This document shows positions 1 through 49,169 of a stretch of DNA of 49,169 nt, in pieces. The stretch's first letter is position 1, and each line of letters opens with the position of its first letter. Under the pieces are notes generated by a model. That model ran no database searches. It saw only the letters and a program-made list of their open reading frames with translations, and was not told the DNA's origin. The translations under genes and the position numbers were made by a program. The stretch is from Acidobacteriota bacterium (GTDB lineage Bacteria; Acidobacteriota; Terriglobia; 2-12-FULL-54-10): assembly GCA_009691245.1 (NCBI GenBank), contig SHUM01000024.1:1-49169 (forward strand), written 5' to 3'.

Positions 1-148
1 AGTACAACACCCGCAGGCCGCACTCGGCGCTCGGCTATAGGCCCCCGGCGCCGGGGGCCTATAGCCCTGTCAAAAACCCAGTTTCTCGGCCTCAGGTTGT
101 GATGTAAACTCTCTCACAAGGATTGGTACAAAATCTCGGGCGGGTCAG
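1..148. repeat. Left copy of 148-bp terminal inverted repeat
   Basis: Bases 1-148 are the reverse complement of 49022-49169, by direct reading, with divergence starting at base 149. The repeat contains a 34-bp perfect palindrome (33-66) and the last codons of the Kelch gene. Because the match runs to both physical ends of the window, it is probably a longer genomic repeat at which assembly stopped. A real inverted duplication is the alternative. Confidence 0.85.
33..66. repeat. Perfect 34-bp GC-rich palindrome
   Basis: The half-site ggctataggcccccggc (33-49) is followed immediately by its exact reverse complement (50-66), with no spacer. The same palindrome occurs at 49104-49137 inside the right repeat. 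It lies just downstream of the Kelch stop codon and could act as a transcription stop hairpin, although there is no T-tract. Confidence 0.8.
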
Positions 149-698
149 ATGGATCAAAGATTTCAGCGGTGCATATGCCTCCGCCATGTGGTGTTGAAGT
201 AAGACCTCCCGTGATGAGAACCTTGCCCTCAGGTAGCAATGTGGCTGAATGGTCTGCCCTCGTCCAAATCATGTTGCCTGGAATAGGCCTGAATGTTTCC
301 GTGATGGGATCATAAATCTCGGCGGAGGAGAGGTAGTTAGGATTGCGGAATCCTCCAGCTATCAAGACCTTTCCGTTAACTAGGAGAGTCGCCGTATGCC
401 CCCTACGACCGATTGTCATCCTTCCGGTCGGAGTGAATGTTCCTTTAGTCCAATCATAGAGCTCGGTTCCTAGTGCCCAGCCCCCGCATGGACCAATGTC
501 CCCACCAACAATCAGGACTTTACCATCGGCGAGCAGCGTTGCTGTATGCTGCACGTGCCCGGTTCTCATGTTTGGTGTTTGCTGAAAGGTGCTAGTCGTT
601 GGATCATAAAGCGCCGCGTGAGAATTTACGGCAGGATTCAACGGACAGCAAGGAGTGCTGCTCCCTCCGGCAATGAGAGCTTCGCCGTTGGGCAACAA
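114..698 (-). CDS. Kelch-repeat beta-propeller protein, 5'-truncated
   Basis: The frame encodes about four Kelch/galactose-oxidase-type blades, each with a core of the form HxATLLxxGKVLIxGG followed by an xAExYDPxTxTF strand. Such proteins are usually secreted carbohydrate-binding or cell-surface propellers. No ATG start or signal peptide is present. The codons upstream of the listed TTG still look like a Kelch blade (HEGATASHATLLPNG) but run into an in-frame TAA at 744-746. A propeller normally needs six or seven blades, so this is probably the 3' part of a longer, damaged gene. Its final ten codons lie inside the 148-bp terminal repeat. The exact enzymatic role, if any, cannot be told. Confidence 0.6.
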   Translation of the reverse strand: MLPNGEALIAGGSSTPCCPLNPAVNSHAALYDPTTSTFQQTPNMRTGHVQHTATLLADGKVLIVGGDIGPCGGWALGTELYDWTKGTFTPTGRMTIGRRGHTATLLVNGKVLIAGGFRNPNYLSSAEIYDPITETFRPIPGNMIWTRADHSATLLPEGKVLITGGLTSTPHGGGICTAEIFDPSDPPEILYQSL

Positions 699-1138
699 TG
701 TGGCATGGCTTGCAGTTGCTCCCTCGTGTTGACAATCCCGGTGTTAGCACTCGCGTAAGCCGGGACTACCGTTTTGGCTGGCGGGGTCAACTCCGCGTCC
801 GCTTCCTTACGTTGGGGACGATGGAGCCATGATAGCAGGGATTGGAGCCAGCCGGCCTTTGCCTTTGGTGTGGGTTTAGGGTGCATGAGGGGAGCCTTCA
901 TTTTTCACTGCGGGCATTATCTTCCGCCGTCAGATGGATCAGTGAGCTTGGCGGGTCGAGTCAGCCAACCATCAAACGGGCAATTGAGTTGACAGCAGTT
1001 GTCTGCATATCTCAGGGGGGAGCGAGCCTGATTACGAAAAAAGTATTAGCCTCCCCCCTATCATGTCAAGGGTCAAGTTGGCCCCAACTTGGCCCCAACT
1101 TGGGGAGTAGTGATTGGGGAATTGGCGGTGGGGAGGGA
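699..1138. other. Intergenic stretch without a recognisable gene
   Basis: This region lies between the Kelch remnant and the HAD gene. Short frames exist but none has recognisable domain character. A small direct repeat of ttggccccaac units (about 1078-1102) is the only structure noted. Confidence 0.5.
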
Positions 1139-1744
1139 TCAGCACGTTACGCCGCGCAATTGCAGGTCGGCGCGTAGCTGGTCGAGAGAGGTGAACACTG
1201 CGGCGTCGATGCCTGCGCGGCGGGCGGCGTCCACGTTGTCGGCGAGGTCGTCCACGAAGAAGCACTCCGGCGGCGGGCATCCGGCGGCCGCGATGGCGTG
1301 TTGGTAGATGCGGGGGTCGGGCTTCATTGCGCCCACGCGAAACGAGAGGACGAACTCGTGGAAGTGGCGCAGCATCGGGTAGCGCGCCTCGGCCTGGCCA
1401 AAGTGCATGGCGTTGGTGTTGGAGAGCAGCACCAGGCGGCGCGACACGGCCAACGATTCCAGCAAGCTTTCCGGCACCAGTGGATCGGGAGACAAAATCT
1501 CGCCCCAGACCGCGCAGAATGTTTCGTAGGTAACCCGCATGTCCAGCAGGCGGCAGGTGGTCTCGAAGAACTCTTCGGAAGTGACTTCGCCCTGCTCATA
1601 ACGGCGCGGCAGCCCGCTCGTGCTCATGATGCGCTGGACGTCTTGCGGAGTGTGCGGGCAGACCTCCGCCAGGGCCTCGCGGCAACGCCGGAAATCCACG
1701 GGCACCAGCACGTTGCCCAGATCGAACAGGACAGCCTTGATCAT
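1139..1744 (-). CDS. HAD-superfamily hydrolase (subfamily IA, YihX-like)
   Basis: This 201-residue protein has the four HAD motifs in order. Motif I is FDLGNVL near the N-terminus, motif II is the SNTN segment around residue 108, motif III is the lysine in MKPDPRIY around 140, and motif IV is the FFVDD acid pair around 165. The helical cap between motifs I and II fits subfamily IA. The second motif-I aspartate is replaced by glycine (DLGN), as is common in YihX-like sugar-phosphate phosphatases and in the dehalogenase-like branch. It probably dephosphorylates a small phosphorylated metabolite in the cytoplasm. The substrate cannot be predicted. The ATG at 1744 gives a full-length N-terminus. 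Confidence 0.88.
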   Translation of the reverse strand: MIKAVLFDLGNVLVPVDFRRCREALAEVCPHTPQDVQRIMSTSGLPRRYEQGEVTSEEFFETTCRLLDMRVTYETFCAVWGEILSPDPLVPESLLESLAVSRRLVLLSNTNAMHFGQAEARYPMLRHFHEFVLSFRVGAMKPDPRIYQHAIAAAGCPPPECFFVDDLADNVDAARRAGIDAAVFTSLDQLRADLQLRGVTC

Positions 1745-2346
1745 GGTGATGGAGAGACCTCACTATGAATCTCGCAAATTTAGTCGCATCTGTCCAGCGA
1801 ACCCACAGCCAATGGTCCGCGCCGTTCCGGAGTATCAGGATGACGCGCCTACCAGAGCCTGCTGCTGCGCTTTGGTAGCTGCCTCAAGACCATCTCTTTC
1901 CGCTGGTTTTCCAGACAGCCCTGCATACATTTAAAAAAATCAAGGGAAAAGTAGCAAAATGAAGGCGCGCCATGGCCTGTGGAAAAAGATGTGGAAATTG
2001 CTAGCTAGGTGAAATTGGGGAACGAGCATCGTAACGGACATTCAGGCGTTGTCAATAGAGAAAATAAATAAATATAATATATTTATAATCAACATGTTAC
2101 GGACTTTCCGTTGGGTGATGCTCAGGATCGTGCAATGCTGCCTGGGTTTGCTCGTGTTCTGGCTGATGATTTGCACAACTATGCAGCAGTAAATGGCCAA
2201 AACAGCTGTTTTTTAAGGCTTTTGTGCTCTTTTCGGCACTCTGTTTCGGTTGCCTACTTTGTAGCACGGCATGCATGTTCCATCAATAAAAAACGAGTCA
2301 TTTGTGTCTGGGAACCATTCCAGAGAAAAGTTTCTGCGGAGGCGAT
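1745..2346. other. 600-bp intergenic region with an AT-rich core
   Basis: No convincing gene was found. Bases about 2055-2095 are a run of A/T (aaataaataaatataatata) in an otherwise GC-rich window. This could be a promoter or regulatory area, or a relic of inserted DNA. A frame at 2111-2389 has no family character and is not called. Confidence 0.5.
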
Positions 2347-3630
2347 CTATTGGACTTGGCGCGATGCTGCAGCCGGCGGTTGGACATGATTGCCGAAGCG
2401 CAGGACCAGGGAATGCGGCAGCTCAGCCACCACCGTGATTCCCGCCGCGGAGTCTTCGCGGTGCAGAACACGCCCGGCGTCATAGACCTGCGACAACTCC
2501 TTGCCTTCGCGCTGCGTGAATTGCAGCACCACGCGTTTGATGGGATCGCTAGTGAGGGCGCGATCAATCGCCTCGAGCAACTCCTGAATTCCTTCGCCGG
2601 TGTGCGCCGAGACCAACGCCTGTCCGGGAATTGCTGCCTGTCCGGGAATTGCTGATAGCTGTGCGCGCTGCTCCTTGCTCAGCAGATCCATCTTATTTCC
2701 GATATGCAGCACGGGACTCTCGCTCGCGCCCAGGTCGGACAGCACCTTCATGACCTCCTGCTCCTGTTGTTGACGGAGCGGCGAGGCGCAGTCGGAGACA
2801 TGCAGGATCAGTTGCGCTTCGCTGACTTCTTCGAGCGTGGCGCGGAACGCTTTGATGAGCGAGACGGGCAAGTTGCTGATGAAGCCGACGGTGTCCGACA
2901 GCAGCACGCGTCGTCGCGACGGCAGTTCGAGCAGGCGACCTGTGGGGTCCAGCGTGGCGAACATCTGCGGCGAGGCCAGCACCTGCGCCTCGGTGAGCCG
3001 GTTGAAGAGCGTCGACTTTCCCGCGTTGGTATAGCCCGCCAGCGCCACGGTTGGAATGGGAATCGAGAAGCGGCGCGAGCGGCGGCGCAGGCGCTGCTGG
3101 CGCACCGTCTCCAGCGTCGCGGTCAACGTGCGGATGCGCTCGCGGATGCGGCGGCGGTCCACTTCCAGTTGCGTTTCGCCCGGCCCGCGCGTGCCGATGC
3201 CGCCGCCGAGCCGCGACATCTCCACGCCGCGTCCGGTGAGCCGGGGCAGCAGATAGGTCAGTTGCGCCAGCTCCACCTGCAACTGACCTTCGCGCGTGCG
3301 TGCGTGCCGCGCGAAGATGTCCAGGATCAACTGTGTCCGATCGATGGCGCGGCAGGAGGTGTGTTTCTCGATATTGCGTTGCTGCGTGGGCGTGAGTTCG
3401 TGGTCGAAGATGAGCAGGTTGGCTGCGAGCGCGGCGGCCTGCTCGCGCAACTCGTCCAGCTTGCCGCTGCCGAGCAGCGTGGCTGCGTCCAGACGGTCGC
3501 GCGCCTGCAGCATCATCCCAGCCACCAACGCCCCGGCGCTGAACGCGAGTTGGCGCAACTCGTCGAGCGACTCCTCCGGCTCCAGCCCCGCCGCGTGGCC
3601 CGCCGCGTGAGCAGCGCTCTTCAGGCGCAC
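2347..3630 (-). CDS. hflX: GTPase HflX (ribosome-associated)
   Basis: HflX is an Obg-family GTPase that splits stalled 70S ribosomes under stress. The N-terminal HflX domain ends in the glycine-rich SRLGGGIGTRGPGETQLE stretch. The G domain then shows G1 GYTNAGKST, G3 DTVGF, G4 NKMD and the G5-like VSAH. It follows hfq on the same strand, the standard hfq-hflX order. The listed start is the GTG at 3630, but the HflX-typical ERAILVG is encoded in frame just upstream (about 3631-3651). No ATG, GTG or TTG lies between there and the hfq stop; the only near-cognate candidate is a CTG at 3712-3714. An 18-bp in-frame duplication lies between G4 and G5. Confidence 0.95.
   Translation of the reverse strand: MRLKSAAHAAGHAAGLEPEESLDELRQLAFSAGALVAGMMLQARDRLDAATLLGSGKLDELREQAAALAANLLIFDHELTPTQQRNIEKHTSCRAIDRTQLILDIFARHARTREGQLQVELAQLTYLLPRLTGRGVEMSRLGGGIGTRGPGETQLEVDRRRIRERIRTLTATLETVRQQRLRRRSRRFSIPIPTVALAGYTNAGKSTLFNRLTEAQVLASPQMFATLDPTGRLLELPSRRRVLLSDTVGFISNLPVSLIKAFRATLEEVSEAQLILHVSDCASPLRQQQEQEVMKVLSDLGASESPVLHIGNKMDLLSKEQRAQLSAIPGQAAIPGQALVSAHTGEGIQELLEAIDRALTSDPIKRVVLQFTQREGKELSQVYDAGRVLHREDSAAGITVVAELPHSLVLRFGNHVQPPAAASRQVQ
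2618..2653 (-). repeat. Perfect 18-bp tandem duplication inside hflX
   Basis: Two identical 18-bp units (2618-2635 and 2636-2653) encode a repeated six-residue AIPGQA-type segment between the G4 and G5 motifs of HflX. The frame is kept. It is likely a recent slippage event in a surface loop. Confidence 0.85.
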
Positions 3631-3720
3631 GCCAACGAGGATGGCGCGCTCGGGTCCGCGAGCGGATCGCTGGGCCGAAGTGGTGTCGGATGCAGTTGGT
3701 TGCCGGTGCGTCAGAAAAGT

Positions 3721-4029
3721 TTAGCCCTCCGCGGGAGGGTTCGCCGGCGGCGTGGCTCCAGCAGGAGATGAGTTGCCTCCGCCGGGGCGGCTCTGCGTGG
3801 TAATCGAAGCGATGGCGTGCTTGAAGACCAGATGGTCCTGATGATTGGCATCGAGTATCAACGAAAATTTATCGAAGCTGCGAATCTTGCCGGTGAGTTT
3901 GACGCCACCCATCAGAACCAGCGTTACCAGCGCGCGGTCGCGCCGGGCGTTGTTCAGAAATAGATCCTGAATGTTCTCGGGCTTATCAGCGGTATGTGGT
4001 GCATTCTTGAGTTCGCTCATGTGGATCAT
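3721..4029 (-). CDS. hfq: RNA chaperone Hfq
   Basis: This 102-residue protein is of Sm/Hfq type. Sm1 covers IQDLFLNNARRD to VTLVLMGGVKLTGKIRSFDKFSLIL, and the Sm2 KH motif is present as VFKHAIASI. Hfq forms a hexameric ring that promotes small-RNA/mRNA pairing. The C-terminal 25 residues are a Gly/Pro/Ala-rich disordered tail, common in this family. The start at 4029 gives MIHMSELK. The internal ATG three codons later (MSELKNAP) may be the true start. The gene is upstream of hflX, and both share one reading frame, separated by this gene's TAA. Confidence 0.96.
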   Translation of the reverse strand: MIHMSELKNAPHTADKPENIQDLFLNNARRDRALVTLVLMGGVKLTGKIRSFDKFSLILDANHQDHLVFKHAIASITTQSRPGGGNSSPAGATPPANPPAEG

Positions 4030-4105
4030 TCTACTGGCGAGTGGAGGGATACTGCAACTGAAAGCAAATTCTGGTAGTGTCCGATTTGTGTGTAGCTCCG
4101 TGTAT

Positions 4106-4155
4106 CTCTGTGTCCTCTGTGGTTAAGAACGATCTCAACCACAGAGGACACAGAG
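4106..4155. repeat. Palindromic repeat (ctctgtgtcctctgtggtt type)
   Basis: Two perfect 19-base arms (4106-4124 and 4137-4155) flank a 12-base loop. The arm sequence is a dispersed intergenic repeat type I recognise from other high-GC genomes. It lies between the 3' end of the propeller gene and hfq, and as RNA would fold as a strong hairpin that could stop or stabilise transcripts. Confidence 0.8.
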
Positions 4156-4184
4156 GCAAACACAAACAGAACATCACCGATGCG

Positions 4185-5012
4185 TTAGAACACCTCCGGG
4201 AAGTAGAAGCTCATCACCGCGTTCTGGGCCATGTCGGAGACCACGATCTCCTTGTGCTTGGGGTTCAGGGCGATGCCGCGCGGCTTGATGAGCGTGCTGC
4301 TGGGTCCGCGCAGCTTCCAGCGCGGGGCTACGTTGCCGTTGTCGTTGACGTGCCAGACGCCGAGGAAACCGTCGTCGGGATGCAACTCCTCGTGCGTGCC
4401 CGCTTGCGCGGCCAGTATCCAGCCCTTGGGCTCGTAGATGGCGGTTTGCGTGATGCGGATAATCTCCGTCTTGTCGCCCTCGATGACGCGCAGCGGCGCG
4501 GCGTCGCCATTGGCGGTGCGGCTGTAAGTCAGCAGCACGCCGTACTGCTCGCCTTTCGGCCCGCGCGCCTGCGTGCCGGCCACCAGCAGATTGCGGATGG
4601 TGTCGACGGAGAGCGAGCGGACGCTCTTCAGTTGCGTTTGCTTTCCCTGAATCCTGCGCAGCGGGGGAACATCGCCATTCGCGGTGCGCGAATAGACGAG
4701 GATGGAGTCGCCGGCTTCGGGAACGTAAATTTCGTTATTGACCGCATCCACTTCCAACCGGTCCGGCCCTTCAAGTTGCGTCTTGGGCCCTTGAATGACG
4801 CGGATGGGAGCCTCCTCGCCGTTGGCACCGCCGCGGAAAACCAGGATCGCGCCGGCAAACGGCTGGCCGACCCACATCTCGTCATTCACTTCGTCATAGC
4901 GAATATCGTGCATGGTGCGCGAGAGCTTGCTGTTCTGTCCAAAGATGAGACGCGTGGGCGTCGCATTTTCTTTCGCCATCCTGGCGAAGATCGCAATCTG
5001 CGGATGCGCCAC
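4185..5012 (-). CDS. C-terminal part of NHL/beta-propeller protein, after in-frame TGA
   Basis: This 275-codon frame continues the preceding propeller gene without a shift. The upstream frame ends at TGA 5013-5015 and this one begins with the next codon (GTG at 5010-5012). The blades repeat the pattern IYV...SILVYxRTANGDxPPLRxIxG seen in the upstream part. No Shine-Dalgarno sequence lies at a useful distance from the GTG; the nearest GAGG is about 20 bases away. Independent translation is therefore doubtful. Either the TGA is read through (selenocysteine or another residue) or the gene carries a nonsense mutation. The product is probably a periplasmic or surface propeller of about 727 residues when joined. 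Its ligand is unknown. Confidence 0.75.
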   Translation of the reverse strand: MAHPQIAIFARMAKENATPTRLIFGQNSKLSRTMHDIRYDEVNDEMWVGQPFAGAILVFRGGANGEEAPIRVIQGPKTQLEGPDRLEVDAVNNEIYVPEAGDSILVYSRTANGDVPPLRRIQGKQTQLKSVRSLSVDTIRNLLVAGTQARGPKGEQYGVLLTYSRTANGDAAPLRVIEGDKTEIIRITQTAIYEPKGWILAAQAGTHEELHPDDGFLGVWHVNDNGNVAPRWKLRGPSSTLIKPRGIALNPKHKEIVVSDMAQNAVMSFYFPEVF

Positions 5013-5015
5013 TCA
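4972..5015 (-). promoter_or_regulatory. In-frame TGA followed by hairpin (candidate SECIS-like element)
   Basis: On the minus strand the TGA (5015-5013) is followed after 24 bases by TTCGCC-AGGAT-GGCGAA, a perfect 6-bp stem with a 5-base loop. The loop begins 31 bases after the TGA and has G in its second position. This fits the loose description of bacterial SECIS elements. A similar small hairpin follows the TGA in brnT of this window, where selenocysteine is implausible, so the structure alone is weak evidence. Confidence 0.3.
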
Positions 5016-6368
5016 GTTGGGCACCAGTATTTCCTCGCGCTTGGTGTCATAGCCGACCGCGCCGGGATTGCCGATGGCCATGGCCAGCTTGTCATTCGGC
5101 GCGCTGCGGATGACGCGCGCGGGCGCGGCGTTGCCGTTGGCCGTGAGGGGGTACACCGTCGCGCGGTGATTGCCCATGTTGGAAATCCAGACTTCCTTGT
5201 TCTTCGCGTCCACGAACACGCCGGTGGGATTCTTGATCTGCGTGCGCGCGCCCTTCACCTCGCGGGTGGGTGCGACGTTGCCGCTGTCGGTAATCTTGAA
5301 GACCAGCATGGAATCGGCGGCGTCGTTGGCCACGTAAATCTCGCCGCGCTCTTCGTCGACGGCCATGGCGGCGGGCCAGTTCAGTTGCGTCTTGTCGCCT
5401 TGAATCATGCGCACAGGAGCGACATCGCCCTTCGACTTCAGCGGATAAATGGTAATGGATGGCGCGGAGAAGCGGCCTGAGCCGACTACGTCTTCCGTTA
5501 CACGGCTGCCGTGGTTGGAGACGAACAGCAGATTATTTTTCTTGTCGAGGGCGATGCCGTGCGGATCGGCGAACTCGGTCTTCTCGCCTCGGATCTCGCG
5601 CAGCGCCTTGTCTTCGTCCTTGGCGTATTTGTTGTAGACCACCACGGAGTTCTGATGCTCCACCGTCATGTAGAGTTCCGAGTCCTGCTCATCGACCGCA
5701 ATGCCGTAGGTTCCGTGCGGGGTGTGCAGCTTGCGCGAGGGCTTCACATTGCCCTTGGCGTCGCGCGGGAAGATGACCATCGAGTCCTGCGTGTCGTTGT
5801 TTACCGAATAGACATCACCCGTCTTGGGGTCGATGTACAGGCCACAGTTGAACTCCATGCCGGTGTCCAGGCCCTGCACGATGCGCTTGGGCTCGGTCAT
5901 GGCGGCGGCGGGCGGGGTGTTGTCCATGCGATTGAAGACGCGATAGCCGAACAGGTTTTCATCCTGCATGTAGACTTCGTTCGATTGCAGATCAACCGCG
6001 ATCGCACTGTAAGTGGGATAAGTATCCTTAATGGTCCGCACGGGAACGCGGTCGGCATTTTCGGATTTCGCCTCGCGGTTCGCGGTCTCTGCTCTCCCTT
6101 GGGCGGCGCGAACTTGCATCGCGATCATCTTCGATGGCGCCATGCTGGCTGGCATCCACTCGCACATCTCGCCGTTTTCAGGCGAAAGCGGTACGGATGC
6201 GACCAATTGCGCCTGGCCGTTGGCGGCGCGGAGCGCATCGACGCCCGACTTGCGCAATGTTTCCGGCTGCGGATGCGTTGAAACCAATGTGGCGACCGTG
6301 CCAGCCGAAAGCAAGAAGAGTAAAAACCACGGGCCGAATGGAATCCGGCGACGAATGCGCGACATCAT
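5013..6368 (-). CDS. N-terminal part of secreted NHL/beta-propeller protein
   Basis: The frame has 451 codons. It starts with a basic stretch and one hydrophobic segment (FGPWFLLFLLSAGTVATLV), a signal peptide or membrane anchor. After about residue 110 it has repeated blades of the type GIAVDxxxxELYVxNxxxxSVVVYxxxAxGNxAPxRxIxGxxT. Such NHL-like propellers are abundant in Acidobacteriota and usually act as extracytoplasmic binding or scaffold domains; the ligand is not predictable. The frame ends at TGA 5013-5015 in the middle of a blade (EEILVPN-stop). The following codons complete the blade (VAHPQIAIF), so the stop lies inside what was or is a single gene extending to 4185. Confidence 0.85.
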   Translation of the reverse strand: MMSRIRRRIPFGPWFLLFLLSAGTVATLVSTHPQPETLRKSGVDALRAANGQAQLVASVPLSPENGEMCEWMPASMAPSKMIAMQVRAAQGRAETANREAKSENADRVPVRTIKDTYPTYSAIAVDLQSNEVYMQDENLFGYRVFNRMDNTPPAAAMTEPKRIVQGLDTGMEFNCGLYIDPKTGDVYSVNNDTQDSMVIFPRDAKGNVKPSRKLHTPHGTYGIAVDEQDSELYMTVEHQNSVVVYNKYAKDEDKALREIRGEKTEFADPHGIALDKKNNLLFVSNHGSRVTEDVVGSGRFSAPSITIYPLKSKGDVAPVRMIQGDKTQLNWPAAMAVDEERGEIYVANDAADSMLVFKITDSGNVAPTREVKGARTQIKNPTGVFVDAKNKEVWISNMGNHRATVYPLTANGNAAPARVIRSAPNDKLAMAIGNPGAVGYDTKREEILVPN

Positions 6369-6561
6369 ATATATCTGCCTCCGATAGTTCTGCGGAAAAA
6401 TAGGTACCCTAAAATGTTACAACAATTGGAGTTCTGATGGGCATGGAAAATGACGCCGGGGTTACCGAGAATTGCCAAGCGTGGCCCGGCGAGTATGAAT
6501 TGACGACCGTCACCGGACTGGGCGACAATGGACTTTGTTGAGACCATGACCGAGACTTCTA

Positions 6562-6858
6562 ATGCCAGGGACTCCTATGGACTACCCGCAACGATGGCCG
6601 GGTGACTCCGAGCACGATTTGTGGAGCGAAGTGCGCGGTGGACGGTTGGCTCCCGACGCCTCCGCAGCCAGTCCTGCTGGCGCGCCCACGCACGAATCTG
6701 ACGAAGACGATCATTGGCTGGGACGTATCGCGCTGGTCTACATCGCGCACCCGACGATTCCCAATCTGTTTCACTTCTGTTTCGATTACGCCGAGCCTTG
6801 GGACTGGTCCCGCGAGACCGAGCACGTCCCGACCGGCTGCTGGGTGCGCAGAGATTGA
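6562..6858 (+). CDS. Small hypothetical protein upstream of pyrD
   Basis: A 98-codon frame ends 14 bases before the pyrD start. The sequence is Trp- and acid-rich (for example DDHWLGRIALVYIAHP and FCFDYAEPWDW), looks more protein-like than the overlapping frames, and matches no family I recognise. It could be a small gene co-transcribed with pyrD or a chance frame. Confidence 0.35.
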   Translation: MPGTPMDYPQRWPGDSEHDLWSEVRGGRLAPDASAASPAGAPTHESDEDDHWLGRIALVYIAHPTIPNLFHFCFDYAEPWDWSRETEHVPTGCWVRRD

Positions 6859-6872
6859 ACGCCAATCCAGAC

Positions 6873-7814
6873 ATGCCCAATATGCCCAACATGAATGTCG
6901 AGTTCGCCGGGATTCGCTTGCAGAATCCCGTGCTGGCGGCCAGCGGCACGTTCGGCTATGGCCTCGAATGGGAGTCGCTGCTCGACCTGAACAGTCTCGG
7001 CGGTTTTGTCACCAAGGGACTGTCGCGCCAGCCGATGGCGGGCAATCCGCCGCCGCGTCTGGCGGTGATGCCAGATGGCCGCGATGTTCAAATTGGCATG
7101 CTCAATTCCATTGGACTGCAGAACGTCGGCGTGGACGCCTTCATCAAGGATAAGCTTCCGAAGCTCGCCAAGCTGAAGACCGCCGTCATCGCCAATGTCT
7201 TCGGTTACGAGATTGAGGATTACGTCGAGGTCGTGCGGCGGCTGGATGCCTCCGAAGGCCTTGTCGCATATGAACTGAATCTCTCGTGCCCGAATACCAG
7301 CCAGGGCGGCATGACCTTTGGCATTGACCCGCAACTCACCGCGGCGGTCATTGCGGCGGTGAAGAAGATCAGTCAGCGGCCCGTGATCGCCAAACTATCG
7401 CCGAACGTCGCCGACATAGTGCCGATCGCGCGGGCCGCCGCGTCGGCGGGAGCGGATGCCCTCTCGCTGGTCAATACGGTAATTGCCAAGCAGTCGCCCG
7501 CCGCTGCGCCCAGCGCGCGCATTCCTTCCGGTGGAGGCGGACTCTCCGGTCCGGCGATTCGCGATGTTGCGCTGCGCATGGTGAGCGCTGCGGCGCGCGC
7601 GGTCCAGATTCCCATCATCGGGATGGGTGGGATCATCTGCGGCGCCGATGCCGCTGCCTTCATCTGCGCTGGCGCCGCAGCTGTTCAGGTGGGTACTGCG
7701 AACTTCTACGATCCGCTGGCAGTGCCACGCATCACCCGCGAGTTGGAGGACTATTGCCGCCGCGCGGGAGTTTCGCGCCTGGCCGACCTGCGCGTGACAG
7801 TGCCGCGCGCGTAA
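6873..7814 (+). CDS. pyrD: Dihydroorotate dehydrogenase, class 1 (1B-like)
   Basis: PyrD oxidises dihydroorotate to orotate with FMN in pyrimidine synthesis. This 313-residue form has the class-1 signature: NPVLAASGTFGYG near the N-terminus, the GMLNSIGLQN loop, LNLSCPNTSQGG around residue 140, KLSPNV, SLVNT, and the FMN-phosphate-binding GMGGI...AAAVQVGTANF near the end. The short cytosolic form with this SCPN segment resembles class 1B, which usually works with PyrK, but no pyrK is seen here. The start was set at the ATG at 6873. Two more ATGs follow (6882, 6891), and the third, MNVEFAGIRL, is also plausible. A strong terminator lies downstream. Confidence 0.93.
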   Translation: MPNMPNMNVEFAGIRLQNPVLAASGTFGYGLEWESLLDLNSLGGFVTKGLSRQPMAGNPPPRLAVMPDGRDVQIGMLNSIGLQNVGVDAFIKDKLPKLAKLKTAVIANVFGYEIEDYVEVVRRLDASEGLVAYELNLSCPNTSQGGMTFGIDPQLTAAVIAAVKKISQRPVIAKLSPNVADIVPIARAAASAGADALSLVNTVIAKQSPAAAPSARIPSGGGGLSGPAIRDVALRMVSAAARAVQIPIIGMGGIICGADAAAFICAGAAAVQVGTANFYDPLAVPRITRELEDYCRRAGVSRLADLRVTVPRA

Positions 7815-7945
7815 GCGAGCGGGCCAATGGAAAAACCACGCTGACGAATCCTGATTTCCAGTATTCGGCACGATGCCCACGACAACCATTACCCAGCGAC
7901 CCAGTGCGTTGGGTTCCATCGGCCCGCTGCGGCACTGTCACGCAC

Positions 7946-7980
7946 AAAAAAAAGCTCCCGGCTTCGACCGGGAGCTTTTT
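7946..7980. terminator. Bidirectional rho-independent terminator
   Basis: A-tract, then gctcccgg, a short loop cttcga, ccgggagc, then T-tract. The A/T tracts on both flanks allow it to serve both pyrD on the plus strand and the convergent TPR gene on the minus strand. Confidence 0.9.
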
Positions 7981-8015
7981 CGTTGGAGGAGAGAGTACCT
8001 TGCGGTTGATGGTTG

Positions 8016-9152
8016 TTACTTTTTCGCCGGTGCCGGCTTGCCGCCCACCTGCGTGGTGACCGAGGTACTCAGTGATTCGATCAGCGCCTTCGCGCCAGCA
8101 GCGTTGGGGCCGGTGGGAGCCGCGGCGAGGTATTTCTCCAGAGCATCCTGCGTGCCCGACGCCGGGACCATCGCGCCGGTCTTGGGATCAATGGTGGCCA
8201 TGCCGATCAGGGTTACGCCCATCTGGTAGTAGCCTTCCACGAACGGTGGGGTGGTCTGCGTGGACTTGGTGAAGGCATCGGCGGCTTCCTTCATGTTGCC
8301 CTTGTTCACCAGCACCGCGCCCAGATTGAAGAAATACTGCCCGGCGTTGACCGGATCGAGGCTGGCGGCCTGGGTCAGCTCGACCTGCGCCTCGGCGGCC
8401 ATGCCCATGTTGGCCAGCGCCAGCCCGTAATTATTGTGATAAGAAGCATCGTCGGCTTTCAGCTCGATGGCCTTCTTGTAGTTGTCGATGGACTTGGTAT
8501 AGAACTCTTTCCGCTGCGCCGCATCGCGCGTGGCTAAGGCCTTGCCGCCCCAGGCTTCGCCGAGTTGCGCGAAGATCACGTGCTGCGTGGCGTCCACCGA
8601 CGCGGCGGCTTCAAACTGCGGGATAGCCGTGTCATAGTCCTTGGCCTTCATCGCTTCCATCGCACCGCCGAACTTGGCGCTCAGTTCCTGACGCTTCTTG
8701 ATGGATTCGGCGCGGTCGGAGGCGGCCTTCTCGATGGCCGCCATCTGCGCCTCGGAGAGCTTGCCCCCCGGCTGCTCGGTAACCGAGACTCCGGCTGCCT
8801 GCGCTTCCGTGCGGGCGCGCTCCTCGCGCAGGTTGATGTTGACGGTGGCCGGCTCGTTCATGCGCGTGGTGATGTTGCCCTGCTTGAACAGAGGCTTGCC
8901 ATCCTTCAACACGGAAACAGAGAACTTGCCGAGCGGCAGGCCGGCATGGAAAAATCTGCCGTTCTTATCGGTCTTGACTTCGTAGTGGCCGCGAATATCC
9001 TCGCGGTCGATGGAGACGGCGCCGTTGGTGTAGGGCTTGCCATCTTCGCCGATCACCGTGCCGGTCATCTGGCCGAACTGAGCGGAAGCGGTGCCCGCAC
9101 CCAGAGTGAGCAGTCCAAGCAACATGCCCAGTGCCCATACTTTTTTCATCAT
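8016..9152 (-). CDS. Secreted TPR protein with carboxypeptidase-regulatory-like domain
   Basis: This 378-residue protein starts from MMKKVWALG, preceded by GGGAG at good spacing. A signal peptide (GMLLGLLTLGAGTASAQ) leads into a CarboxypepD_reg-like beta-sandwich (GTVIGEDGKPYTNGAVSID to TVNINL, about residues 28-110). A charged linker follows, then TPR repeats from about residue 155 to 330 (for example AIPQFEAAASVD, NYKKAIELKADDASYHNNYGLALANMG, AADAFTKSTQTTP). The combination is common in acidobacterial envelope proteins, where it probably supports protein-protein contacts in the periplasm. No enzymatic motif is visible. A longer start at 9197 is possible but would put 15 residues before the signal peptide. 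Confidence 0.85.
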   Translation of the reverse strand: MMKKVWALGMLLGLLTLGAGTASAQFGQMTGTVIGEDGKPYTNGAVSIDREDIRGHYEVKTDKNGRFFHAGLPLGKFSVSVLKDGKPLFKQGNITTRMNEPATVNINLREERARTEAQAAGVSVTEQPGGKLSEAQMAAIEKAASDRAESIKKRQELSAKFGGAMEAMKAKDYDTAIPQFEAAASVDATQHVIFAQLGEAWGGKALATRDAAQRKEFYTKSIDNYKKAIELKADDASYHNNYGLALANMGMAAEAQVELTQAASLDPVNAGQYFFNLGAVLVNKGNMKEAADAFTKSTQTTPPFVEGYYQMGVTLIGMATIDPKTGAMVPASGTQDALEKYLAAAPTGPNAAGAKALIESLSTSVTTQVGGKPAPAKK

Positions 9153-9275
9153 CTTGGTTTCTCCCATGCTTTCAAATTTACTACGCGCGACGCGCATGCA
9201 CCTTCAATACAATAGACGCAATTTTTGGATGAAAGGTTTCCTTGCCATCCGGGGTTGGCGTTTGGACTCAGTTAC

Positions 9276-10019
9276 CTATGGGATGGCCGGAGAGTCCGGA
9301 TTAACCCTGTAGGAAATGGCATCCACCACGCCGGCCTGCGCAAAGGCCCGCAGCCTCAGGGCACAACTATCGCACGTACCGCAGGCCGTTTCGCTTTCCC
9401 GGTAGCATGACCAGCTTAAATGAAGTGGCGCTCCAAGTTCAACCCCCTTTTTGATGATGGCGTCCTTGGGCAGGTGAATCAGCGGCGTAACGATCTTGAT
9501 GGCGGCATCGGGACTGGCGCCGGCTTTGGTTCCGGCCTCGGTTCCCACCTTTGTGCCCACCTGTATCAGTTCATTGAATACGCGATAGTATTCCGGGCGG
9601 CAATCGGGGTAGCCGGAGCTGTCCGGCTCCACCGCGCCGATGAATATTTTGCTCGCGCCGATCACCTCCGCCCAGGAGACGGCAATGGCCAGAAAATGCG
9701 CGTTGCGGAAGGGCACATAGCTGGTGGGAATGTCGTTAAATATTTCGGGGGCCGCAAGGTCGGCCTCGCGTAACGGGATCGCGGCATCGGTCAACGCCGA
9801 TCCGCCGATCTGGCCGAGCACGGCATGGTCCGCCACCAGCCGCTGCGTGATGTGATAGTAGTCGGCGATCTGCTCGAACGCGCGCCGCTCCCGCTTAGCG
9901 GTGAGTTGCCCGTAAGACACATGCAGCGCGGCAACGCGATAATCCCGCGCCGCGATGGCCGCCGTTACGCAGCTATCCATGCCGCCCGACATCAGCACCA
10001 CCGCCGTCGCACGGGGCAT
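9276..10019 (-). CDS. queC: 7-cyano-7-deazaguanine synthase QueC
   Basis: QueC converts 7-carboxy-7-deazaguanine to preQ0 using ATP and ammonia. The 247-residue protein has the PP-loop SGGMDS at residues 11-16. It also has the C-terminal zinc site CYRESETACGTCDSC, the YVPFRNAHFL segment and the GAVEPDSSGYPDCRPEYY segment. A low-complexity insert (GTKVGTEAGTKAGA) sits in a loop near residue 165. The start was taken at MPRATAVVLM (10019), because the extra codons upstream run into a dispersed repeat. The gene lies downstream of queE on the same strand, in a cluster with queD, which supports a complete route to preQ0. Confidence 0.95.
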   Translation of the reverse strand: MPRATAVVLMSGGMDSCVTAAIAARDYRVAALHVSYGQLTAKRERRAFEQIADYYHITQRLVADHAVLGQIGGSALTDAAIPLREADLAAPEIFNDIPTSYVPFRNAHFLAIAVSWAEVIGASKIFIGAVEPDSSGYPDCRPEYYRVFNELIQVGTKVGTEAGTKAGASPDAAIKIVTPLIHLPKDAIIKKGVELGAPLHLSWSCYRESETACGTCDSCALRLRAFAQAGVVDAISYRVNPDSPAIP

Positions 10020-10061
10020 GTTGGATGGGTTAGATATGGCCGTCACTCCTCTATATTCGTC

Positions 10062-10165
10062 GTCATTCCGAGCGCAGCGAGGAACCTGCTTTTGTGTCAC
10101 AGAGCCGCGCGCGTCAGCAAGCGGACACGCCAGAAAAGCAGATTCCTCGCTGCGCTCGGAATGAC
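10062..10165. repeat. Inverted repeat of the gtcattccgagcgcagcgagga type
   Basis: Arms at 10062-10093 and 10134-10165 (32 bases, one mismatch) surround a 40-base centre, in the gap between queE and queC. A related, more diverged copy lies at 13847-13934. This is a dispersed palindromic element in intergenic DNA with no coding capacity. Confidence 0.85.
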
Positions 10166-10175
10166 AGAAGAAAGG

Positions 10176-10835
10176 TTACACGCCCTGCGTGTTCGGCTCC
10201 CAGATAAACTTGTGCAACTGCATCCCAAGGCGCACCGGCAGGCCGTCCTCGAGTATCCACTCTGCCAGCGGACGCGGCTCCAGTTGGCCGAACACCGGCG
10301 AGAAGATCAGCGCATCAACTTTGCCTGGCAAGCCGTGCTCGTCGATGAAGGCGCGGGCAAACTCGTAGTCCTCCCGACTTGCTAAGACGAACTTGAGTTG
10401 ATCGCTTGGCCGCAGCACTTCAAGGTTCTTCCTGTCGAACGTGCCACCCTCGCCGCTTCCCGGACACTTCACGTCGATCACTCGCACCACCGGCGCGGGC
10501 ACGTCGCCGACGAAACGCTCGCCGCTGGTCTCGATGAGCACCTGATAGCGCGCGGCGAGCAGGGCGTCCAGCAACGCGCAGCACTCTTTCTGCAGCAGCG
10601 GCTCGCCACCAGTTACCTCGACAAGGTTTATCGCGCGCCGGCCATCGTTCTCGCTGAAGCCACGCACCACCTCCATCACTTCCGCGATGGACATCTTCTT
10701 GCCGCCATAAAACGAATACTCCGAGTCGCACCAAGTGCAGCGCAGGTTGCATCCCGTCAGGCGCACGAAGATGCAGGGCAGCCCCGCGTAAGTGGACTCA
10801 CCTTGAATGGATCGGAATATTTCAGTGATCTGCAT
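10176..10835 (-). CDS. queE: 7-carboxy-7-deazaguanine synthase QueE
   Basis: QueE is a radical-SAM enzyme that contracts 6-carboxytetrahydropterin to 7-carboxy-7-deazaguanine. This 219-residue protein has the N-terminal EIFRSIQGES substrate segment. The CxxxCxxC [4Fe-4S] cluster motif follows (C29, C33, C36 in GCNLRCTWCDSEY), then the SAM-binding VTGGEPLLQ. Its length is normal for the family. It sits between dinB and queC, all on the minus strand, together with queD. Confidence 0.95.
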   Translation of the reverse strand: MQITEIFRSIQGESTYAGLPCIFVRLTGCNLRCTWCDSEYSFYGGKKMSIAEVMEVVRGFSENDGRRAINLVEVTGGEPLLQKECCALLDALLAARYQVLIETSGERFVGDVPAPVVRVIDVKCPGSGEGGTFDRKNLEVLRPSDQLKFVLASREDYEFARAFIDEHGLPGKVDALIFSPVFGQLEPRPLAEWILEDGLPVRLGMQLHKFIWEPNTQGV

Positions 10836-10894
10836 GAGGGGAAATCAGATGTTAGAAGCCAGGAGTTGGAAGCCAGAATCAACGCTACGGCGCG

Positions 10895-11344
10895 CTACGA
10901 ACCCTTCAGTGCCAATGCGATCTGTTCAAGATGATGTTCGTTATGGGAAGCAACCTTGTCGAACTCAGCCTTCAGCGTCCGAACGCCGGTTTCATTGTGG
11001 ACGAATTCCAGGTGGCCACTGCTGTCGTAATGCAGGCGCGCTTGATAAATGACGCCAGCACGGACGGAATCGTAAATTCGCCGAGATAAATCGAGAGGCA
11101 CATGGGAATAGTCGAGGCCCTTTGCCCAGGCATCCTGATCGAACGCCCAGAGCACTTGTCGAGGTTCACTGATAATCCGCCGAATGCGGTCGAATAGAAC
11201 TGTCTCTGCATCCGCAATGTGATGCAATAAGAAGCGGGCCGACCATTTGCCCGGTCCATAACTCCGAGAGAGTTGCTCATCGCCCAACTCAAAGTACGGC
11301 AGAGTGCGCTCTCTCGCTGCTTCCAGTCGCGTGACAATATCCAT
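10895..11344 (-). CDS. DinB-family putative metal-dependent protein
   Basis: This 149-residue four-helix-bundle protein of the DinB/YfiT type has conserved histidines that fit the usual metal triad: H42 in LLHHIADAE, and H134 and H138 in SHNEHHLEQI. DinB-like proteins include thiol transferases (bacillithiol or mycothiol) and enzymes of unknown role. This one cannot be assigned. It is inserted between queD and queE on the same strand, with gaps of 34 and 59 bases, so it is probably co-transcribed with 7-deazaguanine genes. Confidence 0.85.
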   Translation of the reverse strand: MDIVTRLEAARERTLPYFELGDEQLSRSYGPGKWSARFLLHHIADAETVLFDRIRRIISEPRQVLWAFDQDAWAKGLDYSHVPLDLSRRIYDSVRAGVIYQARLHYDSSGHLEFVHNETGVRTLKAEFDKVASHNEHHLEQIALALKGS

Positions 11345-11378
11345 GTCAATCTTTCTGAACTTCTAACTACTATCTCCT

Positions 11379-11798
11379 TCATTCACTGTAAGTGGCCGTG
11401 GTGATGTCGGCTTCCCACACGGTTACTTCGCGGACACGGCATGGCGCGCTGGGCGGGTTGATTCCCTTTAGTTCTTCGGATGGGCCGGCGGACATGGAGC
11501 GCGCTACTTCGTCGTAAAAGTACTTGGCGATGTTTTCCGCCGAGGGGTTTAGTACGTCAAACGGAGCCAGCTCGTTCAGAAACGTATGGTCAACTTTCTT
11601 CACCGCTCCGTGCAGCGCGTCCTTCAGTTCCTTGAAGTCGCACAGCAGGCCGATGGAGTTCAGCGCGGGGCCTTCCAGAGTAACGCGCACCTTGTAATTA
11701 TGGCCGTGCAGGTTCTCGCACTTGCCGCGATAGCCGCGCAACTGATGTGCCGCCGCGAAACTTTCCTCTACCCAAACCTGATACATTCCCGCACTCAC
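11379..11798 (-). CDS. queD: 6-carboxytetrahydropterin synthase QueD
   Basis: QueD makes 6-carboxytetrahydropterin from dihydroneopterin triphosphate, the first committed step towards preQ0. The 139-residue protein has zinc-binding H18 (AAAHQL), H31 and H33 (ENLHGHNY), the catalytic cysteine C27 (GKCENLHGH), and the C-terminal catalytic glutamate in VWEAD. The start overlaps the end of the dinG-type gene by 4 bases, indicating translational coupling. Confidence 0.95.
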   Translation of the reverse strand: MSAGMYQVWVEESFAAAHQLRGYRGKCENLHGHNYKVRVTLEGPALNSIGLLCDFKELKDALHGAVKKVDHTFLNELAPFDVLNPSAENIAKYFYDEVARSMSAGPSEELKGINPPSAPCRVREVTVWEADITTATYSE

Positions 11799-13810
11799 TC
11801 CCCATCAATTTCTTCAAACATCTTTTTAACTTCCGCGCGGTCGCGTGTTACGCGGTAGGACGGCAGGCTTTCCAGGAACACCTTTCCGTAGCCCTTCGAC
11901 TTGATCCGCGGATCGAGCAGCACCAGAACGCCGCGATCCGACTTGTTGCGGATCAGCCGCCCGAAACCCTGCTTCAGCGCGATCACAGCGTCGGGCACCT
12001 GATACTCGTAAAACGGGTTACCGCCCGCGTCGCGCAAGCTCTCAACGCGCGCCTTCACCACAGGGTCTGAAGGGACTGCGAAGGGCAGGCGGTCGATGAT
12101 CACCGCGCTTAATTTTTCGCCCGGCACATCCACGCCCTGCCAGAAGCTGGAGGTGGCGAACAGCACCGCGCCGGCCATCTCGTCGCTCTGAAACTGCTCC
12201 AGCAAGACGCGCTTGGGCGCCGTGCCCTGCAACAATAAAGGATAACGCACTTTGGTATGCGCGCGCGCGAGGAACTGCTTCACGCGATCATGTGCCATCC
12301 GCATCTGCTGGTTGCTGGTGAACAGCACAAAGGCGCGACCGCCGGAAATTTTAATCAGTTGAATGATCTCCTCCACGGCGGCATTGGCAAACGCCGGGTC
12401 ATTCGGTTCGGGCATGTCGGGCGGCAGGTAGAGCAGCGCCTGCTTGGGATAGTCGAAGTGCGGCTCCAGAATCATCTCCTCAGCGCGGCGAATGCCGAGA
12501 CGCGATTTCACGAAGTCAAAGGTTCCGCCGACGGCCAGAGTGGCGGAGGTCAGCACGATGGTTTCGACCTTATCAAATAGACGTTCAGTGAGGATGGGCG
12601 CCACGTCGATGGGCGTCGCCTGCAAATATAATCCGCGTCCGCGGCGCTCGTACCAGTGGACGAAGCGGCGGTCGCTGCTCTCCATCAGGAAGGTCAGGTC
12701 GCCGCGCAGCTCGTCGATGCGCCCCATCAGCGTGTGAACTTCTTCCGGTTTTTCCCCGAGCGCGGCCAGCTCGCCGCGCAGACGCGCAATCGAATTTTGC
12801 AGCGCGGAATATTGATCGAAGTGCTCTTCCAGAAATTGCGGCCGCTGCTCGAATCCGAAGCGGCCCTCGGGGGCGGGGAAGAGCGAGTAGAACATCTGCG
12901 AGTCTTCGTGCAGGCGTTTCAGCGCGCGCTGCAATGAAGTGTTGATGCATTCCTTCTGGCGCAGCGTCTGCTCGGCGTCGCGCGTCAGCTCATCGAAGCG
13001 GAAGTTGCTGCACTCCAGGCCGAAGTACTCACCAGCGATGGATTCAATCTCGTGTGCCTCATCAAAGACCACGGCGCCGTAGTTGGGCAGGATGCCGCCG
13101 TATTCGTTCTGGCGCAGCGCGAGGTCGGCGAAGAAGAGATGATGATTGACGATGACGATGTCGCTGTCGAGCGCGCGGGTATGCATCAGCGTGAGGAAGC
13201 AGCGATCGTACTGCTTGCACTTCGAGCCGGTGCAGGCCTCGCGCCGCGCGTCGAGACGGCCCCACAGCGCGCTGTCCTCGGCCAACTCGGCTAACTCGCT
13301 GCGGTCGCCGGTCTCGGTCTTGTCTTCCCAGGAGCGAATCTGCGCGAACTCCTCGACCTCTTCAAGACCGCGCAGCATGGGCCGGCCGTCCATGTCGTAA
13401 ACTTTCTGGCGACACAGATAATTCGACCGCCCCTTCATGTAGCAGACGCGCAAGGGCCGCCCGAGAATGGGCGCGAGATGTTCGGCGAGGAAGGGAATAT
13501 CCTTGTAGTAAAGCTGGTCCTGAAGATTCTTGGTGCCCGTGGAAATGATGACGCGCTGCTCGCTGGTCAGCGCCGGTATCAGATAAGCGAGCGTCTTGCC
13601 CGTGCCTGTGCCGGCCTCGACCAGCAGGTGTTTGCGCTGTTTGAACGCCGCTTCCACGGCCTTGGCCATCTGCAATTGACCGGGGCGATATTCATAGGCC
13701 GGGTGACTCTTCTGTAGCCAACCGCCAGGGCCGAAGCATGCGTACATGTCGTTGTGTGAGGCGGGCTGCGAGCCGGAGCGAGCGCCGGATTGTGTGGAGG
13801 TGGTCATCAC
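11795..13810 (-). CDS. dinG: DinG/YoaA-type ATP-dependent DNA helicase
   Basis: This is a 671-residue superfamily-2 XPD-like helicase, 5'-3' in the family, acting on DNA or R-loop structures. Walker A EAGTGTGKT is at residues 65-73 and Walker B DEAHE is near 249. Four cysteines fit the Fe-S domain (C in RVCYMKGRSNYLC near 120-131, and CTGSKCKQYDRC near 195-206). The C-terminal motif VI region is ALKQGFGRLIRNKSDRG. The cysteines place it in the YoaA/DinG branch. It is the first gene of a minus-strand series that continues into queD. Confidence 0.93.
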   Translation of the reverse strand: MMTTSTQSGARSGSQPASHNDMYACFGPGGWLQKSHPAYEYRPGQLQMAKAVEAAFKQRKHLLVEAGTGTGKTLAYLIPALTSEQRVIISTGTKNLQDQLYYKDIPFLAEHLAPILGRPLRVCYMKGRSNYLCRQKVYDMDGRPMLRGLEEVEEFAQIRSWEDKTETGDRSELAELAEDSALWGRLDARREACTGSKCKQYDRCFLTLMHTRALDSDIVIVNHHLFFADLALRQNEYGGILPNYGAVVFDEAHEIESIAGEYFGLECSNFRFDELTRDAEQTLRQKECINTSLQRALKRLHEDSQMFYSLFPAPEGRFGFEQRPQFLEEHFDQYSALQNSIARLRGELAALGEKPEEVHTLMGRIDELRGDLTFLMESSDRRFVHWYERRGRGLYLQATPIDVAPILTERLFDKVETIVLTSATLAVGGTFDFVKSRLGIRRAEEMILEPHFDYPKQALLYLPPDMPEPNDPAFANAAVEEIIQLIKISGGRAFVLFTSNQQMRMAHDRVKQFLARAHTKVRYPLLLQGTAPKRVLLEQFQSDEMAGAVLFATSSFWQGVDVPGEKLSAVIIDRLPFAVPSDPVVKARVESLRDAGGNPFYEYQVPDAVIALKQGFGRLIRNKSDRGVLVLLDPRIKSKGYGKVFLESLPSYRVTRDRAEVKKMFEEIDGE

Positions 13811-13846
13811 AAATTTGCTTTATTGAAATACATTATCTAAATCGGC

Positions 13847-13934
13847 TGTCATTCTGAGCGTAGCGAAGAATCTATTTTTCTCCCGCCGCCTGCTGCTGAC
13901 GTAAAGCAATCCTTCGCGGCGCTCAGGATGACAG
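13847..13934. repeat. Imperfect inverted repeat of the gtcattctgagcg type
   Basis: Arms at about 13847-13872 and 13907-13934 are imperfect complements of each other and are related to the 10062-10165 element. It lies between the siroheme-synthase gene and the helicase gene. Confidence 0.7.
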
Positions 13935-13958
13935 CGCTGGAAGGATAGGGAGAAGCGC

Positions 13959-14630
13959 CTATTTGCTGGCGCGATCATTTTTGCGTGCGCGCTCAATCAT
14001 CTGCAATGCCAGCTGTCGGGCCTGCACGCTTTTGCGCTGGCGCAGGAGACGCCCAATTTGTTCGCCCGCAAGCTGGTTCCACAATGCGGCGCGCCGAGGC
14101 TGGGGGACTTTTCGGATCACCGCGGGCCGCAACTGGTTCAACAGATTGGCCCACTGAAGGTACTCGCTGCGAATGGTGTCCGCGATGGCTACCGCCAGGT
14201 TGCGCGCCAACGCCGGACTCGCTCCGCCCGTGGATACCGCGATCTGCACGCGGCCTGCCCTGGCGGATGCGGGAAGGATGAAATTGCCCAATTCTGGAAG
14301 CGCGGCGCAGTTGACCGCGAAGCCCCGGCGACGGGCTCCCTGTGCGACGCGACGATCCACCTCCGGATGATCCGTGGCGCTGAACACCATGCATTGGCCG
14401 CGCAGGTCTTCTGCCTTATACTCACGGGCATGCCAGTGCAACTGTCCCGAGGCTGACCAGCGTTTTACGGCAGCCGTGGCCAGAGGGGCCACCACGGTAA
14501 CGTCCGCACCAGCATTCAGCAGGCCGCGAATCTTGCGCTCGGCCACTGCTCCTGCGCCGACCACGAGCACGGGTTCATCGTTCAGGTTGAGGAAGATCGG
14601 ATAGTATGGTTTGTTTTTTGAAATAGTCAC
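13959..14630 (-). CDS. Precorrin-2 dehydrogenase / sirohydrochlorin ferrochelatase
   Basis: This is a 223-residue Met8p/CysG-N-type protein that oxidises precorrin-2 with NAD and can insert iron to make siroheme. The Rossmann motif VLVVGAGAVAERK is at residues 21-33, with downstream FSATDHPEVDRRV and the characteristic VNCAALPELGNFILPA and VQIAVSTGGASPALA segments. The methyltransferase half of CysG is absent, as in the stand-alone form. Siroheme serves sulfite and nitrite reductases. The nearby SoxC/SoxD genes are on the opposite strand, so a functional tie is only suggestive. Confidence 0.92.
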   Translation of the reverse strand: MTISKNKPYYPIFLNLNDEPVLVVGAGAVAERKIRGLLNAGADVTVVAPLATAAVKRWSASGQLHWHAREYKAEDLRGQCMVFSATDHPEVDRRVAQGARRRGFAVNCAALPELGNFILPASARAGRVQIAVSTGGASPALARNLAVAIADTIRSEYLQWANLLNQLRPAVIRKVPQPRRAALWNQLAGEQIGRLLRQRKSVQARQLALQMIERARKNDRASK

Positions 14631-14997
14631 AGCTCATTGTCACAGCGTATGCACAGACATTGAGAATAACACACTAGCGGGAACCGTCTGGAGGCAGGCT
14701 GTAAAGGAGCCGAAGGATGTGCAATGCAATGGCGGGCCAGGTGGGACACCTATCGAACTCTGTTGGCTCAGACATTCCATCCATCCGTCAAGCTAACTGT
14801 ACGTCCAAGAAACTGTAGCGCGGTTGATCCGGCAGTGGACGACAGCGGGTTGCGAGGACCTCTGGAAGGGCGGTTCGGAGCCGACCACTCCCTCGGGGAG
14901 AAAAACTCGCCCGCCTGAAGGCAAATGGGTGTATATTTTCAATCGGCGGAAGTCCCAAAGACTATTCCTGGCAATTGCATCTGCGAAGGAGAGACCC
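14631..14997. other. Divergent intergenic region between siroheme and sulfite dehydrogenase genes
   Basis: The region holds the promoters of two divergent genes and one copy of a 31-base repeat (14730-14760). A longer open frame extends upstream of the soxC start but has no signal-peptide or domain character. No other structure was recognised. Confidence 0.4.
14730..14760. repeat. 31-base dispersed repeat, copy 1
   Basis: The sequence starting tggcgggccaggtgggaca matches 17067-17097 at 28 of 31 positions. It resembles, with an insertion, the 3' end of the tRNA-Ser gene as read on the plus strand (tggcggagagggtggga). It may be a tRNA-end fragment or the end of a lost insertion element. Confidence 0.65.
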
Positions 14998-16233
14998 ATG
15001 GATACGAAACAATCGAATCGAAGAAAATTTCTAAAAGGGAGCGCGGCGTTGGCCGGATTGGCCGCCGTACGGTCCGCTAGTGGACAGACTCCAGCACCTG
15101 GAGCGTTCATCAAAGGCAATACGGAACTGGTCGCCTATGGCCAGCGCTCCCGTTTCGAGACCGCGGTACGCGTGTCGCACGGCGGAAGGAATTCACCCGA
15201 CGCCTTTGGACTCGTTATGCACGTGGCGACTCCGCTGCAGGACTCGGTGGGGGTGATCACGCCATCCGCGCTCCACTATGTGGCGACCACCCGTGGCTCC
15301 TACATTCCGGACATTGATCCCAAGGAGCATCGGCTCATGGTCCACGGAATGGTGGACCGTCCGCTGACCTTCACCATGGAGGATCTGAAGCGCCTCCCTT
15401 CCGTCACCCGCCTTCATTTCGTCGAGTGCGCGGCGAACCGTCCGAGTCCCACGGCTAAGACCATTCAGGATTCGCACGGGATGACCAGTTGCGCCGAATG
15501 GACCGGAGTGCTCCTGAGTGTGCTGCTCAAGGAGGCCGGGGTGCAAGGCGGGGCTTCCTGGATAGTTGCGGAAGGGGCGGAGGAAGTGAAGGGAGCGTCG
15601 AGCATTCCGATGGCGAAGGCCATGGACGACTGTCTGGTGGCCTACGGCATGAACGGCGAGGCGGTGCGTCCCCAGCAAGGTTATCCGCTGCGCTTGTTGG
15701 TTCCCGGCTTCGAAGGAATCTTTAACGTAAAGTGGCTGAGGCGAATCAAGGCGGTGGACCAGTACTACATGACTTACAACGACTTCGGGCATCTGCGACA
15801 GGAGCCTGAAAACGCTGCGTTGGGTTACCAGATCGGACCGAAATCGGTCATCACCTTTCCTTGCGTGGGAACGCAGTTGCCCGGCAAGGGATTCTACGAG
15901 ATCAGTGGCTTGGCCTGGTCCGGTGGGGGCGCCATACGCAGGGTGGAGGTATCCACCAACGGCGGACGGAGCTGGACAGACGCCGAGATTCGGGGAACGG
16001 CACAGCGCATGGCCCATACCCGGTTTAGCCTCACCTGGAATTGGGACGGAACAGAGACCGCGCTGCTTTCGCGCTGCACGGACGAAATGGGGAAGATTCA
16101 ACCGACGCGAGCCCAGGTCGCCGAGTTCTTTAAGGCGCCCCTGGTTCCGTCATACAGGGCCCCGGGCCAGGACAATACCATTCAGACATGGAAGATCGCG
16201 GGCGATGGGAGCGTTCACAATGCGTATTCTTAG
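14998..16233 (+). CDS. soxC: Sulfite dehydrogenase molybdopterin subunit (SoxC-like)
   Basis: This 411-residue sulfite-oxidase-family enzyme starts with a Tat signal (RRKFLKG at 8-14, then AALAGLAAVRSASGQ), so it is exported folded to the periplasm. The Mo-cofactor domain has the cysteine ligand C144 in HFVECAANR and the GMTSCAEWTGVLL segment. The C-terminal dimerisation domain follows from about residue 300 (GAIRRVEVSTNGGRSW). SYIPDIDPKEHRLMVHG is typical of SoxC rather than animal sulfite oxidase. The start at 14998 is preceded by GGAGAG. It overlaps the cytochrome gene by 14 bases. No soxXYZAB genes are in the window, so the pair may act as a stand-alone sulfite or sulfane dehydrogenase. 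Confidence 0.92.
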   Translation: MDTKQSNRRKFLKGSAALAGLAAVRSASGQTPAPGAFIKGNTELVAYGQRSRFETAVRVSHGGRNSPDAFGLVMHVATPLQDSVGVITPSALHYVATTRGSYIPDIDPKEHRLMVHGMVDRPLTFTMEDLKRLPSVTRLHFVECAANRPSPTAKTIQDSHGMTSCAEWTGVLLSVLLKEAGVQGGASWIVAEGAEEVKGASSIPMAKAMDDCLVAYGMNGEAVRPQQGYPLRLLVPGFEGIFNVKWLRRIKAVDQYYMTYNDFGHLRQEPENAALGYQIGPKSVITFPCVGTQLPGKGFYEISGLAWSGGGAIRRVEVSTNGGRSWTDAEIRGTAQRMAHTRFSLTWNWDGTETALLSRCTDEMGKIQPTRAQVAEFFKAPLVPSYRAPGQDNTIQTWKIAGDGSVHNAYS

Positions 16234-16780
16234 GCTTCTCTCGTTGGTGTTGCTGCTGGGGGGCTCCGCGCTGGCGCAGTCGACGTACGGCGTGGGAAGC
16301 ACCCCGAGCAAAGAGGATATTCGTCTCTGGGATATCTCCATCAGTCCGACGGGAGCGGAACTCCCGCCGGGACGCGGAGCCGTCAAGGACGGTGCGCGGC
16401 TCTATGTGGCGAAAGGGTGCGCGGCTTGCCACGGGGCGACAGCGAAAGGAGGCCCCGCTCCCACTTTGCTAAAATCCGAAGCGAAGCCGAATGGCACTCC
16501 CTGGGACTTGGGGCGAGTACTGCCGATCCGCTCGCCGTACGCTACGACGGTATGGGACTACATCAATCGCGCCATGCCTCTCAATCGGGAGGGGACGCTA
16601 ACGGCTGATGAGGTCTACGCGCTGACCGCCTATCTGCTCAACATCAACGGTGTCATCCCGGAGGACGCGGTAATGGACGCCCAGAGCCTGCCGAAGGTGA
16701 AGATGCCAAACCGCGAGGCATGGGCTCCCCTACCGGATTGGAGGCCCGGAATGCCAAGGTTTGCAGGTTACCCCTACTAG
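16220..16780 (+). CDS. c-type cytochrome subunit of sulfite dehydrogenase (SoxD-like)
   Basis: This 186-residue protein has a signal peptide (LRLLSLVLLLGGSALAQ) and one haem-binding motif, CAACH (C67-H71). A likely axial methionine lies in NRAMPLN near residue 125. It starts inside the end of soxC, in another frame with a 14-base overlap, which points to coupled translation and a two-subunit enzyme. The cytochrome would accept electrons from the molybdenum subunit. SoxD proteins are often larger, with two haems, so a SorB-like role is equally possible. Confidence 0.88.
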   Translation: MRILRLLSLVLLLGGSALAQSTYGVGSTPSKEDIRLWDISISPTGAELPPGRGAVKDGARLYVAKGCAACHGATAKGGPAPTLLKSEAKPNGTPWDLGRVLPIRSPYATTVWDYINRAMPLNREGTLTADEVYALTAYLLNINGVIPEDAVMDAQSLPKVKMPNREAWAPLPDWRPGMPRFAGYPY

Positions 16781-16824
16781 CCCTTCGTCAGGCACTAAAA
16801 GTCGCCACTTTGGAGATTATCTTG

Positions 16825-17098
16825 AAACGGCGTTGTGAGAAGCAAGGGACTAGCGTTTGAAAGTATCGTCGCCTAAGCGGAATTAATCGCTGGGCTCCGC
16901 CGTGGAACCTCTACCACCGCATTGCCGGAATGTGGATTGCCTAAAAGATCTACCGAACTTCCGGTGGGTGGGATTCGAACCAGATAAGTTGCTGGAGAGA
17001 AGAAAGTTGCCAACTCGGCGGAAATACCTGTAAGGCTAAGCAGAACAAGACAAGCAGCTCATTTTATGGCGGGCTAGGTGGGACACTTATCGAACCCA
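16825..17098. repeat. 275-bp direct repeat, copy A
   Basis: The copy aligns by eye along its length with 18885-19158, in the same orientation, with many substitutions and small gaps. Shared anchors include aaacggcgttgtg, ggattgcctaaaagatct, gtgggattcgaa, gttgccaactcggcggaaa and gacaagcagct-attttatggcgg. It lacks the tRNA gene that abuts copy B. The end of this copy includes the 31-base repeat at 17067-17097. Confidence 0.8.
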
Positions 17099-17203
17099 TT
17101 TAGAGGGAATGGCTAAAGCGGGAAAATTAAACCCAGAACGATTCACCGGCCTGATACATGAACGTAAGTGCACCGCGCTGGTCATGGGCCAGGAGGCGCA
17201 CGT

Positions 17204-18565
17204 TTAGGGCTGGGTGGCGTCGCAGTAGACTTGCTGTTCAGTGGCTGGGGCGTCGGGTTCCCAACTGAGCTGATCGGCGGGTAGGCGGGCGCCGATGACC
17301 ATTGCGTCACGGGCCACGGCGTAAGTGTAGGGGAAGCATTTCAAGCGGATGGGGCCGCCACTCTGACGGGCACGCAGGATCAGTGCCTCGGTGGGCTGGG
17401 CGCGGCGCACATACTGCGGGAACTTGCGCGTCCACAGGTAGACGCAGTTCACGCCTACGAACAGTGCTGCCGCGGCGGTGGCCATGTGCCGGCCAGAGAT
17501 GGTACGACCAGCGATGGGGACTGCGGAGTCTTCCAGCCCGCGGTAGGCCACGGCGATGATCACGGCCAGTCCTAGACTGGCCATGTAGGTATGTCGGCTG
17601 GGGACATAGGACATGTATGTGAGGAACGAGTAGGGCAACAGGGTGATAGCAATCCAGGCGGCGCCCGCCAGCAGAGCGGGATGCTTCGGGGTTCTGGCCA
17701 ACAGCAGCGTCAGCAGGGCGGCCACGCCCCACACGCGAAACATTCTGGCGGCGGAATTTGCCAGCGTGATCAAAAAGGTAGCGCGCAGCGAGAAGGTGCC
17801 ATCCGCGTAATGCTGGTTCTGGCCGGCGCCGGCAATGCTGAGTAGAGAGTAGCCAGCCGCGAGAAGCATGAACGGCAGCAGTTCTCCGCGGGCCAGACCT
17901 TTCGGCGCGTCGCCGGCAAGGGAGAGCAGCAGCAACAGCAAAGGAGTTATGACCGCGGACTCTTTGGAAAGCAACGCCAAGATGAACAGCGCGCAGGCGC
18001 CCAAGTACAGCTCTGCGCGCTGCCGCCCGCTATGCAGCCAGTGTATCCAGCACATCACGCAGCCCAGAGTGAAGCCGAACACCAGCAGCTCCGGCAACGC
18101 GGCATACCACGCCACCGCCTCCTGATGGCCTTCGAACACGGCGAAGGCCATCGCCGCGGCGGTGGAAATACGCCAGCCGATAGGCTGCCAGGCCCCCAGC
18201 AGGAAGATGAGGAATGAGTTGGCGATATGCAGAAGCAGGCTGGTCAGATTGACCAGCAGAGGGGACATACCGAATGCCTGTTCGCTCCAGTAGGTCAGCA
18301 GCAGGGAGGTGGCGCGGCAACGGTAAAGGGAGTCGGCAAACAGAGCGCCCCAGTGCGCCATCGGGCCGTAGAGACGCGCCATCGAGATTTGCACATAGTC
18401 GTCGGAGATGAATGGCAGCGAGAGAAATGGCCAGTAGGCCAGCACGGACAGGGCTGACAGCAGGGCCAGCAGTCGAAAGCTCGCAACACGGGGGGGGGGG
18501 GGGCATCGCGAAACCTCAAGATAAATTGCCGCCAGAATTTCCTTTTCGGCATTCCGGACGAACAT
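17204..18565 (-). CDS. GT-C type polytopic membrane glycosyltransferase-like protein
   Basis: This membrane protein has 453 residues from the ATG at 18565, with about ten hydrophobic segments. After the first helix (LLALLSALSVLAYWPFL) comes a periplasmic loop with an acidic pair (PFISDDYVQISMARLYGP), the hallmark of GT-C enzymes such as ArnT/PMT and related transferases that use lipid-linked sugars. Further features are FEGHQEAVAWYAALPELL and the loop SYVPSRHTYMASLGLA. The donor and acceptor are unknown. Codons 21-25 come from a run of 14 Cs, so the start region depends on tract length. The open frame continues upstream to 18826 but that part lacks membrane or family character. The gene is alone between two direct repeats. 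Confidence 0.75.
   Translation of the reverse strand: MFVRNAEKEILAAIYLEVSRCPPPPRVASFRLLALLSALSVLAYWPFLSLPFISDDYVQISMARLYGPMAHWGALFADSLYRCRATSLLLTYWSEQAFGMSPLLVNLTSLLLHIANSFLIFLLGAWQPIGWRISTAAAMAFAVFEGHQEAVAWYAALPELLVFGFTLGCVMCWIHWLHSGRQRAELYLGACALFILALLSKESAVITPLLLLLLSLAGDAPKGLARGELLPFMLLAAGYSLLSIAGAGQNQHYADGTFSLRATFLITLANSAARMFRVWGVAALLTLLLARTPKHPALLAGAAWIAITLLPYSFLTYMSYVPSRHTYMASLGLAVIIAVAYRGLEDSAVPIAGRTISGRHMATAAAALFVGVNCVYLWTRKFPQYVRRAQPTEALILRARQSGGPIRLKCFPYTYAVARDAMVIGARLPADQLSWEPDAPATEQQVYCDATQP
18490..18503 (-). repeat. Homopolymeric tract of 14 G (C14 on coding strand)
   Basis: An unbroken run of 14 identical bases lies about 60 bases after the start codon of the GT-C gene. Such tracts are hot spots for slipped-strand length change and also for assembly error. 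A change of one or two bases would shift the frame before the first membrane helix. Confidence 0.9.
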
Positions 18566-18884
18566 AGTGTAGCGAGTGTCCACTCGATTGTGAACAGTTT
18601 TGTTCGGCTCCGCAAAACTGGACCTCCCGCGGTCTCGGAAACGCCCTTTACCAGCCATCTCAGCTCCGGCCACTCCCTCGTTCCAAGAGCTTTCGCAGAC
18701 ACCGCTCATAGCTCCCACAGCAGTTGCTGGCGCCCTTGGTATCCGAGAACAATGGGCGAAATTGGGGTTCACTTTTGCGCGAATATAGGATACGGCCCGC
18801 ATAATGCCTTCCGTAACGGCTGCCACGAACGCCAGCGGCTTCGCTCAGACAACGCAGCGTAGCGTTAACGCCGATACGATCCAC

Positions 18885-19158
18885 AAACGGCGTTGTGGGA
18901 AGCATGGGACTTTCATTCTGAAAGAATCGTCGTACACCTGGAATTGATCGCTTGGCTCTGCCGAAAAACGTCCCACCCCGCATCGCCGGAAGGCGGATTG
19001 CCTAAAAGATCTGCCGAACTTTGGGGTGAGTGGGATTCGAATTGGATAAGTTGTTGGAGAGAAAGATGTTGCCAACTCGGCGGAAAAACCTGCCAAGCTA
19101 AGCTGCAGAAGACAAGCAGCTTATTTTATGGCGGAGAGGGTGGGATTCGAACCCACGG
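18885..19158. repeat. 275-bp direct repeat, copy B, running into tRNA-Ser
   Basis: This copy pairs with copy A (16825-17098). Its right end covers the first 30 bases of the tRNA-Ser gene as read on the plus strand, that is the tRNA 3' end. About 1.8 kb with the GT-C gene lies between the copies. The region between the GT-C start and this repeat holds no recognised gene. Confidence 0.8.
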
Positions 19159-19218
19159 AACCGGTAAAGGTTCAACGGTTTTCGAGACCGCCCGATTCAA
19201 CCACTCTCGCACCTCTCC
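19129..19218 (-). tRNA. tRNA-Ser(CGA)
   Basis: On the minus strand the acceptor stem GGAGAGG pairs with CCTCTCC, followed by discriminator G and an encoded CCA. The anticodon loop reads CTCGAAA, giving anticodon CGA (codon UCG). A long variable arm (CGTTGAACCTTTACCGGTTC region) is present, as expected for class-II tRNA-Ser. The T arm is GTGGG-TTCGAAT-CCCAC. Length is 90 bases with CCA. Confidence 0.95.
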
Positions 19219-19437
19219 GCGTGGTGGCGCCCCAGTGGTGCGCCCGATTCGGCTTTTTCTACAGTAGCAGCACTCGGCGCAGTTCTCAACCATGCCGGCT
19301 GGCTTGGCGGCTGGGACGGCCACGAAATTCGCTGTGTTATGATGAACCTTCCGCGTGAGATGGGACCTTCCATCTTGTGGCGATGGTGAATTTCAAGGCT
19401 GGCGATTTTCTCGCAACGTCCTAACTGAAACCAATTC

Positions 19438-20217
19438 ATGTCTGGAAACGGAACCCCACACTTTCTCTTGACCAACGATGACGGCATCAACGCCGAAGGC
19501 ATCGCCGCGCTGCGCAATGCCGTGGCACCGTTGGGTGAGGTAACCACGGTTGCGCCGAAGGATCACATGAGCGCGACCAGCCACTCCATTTCGCTGTACC
19601 GGCCGGTCAGCTACCAAAAAATGGGTGCGGATAGCTATGCAGTGGATGGCACGCCGGTCGACGCTGTTCTCCTGGCGCTGCACAAGATTCTTCCGCACAA
19701 GCCCAGCTTCGTTCTCTCCGGGATCAATCAAGGCGGCAACCTCGGCCAGAATGTGTATTACTCCGGCACCGTGGCCGCGGCGGTGGAGGGAACATTTAAC
19801 GGCATACCGTCGGTGGCCATCTCGCTGGCCGCGCTGCGCGGCTCTTCCTATAACGCTTCCGTTCATTATGTGCGCCACTTAATGAGCCTGCTGATCGAGC
19901 ACGGCATCCCGCGCGGAGTTACCTTGAATGTGAATGTTCCCTACGGGCGGCAGCATCGCGGCGCCAGAATCACTCGACGGGCCGACCGCCACGCGCGCCG
20001 CATTCGTCTGGACGCCAACCGCACGGGCGAGGAGAGCGGCTGGTGGATTCGCGAGGAGTTGCAGCAACACAAGATCGCCGAAGGGACCGACCATGCCGCG
20101 ATTCGCGACGGTTGCGTGTCGGTGTGCCCACTGGTGTTCGATCCTCACGACATGGGGCCTGCCGGTGAGCTGGAAGACTGGATGCTGAAGATGCAGCCGC
20201 TTTTGCACAAGTTGTGA
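19438..20217 (+). CDS. surE: 5'/3'-nucleotidase SurE
   Basis: SurE removes phosphate from nucleoside monophosphates and helps survival in stationary phase. The 259-residue protein has the metal-binding TNDDG at residues 12-16, the serine in SATSHSISL, and the conserved SGINQGGNLGQNVYYSGTVAAA segment with its metal-binding asparagine. The C-terminus (TDHAAIRDGCVSVCPL) matches the family. It is followed after 16 bases by the haem-oxygenase-fold gene on the same strand, suggesting one transcript. Confidence 0.96.
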   Translation: MSGNGTPHFLLTNDDGINAEGIAALRNAVAPLGEVTTVAPKDHMSATSHSISLYRPVSYQKMGADSYAVDGTPVDAVLLALHKILPHKPSFVLSGINQGGNLGQNVYYSGTVAAAVEGTFNGIPSVAISLAALRGSSYNASVHYVRHLMSLLIEHGIPRGVTLNVNVPYGRQHRGARITRRADRHARRIRLDANRTGEESGWWIREELQQHKIAEGTDHAAIRDGCVSVCPLVFDPHDMGPAGELEDWMLKMQPLLHKL

Positions 20218-20233
20218 AGGTGACACTCGAAAG

Positions 20234-21043
20234 ATGATGATGCGCGATCCATTTAAGCTCGACATCCAAAATGCCTTGGAGCGGTCGTCGGCAGCAACAA
20301 CGAAAGGTTTTCCACCCGTCCCCGCCGGCGTATTTGCGGCGCATGATTTTGCGAAGGAGCTGGTGGCCGCGGCCATCTGTAACGATCCCCGTTTTGCTCA
20401 CCCATTCCTGCGTGGCATCGCCAATGGCACATGGAGCCGCGCACAATTGCGCGAATGGGCCCGGCACGATTATGCAGCCATAATCGTGACGATACGCCGG
20501 CACACCCTGGCGGCAGCCAACTGCGAAGAATGCGATCTGCTGCGGTCGCTGCTCGGTTTCGTCGGCATCGAGGCCGATGCCGACCCCGTGGGTGGAGCGT
20601 TCTTTTCATTGCCTCAGCTTTGGGTGAAGTTCGGCATCTCCCTTGGCTTGACCCGTGATGAGATGATCCACTTCCAACCGCATCCCCAGTTGCGAAGCTG
20701 GAACGAGCGCGCCCTGAGCGCCGCGCGCGCAAGCACGGAAGTGCCGGTCACTCTGCTTATTGACTCCATGGTAACTCCCGGCCTGCACCTGATCCTTGGC
20801 GAGGCGCTGCAACGCCAGCTCGGACTTCCGCGCGATGCGCTCGATTTCTTCTGGGCGGCGGCTGGAAATCGCTGGGGGGAAGAGGTCGCATGGCCCATCC
20901 TCGAAGGCTGGTGCAGTTCTCCTGCGGCTCAAGCGAGCACATGGAAACGATACTGCGCCGAGCGCGAGCGGATCCCGGAGCATGAGCGACTTTCGATTCT
21001 CCAGGCGATCCTTCAGGAAATTGTTGAAAACTCACCTGTCTAA
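20234..21043 (+). CDS. Haem-oxygenase-fold protein (TenA/PqqC/CADD-like)
   Basis: This 269-residue, mostly helical protein has the start of a PqqC/TenA-type domain at about residue 55 (HPFLRGIANGTWSRAQLREWARHDY). Later helices carry further histidines (RRHTLAA, MIHFQPHPQL). The fold includes PqqC, TenA and the CADD/HOHO di-iron oxygenases (haem-oxygenase-like di-iron oxidases). No pqq or thi genes are nearby, so an uncharacterised oxygenase is the best label. It starts 16 bases after surE and ends 10 bases before the methyltransferase start. Confidence 0.75.
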   Translation: MMMRDPFKLDIQNALERSSAATTKGFPPVPAGVFAAHDFAKELVAAAICNDPRFAHPFLRGIANGTWSRAQLREWARHDYAAIIVTIRRHTLAAANCEECDLLRSLLGFVGIEADADPVGGAFFSLPQLWVKFGISLGLTRDEMIHFQPHPQLRSWNERALSAARASTEVPVTLLIDSMVTPGLHLILGEALQRQLGLPRDALDFFWAAAGNRWGEEVAWPILEGWCSSPAAQASTWKRYCAERERIPEHERLSILQAILQEIVENSPV

Positions 21044-21053
21044 CGAAGGCCAC

Positions 21054-22313
21054 ATGCCTGCGAAACGTGGACCATCACCCCGCCGCCCGAGTCCGCGCCG
21101 AACGAATGGCGTCAATGCCCCGGCTGTTGCCAATGAAAAATCCAGTCGCCGAAAATTTCCACGGACTCCCGTCGATATCGAGCTGGCTTACGAAAATAAG
21201 GCGGCTGAAGGCGAGCTGCTGCATCCGCCGAGCACCATCGCCATCCGTGGCGGCAAGACGATTGGCAAGACATCTGGCCGATGGGTGAACCGGTTGATCC
21301 ACGGCGACAACCTGGCGGTGATGCAGGCTCTACTGCGTGATGAGCAGATTGCCGGCCGCATTACGCTTGCTTACATCGATCCGCCCTTTTCCTCGATGAA
21401 TGATTTTCGCGCGGGGAAGCTGCGCACTTCCACGATGAGTAAAGCCTCCGGGGACCAACTGGCCTATCAAGACCATTTACAACGCGCGGAGTATTTGGAG
21501 TTCTTGCGCCGGCGTTTGATCGTACTGCGCGAGCTGCTGGGCGAGCAGGGCGCGATCTGGGTGCATATCGGCCACCAGATGTCGCACTACGTTCGCGTGT
21601 TGCTCGATGAGGTTTTTGGGCCGGAAAACTTTCTGAACGAGATCACGCGCGTTAAATGCAACCCCAAGAATTTTCTGCGGCGCGCCTTCGGCAACGTCAA
21701 GGACAGTCTGCTTTATTACTCGAAGACCGGGTGCCACGTCTGGAACGAGCAGCGCGAGATGATGAGCGAAGACGACCTGGACCGGCTGTTTCCGCGTGCC
21801 GATAAACGCAGGCGGCGCTACACGACCACTCCACTGCACGCTCCCGGTGAAACGCGCCAGGGTGCGACGGGGCAGAATTGGATGGGGCAGCCGCCGCCTC
21901 CCGGCCGCCACTGGCGGTATGCTCCAGCCGAACTGACTCGGCTCGACCAGGCCGGAATGATCGAGTGGTCCGCGCGGGGCAACCCACGCAAGATCGTTTA
22001 TGCGGACGACATCCGGCGGGCTGGAAAGAAGCGTCAGGACATCTGGACCTTCAAGGACCCGGCTTATCCCAGCTATCCCACGGAGAAAAATCTCTCTCTG
22101 CTGGAGACCATTATTCTCACGTCGTCCAATCCCGGCGATCTGGTGCTGGACTGCTTTGCCGGGTCAGGCACCACGCTGGCTGCCGCGGCCATGCATGGGC
22201 GCAGGTGGATCGGGATCGATGGTTCCGCGGTCGCCATGGAGAAGGCCGGGGAGCGGCTCAAGGGAATGTCCGCCGCCCGACCTTTCCGTCTGGACCGCGT
22301 ATCCGCGAAGTAG
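21054..22313 (+). CDS. Site-specific DNA methyltransferase (beta-class N6A/N4C type)
   Basis: This 419-residue protein has the catalytic DPPF motif at residues 109-112 (LAYIDPPFSSMND) and the AdoMet-binding FAGSGTT near residue 370. The order is catalytic motif first, as in the beta class that includes type III Mod subunits and many adenine methylases. About 55 basic residues lead, rich in Arg and Pro. The start at the ATG at 21054 lies 10 bases after the preceding gene. No restriction subunit follows, so it appears to be an orphan methylase, for example for epigenetic marking. The central region from about 130 to 320 probably holds target recognition. Confidence 0.88.
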   Translation: MPAKRGPSPRRPSPRRTNGVNAPAVANEKSSRRKFPRTPVDIELAYENKAAEGELLHPPSTIAIRGGKTIGKTSGRWVNRLIHGDNLAVMQALLRDEQIAGRITLAYIDPPFSSMNDFRAGKLRTSTMSKASGDQLAYQDHLQRAEYLEFLRRRLIVLRELLGEQGAIWVHIGHQMSHYVRVLLDEVFGPENFLNEITRVKCNPKNFLRRAFGNVKDSLLYYSKTGCHVWNEQREMMSEDDLDRLFPRADKRRRRYTTTPLHAPGETRQGATGQNWMGQPPPPGRHWRYAPAELTRLDQAGMIEWSARGNPRKIVYADDIRRAGKKRQDIWTFKDPAYPSYPTEKNLSLLETIILTSSNPGDLVLDCFAGSGTTLAAAAMHGRRWIGIDGSAVAMEKAGERLKGMSAARPFRLDRVSAK

Positions 22314-22430
22314 CGGTCCGCAGCGCGCCACTGTTCTGCTGTCGGCTATCAAACATACCTCTGAGAGAACTTAACCTGCCATCTTAAGAATGCAGTGTCC
22401 CTCTTCGGCGAGGCTTGTTAAACTTTTTGA

Positions 22431-25400
22431 ATGAAGTCCTGCGCGATGGCCCAATCCCGTCTGCGAAATATATGCAAGCCATCTGGTGCCCCGCTTCGTC
22501 CGCGCCCGGCTGATACTTGCCCTCGCTTGGACTCGGCAGGATCACGGCTGCTGGTTTCACTGTCCTGCCTGTTGCTCCTCGTGCAAATGATGGTGAAGGA
22601 ATCTGCCGCTGCCGAGTGGGAAGGTAAGCCGGTTGCACGAGTTCTCCACCGGCCTGAGAGGGACGGTGAGCGTCAACTTGAACAGAGCGAGCTGGAGGGA
22701 ATTGTAACCATCAAGCCCGGCGCGCCGTACCGGGCGGCTCTGGTGAGCGAAAGCCTGGAGCGGCTATACGCCGCGGGACGATTTGTGGATATTCGCGCTG
22801 ACGCGTCCGAGTCGCTAGAAGGTGTCGTCATTACGTTTCTTACCAAGGGTCAGTACTTCTTGGGAACTGTCCGCGTGCAGGGAGTCGATGCGCCTCCTAG
22901 CGAAACGCAATTGCGCGTTGCCACCGCTCTCGAACTCGGCGCCCCGCTGACCGATGACAGCCTCGCGGTAGCCATCGCAAAAATGAAGGGACTTCTCGAA
23001 GATCAAGGATATTTTCAGGCGGAAATATCCTGGACGACGCAGCGCAACGCCGATTCGCAGCAAGCCTCCGTTGTCTTTCAAGTGAAAACGGGCGAGCGCG
23101 CCCGCCTGGGCGAGGTGAGAGTTTCCGGAACGCCCATCTATCCCCTGGACCGGATCGTGCAGCACGCGGAATGGAAGCGGGGTGAACGTGTGAACTCGGA
23201 TTATCTGCAGAATGGTCTGGAGCGGCTTCGGGAGCGCTACCAGGAGGATGGCTATCTGCAAGCCTCCATTGATCTGACCCGGCGCACCTACCATGCGGAG
23301 ACCAACCAGGTGGATTGGGATGTGACCGTAGCCGCCGGCACGCTGGTGGAGATCGTCCTGACCGGGGCGAGTCTCAGTCGTTCCCAGTTGCGGGATCTGG
23401 TGCCGGTATATCAGGAAGGTTCCCTGGACGAGGACCTGTTGCGCGAGGGTGAGCGAAATCTTGGTTCGCATTTTGAGGCCGAAGGGTACTTCGACGTGGC
23501 GGTCAGCACCGTAAGGCATCCGTCCGGGAATTCTGCCGCCAATTCCAGCGATGAGAAGGTTTCGATCGAGTATCTGATTAACCTGGGAGAGCATCACCGG
23601 TTGCGATCCATTCAGATCAGCGGCAACAAGTACTTCCGCACCGAGGTCATCGCCGAGCAGATGCAGATACAAACGCCTCGGCTGCTTTCGCGCTTCGGAC
23701 GCTTCAGCCGCCAGTTGCTGGATCGCGATCTGGCCCGCATCCGCGCGCTCTACAATGAGAACGGTTTCGCGCAGGCAGAGGTTCGCGGATCGTTGCGCGA
23801 GTCAGACCCCAATAACAAGGGAGATATTGATGTCCTCATCGAAGTGGAGGAGGGCCCGCAGACGCGGATCGGGGAGTTTGCGTTCGCGGGCAACACGGCA
23901 TTTTCTGAAGATGAATTGCGTGGTCTGATCAATGCCGATTCCGGGCAGCCATTCAGCGAATCCATGGTGACAGCGGACGGCAATCATCTGCTGACATTCT
24001 ATTTGAACGAAGGCTACCCCGCCGCGCGCTTTCGCGCTGAGTCGGAGGTCCGCGAGACCGAGCGAAACCTGAAGTATATTCTGGAGGAAGGCGAGCCTTC
24101 CTATGTGGCCAACGTCTTCATCGGCGATCTGCGCTACACGCGGTCCGGCATCGTCAACCGCCAGGTTCAGGTGCGGCCCGGCGAGCCGGTCAGTCAGGGC
24201 CGCTTGTTGGACACCCAGCGCCGCCTCTATGATCTGGGCGTTTTTAGCCGCGTGGATATCGGGTTGCAGAATCCAGGCTCGCAGACAGCGCAGAAAAATG
24301 TACTGATCTACCTGGAGGAGGCGCGGCGCTACACGCTGAAACTGGGACTGGGCGCGGAGGTGGGCCGCTTCGGTGGGTCCGGCCAGGAGGGCGAGACGGA
24401 GTTCAGTCCGGATGTCTCGCTGGCCATCACTCGATTGAACGTCGGCGGCCGGCCGCACACCGCCGGGATGCGCGCACGGTTCAGCGCATTGCAGCGGCGC
24501 GCAGGCCTTACTTACACCGCACCTCGTTTGTTTAACGCACCGTGGCTCACTGGGTCGTTATTGGCCTTCTACGATGAAACAAGGGATGTGAAGACGTTCA
24601 CGGCGAAACGCTGGGAGGGCTCGCTGCAGTTTGAGATGCGGCGCTCGCGCGCCACCACGGTGCTTTCGCGCTACGCCTTCCGGCGCGTCTCCGTGGATGA
24701 AAACACGCTGCGCATTTCGCGCGACCAGATACCGCTGGTTAGTCAGCCCGTGCTGGTGGGCTTGGCGGGACTGATCTGGCTGCGCGACACGCGCGATTCA
24801 CCCGGCAGCCCCCGGCAGGGTGCGTTCTTTTCGCTGGACCTGGCCGTCGCGGCGCGGCAGTTTGCCTCAGAGGCCAGCTTTGTTCGCGGCCTGATTCAGC
24901 ATTCATCCTATTACCGTCTGCCCAATGGTTTGACGCTGGTGCGGTCATCCCAGTTCGGCGCGCAGACCCCTTTCGGCAAGGAGCGGATATTTGTAATTCC
25001 CGGCGCGGAGATGTCCGATACGCCACAGGAGATCGCCACGCGCGCCATCCCCATCTCCGAAAGGTTCTTCACCGGCGGCGGCAGCACACATCGTGGGTAC
25101 GGACTGAATCAGGCCGGCCCGCGGGATCTGATCACGGGTTTTGCGGTCGGCGGAAACGCACTGCTGTTGAACACGGTGGAACTGCGCTTCCCTGTGTGGC
25201 AAAGCATCATTGGCGTGCTGTTTCATGATATGGGCAATGTGTTCTCCAGCGTCCGGGAAATTTCCCTGAAGAGCAAACAGGATCAATCCTCTGATTTTAG
25301 TTATCTGACGCACGCCATCGGCATCGGCTCGCGGTATGAAACGGCGGTGGCGCCCATCCGCTTCGATGTCGGCTACACCATCAACCCCACGCGGTTTCCT

Positions 25401-25478
25401 GTGGTAACCGACACGGCAACGGAGACACGGCGGCTCTCGCGATGGCAATTTCTATTCAGCGTGGGCCAAACATTTTGA
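22431..25478 (+). CDS. Omp85-family outer-membrane assembly protein (TamA/BamA-like)
   Basis: This protein has 1015 residues. A signal peptide (LLVSLSCLLLLVQMMVKESAAA) ends near residue 61. Several POTRA-type repeats then follow to about residue 600, for example YFLGTVRVQGVDAPPS, ARLGEVRVSGTPIYPLDRI and TRIGEFAFAGNTAFSEDEL. The C-terminal 16-strand barrel has the loop-6 motif in the form HRGYGLNQAGP and GGNALLLNTVELRFP near residue 900. With TamB encoded two genes downstream it is best seen as a TamA-like partner, although the number of POTRA repeats exceeds the three of classical TamA. It starts an envelope operon with short gaps to the next two genes. Confidence 0.9.
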   Translation: MKSCAMAQSRLRNICKPSGAPLRPRPADTCPRLDSAGSRLLVSLSCLLLLVQMMVKESAAAEWEGKPVARVLHRPERDGERQLEQSELEGIVTIKPGAPYRAALVSESLERLYAAGRFVDIRADASESLEGVVITFLTKGQYFLGTVRVQGVDAPPSETQLRVATALELGAPLTDDSLAVAIAKMKGLLEDQGYFQAEISWTTQRNADSQQASVVFQVKTGERARLGEVRVSGTPIYPLDRIVQHAEWKRGERVNSDYLQNGLERLRERYQEDGYLQASIDLTRRTYHAETNQVDWDVTVAAGTLVEIVLTGASLSRSQLRDLVPVYQEGSLDEDLLREGERNLGSHFEAEGYFDVAVSTVRHPSGNSAANSSDEKVSIEYLINLGEHHRLRSIQISGNKYFRTEVIAEQMQIQTPRLLSRFGRFSRQLLDRDLARIRALYNENGFAQAEVRGSLRESDPNNKGDIDVLIEVEEGPQTRIGEFAFAGNTAFSEDELRGLINADSGQPFSESMVTADGNHLLTFYLNEGYPAARFRAESEVRETERNLKYILEEGEPSYVANVFIGDLRYTRSGIVNRQVQVRPGEPVSQGRLLDTQRRLYDLGVFSRVDIGLQNPGSQTAQKNVLIYLEEARRYTLKLGLGAEVGRFGGSGQEGETEFSPDVSLAITRLNVGGRPHTAGMRARFSALQRRAGLTYTAPRLFNAPWLTGSLLAFYDETRDVKTFTAKRWEGSLQFEMRRSRATTVLSRYAFRRVSVDENTLRISRDQIPLVSQPVLVGLAGLIWLRDTRDSPGSPRQGAFFSLDLAVAARQFASEASFVRGLIQHSSYYRLPNGLTLVRSSQFGAQTPFGKERIFVIPGAEMSDTPQEIATRAIPISERFFTGGGSTHRGYGLNQAGPRDLITGFAVGGNALLLNTVELRFPVWQSIIGVLFHDMGNVFSSVREISLKSKQDQSSDFSYLTHAIGIGSRYETAVAPIRFDVGYTINPTRFPVVTDTATETRRLSRWQFLFSVGQTF

Positions 25479-25486
25479 GGAACACG

Positions 25487-26224
25487 ATGAAGTTGCGATA
25501 CCTGTTAGCGGTCGTGCAGATGCTCGGCGTGCTCATGTGGAGGCCGGTGGACACGTCTGCCGAAGTGGTGGACCGCATCGTGGCCACCGCCGCTGGCAAG
25601 GCCATATCGTTTCATTCCGCAGTGGTGGAGGCCAACTACCAAGCGCTGCTTTCCGGCGATTCGCGGGTGCAGCTGAATGGGGAGGACTCTCTCGCCCTGG
25701 AAACTCTGCGGCCTGCCATCTCGCGTTTGGTGGACCAGCTTGTAATTGAGCAGTTGCGCGACCGCGCGCCGCTCGACGAGCCGGATATGGAAGATGAAAC
25801 CTCCAGGGTGGAGAGGATGCTCGATGAACTGCGCGGGAACTATTCGACCGCCGAGGAGTTCGCACAGACTCTTGTCCGCTACGGTTTTTCCGAGGAGATG
25901 CTGCGCGCGCGGATGCGGCGCGAACGGCGCATTATGTTGTTTGTGGATTATTCCCTGCGTCCGCAAGTCCGCATTCCAGGTGAGCAGGTGGAGGCTTATT
26001 ATCGCGAGCAGTTCGTACCCCAGATTCAGGCGACGCAGCAGACAGAGCAACCCGGCGAAACGCCTCCGGAATTGGACCAGGTGGGCGAGAAGATCGAAGA
26101 GATACTGATCCAGCGGGAGATCAACAAGCTGCTGGAACCATGGCTGGTGAATCTGCGCCGCGAAAGCGGTGTCCGCCTGTTCGATCAGCGAAGCGCGACT
26201 GCCGAATCAGTCGAGGGGAAGTAA
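25487..26224 (+). CDS. SurA-like periplasmic chaperone without PPIase domain
   Basis: This 245-residue protein starts at MKLRYLLAVV (25487), 8 bases after the TamA-like stop, and has a signal peptide. The SurA N-terminal pattern is present: VVDRIVATAAGKAISFHSA, RLVDQLVIEQLRDR, YGFSEEMLRARMRRERRIMLFVDYSLRPQVRIPGEQVEAYYRE. The parvulin domain that follows in SurA is missing. The C-terminal IEEILIQREINKLLEPWLVNLRRES helix belongs to the same chaperone fold. Its place between TamA-like and TamB genes suggests it escorts outer-membrane proteins to this machine. Confidence 0.87.
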   Translation: MKLRYLLAVVQMLGVLMWRPVDTSAEVVDRIVATAAGKAISFHSAVVEANYQALLSGDSRVQLNGEDSLALETLRPAISRLVDQLVIEQLRDRAPLDEPDMEDETSRVERMLDELRGNYSTAEEFAQTLVRYGFSEEMLRARMRRERRIMLFVDYSLRPQVRIPGEQVEAYYREQFVPQIQATQQTEQPGETPPELDQVGEKIEEILIQREINKLLEPWLVNLRRESGVRLFDQRSATAESVEGK

Positions 26225-26244
26225 TAATTTAAGCCATTGAGGGA

Positions 26245-29200
26245 ATGTATTTAGTGAGCGAAACGAATCCAGGGCAAGCTGTAGCCCAGCCCATGCAACG
26301 ACGTCCTTTGCGCCGCCGTGCCGTCGTGGTGTGTGGCGTGCTCGTCGTCGCTTTACTATTGGCGGGAATTACGTACCTCCAGAGCGATGCGTTTCAGGAG
26401 ACGATCCGCCAACGCATTGTCAGCGGGCTCACGCAGACGTTGGGTGTTCAAGTGGAGCTGGAGGAATTCGCGTTCGACTGGACCAATCTTCGCGCACGCC
26501 TGGGAAATTTGGTGGTTCGCGGCAGAGTGCGGGCGAATAGTACTTCCAATGAGGAAGAGCCACTGTTTGCGGCGCGCGAGGTGGAAGCGTCCTGGACGCT
26601 GCTCTCCGTCTGGACACTGGCCACGGAGTTCAAATCCGTCAAGCTGACTGAGCCGCGTATTCGTCTGGAGTTCTATGAGGACGGCTCGAACAATCTGCCC
26701 CTGTCGCCGCCGCGGCCAGACGGGCAGGGAGGCTGGGCCGAGCAATTGCTCGGACTGCGCATCGGCACGATTGAGGTAATCGACGGGTTGTTGGCCTGGA
26801 ACCAACATCGCGTGCCGCTGGCATTTCAGTCTCGTGATGTGGATCTGCGCCTGGCGTACGCTGCTGCCACGGACGCGGTCAGAGAGTCAGGCTATCAGGG
26901 TTCTCTCGCATTGCGCGACGGTACGTTTCAGCTTCGTGATGCGGCGACGCTGCCTTTAACGGGCACCGTGCAGTTCCATTTTTATCCGCAGCGCGCGGAG
27001 GTGCAGGCGATGGAACTGCGCGCCGGGAGATCACTGATCCGCTCGACCGTGAAAGTAAACAGCTATCGCAGTCTGGACCTGTCGATGACCTACGATTTGC
27101 AACTCGACTGGCAGGAAGCCGGCGGACTGATCCGCGCGCGCGGCTGGCAGGGGGATATTCGCTGGCAGGGCCAAGGGCAAGTCAGCAGTGAACGCTGGAA
27201 CCTTGGTGGCGCGCTTACGGTCAATACTTCCCGCACAGGGATTCGCAATTGGGAACACCTGCCGTGGCGGCTCCGCTCCGAGCTGACAGTAAATAGAGAA
27301 ACCGCTGCGAATGCGAGCGGTTCGCAGCCTATTCATGCAGAGCTTCGCAGCATCAACATCGCTGCCGCGGGTGGTCAGATGACCGGGGACGCCAAAGTGA
27401 AATGGGAGAATGGCATCGCCTCTGTCGATTCCGATTTGCAAGTCGAACGGCTCGGCTTTGCGGAGGCGGCGCAGGCCATACGCACGCTGCCGGTGGATTT
27501 AACCCGCTTGCCTTGGTCCGGTGATTTGTCTGGTCCTGTTCACGTGTCATTTGAAAATGCTCCAGCGGATATCCCTTCGCAACGAATTCAGCCGGCACAA
27601 TCGGCATACACTTCCGGCGCACCGCCAACTCGCATAGTGCGCAACATGCGGCTGGATGCTGACTTGAATGTGCAGCCGTCAGCGACTATTCCTGAAGGAA
27701 GTGTTGCTGTTAATGGCCAGTTGAAAGGGACCTACCTGATTCAGGATCGGCGGCTCGAAGACGTGGATGTGGTAATTCAACTGCCGGGCACCCGTCTTAC
27801 TGCGCAGGGCTGGTTGGAGGAGCAGCAATCCTCCATGCAACTCGGCATGGAGACTGCCGAATTGGACGTGAATAAGCCGCTGGCGGAGTTGTTCTGGCGA
27901 GGCTTTAGCGAACTGCCGTTGACCCTGGATGGAAAATTAAAAGCTGATGTTCAGTTGAGTGGAGGATGGCGCGATGCGCGTCTGCGTGGCCCCGTGGAAT
28001 TCTCCGGCCTGACGTATGAGCAAACGCGCTGGGATCAATTCGCCGGTAGCCTGAATTTTCACCGCAGTGTGCAGTCGGAGAATGCCGCGCAGGTTTCCCC
28101 CAGCCCGGCGCGTAGCCGCTCCGAGGTGGAGATCACCTCGGGCCGACTCCGGCGCGGCGCCGCGCTGGCTGAATTCGATCTGTTTCTGGAGCTTCAGGAC
28201 GGACGATTTGTTCCAGGCAGCGTGTTCCGCACTCAGGGGAGCGTCAATCGACTGGCGCTTAGTGCGGTCCAATCATTGACTGGTTCCAACTATCCGGTGA
28301 GCGGAATGATCGAGGCCACCTTTGACGCCTCTGGGACGAGGCAAAATCCACGCGGTCGGGCCAGCGTGCAGATGACAGGTGGCACCATCTACGACGAGCC
28401 GTTCTCGCGCCTCACCGCCGAACTGCGCTTCGATCCCGGCCCGGTCATCACGGCCAGTCCTCTGCGGATCGAAAAAGGCGGCACACTATTCGGGAGTGCC
28501 GTGGTGCGTCTCGCGCAGCGGCAGTTTGATTTGGACCTGACCGCCGCGGACATCTCCATCAAGGAATTAGGGATGCTCCAAAGCCGTCTAGCCGGTTCGC
28601 CAATGGCGATCAACGGGATTCTTTCCGGTCGCATTTCGGGCGGGGGCGCATGGGAGAGTCCGCAACTACGCGGGGAACTCACTGTGCGCGATGCGGGCTT
28701 GGGTGCGCTCCGCGACGGGCGGCTGAGGATTGAGTTCGATTCGGATCGGACTCAAGTGAATTGGAGATCCGACGGCTCGATGTTCGGCGGTGAAATTACA
28801 GGAAGCGGGAAAGTGGGTCTTGCCGCGCCACGAATCCTTGCGGCGAGACTCGACTTGCGCAATGCAGCAATCCGGTCGCTGGTTTCCTTGCAGCAGGAGC
28901 CGCCACCAGGGCTGGACGGGTTGCTGGATGCCACGGCTAACATCGCGGGCAACCTGCAAGACCCGAAATCCATTGTTGGCGAGGGCGAAGTCACGCGGCT
29001 GGAAGTAACGCGCGCGGGCGTCTCCATGCGCACCAGCGGGCCCGTCGAATTGCGCTACGCGAATCAGATGGTTCAGATTAGTTCACTTCATCTCATGGGG
29101 GATCAAGTCGACCTGACCGCCAGCGGCACCATTCGCACCGTCTCCGACCCGGCGATGAACTTAACGGCCAAGGGGCAGATTGATTTGGCCGCGCTCAGTA

Positions 29201-30432
29201 AGCTGGACCCGCAAGTGGCAACTCAGGGCCAAGCCTTGCTTGATGCCCAGATTACCGGCACGCTACGCAGGCCGCAGTGGCGCGGGCGATTGCAGGTGGT
29301 CAACGGCAGCGCGCAGTTTGGCAGGCTGGCGAATTCGCTGGCAGCTATCCGCGGCGCGATTGTCTTCGACGGCACGCGCGGCGAATTGGAGGGATTCCGC
29401 GCCGAGAGCGGTGGCGGCGAACTTCTGATCGGCGGCAACGTGCGCTACGGCGAAGGCGCAGGAATACAGTTCAACCTGAACGGCACGGTTCGGAATGTCC
29501 GCATACGCTATCCAGAGGAGTTGAACACCTGGGTCGATGGACAGTTGAATTGGACCGGCTCGACTCGTGCGAGCTTGCTGGAAGGCCGGGTTACCATCGC
29601 GCGCCAGGCCGTAACGCCGCCCAATGATCTGGCGCAGGTTTTGCTGGGGCGACGCGGCAGTCCCGTTCCATTCAACGATTCTCCGTTCTTGCGCAACCTG
29701 CGGTTGAGCCTCGCCGTGAACTCTGCTCCCGAAGTTCGGCTGGACACGCGCACGGCGCGCAATCTGCAAACCGTGGTGGAGGCACGTATCCAGGGCACGG
29801 GAGAGCAGCCCGCGATACTGGGCCGCGTTGGCGTGTTGGGCGGCGAAATTGAATTTGCCGGGAAGCGATACACCATCAACCGCGGCGAGATATCGTTTCT
29901 CAATCCGTTCCGCTTCGAGCCAGTGCTCAATCTGAATGTGCAGGCGCGGGTGCAGCAATACGACATCACCATGGATTTTTCCGGGCCGCCCGACCGGCTG
30001 AATGTAACCTATCGTTCGGACCCACCGCTGCCCACACGCGACATTCTCGCGCTATTGGTGGCGGGCGGCGGGCGGCAGACTTCGCTGCAGCCCTCCACGT
30101 CGCAGCAGTTGCCGCAGGTAACAGCGGACTCGCTCCTGTCGCAGGCGCTCAGCAGCCAGATTGGTTCGCGCCTCGATCGCATCTTCGGAGCCGGTCGCGT
30201 GCGTGTCGATCCTCAGATCAGCGGTTTGGGTAGGCCGGCGAGCGCGACGGTGGCGCTAGAGCAGCAGTTCCGCAACAACCTCACGCTGCTCTACGTTACT
30301 GACGTTTCGACCGCGCAGCAGCAGTACGTGCAGGCCGAATGGCTCATCAGCCCCAAGCTTTCCGTTGTGGGCATCCGCGATCATAATGGCCTGATCGGCG
30401 TAAACTTTCAGATTACACTGCGGTTCGAGTAG
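26245..30432 (+). CDS. TamB-family inner-membrane/periplasmic translocation protein
   Basis: The protein has 1395 residues. An N-terminal transmembrane anchor (AVVVCGVLVVALLLAGITYL) sits near residues 29-48, followed by an AsmA/TamB-type start (LTQTLGVQVELEEFAFDW). A long series of beta-rich repeats then forms the hydrophobic groove of the family. The C-terminal DUF490 domain carries INRGEISFLNPFRFEPVLNLNVQARVQQYDITMDFSGPPDRL, then RDILALL and the terminal barrel-binding segment. TamB-like proteins carry lipids or barrel proteins between membranes together with a TamA/BamA partner. The gene is 20 bases downstream of the SurA-like gene. Confidence 0.92.
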   Translation: MYLVSETNPGQAVAQPMQRRPLRRRAVVVCGVLVVALLLAGITYLQSDAFQETIRQRIVSGLTQTLGVQVELEEFAFDWTNLRARLGNLVVRGRVRANSTSNEEEPLFAAREVEASWTLLSVWTLATEFKSVKLTEPRIRLEFYEDGSNNLPLSPPRPDGQGGWAEQLLGLRIGTIEVIDGLLAWNQHRVPLAFQSRDVDLRLAYAAATDAVRESGYQGSLALRDGTFQLRDAATLPLTGTVQFHFYPQRAEVQAMELRAGRSLIRSTVKVNSYRSLDLSMTYDLQLDWQEAGGLIRARGWQGDIRWQGQGQVSSERWNLGGALTVNTSRTGIRNWEHLPWRLRSELTVNRETAANASGSQPIHAELRSINIAAAGGQMTGDAKVKWENGIASVDSDLQVERLGFAEAAQAIRTLPVDLTRLPWSGDLSGPVHVSFENAPADIPSQRIQPAQSAYTSGAPPTRIVRNMRLDADLNVQPSATIPEGSVAVNGQLKGTYLIQDRRLEDVDVVIQLPGTRLTAQGWLEEQQSSMQLGMETAELDVNKPLAELFWRGFSELPLTLDGKLKADVQLSGGWRDARLRGPVEFSGLTYEQTRWDQFAGSLNFHRSVQSENAAQVSPSPARSRSEVEITSGRLRRGAALAEFDLFLELQDGRFVPGSVFRTQGSVNRLALSAVQSLTGSNYPVSGMIEATFDASGTRQNPRGRASVQMTGGTIYDEPFSRLTAELRFDPGPVITASPLRIEKGGTLFGSAVVRLAQRQFDLDLTAADISIKELGMLQSRLAGSPMAINGILSGRISGGGAWESPQLRGELTVRDAGLGALRDGRLRIEFDSDRTQVNWRSDGSMFGGEITGSGKVGLAAPRILAARLDLRNAAIRSLVSLQQEPPPGLDGLLDATANIAGNLQDPKSIVGEGEVTRLEVTRAGVSMRTSGPVELRYANQMVQISSLHLMGDQVDLTASGTIRTVSDPAMNLTAKGQIDLAALSKLDPQVATQGQALLDAQITGTLRRPQWRGRLQVVNGSAQFGRLANSLAAIRGAIVFDGTRGELEGFRAESGGGELLIGGNVRYGEGAGIQFNLNGTVRNVRIRYPEELNTWVDGQLNWTGSTRASLLEGRVTIARQAVTPPNDLAQVLLGRRGSPVPFNDSPFLRNLRLSLAVNSAPEVRLDTRTARNLQTVVEARIQGTGEQPAILGRVGVLGGEIEFAGKRYTINRGEISFLNPFRFEPVLNLNVQARVQQYDITMDFSGPPDRLNVTYRSDPPLPTRDILALLVAGGGRQTSLQPSTSQQLPQVTADSLLSQALSSQIGSRLDRIFGAGRVRVDPQISGLGRPASATVALEQQFRNNLTLLYVTDVSTAQQQYVQAEWLISPKLSVVGIRDHNGLIGVNFQITLRFE

Positions 30433-30501
30433 CATGTGGAACGGCGCTGATGGTGCGATGGAGGAGAACACGGCGGGCTGCCGGAAGCGACCAACTAAAC
30501 G

Positions 30502-31287
30502 ATGAATGAGCAACAAATATCCGCTGGACAAGATATCTTCCTGAGCGTGGTCATCCCGGCCTATAACGAGGCGGAACGCATCGGCGCGACCGTGTGCCGC
30601 GTGGTGGAATTTTTAGGCCGCCGCGTGGACCGTTGGGAAATGGTGGTGGTCGATGACGGCTCCACGGACGGCACGGCGCAACTGGTGCGGAACCTTTTTC
30701 CCTCCGAACACCGCCTCCGTGTACTTCAATTGTCGCCGAATCACGGTAAAGGTCATGCCGTGCGCGTCGGCATGCTGGCCGCCGAGGGCGACCTGATCCT
30801 ATTCTCCGATGCGGATCTCTCTGCGCCCATCGAAGAAGTTGAGCGCTTGCTTCCTGCCGTACTGGATTCAACGGTTGGTGGTTACGATGTAGCCTTCGGC
30901 TCCCGCGCCCTCAAGCGTGAATGGATCGAGGTTCACCAATCCATGCGCCGCGAGCTCGCCGGCAAGTGTTTCAACCTTGCGTTGCGTGTCCTGACTGGGT
31001 TGAATTATCGGGATACCCAATGTGGATTCAAGCTGTTCCGCCGGGCGGCGGCACGGGCCATTTTTTCGCGCCAGCAAATCATCGGATTCGGATTTGACCC
31101 GGAAGTATTGTTCCTGGCCCGTAAGCTCGGGCTGCGCGCCATCGAAGTGCCGGTACGCTGGGCTCACAACGAGGGTAGCAAGGTAAGAGTCTTGCGCGAT
31201 GGCATTCGAATGGTTGTCGATCTTTTGCGGATTCGAGGGAATGACCTGACCGGAAAATACGCGGGCGAGGAGTCGAAGCAGCCCTAG
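30502..31287 (+). CDS. Family-2 glycosyltransferase (dolichyl-phosphate glucosyltransferase-like)
   Basis: This 261-residue GT-A enzyme has the opening SVVIPAYNEAERI, the nucleotide-binding VVDDGSTDGT, the metal-binding DAD at 103-105 (FSDADLSAP), and the acceptor region QCGFKLFRR with GFGFDPEVLFLARK. These match enzymes that load glucose or mannose onto a polyprenyl phosphate. Such a lipid-linked sugar could feed GT-C transferases like the one at 17204-18565, but that link is inference. It lies 69 bases after tamB and is convergent with the BoxR-like gene. Confidence 0.9.
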   Translation: MNEQQISAGQDIFLSVVIPAYNEAERIGATVCRVVEFLGRRVDRWEMVVVDDGSTDGTAQLVRNLFPSEHRLRVLQLSPNHGKGHAVRVGMLAAEGDLILFSDADLSAPIEEVERLLPAVLDSTVGGYDVAFGSRALKREWIEVHQSMRRELAGKCFNLALRVLTGLNYRDTQCGFKLFRRAAARAIFSRQQIIGFGFDPEVLFLARKLGLRAIEVPVRWAHNEGSKVRVLRDGIRMVVDLLRIRGNDLTGKYAGEESKQP

Positions 31288-31301
31288 AAGTTCCGTGACT
31301 G

Positions 31302-32252
31302 TCAGCCCGCGGCCCTCTCCGTTCGGATACTGGAGGACCTTGCCGGACGATTGTTTTGTGGATTTCCCGGTGCCGTGCTCTTTCCCTTCACGGCTTTCAC
31401 CAGCCCCAGTCCGGTCATCACCAGCTCAACAATTTTCTCAGGTGGATGCCGCCACGTTTCCATCACCAATTCCGCCTGCGAGTACAGGGGCTCGCGAATT
31501 TTCAGCATGACCTTTAGTTCATCCTTCGCTGCCGGATTGTTGCGCATGGGCCGGATGTCGCCCTGCGCAACCACGCGGTTCCAGTGATCCTGCGTGCGCG
31601 CCTTCAGCCATACTGTGTGGCACTGCCGCCGCACCATGGCCCAGGTCTCCCGGTCCGTTACCAGCGAGCCTCCGGTGGCGATCACGGCGGGAGCGGCGCT
31701 GGCCAGGAATTTTTCCATGACATCGTGCTGGAGTTGGCCGTAGTAGCCCTCGCCATGCAGCGTGAACATCTGCACCAGATTCAGGCCGGACTGCCGCTCC
31801 AGCAGCGCGTCGAATTCCACGAAGCGTATTCCCAGCCGGCGCGCCAGCAAACGGCCCACCGTGGATTTGCCTGCGCCGCGCACGCCGACCAGCGCGATGG
31901 AGCGGGGAATGGGTTTGTGCAGCCGCTCGGAGAGCCACTTGTATAGCTCATCGAGACTGTCGCCGCCGCAGCCCTCTACTAATTCCAAAACGCGGCCACG
32001 CAGCGAGACATCTTTCTTGTTGGCGGGGATCAAACTTTGCAGCGGTAACTCCAGAGCGCTGGCCACGCGCAGCAGACGGGCCACGGAGATGTTGCCGCGA
32101 CCGGCTTCCAGCTCGGACAGGAATCGCGGTGACAACCCGGCCTGACCGGCCAAATCGTGAATGCTGCGCCCGCCTTCGTTGCGCAGAGTGCGCACGCGTT
32201 GGCCGAGGTCCTTCAGGAATCCATCGGCTTCGAATTTATGGTCAGTCGCCAT
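31302..32252 (-). CDS. boxR: BoxR/BzdR-type regulator: HTH plus shikimate-kinase-like domain
   Basis: The 316-residue protein joins an XRE helix-turn-helix (residues about 14-70, DLAGQAGLSPRFLSELEAGRGNISVARLLRVA) to a shikimate-kinase-like domain. The latter has a Walker A P-loop (GVRGAGKST, 123-131), FVEFDALLERQSGL and the VIATGGSLV segment. This fusion is known from BzdR and BoxR, which repress benzoate genes and respond to benzoyl-CoA bound by the kinase-like domain. It is divergent from the BoxB-like gene, with 247 bases between the starts holding two TGCATTA boxes. A true shikimate kinase is excluded by the HTH and the lack of aro neighbours. Confidence 0.9.
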   Translation of the reverse strand: MATDHKFEADGFLKDLGQRVRTLRNEGGRSIHDLAGQAGLSPRFLSELEAGRGNISVARLLRVASALELPLQSLIPANKKDVSLRGRVLELVEGCGGDSLDELYKWLSERLHKPIPRSIALVGVRGAGKSTVGRLLARRLGIRFVEFDALLERQSGLNLVQMFTLHGEGYYGQLQHDVMEKFLASAAPAVIATGGSLVTDRETWAMVRRQCHTVWLKARTQDHWNRVVAQGDIRPMRNNPAAKDELKVMLKIREPLYSQAELVMETWRHPPEKIVELVMTGLGLVKAVKGKSTAPGNPQNNRPARSSSIRTERAAG

Positions 32253-32308
32253 GCCTGAACCTCGCTGCCCGCCCGGCCAGTCCCCGATTTTCTGACGGGC
32301 ACTTGATA

Positions 32309-32353
32309 TGCATTATATTTCACTTGTCAAGAAAGTCAAGCTGCATTAAATTT
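32309..32353 (+). promoter_or_regulatory. Candidate BoxR operator: two direct TGCATTA(T/A)ATTT boxes
   Basis: Boxes at 32309-32320 (tgcattatattt) and 32342-32353 (tgcattaaattt) match at 11 of 12 bases and start 33 bases apart, about three helical turns. BzdR/BoxR regulators are known to bind TGCA-centred sites. The boxes lie between the divergent regulator and oxygenase genes. Confidence 0.55.
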
Positions 32354-32499
32354 CTAAGTGGATGGTGTCTTTGGCTTCCGCTCCGGTTACTGGCAAGGGA
32401 GAGAGGAAGCGAGATGCGCCGTAAAAAGTTTACAGTTTGTCGCAACGAAATTCATCTATCCGGGAGCCTGTCGGGCCGCCCGCTAAAGGAGCCAGAACG

Positions 32500-33639
32500 A
32501 TGCTAGTCAAGAAAAGCAGGGTGCAGACCTTTGATGATTGGATCGATTATTTCCATCAATGGCGCAACGACATCGGCTATCCCACCGACCTGATCGGCGC
32601 GGACTATACCTTTGAGACCAAGCTGAGCGAGCTGGAGAGCGACGAAGTTGAGTTCGGCCACTTTGCCGGACAGCGCAAGTGGGAGAAGGTCTCCGACATC
32701 CCGGATCAGCGCATCAAGGACGCGCTGCTGCACCTGATCGAATTCCAGGGCGACACCGAGTTCGCCTCGGTCGAGCAGCAGAAGGGTCTGCTCGATCGGG
32801 CTCCGACCAAGTACGATCTGGACTCGATGCTGCGAGTGAACCGCGAGGAGATGCGCCACGGCTGGCAGATGGGCTATCTGCTGGTAACGCACTTCGGCGA
32901 CACCGGACGGCAGCGCTCCGAGCGCCTGCTCACGCGCCGCGCCTCCGAGCGCACTCGTCTGCTCGGCTCCTTCAACGAGCCGGTCAACAACTGGCTGGAC
33001 TTCTTCACCTATACCGACTTCATCGATCGCGACGGCAAGTACCAGTTGAACATGCTGAGCCGCAGCGCGTTCGCGCCGCTGGCGCAGAGCATGCGTCCGA
33101 TGCTGCAGGAAGAGGCGTTCCATCTGCTCACCGGCAACACCGGCCTGATGCGCATTGTGAAAGCGGGAGTGATTCCGACCGCGATTATTCAGAAATATTT
33201 CAATAAGTGGATCTCCACGGCCTACGATCTGTTCGGCCAGGATGAATCCTCGACGGCCTACTGGGCATACCTGTGGGGAGTGAAGGGGCGCTACGACGAG
33301 CACCTCTTCGACGGCCCGCCGGACATGAACAAGATCAACGACGTGTCGCGCAACCAGTACTACAAGGAAGTCGCGGCCATCGTGGATTCGCTCAACAGGA
33401 ACATCAAGCCGGATCAGCAGAAGTTGGTGATGCCGGACATTAAGTTCAACCGCGCCGTGGGCATGTACGCCGGACAGCCTTACAGCGTTACCGGCGAACT
33501 GCTCTCACCCGAGGAATACGCGAAGCATAAGGACGACGTGGTCCCCAGCGAGGCGGACGTGCAGTACGTCATCAATCTCGAAAAGGAGAAAACTCCGTGG
33601 ATCGTGGACCCGAATCAGGCAGCAACGCCGGCGCGGTAA
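32500..33639 (+). CDS. BoxB-like di-iron aryl-CoA epoxidase
   Basis: This 379-residue ferritin-like protein is close in pattern to BoxB, which epoxidises benzoyl-CoA. Shared segments are IEFQGDTEFASVEQQ, EEMRHGWQMGYLL, FIDRDGKYQLNML, EEAFHLLTGNTG, IIQKYFNKW and DLFGQDESS. Likely iron ligands are E87, E117, H120, E205 and H208 (two ExxH pairs). It is about 95 residues shorter than classical BoxB, with a shorter N-terminus and a shorter segment before the IIQKY helix. The start at 32500 is preceded by AAAGGAG. The next gene overlaps it by 43 bases. PaaA (phenylacetyl-CoA epoxidase) is a more distant alternative. Confidence 0.82.
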   Translation: MLVKKSRVQTFDDWIDYFHQWRNDIGYPTDLIGADYTFETKLSELESDEVEFGHFAGQRKWEKVSDIPDQRIKDALLHLIEFQGDTEFASVEQQKGLLDRAPTKYDLDSMLRVNREEMRHGWQMGYLLVTHFGDTGRQRSERLLTRRASERTRLLGSFNEPVNNWLDFFTYTDFIDRDGKYQLNMLSRSAFAPLAQSMRPMLQEEAFHLLTGNTGLMRIVKAGVIPTAIIQKYFNKWISTAYDLFGQDESSTAYWAYLWGVKGRYDEHLFDGPPDMNKINDVSRNQYYKEVAAIVDSLNRNIKPDQQKLVMPDIKFNRAVGMYAGQPYSVTGELLSPEEYAKHKDDVVPSEADVQYVINLEKEKTPWIVDPNQAATPAR

Positions 33640-34031
33640 CCGGGCTGGCGGAAAATCCCGCGGAAGCCAAGAAGCTGGTCTTTGTCTGCATGAATGTGGA
33701 TTGCCGTGTGCGAGGCGCCTCCGAAGTGATGGAGCGCCTCAGCACTCGAGTCCAGAACGAATGCAGTCAGTCGACTGGCGGAGAGGGCGCGGACAATCCC
33801 TGCGGAAATACCGAAGTGCGGCCGTACATGTGCTTCGGCGGCTGCCACGACGGTCCCAACGTGATCGTCTATCCGGATCGCGTCTGGTACGCCAACGTGA
33901 AGCCGGAGGACGCCGACACGATTGTGGATCAGCATTTGAAGAAGGGCGAGATCGTAAAGCCGTTGACTGGGAAGATCGAAAAGGGTCTCGAAGATATGAT
34001 CTTCAATCTTCTGGATTTCGGCATCTACTAG
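33597..34031 (+). CDS. Thioredoxin-fold [2Fe-2S] ferredoxin
   Basis: The protein has 144 residues, starting at the GTG at 33597 behind AAAAGGAG, inside the end of the BoxB-like gene. The domain begins at KLVFVCMNVDCRVRGASEV and continues through ECSQSTGG...NPCGNTEVRPYMCFGGCHDGPNVIVYPDRVWYANV. These cysteines and the fold order match the shethna-type/NuoE-like [2Fe-2S] ferredoxins. Because it is translationally coupled to the oxygenase, it probably delivers electrons to the di-iron site in place of BoxA. The extra C-terminal tail (KGLEDMIFNLLDFGIY) is unusual. Confidence 0.83.
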   Translation: MDRGPESGSNAGAVTGLAENPAEAKKLVFVCMNVDCRVRGASEVMERLSTRVQNECSQSTGGEGADNPCGNTEVRPYMCFGGCHDGPNVIVYPDRVWYANVKPEDADTIVDQHLKKGEIVKPLTGKIEKGLEDMIFNLLDFGIY

Positions 34032-34104
34032 CGCGACTGCTGAATCCGCAAGGAGTTTTGAAAACAGTCCAGATAATTGGACCATCACGCAACACCAATC
34101 AAGG

Positions 34105-34144
34105 GCCTGCGGGAAGTACTCTCACCCGCAGGCTCTTCGCTTTT
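34105..34144 (+). terminator. Rho-independent terminator after the ferredoxin gene
   Basis: A perfect 9-bp stem, gcctgcggg / cccgcaggc, with an 11-base loop (34105-34133), is followed by tcttcgctttt. It limits the oxygenase transcript to two genes. Confidence 0.8.
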
Positions 34145-34179
34145 GGCGGCTCCGCCAGTCGGTGTGCTATTTTGAGGTT

Positions 34180-35190
34180 ATGCTGCGCGCCGCCATAACC
34201 GCTTTCCTGCTGACCCTCCTGGTCGCCCTACCGGGCGAAGCGCAGAGTCGATACCGTGCCGAGCCCGATCCGCAATCGCCGGCGGGCATACCTTACCAGC
34301 GTTACTTCACGCGAGACACATACAACCGGCGGATTACATTCTACGTTTCCGGTAATCCGCGTGAGCGGCTGCCGCTGGTTACAGTCGTCCTCGGTTCGGG
34401 GGCCTTCTCGAACTTCCGGCGCGAGGGTGAGCGCATCGTGGATGCGCACGGAACGGTGCGGCAAGCGTTTGCGGGGAAGGCGCACATTGTGGCGGTGGAA
34501 AAGCCCGGCGTCGAATTTCTGGAGCAGCCCGGTCATGGGAGAGTGGAGGAAATTCGCGGCTCCCTCGAATTTCAGGCGGAAAGCGCGTTGCCCCGGTGGG
34601 TGGAGGCGGTCTCCGCCGCGCTGCGAGCGGCGCGCACGTTGCCGCAAGTGAATACGAAGCAGACGCTTATTATCGGACATTCGGAGGGCGCGCTGGTGGC
34701 CGCGCTGGTGGCTTCGGAGAACTCCTTTGTGACGCACGCGGCCTCGCTGGCGGGACCGGGTCCGACGATGCTCTTCGAGTTGACGCGCAAGGCCCGCGAG
34801 GGGCGGCTCTATCCCGACTTGCAGAATAATCCGCGGCAGCAGGTGGCGCAACTTGATGCCGACATCGCCGCTGTTCGCCGTGATCCATCGAGTACCACGA
34901 AGCAGGCCGCGGGCCACTCGCATATCTATTGGTCCAGCCGCTGGCCCCATTCCACCATGCGCATTTTTTCGCGCAGCCGGGCGCGAATCTTTCTGGCGCA
35001 CGGAACGGCCGACCGGAATATTTCCTTCGTGAACTTTGAGCTAATGTCCGAGATGTTGCGCGAGCACAAACGAGACGTTACCAGCATGCGCGTGGAAGGC
35101 GCGGATCACGGCTTCCGCATCGCCGGGCCACCATCGCGCGATGCCTGGGGAGACGTGATCAACAACTTGAAAAACTGGTTCCTGCCATAA
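34180..35190 (+). CDS. Secreted alpha/beta hydrolase
   Basis: This 336-residue protein starts at MLRAAITAFL, with a signal peptide cut near GEAQS. The nucleophile elbow is GHSEG (S168), and the histidine region near the C-terminus reads VEGADHGFRI. A conserved aspartate probably lies in AHGTADRNI. The fold covers esterases, lipases and peptidases and the substrate is unknown. It follows the terminator of the BoxB-like unit, so it is likely transcribed separately. Confidence 0.85.
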   Translation: MLRAAITAFLLTLLVALPGEAQSRYRAEPDPQSPAGIPYQRYFTRDTYNRRITFYVSGNPRERLPLVTVVLGSGAFSNFRREGERIVDAHGTVRQAFAGKAHIVAVEKPGVEFLEQPGHGRVEEIRGSLEFQAESALPRWVEAVSAALRAARTLPQVNTKQTLIIGHSEGALVAALVASENSFVTHAASLAGPGPTMLFELTRKAREGRLYPDLQNNPRQQVAQLDADIAAVRRDPSSTTKQAAGHSHIYWSSRWPHSTMRIFSRSRARIFLAHGTADRNISFVNFELMSEMLREHKRDVTSMRVEGADHGFRIAGPPSRDAWGDVINNLKNWFLP

Positions 35191-35209
35191 CCCGCAGCGG
35201 GAGTGTTTT

Positions 35210-35301
35210 AATCAGAGCCCCGACCGCCAGGGAGGGGGCACGGTTGCCGGTTACCACAGACCGTTGCACGTGCCCCCTCCCTGGCGGTTGGGGCTCTGAT
35301 T
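35210..35301. repeat. Long palindromic element between convergent genes
   Basis: Arms of 33 bases (35210-35242 and 35269-35301) match with one mismatch around a 26-base centre. The arms carry aatcagagcccc and agggagggggcac. It lies between convergent genes and could form a strong bidirectional stop hairpin or be a miniature mobile repeat. Confidence 0.85.
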
Positions 35302-35320
35302 CGCTGACTGCAACGCTAGC

Positions 35321-36712
35321 CTAATGCACACTGAAGTCGATGTCGCCGTCGGGGCCTGGCATCGGCATTGGTGGAGGCGGTGGCGGCGGGGCCGTGAGCG
35401 CGGGCTTGGCCGCATGATGCACGTCGTGGCCTTTCTTGGTCTGCGGCGGCGCGACGCCATAGGCGCGTGCCAGCACCTCGATGGGATGGATGGGCTTCTT
35501 GCCGGTGGCCTGCTCCACCTGAATCGCGGAGAGAGGGCAGTCCGTGGTGGTGCAGCAATCCTCCGTCTTCATGAACTTGAATAGCGGCTTGCCCACCGTC
35601 ATGGACATCTCGAAGTATTCTTTCTTAACGCTCCAGCTTCCATCGTGGCCCGAGCAGGCCTGCATGCGCTTGACCTCGGCGCCGGGGATGATGGCCATCA
35701 ACTCCTGACCTTTGAATCCCATGTTCTGCGCCTTCAGATGGCAGGGCTGGTGGTAGCGAATCTTCCCGGCTTGCTTCAGACCCTCCTCGGTGAACTCGGC
35801 AGCGAGCTTGCCCTCGGCGTGCAGACCGACAAGATACTCGGATAAGTCCATGGTGTTGGCGGCCACGAGTCGCGAGTCTTCGGTGGGAACCAGGTTGGGA
35901 TAATCGAGCTTCATTGTGTAGCTGCAACTGGCGCTGGGTACGACAATTTTGTAGCCCTTCTTTACCAGCGGAGCGAGCCGGGCGACGTTGGCCTCCGCTT
36001 TCGCCACGGCCTGCTCAGTCATGCCGCTATCGAGGAAGGGAAGTCCGCAGCACTCTTGAGCCGGCACGGCGCACTCGATGCCGTTATTTTCCATCACGGC
36101 CACGGCGGCCCTGCCGATCTGCGGCTCGTTATAGTTAATCAGGCAGGTGTAGAACAGCGCGGCCTTCGGAGCGTCAGGAGCAGTCGGCGGCGCATTGTGT
36201 TTGCCCGACCAGGTCTCGAATGTCTGCGCGTGGAAGGTGGGCAGGATGCGGTCCTTGTGGATGCCGAAATGCTTCTCCATCAACTCGCGCAGCTTGGGGT
36301 TCTGATTCACCCAGTTGACGACGGGCGCGGCCAGGCTGGAGAGCTTTCCCACCAGATCAATATCGCCCAACATGCGATCCCGCATGGTGAAGCCCGTTTC
36401 TTTCTTGTCCACGATATGCGCGCGCATGATCATGCGCGGATAGTCGATATCCCACTCGTGATTCGGGACGTAAGGGCAAACGACGTAGCAAAGCTTGCAC
36501 TGGTAGCACTCGTCCACCACCTGCTTGATCTGCGGCTCGCTCAGCGTGTAAACGTCGCCGGCGTTCTCGTCGGTGTACTGGAACAGATGCACAAAAGATG
36601 GGCAGTAGGTGTCGCAGACGCGGCAGCCGTGGCAGACGTCGAAGACGCGCAGCAGTTCTTTGCGCGTTACCTCCGGGTCCCAGAATTCCTTGGATCGAAT
36701 GTCGAAGTTCAT
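35321..36712 (-). CDS. Fe-S oxidoreductase, GlpC/HdrD-like
   Basis: This 463-residue protein has two [4Fe-4S] motifs near the N-terminus (CHGCRVCDTYC, residues about 27-37, and CYQCKLCYVVC about 69-79). Two cysteine-rich CCG-type domains follow (FYTCLINYN with QECCGLPFLDSG, and RYHQPCHLKAQNMG with ACSGHDGSW). It ends with a Pro-rich tail of about 35 residues. This layout occurs in GlpC, heterodisulfide-reductase-like subunits and proteins linked to rubrerythrin. It likely passes electrons between a flavin partner and quinones or thiols, but no partner gene is adjacent. Confidence 0.87.
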   Translation of the reverse strand: MNFDIRSKEFWDPEVTRKELLRVFDVCHGCRVCDTYCPSFVHLFQYTDENAGDVYTLSEPQIKQVVDECYQCKLCYVVCPYVPNHEWDIDYPRMIMRAHIVDKKETGFTMRDRMLGDIDLVGKLSSLAAPVVNWVNQNPKLRELMEKHFGIHKDRILPTFHAQTFETWSGKHNAPPTAPDAPKAALFYTCLINYNEPQIGRAAVAVMENNGIECAVPAQECCGLPFLDSGMTEQAVAKAEANVARLAPLVKKGYKIVVPSASCSYTMKLDYPNLVPTEDSRLVAANTMDLSEYLVGLHAEGKLAAEFTEEGLKQAGKIRYHQPCHLKAQNMGFKGQELMAIIPGAEVKRMQACSGHDGSWSVKKEYFEMSMTVGKPLFKFMKTEDCCTTTDCPLSAIQVEQATGKKPIHPIEVLARAYGVAPPQTKKGHDVHHAAKPALTAPPPPPPPMPMPGPDGDIDFSVH

Positions 36713-36957
36713 GTGCGTTGAACCCTGTTCCGCGCACCTCGCTCAGGCGGGCACGCACGGTGATGGCATTGTCAGTGGAAACAACTCCAAAGCTTGTCAT
36801 CTTACCGTGTTCTGCAATCGCAGAGCAATTGTTCCCTGTAGAAAATATATTGCAACACCCCGCCATGTATGAGTAGAATCTTCAAATTGCAGTTGCCGGA
36901 CGTCTGTCCGTGGTCTTGGTGCAAAATCGCGCGCGAATGGAAGCAGGGTAGTAATTC

Positions 36958-37680
36958 ATGGACATCATCGCAGAGAAGATTAAGACAGCGGACGGGGCGG
37001 AGGGCTATCTGGCCCGCCCAAAGGATGGTTCTGCCCCGGGGTTATTAATTCACTTTGAAATATTCGGCGTGAACGATCACATTCAGGATGTCTGCCGGCG
37101 TTTCGCGGCGGAGGGCTATGCGGCATTTGCTCCCGATTACTATTGGCGTGAGCAGACCCGCACGATCCCTTACGCGGAAGTTAAGACAGCCTTTGGAATG
37201 GCCAACAAGCTGAAGGACAGCGAGATCATCTCCGATGCCGCGAGCTGCATTCGGCACCTGCGGGCGCAGCCGTTCGTCAAGACGGGTGGGATGGGCACGG
37301 TGGGCTTCTGCATGGGTGGGCGCATCTCCATTCTGGTTGCGACCCAGCTTCCTGCGGAAATTGGCGCGGCGGTCAGCTTCTATGGGGGCGGGTTGGCGGG
37401 AGAGCCGCGCTTTGCGGGTCTGACGATGAATACAATGGACGAAGCGCCCAAGCTGAAAGCGCCCGTGCTGTTATTCTACGGCGCGCTCGACAAGATGATC
37501 ACGCACGACCTCGTTGACCGTTTCACCGGACGGCTCAAGGAACTGGCGAAGGGTCATCATAGTTTCGTGTATCCAGGAGCGGATCACGGTTTCTTCTGCA
37601 ACGAGAGGCCGACTTACAATGCGCATGCCGCTGCCGATGCCTGGCAGAAGAGTCTCGATTTTCTGAAGGCGAATCTGTAG
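36958..37680 (+). CDS. Dienelactone hydrolase family protein
   Basis: This 240-residue alpha/beta hydrolase has the cysteine nucleophile typical of dienelactone hydrolases (C118 in GFCMGGR), a glutamate in HFEIFGVND, the acid in YGALDKM, and the histidine in PGADHGFFCNERPTYN. Dienelactone hydrolases open lactones formed in chloroaromatic or aromatic degradation, but many family members have other esters as substrates. It has its own upstream region of about 245 bases, divergent from the Fe-S gene. Its nearness to the BoxB-like locus is suggestive only. Confidence 0.9.
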   Translation: MDIIAEKIKTADGAEGYLARPKDGSAPGLLIHFEIFGVNDHIQDVCRRFAAEGYAAFAPDYYWREQTRTIPYAEVKTAFGMANKLKDSEIISDAASCIRHLRAQPFVKTGGMGTVGFCMGGRISILVATQLPAEIGAAVSFYGGGLAGEPRFAGLTMNTMDEAPKLKAPVLLFYGALDKMITHDLVDRFTGRLKELAKGHHSFVYPGADHGFFCNERPTYNAHAAADAWQKSLDFLKANL

Positions 37681-37705
37681 AGTTGGCTCGGATTGCGGAA
37701 AGCCA

Positions 37706-38227
37706 TCAACCGAAGTAGCCCCAGCTCCACAGCAGGAGTCCGCCAACGACGCCTGCTCCGATGTCATCGGCGACCACGCCCCATGCGCCCGGCAATTTGT
37801 CCAGACTGCGAATGAAGAGCGGCTTGGAGATGTCGAAGATGCGGAACAGGATGAAGCCCGCGACCAGATGCGTCCAGTTCCACGCAGCCGCCGGGGGCCA
37901 GAACGCCAACGCCAACAGAGTAACGGACTGCCCGGCGATCTCGTCGATGACGATAACTTGAGGATCGTTGCTGGAGAAGTGCGGCAGGGCCCGCGCCGTG
38001 ATCCACACCGATAGCAGAGTAAGCACGACAACTGCCAATACCAAAGCCCAAGCCAACCAGATTCTGCCCAGGCCCAGGCTGCGCGTCCCGGTCTCCAAAG
38101 CGAGAAAGACGATCACCCCTTCGACTGACCCATAGGTGCCCGGCATCTTGGGCAGATAGCCTGCGCCCAACCCGGTGGCCAGCCATACGGCCCAACGACT
38201 GGAGGATGCTGCGGTAGGGGATGGCAT
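37706..38227 (-). CDS. pgpA: Phosphatidylglycerophosphatase A
   Basis: PgpA dephosphorylates phosphatidylglycerol phosphate at the inner membrane. The 173-residue protein has GLGAGYLPKMPGTYGS at the start, the metal-binding VIVIDEIAGQ in the middle, and RIFDISKPLFIRSLDKLPGAWGVVADDIGAGV near the end, plus about four hydrophobic helices. All key family blocks are intact. It is convergent with the dienelactone hydrolase gene, 25 bases apart. Confidence 0.95.
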   Translation of the reverse strand: MPSPTAASSSRWAVWLATGLGAGYLPKMPGTYGSVEGVIVFLALETGTRSLGLGRIWLAWALVLAVVVLTLLSVWITARALPHFSSNDPQVIVIDEIAGQSVTLLALAFWPPAAAWNWTHLVAGFILFRIFDISKPLFIRSLDKLPGAWGVVADDIGAGVVGGLLLWSWGYFG

Positions 38228-38403
38228 ATGGGTTCAATTAAGGCGGGATTACCAAGGTACGGCGAAGGCACGGATCGAGCACGGCCAGAACACGGCCAGA
38301 GCACGGAATGTGAAGCGGCCCTGGAGCAACTACGAGCGGACGTCATGAAGATTCGCGCAGGGAAGCATCGCTTCCTCTACCCCGCGCGAATCAGTGGCCT
38401 GAA

Positions 38404-39708
38404 CTATTGCATCACCTCGTAAACCAGAGGCCGCGTGTCTGGAGCGGTGGTCGAGATGCGGAAAGCGTCTTCCACGGTAGCGGTGGCTTCTTCAAGATTG
38501 GAGTCATCGTTGTAGTAGATGGTGCAGAGACGGTCACCAGCGTTGATGCGGTCACCCACCTTATGCTCGAGTACGATGCCTACCGCCGCATCGAGCGCCT
38601 CGTCGGATACACCGGTCTTCCGCCCGATGAGTGCTACAGCGCGGCCGATATCGTCCGCTGAGATGCGCGAAACAAATCCAGCGCGTGGCGAGGAGATCAC
38701 GTGCTCCGCCGAGGCGTTTGGCAGCAACTCAAAGCTGTCGATCACCTGCGGATTGCCGCCCTGAGCCTCAATGAGTTCACGGAACTTCTGCAGACCCTTG
38801 CCGTCATTGAGCAACTGGAATATCTCTTCCTTGGCGCTGTCAAGGCTCCGATCCGGATGTGCGAGGCAGACCATGCGCGAAGCGATTTCCAGAGAGATCT
38901 GTACTAGATCATCGGGGCCATTTCCGCGCAGGGTTTCGATGGCCTCCATCACTTCCAGCGCGTGGCCCACTGCGTATCCCAGGGGCTGATCCATCTCTGT
39001 GATCAGAGCCACCACCTTGCGTCCCATCCGCTTGCCAACGGTGACCATGATCTGCGCCAGACGCCGCGCGTCGGTCATTTTCTTGGTCAGCGCGCCGGAG
39101 CCCACCTTCACATCCAGCACCAGTCCATCCGTGCCTTCCGCCAGCTTGCGGGCGAGGATAGAGCCGGCAATCATGGGGATGCACTCGGACGATCCCGAGC
39201 CATTGCGCAGTGCGTAGAGCTTCTTGTCGGCGGGAAGTAAGCCCTCTACGGGAGCCATCATCGCGATGTTTACCTTGCGCAGCGCCGCTTTAAACTCCAC
39301 TGCAGTAAGGCTTGTCTTGAATCCTGCGATGGACTCCATCTTGTCGAGCGTTCCGCCCGTGTGGGCCAAACCACGTCCAATGATCATCGGAACGGAGATG
39401 CCTGCCGCCGCCACCAATGGGCCGACTATCAAGCTGACTTTGTCGCCCACGCCACCCGTGGAGTGCTTGCTGATCTTCACGCCAGGGATATCGCTCAAGT
39501 CCATCGGAACAGCCAGCTTGAGCAGCTCATTCGACCACTCGTATTGCTCCTGGTCCGACAATCCATTGAAATAGATGGCCATTAGCAGGGCCGAGGCCTG
39601 GAAATCGGGCACCTCGCCCTTGACGATCCCTTGCAGGAAAAATCCGATCTCTTCAGGCGATAGCTCTCCGCCATCGCGCTTCTGAGTAATAATTTCCGTC
39701 ATTCTCAT
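38404..39708 (-). CDS. Pyrimidine-nucleoside / thymidine phosphorylase
   Basis: This 434-residue enzyme splits thymidine, and possibly uridine, to base and sugar-1-phosphate for salvage. It has the glycosyltransferase-family-3 signature SKHSTGGVGDKVSL, GRGLAHTGGTLDKMESI, the lysine-serine site ALRNGSGSSECIPMIAGSILARK, and the C-terminal domain GDRINAGDRLCTIYYND. The length fits the bacterial pyrimidine-nucleoside phosphorylase group. The start was set at MRMTEIITQK (39708). A longer frame to 39816 lacks family character, and a second ATG lies at 39702. Confidence 0.94.
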   Translation of the reverse strand: MRMTEIITQKRDGGELSPEEIGFFLQGIVKGEVPDFQASALLMAIYFNGLSDQEQYEWSNELLKLAVPMDLSDIPGVKISKHSTGGVGDKVSLIVGPLVAAAGISVPMIIGRGLAHTGGTLDKMESIAGFKTSLTAVEFKAALRKVNIAMMAPVEGLLPADKKLYALRNGSGSSECIPMIAGSILARKLAEGTDGLVLDVKVGSGALTKKMTDARRLAQIMVTVGKRMGRKVVALITEMDQPLGYAVGHALEVMEAIETLRGNGPDDLVQISLEIASRMVCLAHPDRSLDSAKEEIFQLLNDGKGLQKFRELIEAQGGNPQVIDSFELLPNASAEHVISSPRAGFVSRISADDIGRAVALIGRKTGVSDEALDAAVGIVLEHKVGDRINAGDRLCTIYYNDDSNLEEATATVEDAFRISTTAPDTRPLVYEVMQ

Positions 39709-40501
39709 GAGGTTAAGCTTTTCTCCAAGTATCAGTTTCCCGGAACATCGGGTGTCTTCCTTTTGGACCTGACTGTTGGCCCTAGCTGTTGGACCTGGCC
39801 GCAATCTGTGGGCCAATTAACCGCGCCATTGCATATGAAGAAGCACTTCCCACTCAGTCACCGCCAAGGCTAAAGCGGGGCGCCGATGGTCACTTTTGCA
39901 ATCACAAGAAACTTGGCCAGACTAACATCCACGGAGCCCTGTTGCCAAGCAAAATCTGAATGGCCACGGTGGTACGGCCGAACATTCTTGGAAAACGAAC
40001 CCTGCTATTGCTTTATTTAGCACATCCGGTTAGAATGGATCTTTCCAAAAGGATGGTTGCAGGTTGAGGCCGACGGTTCTTTCTCTCTCGCCGTTTGACG
40101 GGCAAGCGCGATGTTGCCAGTCAGTCTAGGCCTCTAGAAAAGTCCTGTGATGGTTTCCCAATCCACCACGGATTGTCTCATTTTTGTTTTGTGGCAAGGC
40201 GCGTGTAGGCGAACTAACTGAAAACGACCAAGGGATGGGCAGTATCCTCTGCCGTCCAGCGGTACTTAGGAAATCGCCCTAGAATGCTCTGTAACCACAG
40301 GAATTCTCACTCCGCGACGGCACGATCCTGGCGAACCTGCCGGGTCGCCTCTTCCGCCCTCCTGTCACTATTCCCAGAGACTTTCCAGCGCCATAGTCAT
40401 CAGCTAAAACATCGCAATACGCCGTTATCCATGCGGGTCGCGGCGCTACTCCAATCAGGACTTGGCTGGCTAGCAGCGCAGCCGAATCGAGGATAATTCT
40501 T
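39709..40501. other. Nearly 800-bp intergenic region
   Basis: No frame in either strand has recognisable domain character; a frame at 40284-40496 was judged a chance reading. Any promoters for the nucleoside phosphorylase (minus) and the GvpL/F gene (plus) would lie here. No repeat was recognised. Confidence 0.5.
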
Positions 40502-41320
40502 ATGTCGTTCTACGCCTACGGACTCCTCCGCCTTCCCCCCGACGAAGCGCTTCCGCAGATCAAAGGCATCGACGAAACACTGGTCTTTCCGTTCCGCTGT
40601 GAGAAGTACGGCATGCTTGTCAGCCGCCTCAATAGGGATTTCCGCTTCACGCCGCACTCCATCGCTGAGCACTGGCAGGTCATCGCCCGAGCCTTCGAGT
40701 CGCATACCGTTCTGCCGATGCGCTTCGGCACCTTCTTCAGCAACGAGATGCAGATCATGGAGCTGATTCGCCAGAACCGTCAGGAGCTGGTGGAGTCCTT
40801 CTGCCGTCTGCGCGGCAAGGCCGAGATGCGCATGAAAGTACTGATTGGCGCACCTGCCGCCGCGCCTGCCGGCAAGTCATCCGCGGCCAGCCGCAAGCCG
40901 CCGCGCCGCGCCGCGCGAGCCAGTGGCGCCGCTGGTATCGCCACTTTGATTGCCCCACTGGCCCCCGTCGAGCCCGTCGAGATTGACCCGCGCAGCCTGG
41001 AGATGGCCAGTCAGGCCGCCGCGCATCTGCAGGCGGCGCTCAAGCCGCTGGAGCATCACATCATCAGCCATCGCATGGAAGGCCCGCAATGCCAGGTCGA
41101 GTTGGTGCACTTGATCGAGTTGACCAACGCCCCGGCTTATCAGAAGTTCAGTCAGGCACTGCTCCAGTCCGGCCAGAACGTGGACCTGCGCCTGAGCGGT
41201 CCGTGGCCGCCGTGCCACTTCATGCCCTCGACGATCAAGCCGCCCAAGGCCAGTCTGTCGATGTCGCGCCCGAGCCTGCGCACGGTCCCTCGTTCGATGG
41301 TCCGCGCTCTGGCCCGCTAG
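40502..41320 (+). CDS. Orphan GvpL/GvpF-family gas-vesicle protein
   Basis: This 272-residue protein has the family opening (SFYAYGLLRLP), the central PMRFGTFFSNEMQIMELI segment, and the C-terminal hallmark SGPWPPCHFMP. A Pro/Ala/Lys-rich linker sits between residues about 120 and 150. GvpL/F proteins are minor gas-vesicle shell or chaperone components, normally in a cluster with gvpA, gvpN and others. None of those is in this window. The final 40 residues are basic and disordered (TIKPPKASLSMSRPSLRTVPRS). It may be a remnant or a stand-alone protein with another role. Confidence 0.85.
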   Translation: MSFYAYGLLRLPPDEALPQIKGIDETLVFPFRCEKYGMLVSRLNRDFRFTPHSIAEHWQVIARAFESHTVLPMRFGTFFSNEMQIMELIRQNRQELVESFCRLRGKAEMRMKVLIGAPAAAPAGKSSAASRKPPRRAARASGAAGIATLIAPLAPVEPVEIDPRSLEMASQAAAHLQAALKPLEHHIISHRMEGPQCQVELVHLIELTNAPAYQKFSQALLQSGQNVDLRLSGPWPPCHFMPSTIKPPKASLSMSRPSLRTVPRSMVRALAR

Positions 41321-41325
41321 ACATT

Positions 41326-41422
41326 GTGAACCGAGCCGCGACCGAAAGGGAGCGGGCACGCTCGACGATTTTCAGTGTCCATTGAACGCGACTGCTCCCT
41401 TTCGGGAGCGGCTTGGTTCACA
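41326..41422. repeat. Imperfect inverted repeat after the GvpL/F gene
   Basis: Arms tgtgaaccgagccgc...aaagggagc (41326-41354) and its near complement (41394-41422) match at 26 of 29 bases. It may serve as a stop hairpin or be a dispersed repeat. Confidence 0.75.
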
Positions 41423-41621
41423 CCCCAAATCATCCCAATTTGCGGTTCTGCACAAAGTGCACACTTTCACGGTTTTCACCACTCTGACCACAAACTGCCC
41501 TGACCAAAACAGGCAAGAAAAAAAGCCACCTCGCCGCATGGCAGGATCGGTCTTTGCGGAATTTGCGGTTCTGACCAAATTTTCCAGCCGAATAATCTGT
41601 CAGATTCAACCGCCACGCGAG

Positions 41622-41740
41622 GAAAAGGGGACGTCGCAAGTGCGGTGATTTATTTTCCGTCACTGCTGCAATTTAGTTTTTCCAGGATCGACCGGCGCAG
41701 TATAACGTGGTCCGCATACCGCTCTTTCCGACTCACTCAC
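41622..41740 (+). repeat. Dispersed ~115-bp repeat unit, copy 1 (diverged)
   Basis: It shares order and wording with 43047-43162: aaaaggggac, a tgcg-rich stretch, tgctgc, ttttcc, atcgaccgg and actcac. The copies differ by many substitutions. It precedes the BrnT/BrnA pair. Confidence 0.6.
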
Positions 41741-41827
41741 AAAAATAATCACGCAGTTCAGGCTGGTTCCTTTTGCCCCCTTTTACCTGCACGGACGGTC
41801 AGGGACGAATGGGTGGCAGGACTTTAC

Positions 41828-41850
41828 GTATAGCTATTATATAGCTATAC
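41828..41850. promoter_or_regulatory. Perfect inverted repeat, likely BrnTA operator
   Basis: GTATAGCTAT and ATAGCTATAC are exact complements separated by TAT. The site ends 18 bases before the brnT start, where an autoregulating antitoxin would bind. Confidence 0.7.
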
Positions 41851-41868
41851 TAACTTTGGTGAAATTTC

Positions 41869-42210
41869 GTGAAGCTCGAATCTGATCCTTCCGCGGTTGC
41901 ATGGCTGGAGGACCTTGTCCCGGACCCCGAGGCGTTTGAGTGGGATCAGGGAAACGAAGCGAAGAATCTCAAACATGGATTGACTCAGGATGAAATTGAA
42001 TCCGTGTTTTGGCAACTATATGTCTTTGCAGGACGAATTGTAGAACCAGCACACGCAGAATGGCGGGGATTGATTCTCGGCCAGTCGGCTCAGGGATGAC
42101 GGGTCGCGCTGATATTCACTCGGCGAAGTGAGAAAGTTCGTGTAATCTCCTGCCGGTCCATGCGCCCCACAGAACGGAGGCTTTATGAAAGCTCGACGAC
42201 CCAAGCGTGA
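41869..42210 (+). pseudogene. brnT: BrnT-type toxin gene with in-frame TGA
   Basis: The frame starts with GTG at 41869. It shows BrnT character (FEWDQGNEAKNLKHGLTQDEIESVFW) and runs to TGA at 42097-42099. Without a shift, the codons after the TGA continue the family (RVALIFTRRSEKVRVISCRPMRPTERRLYE) to a second TGA at 42208-42210. An arginine codon CGA changed to TGA would explain the stop. BrnT is a ribonuclease toxin of the RelE-like fold. The truncated product would lack its C-terminal strands and basic residues and is probably inactive. The extended frame overlaps the brnA start, as in intact brnTA operons. Confidence 0.75.
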
Positions 42211-42439
42211 CGATCAAGTTCATGAGTTCAAAAAACGCGATCTAGGCAAGGATATCGAACGCAGCCGTTCCGCCGTGGTCATTCGCGCCCACAAAGGAAA
42301 GACGCCGCGCTCCTTGCCAACATCGATTCTTTTGGATTCGTCTCTCATCGGCAGGTTAAAGGTAAAAGCCGGGGATCGTGGCATCGGTTACCAGACCATG
42401 CTCAAAATCATCCTGCACGAGCACGTGGACGACTATTGA
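42185..42439 (+). CDS. brnA: BrnA-type antitoxin (ribbon-helix-helix)
   Basis: This 84-residue basic protein has a C-terminal segment (TSILLDSSLIGRLKVKAGDRGIGYQTMLKIILHEHV) that fits the ribbon-helix-helix DNA-binding domain of BrnA/CopG antitoxins. BrnA neutralises BrnT and represses the operon. The start lies inside the ancestral brnT end. The antitoxin frame is intact although the toxin is broken. Confidence 0.8.
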   Translation: MKARRPKRDDQVHEFKKRDLGKDIERSRSAVVIRAHKGKTPRSLPTSILLDSSLIGRLKVKAGDRGIGYQTMLKIILHEHVDDY

Positions 42440-42466
42440 GTAAGTTCGTTCCGCCTCAAAAATCGC

Positions 42467-43018
42467 GTGGTTCAGGCCGTCCCCTTTCCCATGGAGCCAG
42501 CCTTGTTTGATCAACGACTGACACTCACTGCAATTCGTCCTTATTTGTTGAGTTGCGGCCTGTTGTTGATTCCCGTGAGCGTTTGGAACATCGCGCTTGC
42601 GGGGTACCTCCCCCCGTCTTTCGCTCCCGCCGAATTTTGGAGGGACATTCCAGTGCCGCTGGCATTGGCCGAGAATGGTTTGCGTCTTGCCGTCTTTGTT
42701 CTGCCGTTTCTAATGCCCCTCAACCTAGCAGCGCCGGGTCGCATCCGCAAGTTACTTGTCTTCGTTGCTGGCACCTTGCTCTAGTTCGCAAGCTGGCTCG
42801 CGCTAATCTTGTTTCCGACATCGGCGTGGTCATCCTCCGCGCTCGGCTTCGCGGCGCCCTCATATACGCCGTCGCTGTGGCTCTTTGGCATTGCGTTGCT
42901 CGGCCGCCGGTTGTTCTGGGGCGCATTCTATCGCTGGTGGATGTACGCTGCGCTAGCAATTGCTTTTCTCGCCGCCCATGTTTCGCACACCGCATTGGTA
43001 TTTACTCGCACCCACTAG
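42467..43018 (+). pseudogene. Small membrane protein gene split by in-frame TAG
   Basis: The first part encodes two hydrophobic helices and ends at TAG 42782-42784 (LLVFVAGTLL-stop). The same frame continues at once with FASWLALILFPTSAWSSSALGF and two or three more helices to the stop at 43016-43018. A tyrosine codon changed to TAG would restore one protein of about 180 residues. I recognise no named family. The start is either the GTG at 42467 or the ATG at 42491. It is flanked by dispersed repeats. Confidence 0.7.
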
Positions 43019-43046
43019 CAGCCCGTGGCAGAAACCACTCTGAAAT

Positions 43047-43162
43047 AAAAGGGGACCGCCTGAACTGCGCGAATTAATTCTGGTTGCTGCTTCCATAGGG
43101 TTTTCCCTGCATCGACCGGCACGGCATACGCTCTCGGCTTACTGCTGCTCCCACTCACTGAC
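43047..43162 (+). repeat. Dispersed ~115-bp repeat unit, copy 2
   Basis: It starts aaaaggggaccgcctgaact and contains gcgcgaattaattctgg, ttgctgcttccatagggttt, atcgaccggcacggcata and actcactgac. Related units lie at 41622-41740 and 43181-43240, with shorter pieces at 42464-42490, 43938-43972, 44254-44280 and 44511-44540. Confidence 0.7.
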
Positions 43163-43180
43163 AATGGTATAAATGGGTAT

Positions 43181-43240
43181 GGATGGGGACAACCTTCCGC
43201 AATTCAATTCGCGTTGCTGCTCCCTTAGGGTTTTTCCTGA
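43181..43240 (+). repeat. Dispersed repeat unit, partial copy 3
   Basis: It contains ggggacaaccttccgcaatt and gcgttgctgctcccttaggg, matching the first half of copy 2. It ends just before the epimerase-like gene. Confidence 0.6.
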
Positions 43241-43243
43241 TGG

Positions 43244-43900
43244 ATGGGTATTCTGAAAATGAAGCGTCTCTTCATAACCGGCGGAACTGGCTACATGGGT
43301 CGCCCGCTCATCCCGGAGCTGCAGCGCATAGGATGGCACGTCCGCGCGTTGGTTCGCAGTGGCTCGGAGAATAAACTTCCGCAGGGTTGCGAGGCGATTA
43401 TTGGCGACGCTCTGCATAGCAACTCGTACGCAAGTCAGGTTCGTCCGGCCGATACGTTTGTGCATCTGGTGGGAGTCTCTCACCCCAACCCTGCGAAGGC
43501 CGCGGAATTTCGGTCGGTCGATTTCACTGCGTTACAAGCCAGTGTTGCCGCTGCCGTGGAGTCTGGATGCAATCACTTTGTATACGTCAGCGTGGCGCAA
43601 CCGGCCCCGGTCATGAAGGCTTATCTACAAGTTCGCGCCGAATGCGAGGAAGTGATTCGCGGCAGCGGACTCCATGCGACCATTCTGAGGCCGTGGTACG
43701 TGCTGGGTCCGAGCCATCGCTGGCCTTACCTGCTGCTGCCTATGTACTGGGTTCTGGAACGACTGCCGGCAACGAGGGAATCCGCCCACAGGCTGGGATT
43801 GATAACGCTGGATCAAATGATCCGCGCTCTCGTCGGCGCAGTGGAGAGACCTTGCTCGGGAATTCGAGTCCTCGGCGTGCCAGAATTGCGGCGGGCGTGA
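43244..43900 (+). CDS. NAD(P)-dependent epimerase/NmrA-like protein
   Basis: This Rossmann-fold protein has the nucleotide-binding TGGTGYMGRPL near the N-terminus, the GDAL segment, a VHLVGVSHPNP loop and the YVSVAQPAPVMKAYLQVRAECEEVIRGSGLHATILRPWYVLGP region. The latter is typical of atypical short-chain dehydrogenases of the NmrA/complex-I 39-kDa type. Some of these are redox sensors rather than enzymes. It has 218 residues from the ATG at 43244; the ATG at 43259 (MKRLFITGG) is equally good. It stands alone between repeats. Confidence 0.85.
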   Translation: MGILKMKRLFITGGTGYMGRPLIPELQRIGWHVRALVRSGSENKLPQGCEAIIGDALHSNSYASQVRPADTFVHLVGVSHPNPAKAAEFRSVDFTALQASVAAAVESGCNHFVYVSVAQPAPVMKAYLQVRAECEEVIRGSGLHATILRPWYVLGPSHRWPYLLLPMYWVLERLPATRESAHRLGLITLDQMIRALVGAVERPCSGIRVLGVPELRRA

Positions 43901-44583
43901 ATGGCACACTCCCACGGAGGAAAAGGAAGGGAAGATAAAAAATGGACCGCTTGAACTGCGCGAATCTTTAAAATGCGATTCACCTTCCACTCTGCCGAAG
44001 GCGGGAGCGCAGACGCAGTCGGAGCGGCGCTGGGGTGCGGCGACATCTGATGGCTTATATAATCTCCATCTGAATGAATAACCTAGCCCGCTGCGGCGGC
44101 ACCCGCCTCGTCGTCTTAGCTCGCTCCGGCTACGCCTGCGCATGGGCCTACGGCAGCGAGGTAAAGTCTCTGTAAATCAAATGCGTAAGTGTGGGGCAGA
44201 ATGCCACTGAGCTTTGCAGCTTGTTCGACGCGCAGGGGTGGCCTGTGGGCGAGATAAATCGCGCAGTTCAGGAGCCTGTCGGAGTGAAACTACTTTCTAC
44301 CGAGAATCACAACTTACGACCATGCGGCGCTCGTAGTTATGGATTCTACGTTCAACAAATTCTATCTCCGACAGGCTCTTGAATTGCATGATTTATTCAA
44401 GACAACTTGGCATTTATGAAGGGCAACTCCGGGCAGCACACATCGGTTTCGGGGCGGCATAAGTGGTCAGCATGCCGCTGATTCTCAATCCCCGGCTAAA
44501 ATATTTCGCGCAGCTCCCGACCGTCCCCTTTCCCCCGTGTTTACACGGTGGATTCCCCGACGGTTAATTTCCGGAGACGCCGG
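43901..44583. other. Gene-free region with repeat fragments
   Basis: No credible gene was found. It holds two or three short pieces of the dispersed repeat (about 43938-43972, 44254-44280, 44511-44540) and the inverted repeat at 44267-44383. Confidence 0.6.
44267..44383. repeat. MITE-like element with 18-base inverted ends
   Basis: ttcaggagcctgtcggag (44267-44284) and its complement at 44366-44383 differ at one base and enclose about 80 bases without coding capacity. Its size and ends suggest a miniature inverted-repeat element or a long hairpin. Confidence 0.7.
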
Positions 44584-45150
44584 TTAACTTCCCGGGACCA
44601 TGATATGCGCCGTCGACGTGCCCGGATTCATCACCCACGCGCCACCTTGATTGCGGTTGTCGGGGAGTCCCGTTGACTGCGTCGTGCCGCCGGGTACGGC
44701 AATCGTCGTGTGCCGGCGAGCCTTGTCCTCGCTGGCGCCCATGAAGTTGAACCACATGGACCCGTACTCGGGCTTCACGCGCGTTCCATCCTTCTCCGCG
44801 GCATCCAGCAGCACCTGGGCCTTGGCTTTGTCGCCCACGGCCTCGAGCTTCATGTTCTGCGCCACTCGCTCCAGGTTGCCGATGCTGGTGCACTCAATCG
44901 AGAACGGTTGTTGCAAAGGCTGGCCGGAGCGGTCGTAGCAGACCAGACGACCGGTCCCTTTCTTCAACGTCTCATAGCTGAAATCGGCTTTCCACTTAAT
45001 CACCGTCGCTTCCTCGCGCAGGTTGGCCGCGATCGCCAGTAAGGCTTTGTCGATGTCCGGTGAGGAAATCGGCGCAGCCGCCGGGGCCTGGGAAAAAGCC
45101 AGGTTCGTAAATAGAACTGCTCCGAATACAAACAGAGAAATGAGTTTCAT
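44584..45150 (-). CDS. Secreted hypothetical protein
   Basis: This 188-residue protein starts at MKLISLFVFG, preceded by GAGGACTC at good spacing. A signal peptide is cut near LAFSQA. The mature part is charged and helical at first (DIDKALLAIAANLREEATVIKW) and contains two cysteines (LVCYDRSG, IECTSIG) that could form a disulfide. It ends in a Gly/Thr-rich region (AVPGGTTQSTGLPDNRNQGG). I recognise no family. The longer frame to 45354 places over 60 residues before the signal peptide and was rejected. Confidence 0.75.
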   Translation of the reverse strand: MKLISLFVFGAVLFTNLAFSQAPAAAPISSPDIDKALLAIAANLREEATVIKWKADFSYETLKKGTGRLVCYDRSGQPLQQPFSIECTSIGNLERVAQNMKLEAVGDKAKAQVLLDAAEKDGTRVKPEYGSMWFNFMGASEDKARRHTTIAVPGGTTQSTGLPDNRNQGGAWVMNPGTSTAHIMVPGS

Positions 45151-45292
45151 GCGAGTCCTCCGATGGCCATGTGCCCTTTTGGTGTTGAAAATGAGCGTTC
45201 CGAAAATCAATGACAGTATAGCACGCCAAGCGAAGCAGCGAACCGCCAGGAATCTGGGGACCACCGCGCGCTTTATACAGACCAATTCACGA

Positions 45293-45392
45293 GTAGTGGG
45301 TCCGTTTGAAATTTGCAAATCGTCAGGGCAGCTTTCAGCAACCCGTGAAGGCATGCGCTGACGGGTCTTCCAAATTCAAATTGACCCACTAG
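45293..45392. repeat. Imperfect inverted repeat
   Basis: agtgggtccgtttgaaattt (about 45293-45312) is a near complement of aaattcaaattgacccact (about 45373-45392). It lies between the end of the TonB-dependent receptor gene and the upstream region of the hypothetical gene and may act in transcription stop. Confidence 0.55.
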
Positions 45393-45402
45393 CCACTCTT
45401 GG

Positions 45403-48400
45403 TTAAAACGCCACGCGCAGCGACAACTGAATTTGCCGTGAATTGCCGCGCGTGGAATCAATGCGGCCAGATTCGGCACGACGCGCCAGGGTTCCCGCGC
45501 CGGGCTGATTGGCCGCCGGCCCCGTCCGGTCAAATACCACCAGCACGGGGATGGAGAAGTTGGGACGATTCAAGACGTTGAAGAACTCAGCGCGGAACTC
45601 CAGCTTGCCCGTCTCGCCAAGCATCGGCAGGCCGGTGTCTTTTCGCAGATTCAAATCCACCGTGGCGCTGCCGGGCGCGATCAGCGTGTTGCGTCCCAGG
45701 GTGCCTTGATACTGTCCAATCGGCTTGGTGCGATCGCAGGGGCCATTGGGCACATCCTGCGTGCTGGCGCAGTTGAATGTGGGATAGATGTACTGAGTCG
45801 GGTCAAAGTAGGCATCCGGACTCTGCGCGCGGGCGGAGTTCTGATTCCCGTCGGCGATCAGGTTGATGGTGCTGCCTTCCTGAAAGCGTTGGGTGATGTT
45901 GGTCTGAACGCCACTCACTAGTTCGCGCGAACGGATGATCGTCGACGTGGGATTCATCGGATAGCCGTCGTTCATGCGGACCACTCCGCTCAATCCCCAT
46001 CCGCCCAATGTCTGGCCGGCGAAGCCGCTCCAATCCTTGCCGGGGAGATCAATAATGAAGCTGTTGGTCCAGCTTCGGGGAACGTGGAAGGCGGAGAGTG
46101 CATGCTCTTTCTCCAGGAGATGCCCGCGACGATCGGCCTCGTTGAAGTCGGTGGCACCGCTCCAGGTGGAGGTGTCGTCGGTGGTCTTGGACCAGGTGAA
46201 CGCGCTCGAAAACTGGAAGCTCCCGCTGAAACGCTTGTCCGCATTCACGCGTAGCCCGTGATAATCCGATGTGGCGTCGGTCAGCCGCCAGCGCATGCGT
46301 CCGAAGTTGTCGTTCAGCAGCCGCGGGCTATCTAGCAGGATGAAGTTGGTCAGCCCATTGCTGGCGGGGATAAACGGGTTGGTGTTGAACATGATTGCGC
46401 CGCGTCCCAGATGCGTCCCGCGCGCAGCCGAGTATCCGGCGGAGATGGACAGGTTGCTCACGATCTCGCGCTCGATGTCCAAACTCCATTTGTAGACGGT
46501 GGGCTGCGATGCCGCGAAGATGAAGCCGTCGAGCTGCGGCTTCGAGCCAATGTTGGCGCGCAGCAGATCGTTCTGCGTGGCAAACATATTGGGGAAGTCG
46601 ATGCGCGTGCCGGGCCGCGCGGCGGTCAGCGCTGCCTGATCGACCTCCGCGACGGAGAAAAACGGCGACATGCGCACCCCGGCCGTGCCGTAATTGTGGA
46701 ACAAGATCTGATCGTGGAAGGTGCCGAATCCGCCGCGCACGCTGGTCTTGGAGTCGCCAAACGGCGTCCAGGCAAAGCCCACGCGTGGAGCGAAGTTCTT
46801 GAGCGAAGGGTTGAGGAAATACGGGTCGCCTACGTCGATACGGTTTTCGGTAAGCCGAGCCATGTTTTCCAGCGACAGATCGCGCACGGTGGAAACCTTG
46901 TTGTTGGCCTCCGTTGGGCTGGTGATGAATTCATGCCGGATGCCGATGTTCAATGTAAATCCGGGGGCCAGCTTCCAGTCATCGTGCAGGTAACTTCCCA
47001 TCAGGCTCTGTCGCCAGCCGCGGATGTCATCCGAGCCGGGGCGAATGAAGTTGCCGGCGGTCACATCGCCGTTCAGAAAAGAAGTCACCGAGGCGAAGGT
47101 AAAATTTCCGCCGGCGTAAAAGTCGGAGCGCTGATTGAATTGGAAGCGCTCGAACTGCCCGCCAAACCGGATGGAATGCGCGCCCGCCACCCAGGTGAAT
47201 TCTTCCTTGAACTGGAAGGTGTTCAATATGTGTTTTTTGGGGTTGAGCGTGCTGCCGCCAAAGCTGGTTAGTCCGGTGATGGTGATGATGCCGGGGACAT
47301 CGGCCTCGCTGCCCAGGCTCCGCCCGACGACCTCGGGGAATCGGTCCGTGTCGGTGCGCGGCAAGTCATTGAAGCGCAGGTTGGTCCGGTTGAACGAGAA
47401 GTGGGTGCGGCCCAGCACGGCGGGGGAGTAGATATGCGTCTGCTCCAGAGTCGAGTAGCGGCTCCCGGTTACGGCCAGCTCGGTGACGTTGAACAGCGGG
47501 TCGTTGTTGCGGGCATTATCGACTACCATGCGGAAGAAGATGCTGTCGTTCTCTGAGAAGTTGTGGTCCACGCGGCCGGTGAAGTAGTTTTGCCTGGTGT
47601 CGGTGGGTGCGGCGTCAAAGAAGTTTCCGCGATCTGCGTCAATGTCGCCCGCATTGGGCAGCGGATAAGCTTCCCAATACGGGCGAACCTGCGGGACCAC
47701 CGCACGCGTGCCGGCGGCCACGGCGGAGCGCAGCGCGCGCGAAGGTACCGTGTAGGTGGCCGTCTCGCCCTGCGCCTGGCGCAGTCCTTCATAGCTGCCG
47801 AAGAAGAAACTCTTGTCGGTGATGATGGGACCGCCGAGCGAGCCGCCGAATTGGGCGCGGCGGAACTCTGCCTTGGTGCCGTCACCGCGGGCATTGTCTT
47901 CCCATTTCGATGCGTCCAGGTTGTCATTGCGCAGGAAGCCGAAGACCGATCCGAACATTTTGTTGGTGCCTGACTTGCTGATGGCGCTGATCACGCCGCC
48001 AGTGTGGCGTCCATACTCGGCGTCATAGGCGTTGGTGATGAGCTTGAACTCGCGCACCGTCTCGATGCCGGCCATGGTTCCCGCCGCCGAGCCGGAGCCG
48101 CCGGCGGCGTCATTGATGTCGGCGCCATCGAGCAGGAAGCTGTTGGAAGCATAGCGCTGGCCGGAGATGGCCAGTTTGCGCCCGAAGCCTTTCACCGCGC
48201 TGGATTCGGCGGGCTCGGTGAACACGGCGTTGGTTTGCAGCGCGGCCAGCTCAATGAAGCTGCGACCGTTGAGAGGCATCTCGCGCATCTGCGCCTGATC
48301 GACCACCGCGCCCACCACCGCCGTGGTGGTCTCCAGTTGCGCCGCTTCGCCCGTGATGGTAACCGACTCGGCCACGTTGCCGACGTTCAGCGTGAAGTCC

Positions 48401-48744
48401 ACCACCGCCTCGCGGCCAATCACCAGCGTGATGCCCTGACGGACCTCCGTCTGGAAGCCGGTCATCCTGCTTTCCACGCTGTAGGCGCCCACGGCCAGCG
48501 CCGGGATGCGATATGCGCCGTGCTCATTGGCCGGGACGGTGCGGGTGATGCCGGTCTCGGTGTGCGTGGCGGTAACTTCCGCGCCGGGCAGCACTGCGCC
48601 GGACTGATCCTTGATGGACCCCAAAATGGTCGCGGTAGTCTGCGCGCTGGCGTTGCGCGCGCTGACCAATATCAGCAACAGGGCAATTGCCATCAGGGCA
48701 ATCGCCGCGGGCGCGGCCACTTTGCCTGCGAGTTTGGTCATCAT
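45403..48744 (-). CDS. TonB-dependent receptor, Oar-like, with carboxypeptidase-regulatory domain
   Basis: The protein has 1113 residues from MMTKLAGKV (48744), preceded by GGAGAATTCACC. A signal peptide (IALMAIALLLILVSARNASAQ) leads into a CarboxypepD_reg beta-sandwich (TILGSIKDQSGAVLPGAEVTATHTETG, about residues 35-120). A plug domain follows (MREMPLNGRSFIELAALQT, SFLLDGADINDAAGGSG), then a large 22-strand barrel to the C-terminus, ending LSLRVAF with a terminal aromatic as expected for barrel proteins. These receptors are highly expanded in Acidobacteriota and probably import oligosaccharides or other large substrates. No SusD-type partner or TonB box was identified. Confidence 0.93.
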   Translation of the reverse strand: MMTKLAGKVAAPAAIALMAIALLLILVSARNASAQTTATILGSIKDQSGAVLPGAEVTATHTETGITRTVPANEHGAYRIPALAVGAYSVESRMTGFQTEVRQGITLVIGREAVVDFTLNVGNVAESVTITGEAAQLETTTAVVGAVVDQAQMREMPLNGRSFIELAALQTNAVFTEPAESSAVKGFGRKLAISGQRYASNSFLLDGADINDAAGGSGSAAGTMAGIETVREFKLITNAYDAEYGRHTGGVISAISKSGTNKMFGSVFGFLRNDNLDASKWEDNARGDGTKAEFRRAQFGGSLGGPIITDKSFFFGSYEGLRQAQGETATYTVPSRALRSAVAAGTRAVVPQVRPYWEAYPLPNAGDIDADRGNFFDAAPTDTRQNYFTGRVDHNFSENDSIFFRMVVDNARNNDPLFNVTELAVTGSRYSTLEQTHIYSPAVLGRTHFSFNRTNLRFNDLPRTDTDRFPEVVGRSLGSEADVPGIITITGLTSFGGSTLNPKKHILNTFQFKEEFTWVAGAHSIRFGGQFERFQFNQRSDFYAGGNFTFASVTSFLNGDVTAGNFIRPGSDDIRGWRQSLMGSYLHDDWKLAPGFTLNIGIRHEFITSPTEANNKVSTVRDLSLENMARLTENRIDVGDPYFLNPSLKNFAPRVGFAWTPFGDSKTSVRGGFGTFHDQILFHNYGTAGVRMSPFFSVAEVDQAALTAARPGTRIDFPNMFATQNDLLRANIGSKPQLDGFIFAASQPTVYKWSLDIEREIVSNLSISAGYSAARGTHLGRGAIMFNTNPFIPASNGLTNFILLDSPRLLNDNFGRMRWRLTDATSDYHGLRVNADKRFSGSFQFSSAFTWSKTTDDTSTWSGATDFNEADRRGHLLEKEHALSAFHVPRSWTNSFIIDLPGKDWSGFAGQTLGGWGLSGVVRMNDGYPMNPTSTIIRSRELVSGVQTNITQRFQEGSTINLIADGNQNSARAQSPDAYFDPTQYIYPTFNCASTQDVPNGPCDRTKPIGQYQGTLGRNTLIAPGSATVDLNLRKDTGLPMLGETGKLEFRAEFFNVLNRPNFSIPVLVVFDRTGPAANQPGAGTLARRAESGRIDSTRGNSRQIQLSLRVAF

Positions 48745-49021
48745 GGTGAATTCTCCTTCGTTTTGAGTCAGACCGTTTTTAGGGCAAATTGCCATTTAGG
48801 AAAGATGGATTGGATCGGACCATCCCCGCAGGGGATCGATCCCATTCAAACCGCCACTATCAGTTTCCACCCTGCATTCAGCAAACCTAATTGACAAGTT
48901 GGCAACAGGCTACACCTCCGAACGGAGGGGAGTCAATTTATTAGTTATATAAAGTTTTTGGTACGTCCGAATGGGCGGATGCTAGACCATTTTTACTTTT
49001 GGTGTGGTGCCATCAGAGACC

Positions 49022-49169
49022 CTGACCCGCCCGAGATTTTGTACCAATCCTTGTGAGAGAGTTTACATCACAACCTGAGGCCGAGAAACTGGGTTTTTGA
49101 CAGGGCTATAGGCCCCCGGCGCCGGGGGCCTATAGCCGAGCGCCGAGTGCGGCCTGCGGGTGTTGTACT
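49022..49169. repeat. Right copy of 148-bp terminal inverted repeat
   Basis: This is the exact reverse complement of bases 1-148, by reading. It contains the last codons of the Kelch frame (PPEILYQSL) on the plus strand, but the sequence upstream of it here is not Kelch-like, so only the tail is duplicated. The palindrome lies at 49104-49137. Confidence 0.85.

Follow-up and report, generated by a model that had tools for sequence, protein, structure and literature searches.

Canonical BoxB starts the oxygen-dependent breakdown of the benzene ring of benzoate, and boxA, boxB, and boxC are the usual markers of aerobic benzoyl-CoA metabolism. Electrons are supplied to BoxB by BoxA, a reductase with two [4Fe-4S] clusters that works with NADPH and FAD (PMC4498308). 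The iron ligands and benzoyl contacts described for BoxB (PMC5489048) were used as the reference for residue comparisons. For the regulator BoxR, the motif published for Betaproteobacteria is ATGCACTATAGTGCAT, namely, TGCA-N6-TGCA, and several such sites are present, usually 3–5 turns apart (PMC6449761).

The DNA analyzed here, referred to as the window, is a 49,169-nucleotide contig of an Acidobacteriota bacterium, whose host is a soil bacterium. As had been predicted, a regulator gene stands divergent from a unit of a BoxB-like oxygenase gene and a ferredoxin gene, and the coordinates, gene calls, and domains all agreed with that description (Table 1). Loci, genomes, and contigs are denoted L, G, and C, respectively; G000 is the genome of the window, and clade A is the clade of its oxygenase. 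The claimed overlap of 43 nt between the two genes was found, with the ferredoxin GTG at 33597 lying inside the oxygenase gene, which ends at 33639. Since AAGGAG stands 8 nt upstream of both starts, the second one within the oxygenase gene, coupled translation is plausible. The overlapping arrangement was also present in the sister loci L085 (96%) and L086 (77%), and L085, from a Candidatus Sulfopaludibacter MAG that is a sister genome, has the same gene order and upstream genes as the window. The terminator expected to close the unit corresponds to a strong hairpin, though its T-run is interrupted and it was missed by a simple terminator scan. Conservation of the three-gene arrangement, on which the original prediction depended, held in the nearest kin only (L085 and L086), while the oxygenase–ferredoxin linkage was far broader. 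Describing the locus as compact was misleading because the remaining pathway genes are located elsewhere in the genome. Beyond the prediction, we found the two BoxR-operator-like sites, the GlpC-like neighbor, and, on further contigs of G000, genes for NuoF, crotonase, and aldehyde dehydrogenase.

Table 1. Positions of genes and predicted sites at the oxygenase locus, numbered along the window.
Feature	Position	Strand	Basis or remark
BoxR/BzdR-type repressor, HTH and shikimate-kinase-like domain, 316 aa	31302..32252	-	PRK08154, Pfam HTH_3 and SKI
BoxR-operator-like site 1, TGCATTATATTTCA	32309..32322	+	Motif match; overlaps the promoter-like site of the regulator
Promoter-like TTGACT-16-TATAAT, regulator side	32339-32312	-	Overlapped by operator-like site 1
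Promoter-like site, oxygenase side	32324-32352	+	Overlapped by operator-like site 2
BoxR-operator-like site 2, TGCATTAAATTTC	32342..32354	+	Spacing to site 1 of 33 bp, about 3 turns
Shine-Dalgarno AAGGAG of oxygenase gene, 8 nt before ATG 32500	32486..32491	+	Sequence; kept in L085, L086
Short BoxB-like di-iron oxygenase, 379 aa, ATG 32500	32500..33639	+	TIGR03225 score, structure model, ligand mapping
Shine-Dalgarno AAGGAG of ferredoxin, within oxygenase gene, 8 nt before GTG 33597	33583..33588	+	Sequence
Thioredoxin-like [2Fe-2S] ferredoxin (NuoE-like), GTG 33597	33597..34031	+	PF01257, nearest PDB relative 1f37, alignment, model
Terminator-like hairpin 3' of ferredoxin, 37 nt	34101..34137	+	-28.6 kcal/mol, z -4.7
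GlpC-like Fe-S protein, two 4Fe-4S motifs and CCG domain	35321..36712	-	PRK11168, convergent neighbor in clade A
Weak BoxR-like site TGCAATATATTTTC, ~130 bp upstream of GlpC-like gene	36841..36854	-	Tentative

The oxygenase scored 241 bits against TIGR03225 (BoxB), below the cut-off of 499; other clade members scored 215–238 bits and canonical BoxB of the same phylum 745–753 bits. At least 510 relatives were obtained in a scan of the genome collection, and the best 80 of them, taken for comparison, came from Acidobacteriota, Binatota, deltaproteobacteria, Gemmatimonadota, Rokubacteria, and others. The lineage is widespread among poorly studied bacteria. In the tree, the short-oxygenase clade fell outside canonical BoxB on a branch with 100/100 support, and the window oxygenase was placed in clade A, also with 100/100. 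As it fails on both profile cut-off and tree placement, the two defining tests, the oxygenase does not count as canonical BoxB. The predicted separateness of the system was thus upheld by the position outside canonical BoxB, the absence of BoxA and BoxC from the genome, and a ferredoxin linkage extending across phyla. How clades A, B, and C branch relative to one another was weakly supported in the tree, so no order of gain or loss is proposed for the ferredoxin. A search of the own genome with the oxygenase gave a single match besides two PaaA/PaaC-like proteins; the PaaA-like proteins, on C15 and C47, were considered as second BoxBs and rejected. The possibility that the oxygenase is itself a PaaA variant was likewise dismissed because fold, residues, and score spoke against it, the PaaA profile giving 41 bits with a cut-off of 280. 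In the plasmid protein search, only canonical BoxB and PaaA-type proteins were among the matches listed.

The regulator exceeded the cut-off of NCBIfam PRK08154 (269 vs. 204 bits), and its kin stand beside short boxB in L085 and L086 and in the vicinity of short boxB in L088, L090, and L092. Two operator-like matches were found in the window against 0.07 expected. Compared with the betaproteobacterial motif, they keep the left half, and the right half is degenerate (TTCA). These predicted sites overlap both promoter-like sequences, which fits a repressor. By motif score, TGCAATATATTTTC ranked third among the sites in the window, with 13.1 (the next being 11.8). The operator weight matrix was derived in part from sites that it later matched. 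The same operator form was found 5' of boxB in L085, L086, L088, and L092 and in the canonical boxR/boxC divergons L062 and L165. Moreover, L088, L090, and L092 have TGCACTATACTGCA between boxR and a cluster of two aldehyde dehydrogenase genes and a crotonase gene (aldh-aldh-ech). Because operator sites are common to them, the oxygenase, boxR, and downstream enzymes probably form one regulon in the relatives carrying the sites. In G000, no BoxR-like sites were detected beside the aldh-aldh-ech cluster on C33, the two benzoate-CoA ligases, or the NuoF gene on C85.

In profile searches of the own genome, rated 100% complete, neither BoxA (best match 19.6 bits, cut-off 459) nor two-domain BoxC (57 bits, cut-off 712) was found, only single-domain crotonases being present, and canonical BoxB was not found either. 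Two benzoate-CoA ligases were above the cut-off of 375 (606 and 547 bits). The cluster on C33 is organized as in L088, L092, and L162, and genes of this kind adjoin boxR in relatives. The C33 crotonase is 59% identical to the crotonase beside the oxygenase in L037, and the best matches of the crotonase are ordinary enoyl-CoA hydratases, not ring-opening enzymes. Judged from gene content, a single-domain crotonase and aldehyde dehydrogenases probably stand in for BoxC and BoxD. The clade C oxygenases neighbor genes for crotonases, aldehyde dehydrogenase, thiolase, 3-hydroxyacyl-CoA dehydrogenase, and proteins resembling 4-hydroxybenzoyl-CoA reductase, of which the one beta subunit scanned scored 335 bits, below the cut-off of 404. 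These genes of G000 and the clade C contexts are compatible with benzoyl-CoA or a close aryl-CoA as the substrate.

The original prediction assigned the role of BoxA to the ferredoxin. This protein has cysteines at positions 31, 36, 79, and 83 and a conserved C-terminal helical tail ending in LLDFGIY. All four cysteines are kept in the 20 oxygenase-linked ferredoxins aligned, and the tail follows I..LLD.G with Phe or Tyr as the last residue in nearly all; an unlinked homologue in L042 has no such tail. In clade B, the ferredoxin gene lies 26–184 bp downstream of the oxygenase gene in 15 of 16 loci, the contig of the 16th ending first, and a NuoF-like gene is next in every locus whose contig reaches that far (14 of 14). 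This order was also found in L162; in L091, NuoF, ferredoxin, and crotonase genes run divergently from the oxygenase gene, and in the genome of L088, ferredoxin and NuoF form a separate two-gene unit. The NuoF-like proteins contain Nuo51 FMN-binding and 4Fe-4S domains and score 336–365 bits, under the complex I cut-off of 559. The NuoF-like diaphorase gene of G000 is on C85 and not at the window locus; its product groups with the oxygenase-linked NuoF type (support 91) in a tree for which only correctly extracted rows were interpreted, several wrong-frame rows being on long branches. A second NuoF of this genome, on C2, was considered as the partner and grouped with other NuoF types. Of ten genomes in clade A, seven, G000 among them, carry both the tailed ferredoxin and the NuoF type, and three carry neither; a perfect match of this kind has a chance of 1 in 120 if the two are independent, although the genomes are MAGs. 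These sequences suggest an electron path from NADH through NuoF and the ferredoxin to the oxygenase. The proposed replacement of BoxA was supported insofar as BoxA is absent and the ferredoxin is linked across phyla, but the ferredoxin is not alone, since relatives add the diaphorase and clade A also carries a GlpC-like protein. Nor is the donor universal, as neither the ferredoxin nor this NuoF type was found in three clade A genomes (G301, G302, and G304; these are MAGs and may be incomplete) or close to the oxygenase gene in most loci of clade C.

The GlpC-like protein scored 298 bits against PRK11168 (cut-off 278), and its gene was adjacent to and convergent with the oxygenase gene in all 13 informative clade A loci, L085 and L091 being left out as their contigs end too early. 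The protein, perhaps quinol- or flavoprotein-linked, might be the clade A donor, with the ferredoxin accessory or alternative. Besides this adjacency, the position of the gene directly 3' of boxR and in the same orientation (L088, L090, and L092), the weak BoxR site 5' of it in the window, the lack of both ferredoxin and NuoF type in G301, G302, and G304, and its occurrence near a PaaA-like gene in the own genome (L056) speak for such a role. However, clade B and C oxygenases have no such neighbor, except for one distant 28% match in L150, despite their common active site, and in the window, translation of the ferredoxin is plausibly coupled to that of the oxygenase; a main-donor role of the GlpC-like protein therefore seems rather unlikely. 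With NADH, NuoF, and the ferredoxin preferred as the donor chain, the GlpC-like protein of clade A is probably a second component acting in electron transfer, and it may serve as an alternative donor, above all where ferredoxin and NuoF are missing, namely, in G301, G302, and G304.

The oxygenase retains the fold and active site of BoxB. Its model (pLDDT 92.7) matched best in the PDB to BoxB 3PM5 with bound benzoyl-CoA, and its iron ligands, mapped by alignment, are E87, E117, H120, D176, E205, and H208. The corresponding BoxB ligands (E120, E150, H153, D211, E240, and H243) are kept in 76/76 short and 9/9 canonical proteins, and the benzoyl-contacting Gln116, Thr119, Ser123, and Phe193 are identical in the same proteins. 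Within the short clade, Phe203 is kept in 73 of 76 members, Thr210 is Ile or Val in all 76, Phe206 is Tyr in 70, and Pro121, beside the pocket, is Phe. The predicted shortening by about 95 residues was exact against an acidobacterial BoxB, with losses in several segments, mainly the N-terminus, a 16-residue loop, a 24-residue loop, and the C-terminus. The accompanying expectation of a different substrate pocket was not clearly borne out, as nearly all benzoyl-contacting residues are kept and the main changes are those at Thr210 and Phe206. Since Thr210 adjoins the iron ligand Asp211 and Phe206 is mostly Tyr, the regioselectivity or substrate could nevertheless differ.

The enzyme may act on another CoA ester, such as a hydroxylated or alkylated benzoyl-CoA, a heteroaryl-CoA, or an alicyclic CoA, with BoxR sensing that ester. 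The substitutions at positions 210, 206, and 121 and the neighborhoods varying between clades would agree with this, and MbdR of Azoarcus sp. CIB responds to 3-methylbenzoyl-CoA, so that aryl-CoA regulators are tunable to substituted esters (PMC4424350). However, the four invariant benzoyl contacts, the agreement of the predicted operators with canonical BoxR sites, the two benzoate-CoA ligases in a genome with no second benzoyl-CoA oxygenase, and the clade C genes resembling hcr, which indicate a benzoyl-CoA intermediate, make a different ester unlikely. It is highly improbable that the oxygenase is an ordinary divergent BoxB drawing electrons from any housekeeping reductase and that its linkage to the ferredoxin is fortuitous: although a linked donor is absent from most clade C loci and canonical BoxA is required only in small amounts (PMC4498308), the linkage spans phyla, the shared tail is absent from the unlinked L042 homologue, and the presence and absence of ferredoxin and NuoF are matched.

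On balance, the locus probably provides the initial reaction of an aerobic benzoyl-CoA pathway under BoxR control, an epoxidation carried out by a divergent, shorter BoxB with an NADH–NuoF–ferredoxin donor. We infer its substrate, product, electron path, inducer, and ring opening as follows. Benzoyl-CoA would be made by benzoate-CoA ligase, and this or a close aryl-CoA would release BoxR from its two TGCA-type operators, upon which the oxygenase would be produced together with its coupled ferredoxin. Electrons of NADH would pass through the NuoF-like FMN/4Fe-4S diaphorase and the NuoE-like [2Fe-2S] ferredoxin to the di-iron center, which would epoxidize the aromatic ring. A single-domain crotonase and one or more aldehyde dehydrogenases would then act in place of BoxC and BoxD, and the GlpC-like Fe-S protein of clade A would be a second component, probably for electron transfer.

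More tentatively, the lineage may represent a second, independently assembled aerobic benzoyl-CoA pathway that is widespread in uncultivated soil and sediment phyla, with a BoxB-like epoxidase driven by NADH, NuoF, and ferredoxin (GlpC-like in one clade) and with crotonase and aldehyde dehydrogenases for BoxC and BoxD. In the open-access literature searched, we found no description of this oxygenase lineage and no report of a complex-I-like NADH diaphorase and ferredoxin supplying a di-iron oxygenase; if true, this would be an unusual electron chain. The lineage would go unrecognized or be annotated merely as "phenylacetic acid catabolic protein." As it is missed by the usual markers, the extent to which Acidobacteriota, Binatota, Gemmatimonadota, and Rokubacteria degrade aromatics may be underestimated.

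Compared with known systems, the oxygenase shares its superfamily (PF05138, di-iron CoA-ester epoxidases) with PaaA of the phenylacetyl-CoA epoxidase PaaABCE. Unlike the oxygenase, PaaA has no QGDTExxS segment, depends on PaaB/PaaC and the reductase PaaE, and reaches a TM of 0.50–0.52 to the window model. The proposed donor would have the role of BoxA, namely, electron supply to the oxygenase, but instead of a reductase with two [4Fe-4S] clusters using NADPH and FAD (PMC4498308), it comprises a NuoE-like [2Fe-2S] ferredoxin and a NuoF-like FMN protein. These are the domain types of NuoE/NuoF in complex I, of NADH-linked hydrogenases, and of the Aquifex thioredoxin-like ferredoxin (1f37), and the electron flow from NADH over FMN to FeS is likely in common; the pair found here, however, is stand-alone, beside an oxygenase, and has a C-terminal tail added to the ferredoxin. 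With BoxB of Azoarcus evansii (PDB 3PM5, 3PER; TIGR03225), a benzoyl-CoA 2,3-epoxidase, the window oxygenase has in common the fold (TM 0.88), six iron ligands, Gln116/Thr119/Ser123/Phe193, BoxR-type control, and a probable aryl-CoA substrate. It differs from canonical BoxB in being 38–39% identical in the alignment, 95 residues shorter, and at half the score cut-off, in the Ile/Val of its clade at Thr210, and in a genome without BoxA or BoxC. The oxygenase is thus a probable variant of the benzoyl-CoA epoxidase kind, with the probable chemistry and the regulator shared and the lineage, donor, and downstream enzymes different.

The short boxB of clade A, the subgroup of short BoxB-like oxygenases containing that of the window, was adjoined without exception by a gene for a GlpC-like Fe-S protein (window, L086-L090, and L092-L098). 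A similar protein was encoded near a PaaA-like gene elsewhere in the window's genome. At L088, the boxR-aldh interval contained a hairpin with a near-identical 25-nt palindrome on either side (n = 2; CACCCCTCCTAAGTTAGGAGGGGTG), and this pair is probably a mobile repeat.

In the sister genome, a second ferredoxin with the C-terminal tail of the oxygenase-linked type was located approximately 3 kb from another PaaA/PaaC-family protein. The stronger benzoate-CoA ligase of the window's genome (contig C6) was adjoined by a gene that, as read from its sequence only, is UbiX-like.

Coordinates of the features described
Feature	Position	Remark
GlpC-like Fe-S protein gene	window 35321-36712	adjoins clade A short boxB
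Similar GlpC-like protein; PaaA-like gene	L056:5851-7122; 8497-9219
Hairpin with palindromes	L088:4443-4607
Second tailed ferredoxin and PaaA/PaaC-family protein (together)	L207:313-1086 and 4439-5197	sister genome
Benzoate-CoA ligase and UbiX-like gene	L219:7899-10592
Clade C operons (examples)	L128:6855-18366; L048:3313-15130	no evident electron donor

The clade C operons combined short boxB with genes for TetR, crotonases, aldehyde dehydrogenase, 4-hydroxybenzoyl-CoA reductase-like proteins, and an amidohydrolase; that of L048 also included a rhodanese. In clade B, many loci (L100-L102, L104, L106-L108, L110, L113, and L114) carried, immediately upstream of boxB, a gene of approximately 800 aa that appears to resemble PtsP, with GAF and PTS enzyme I assigned by sequence reading only.
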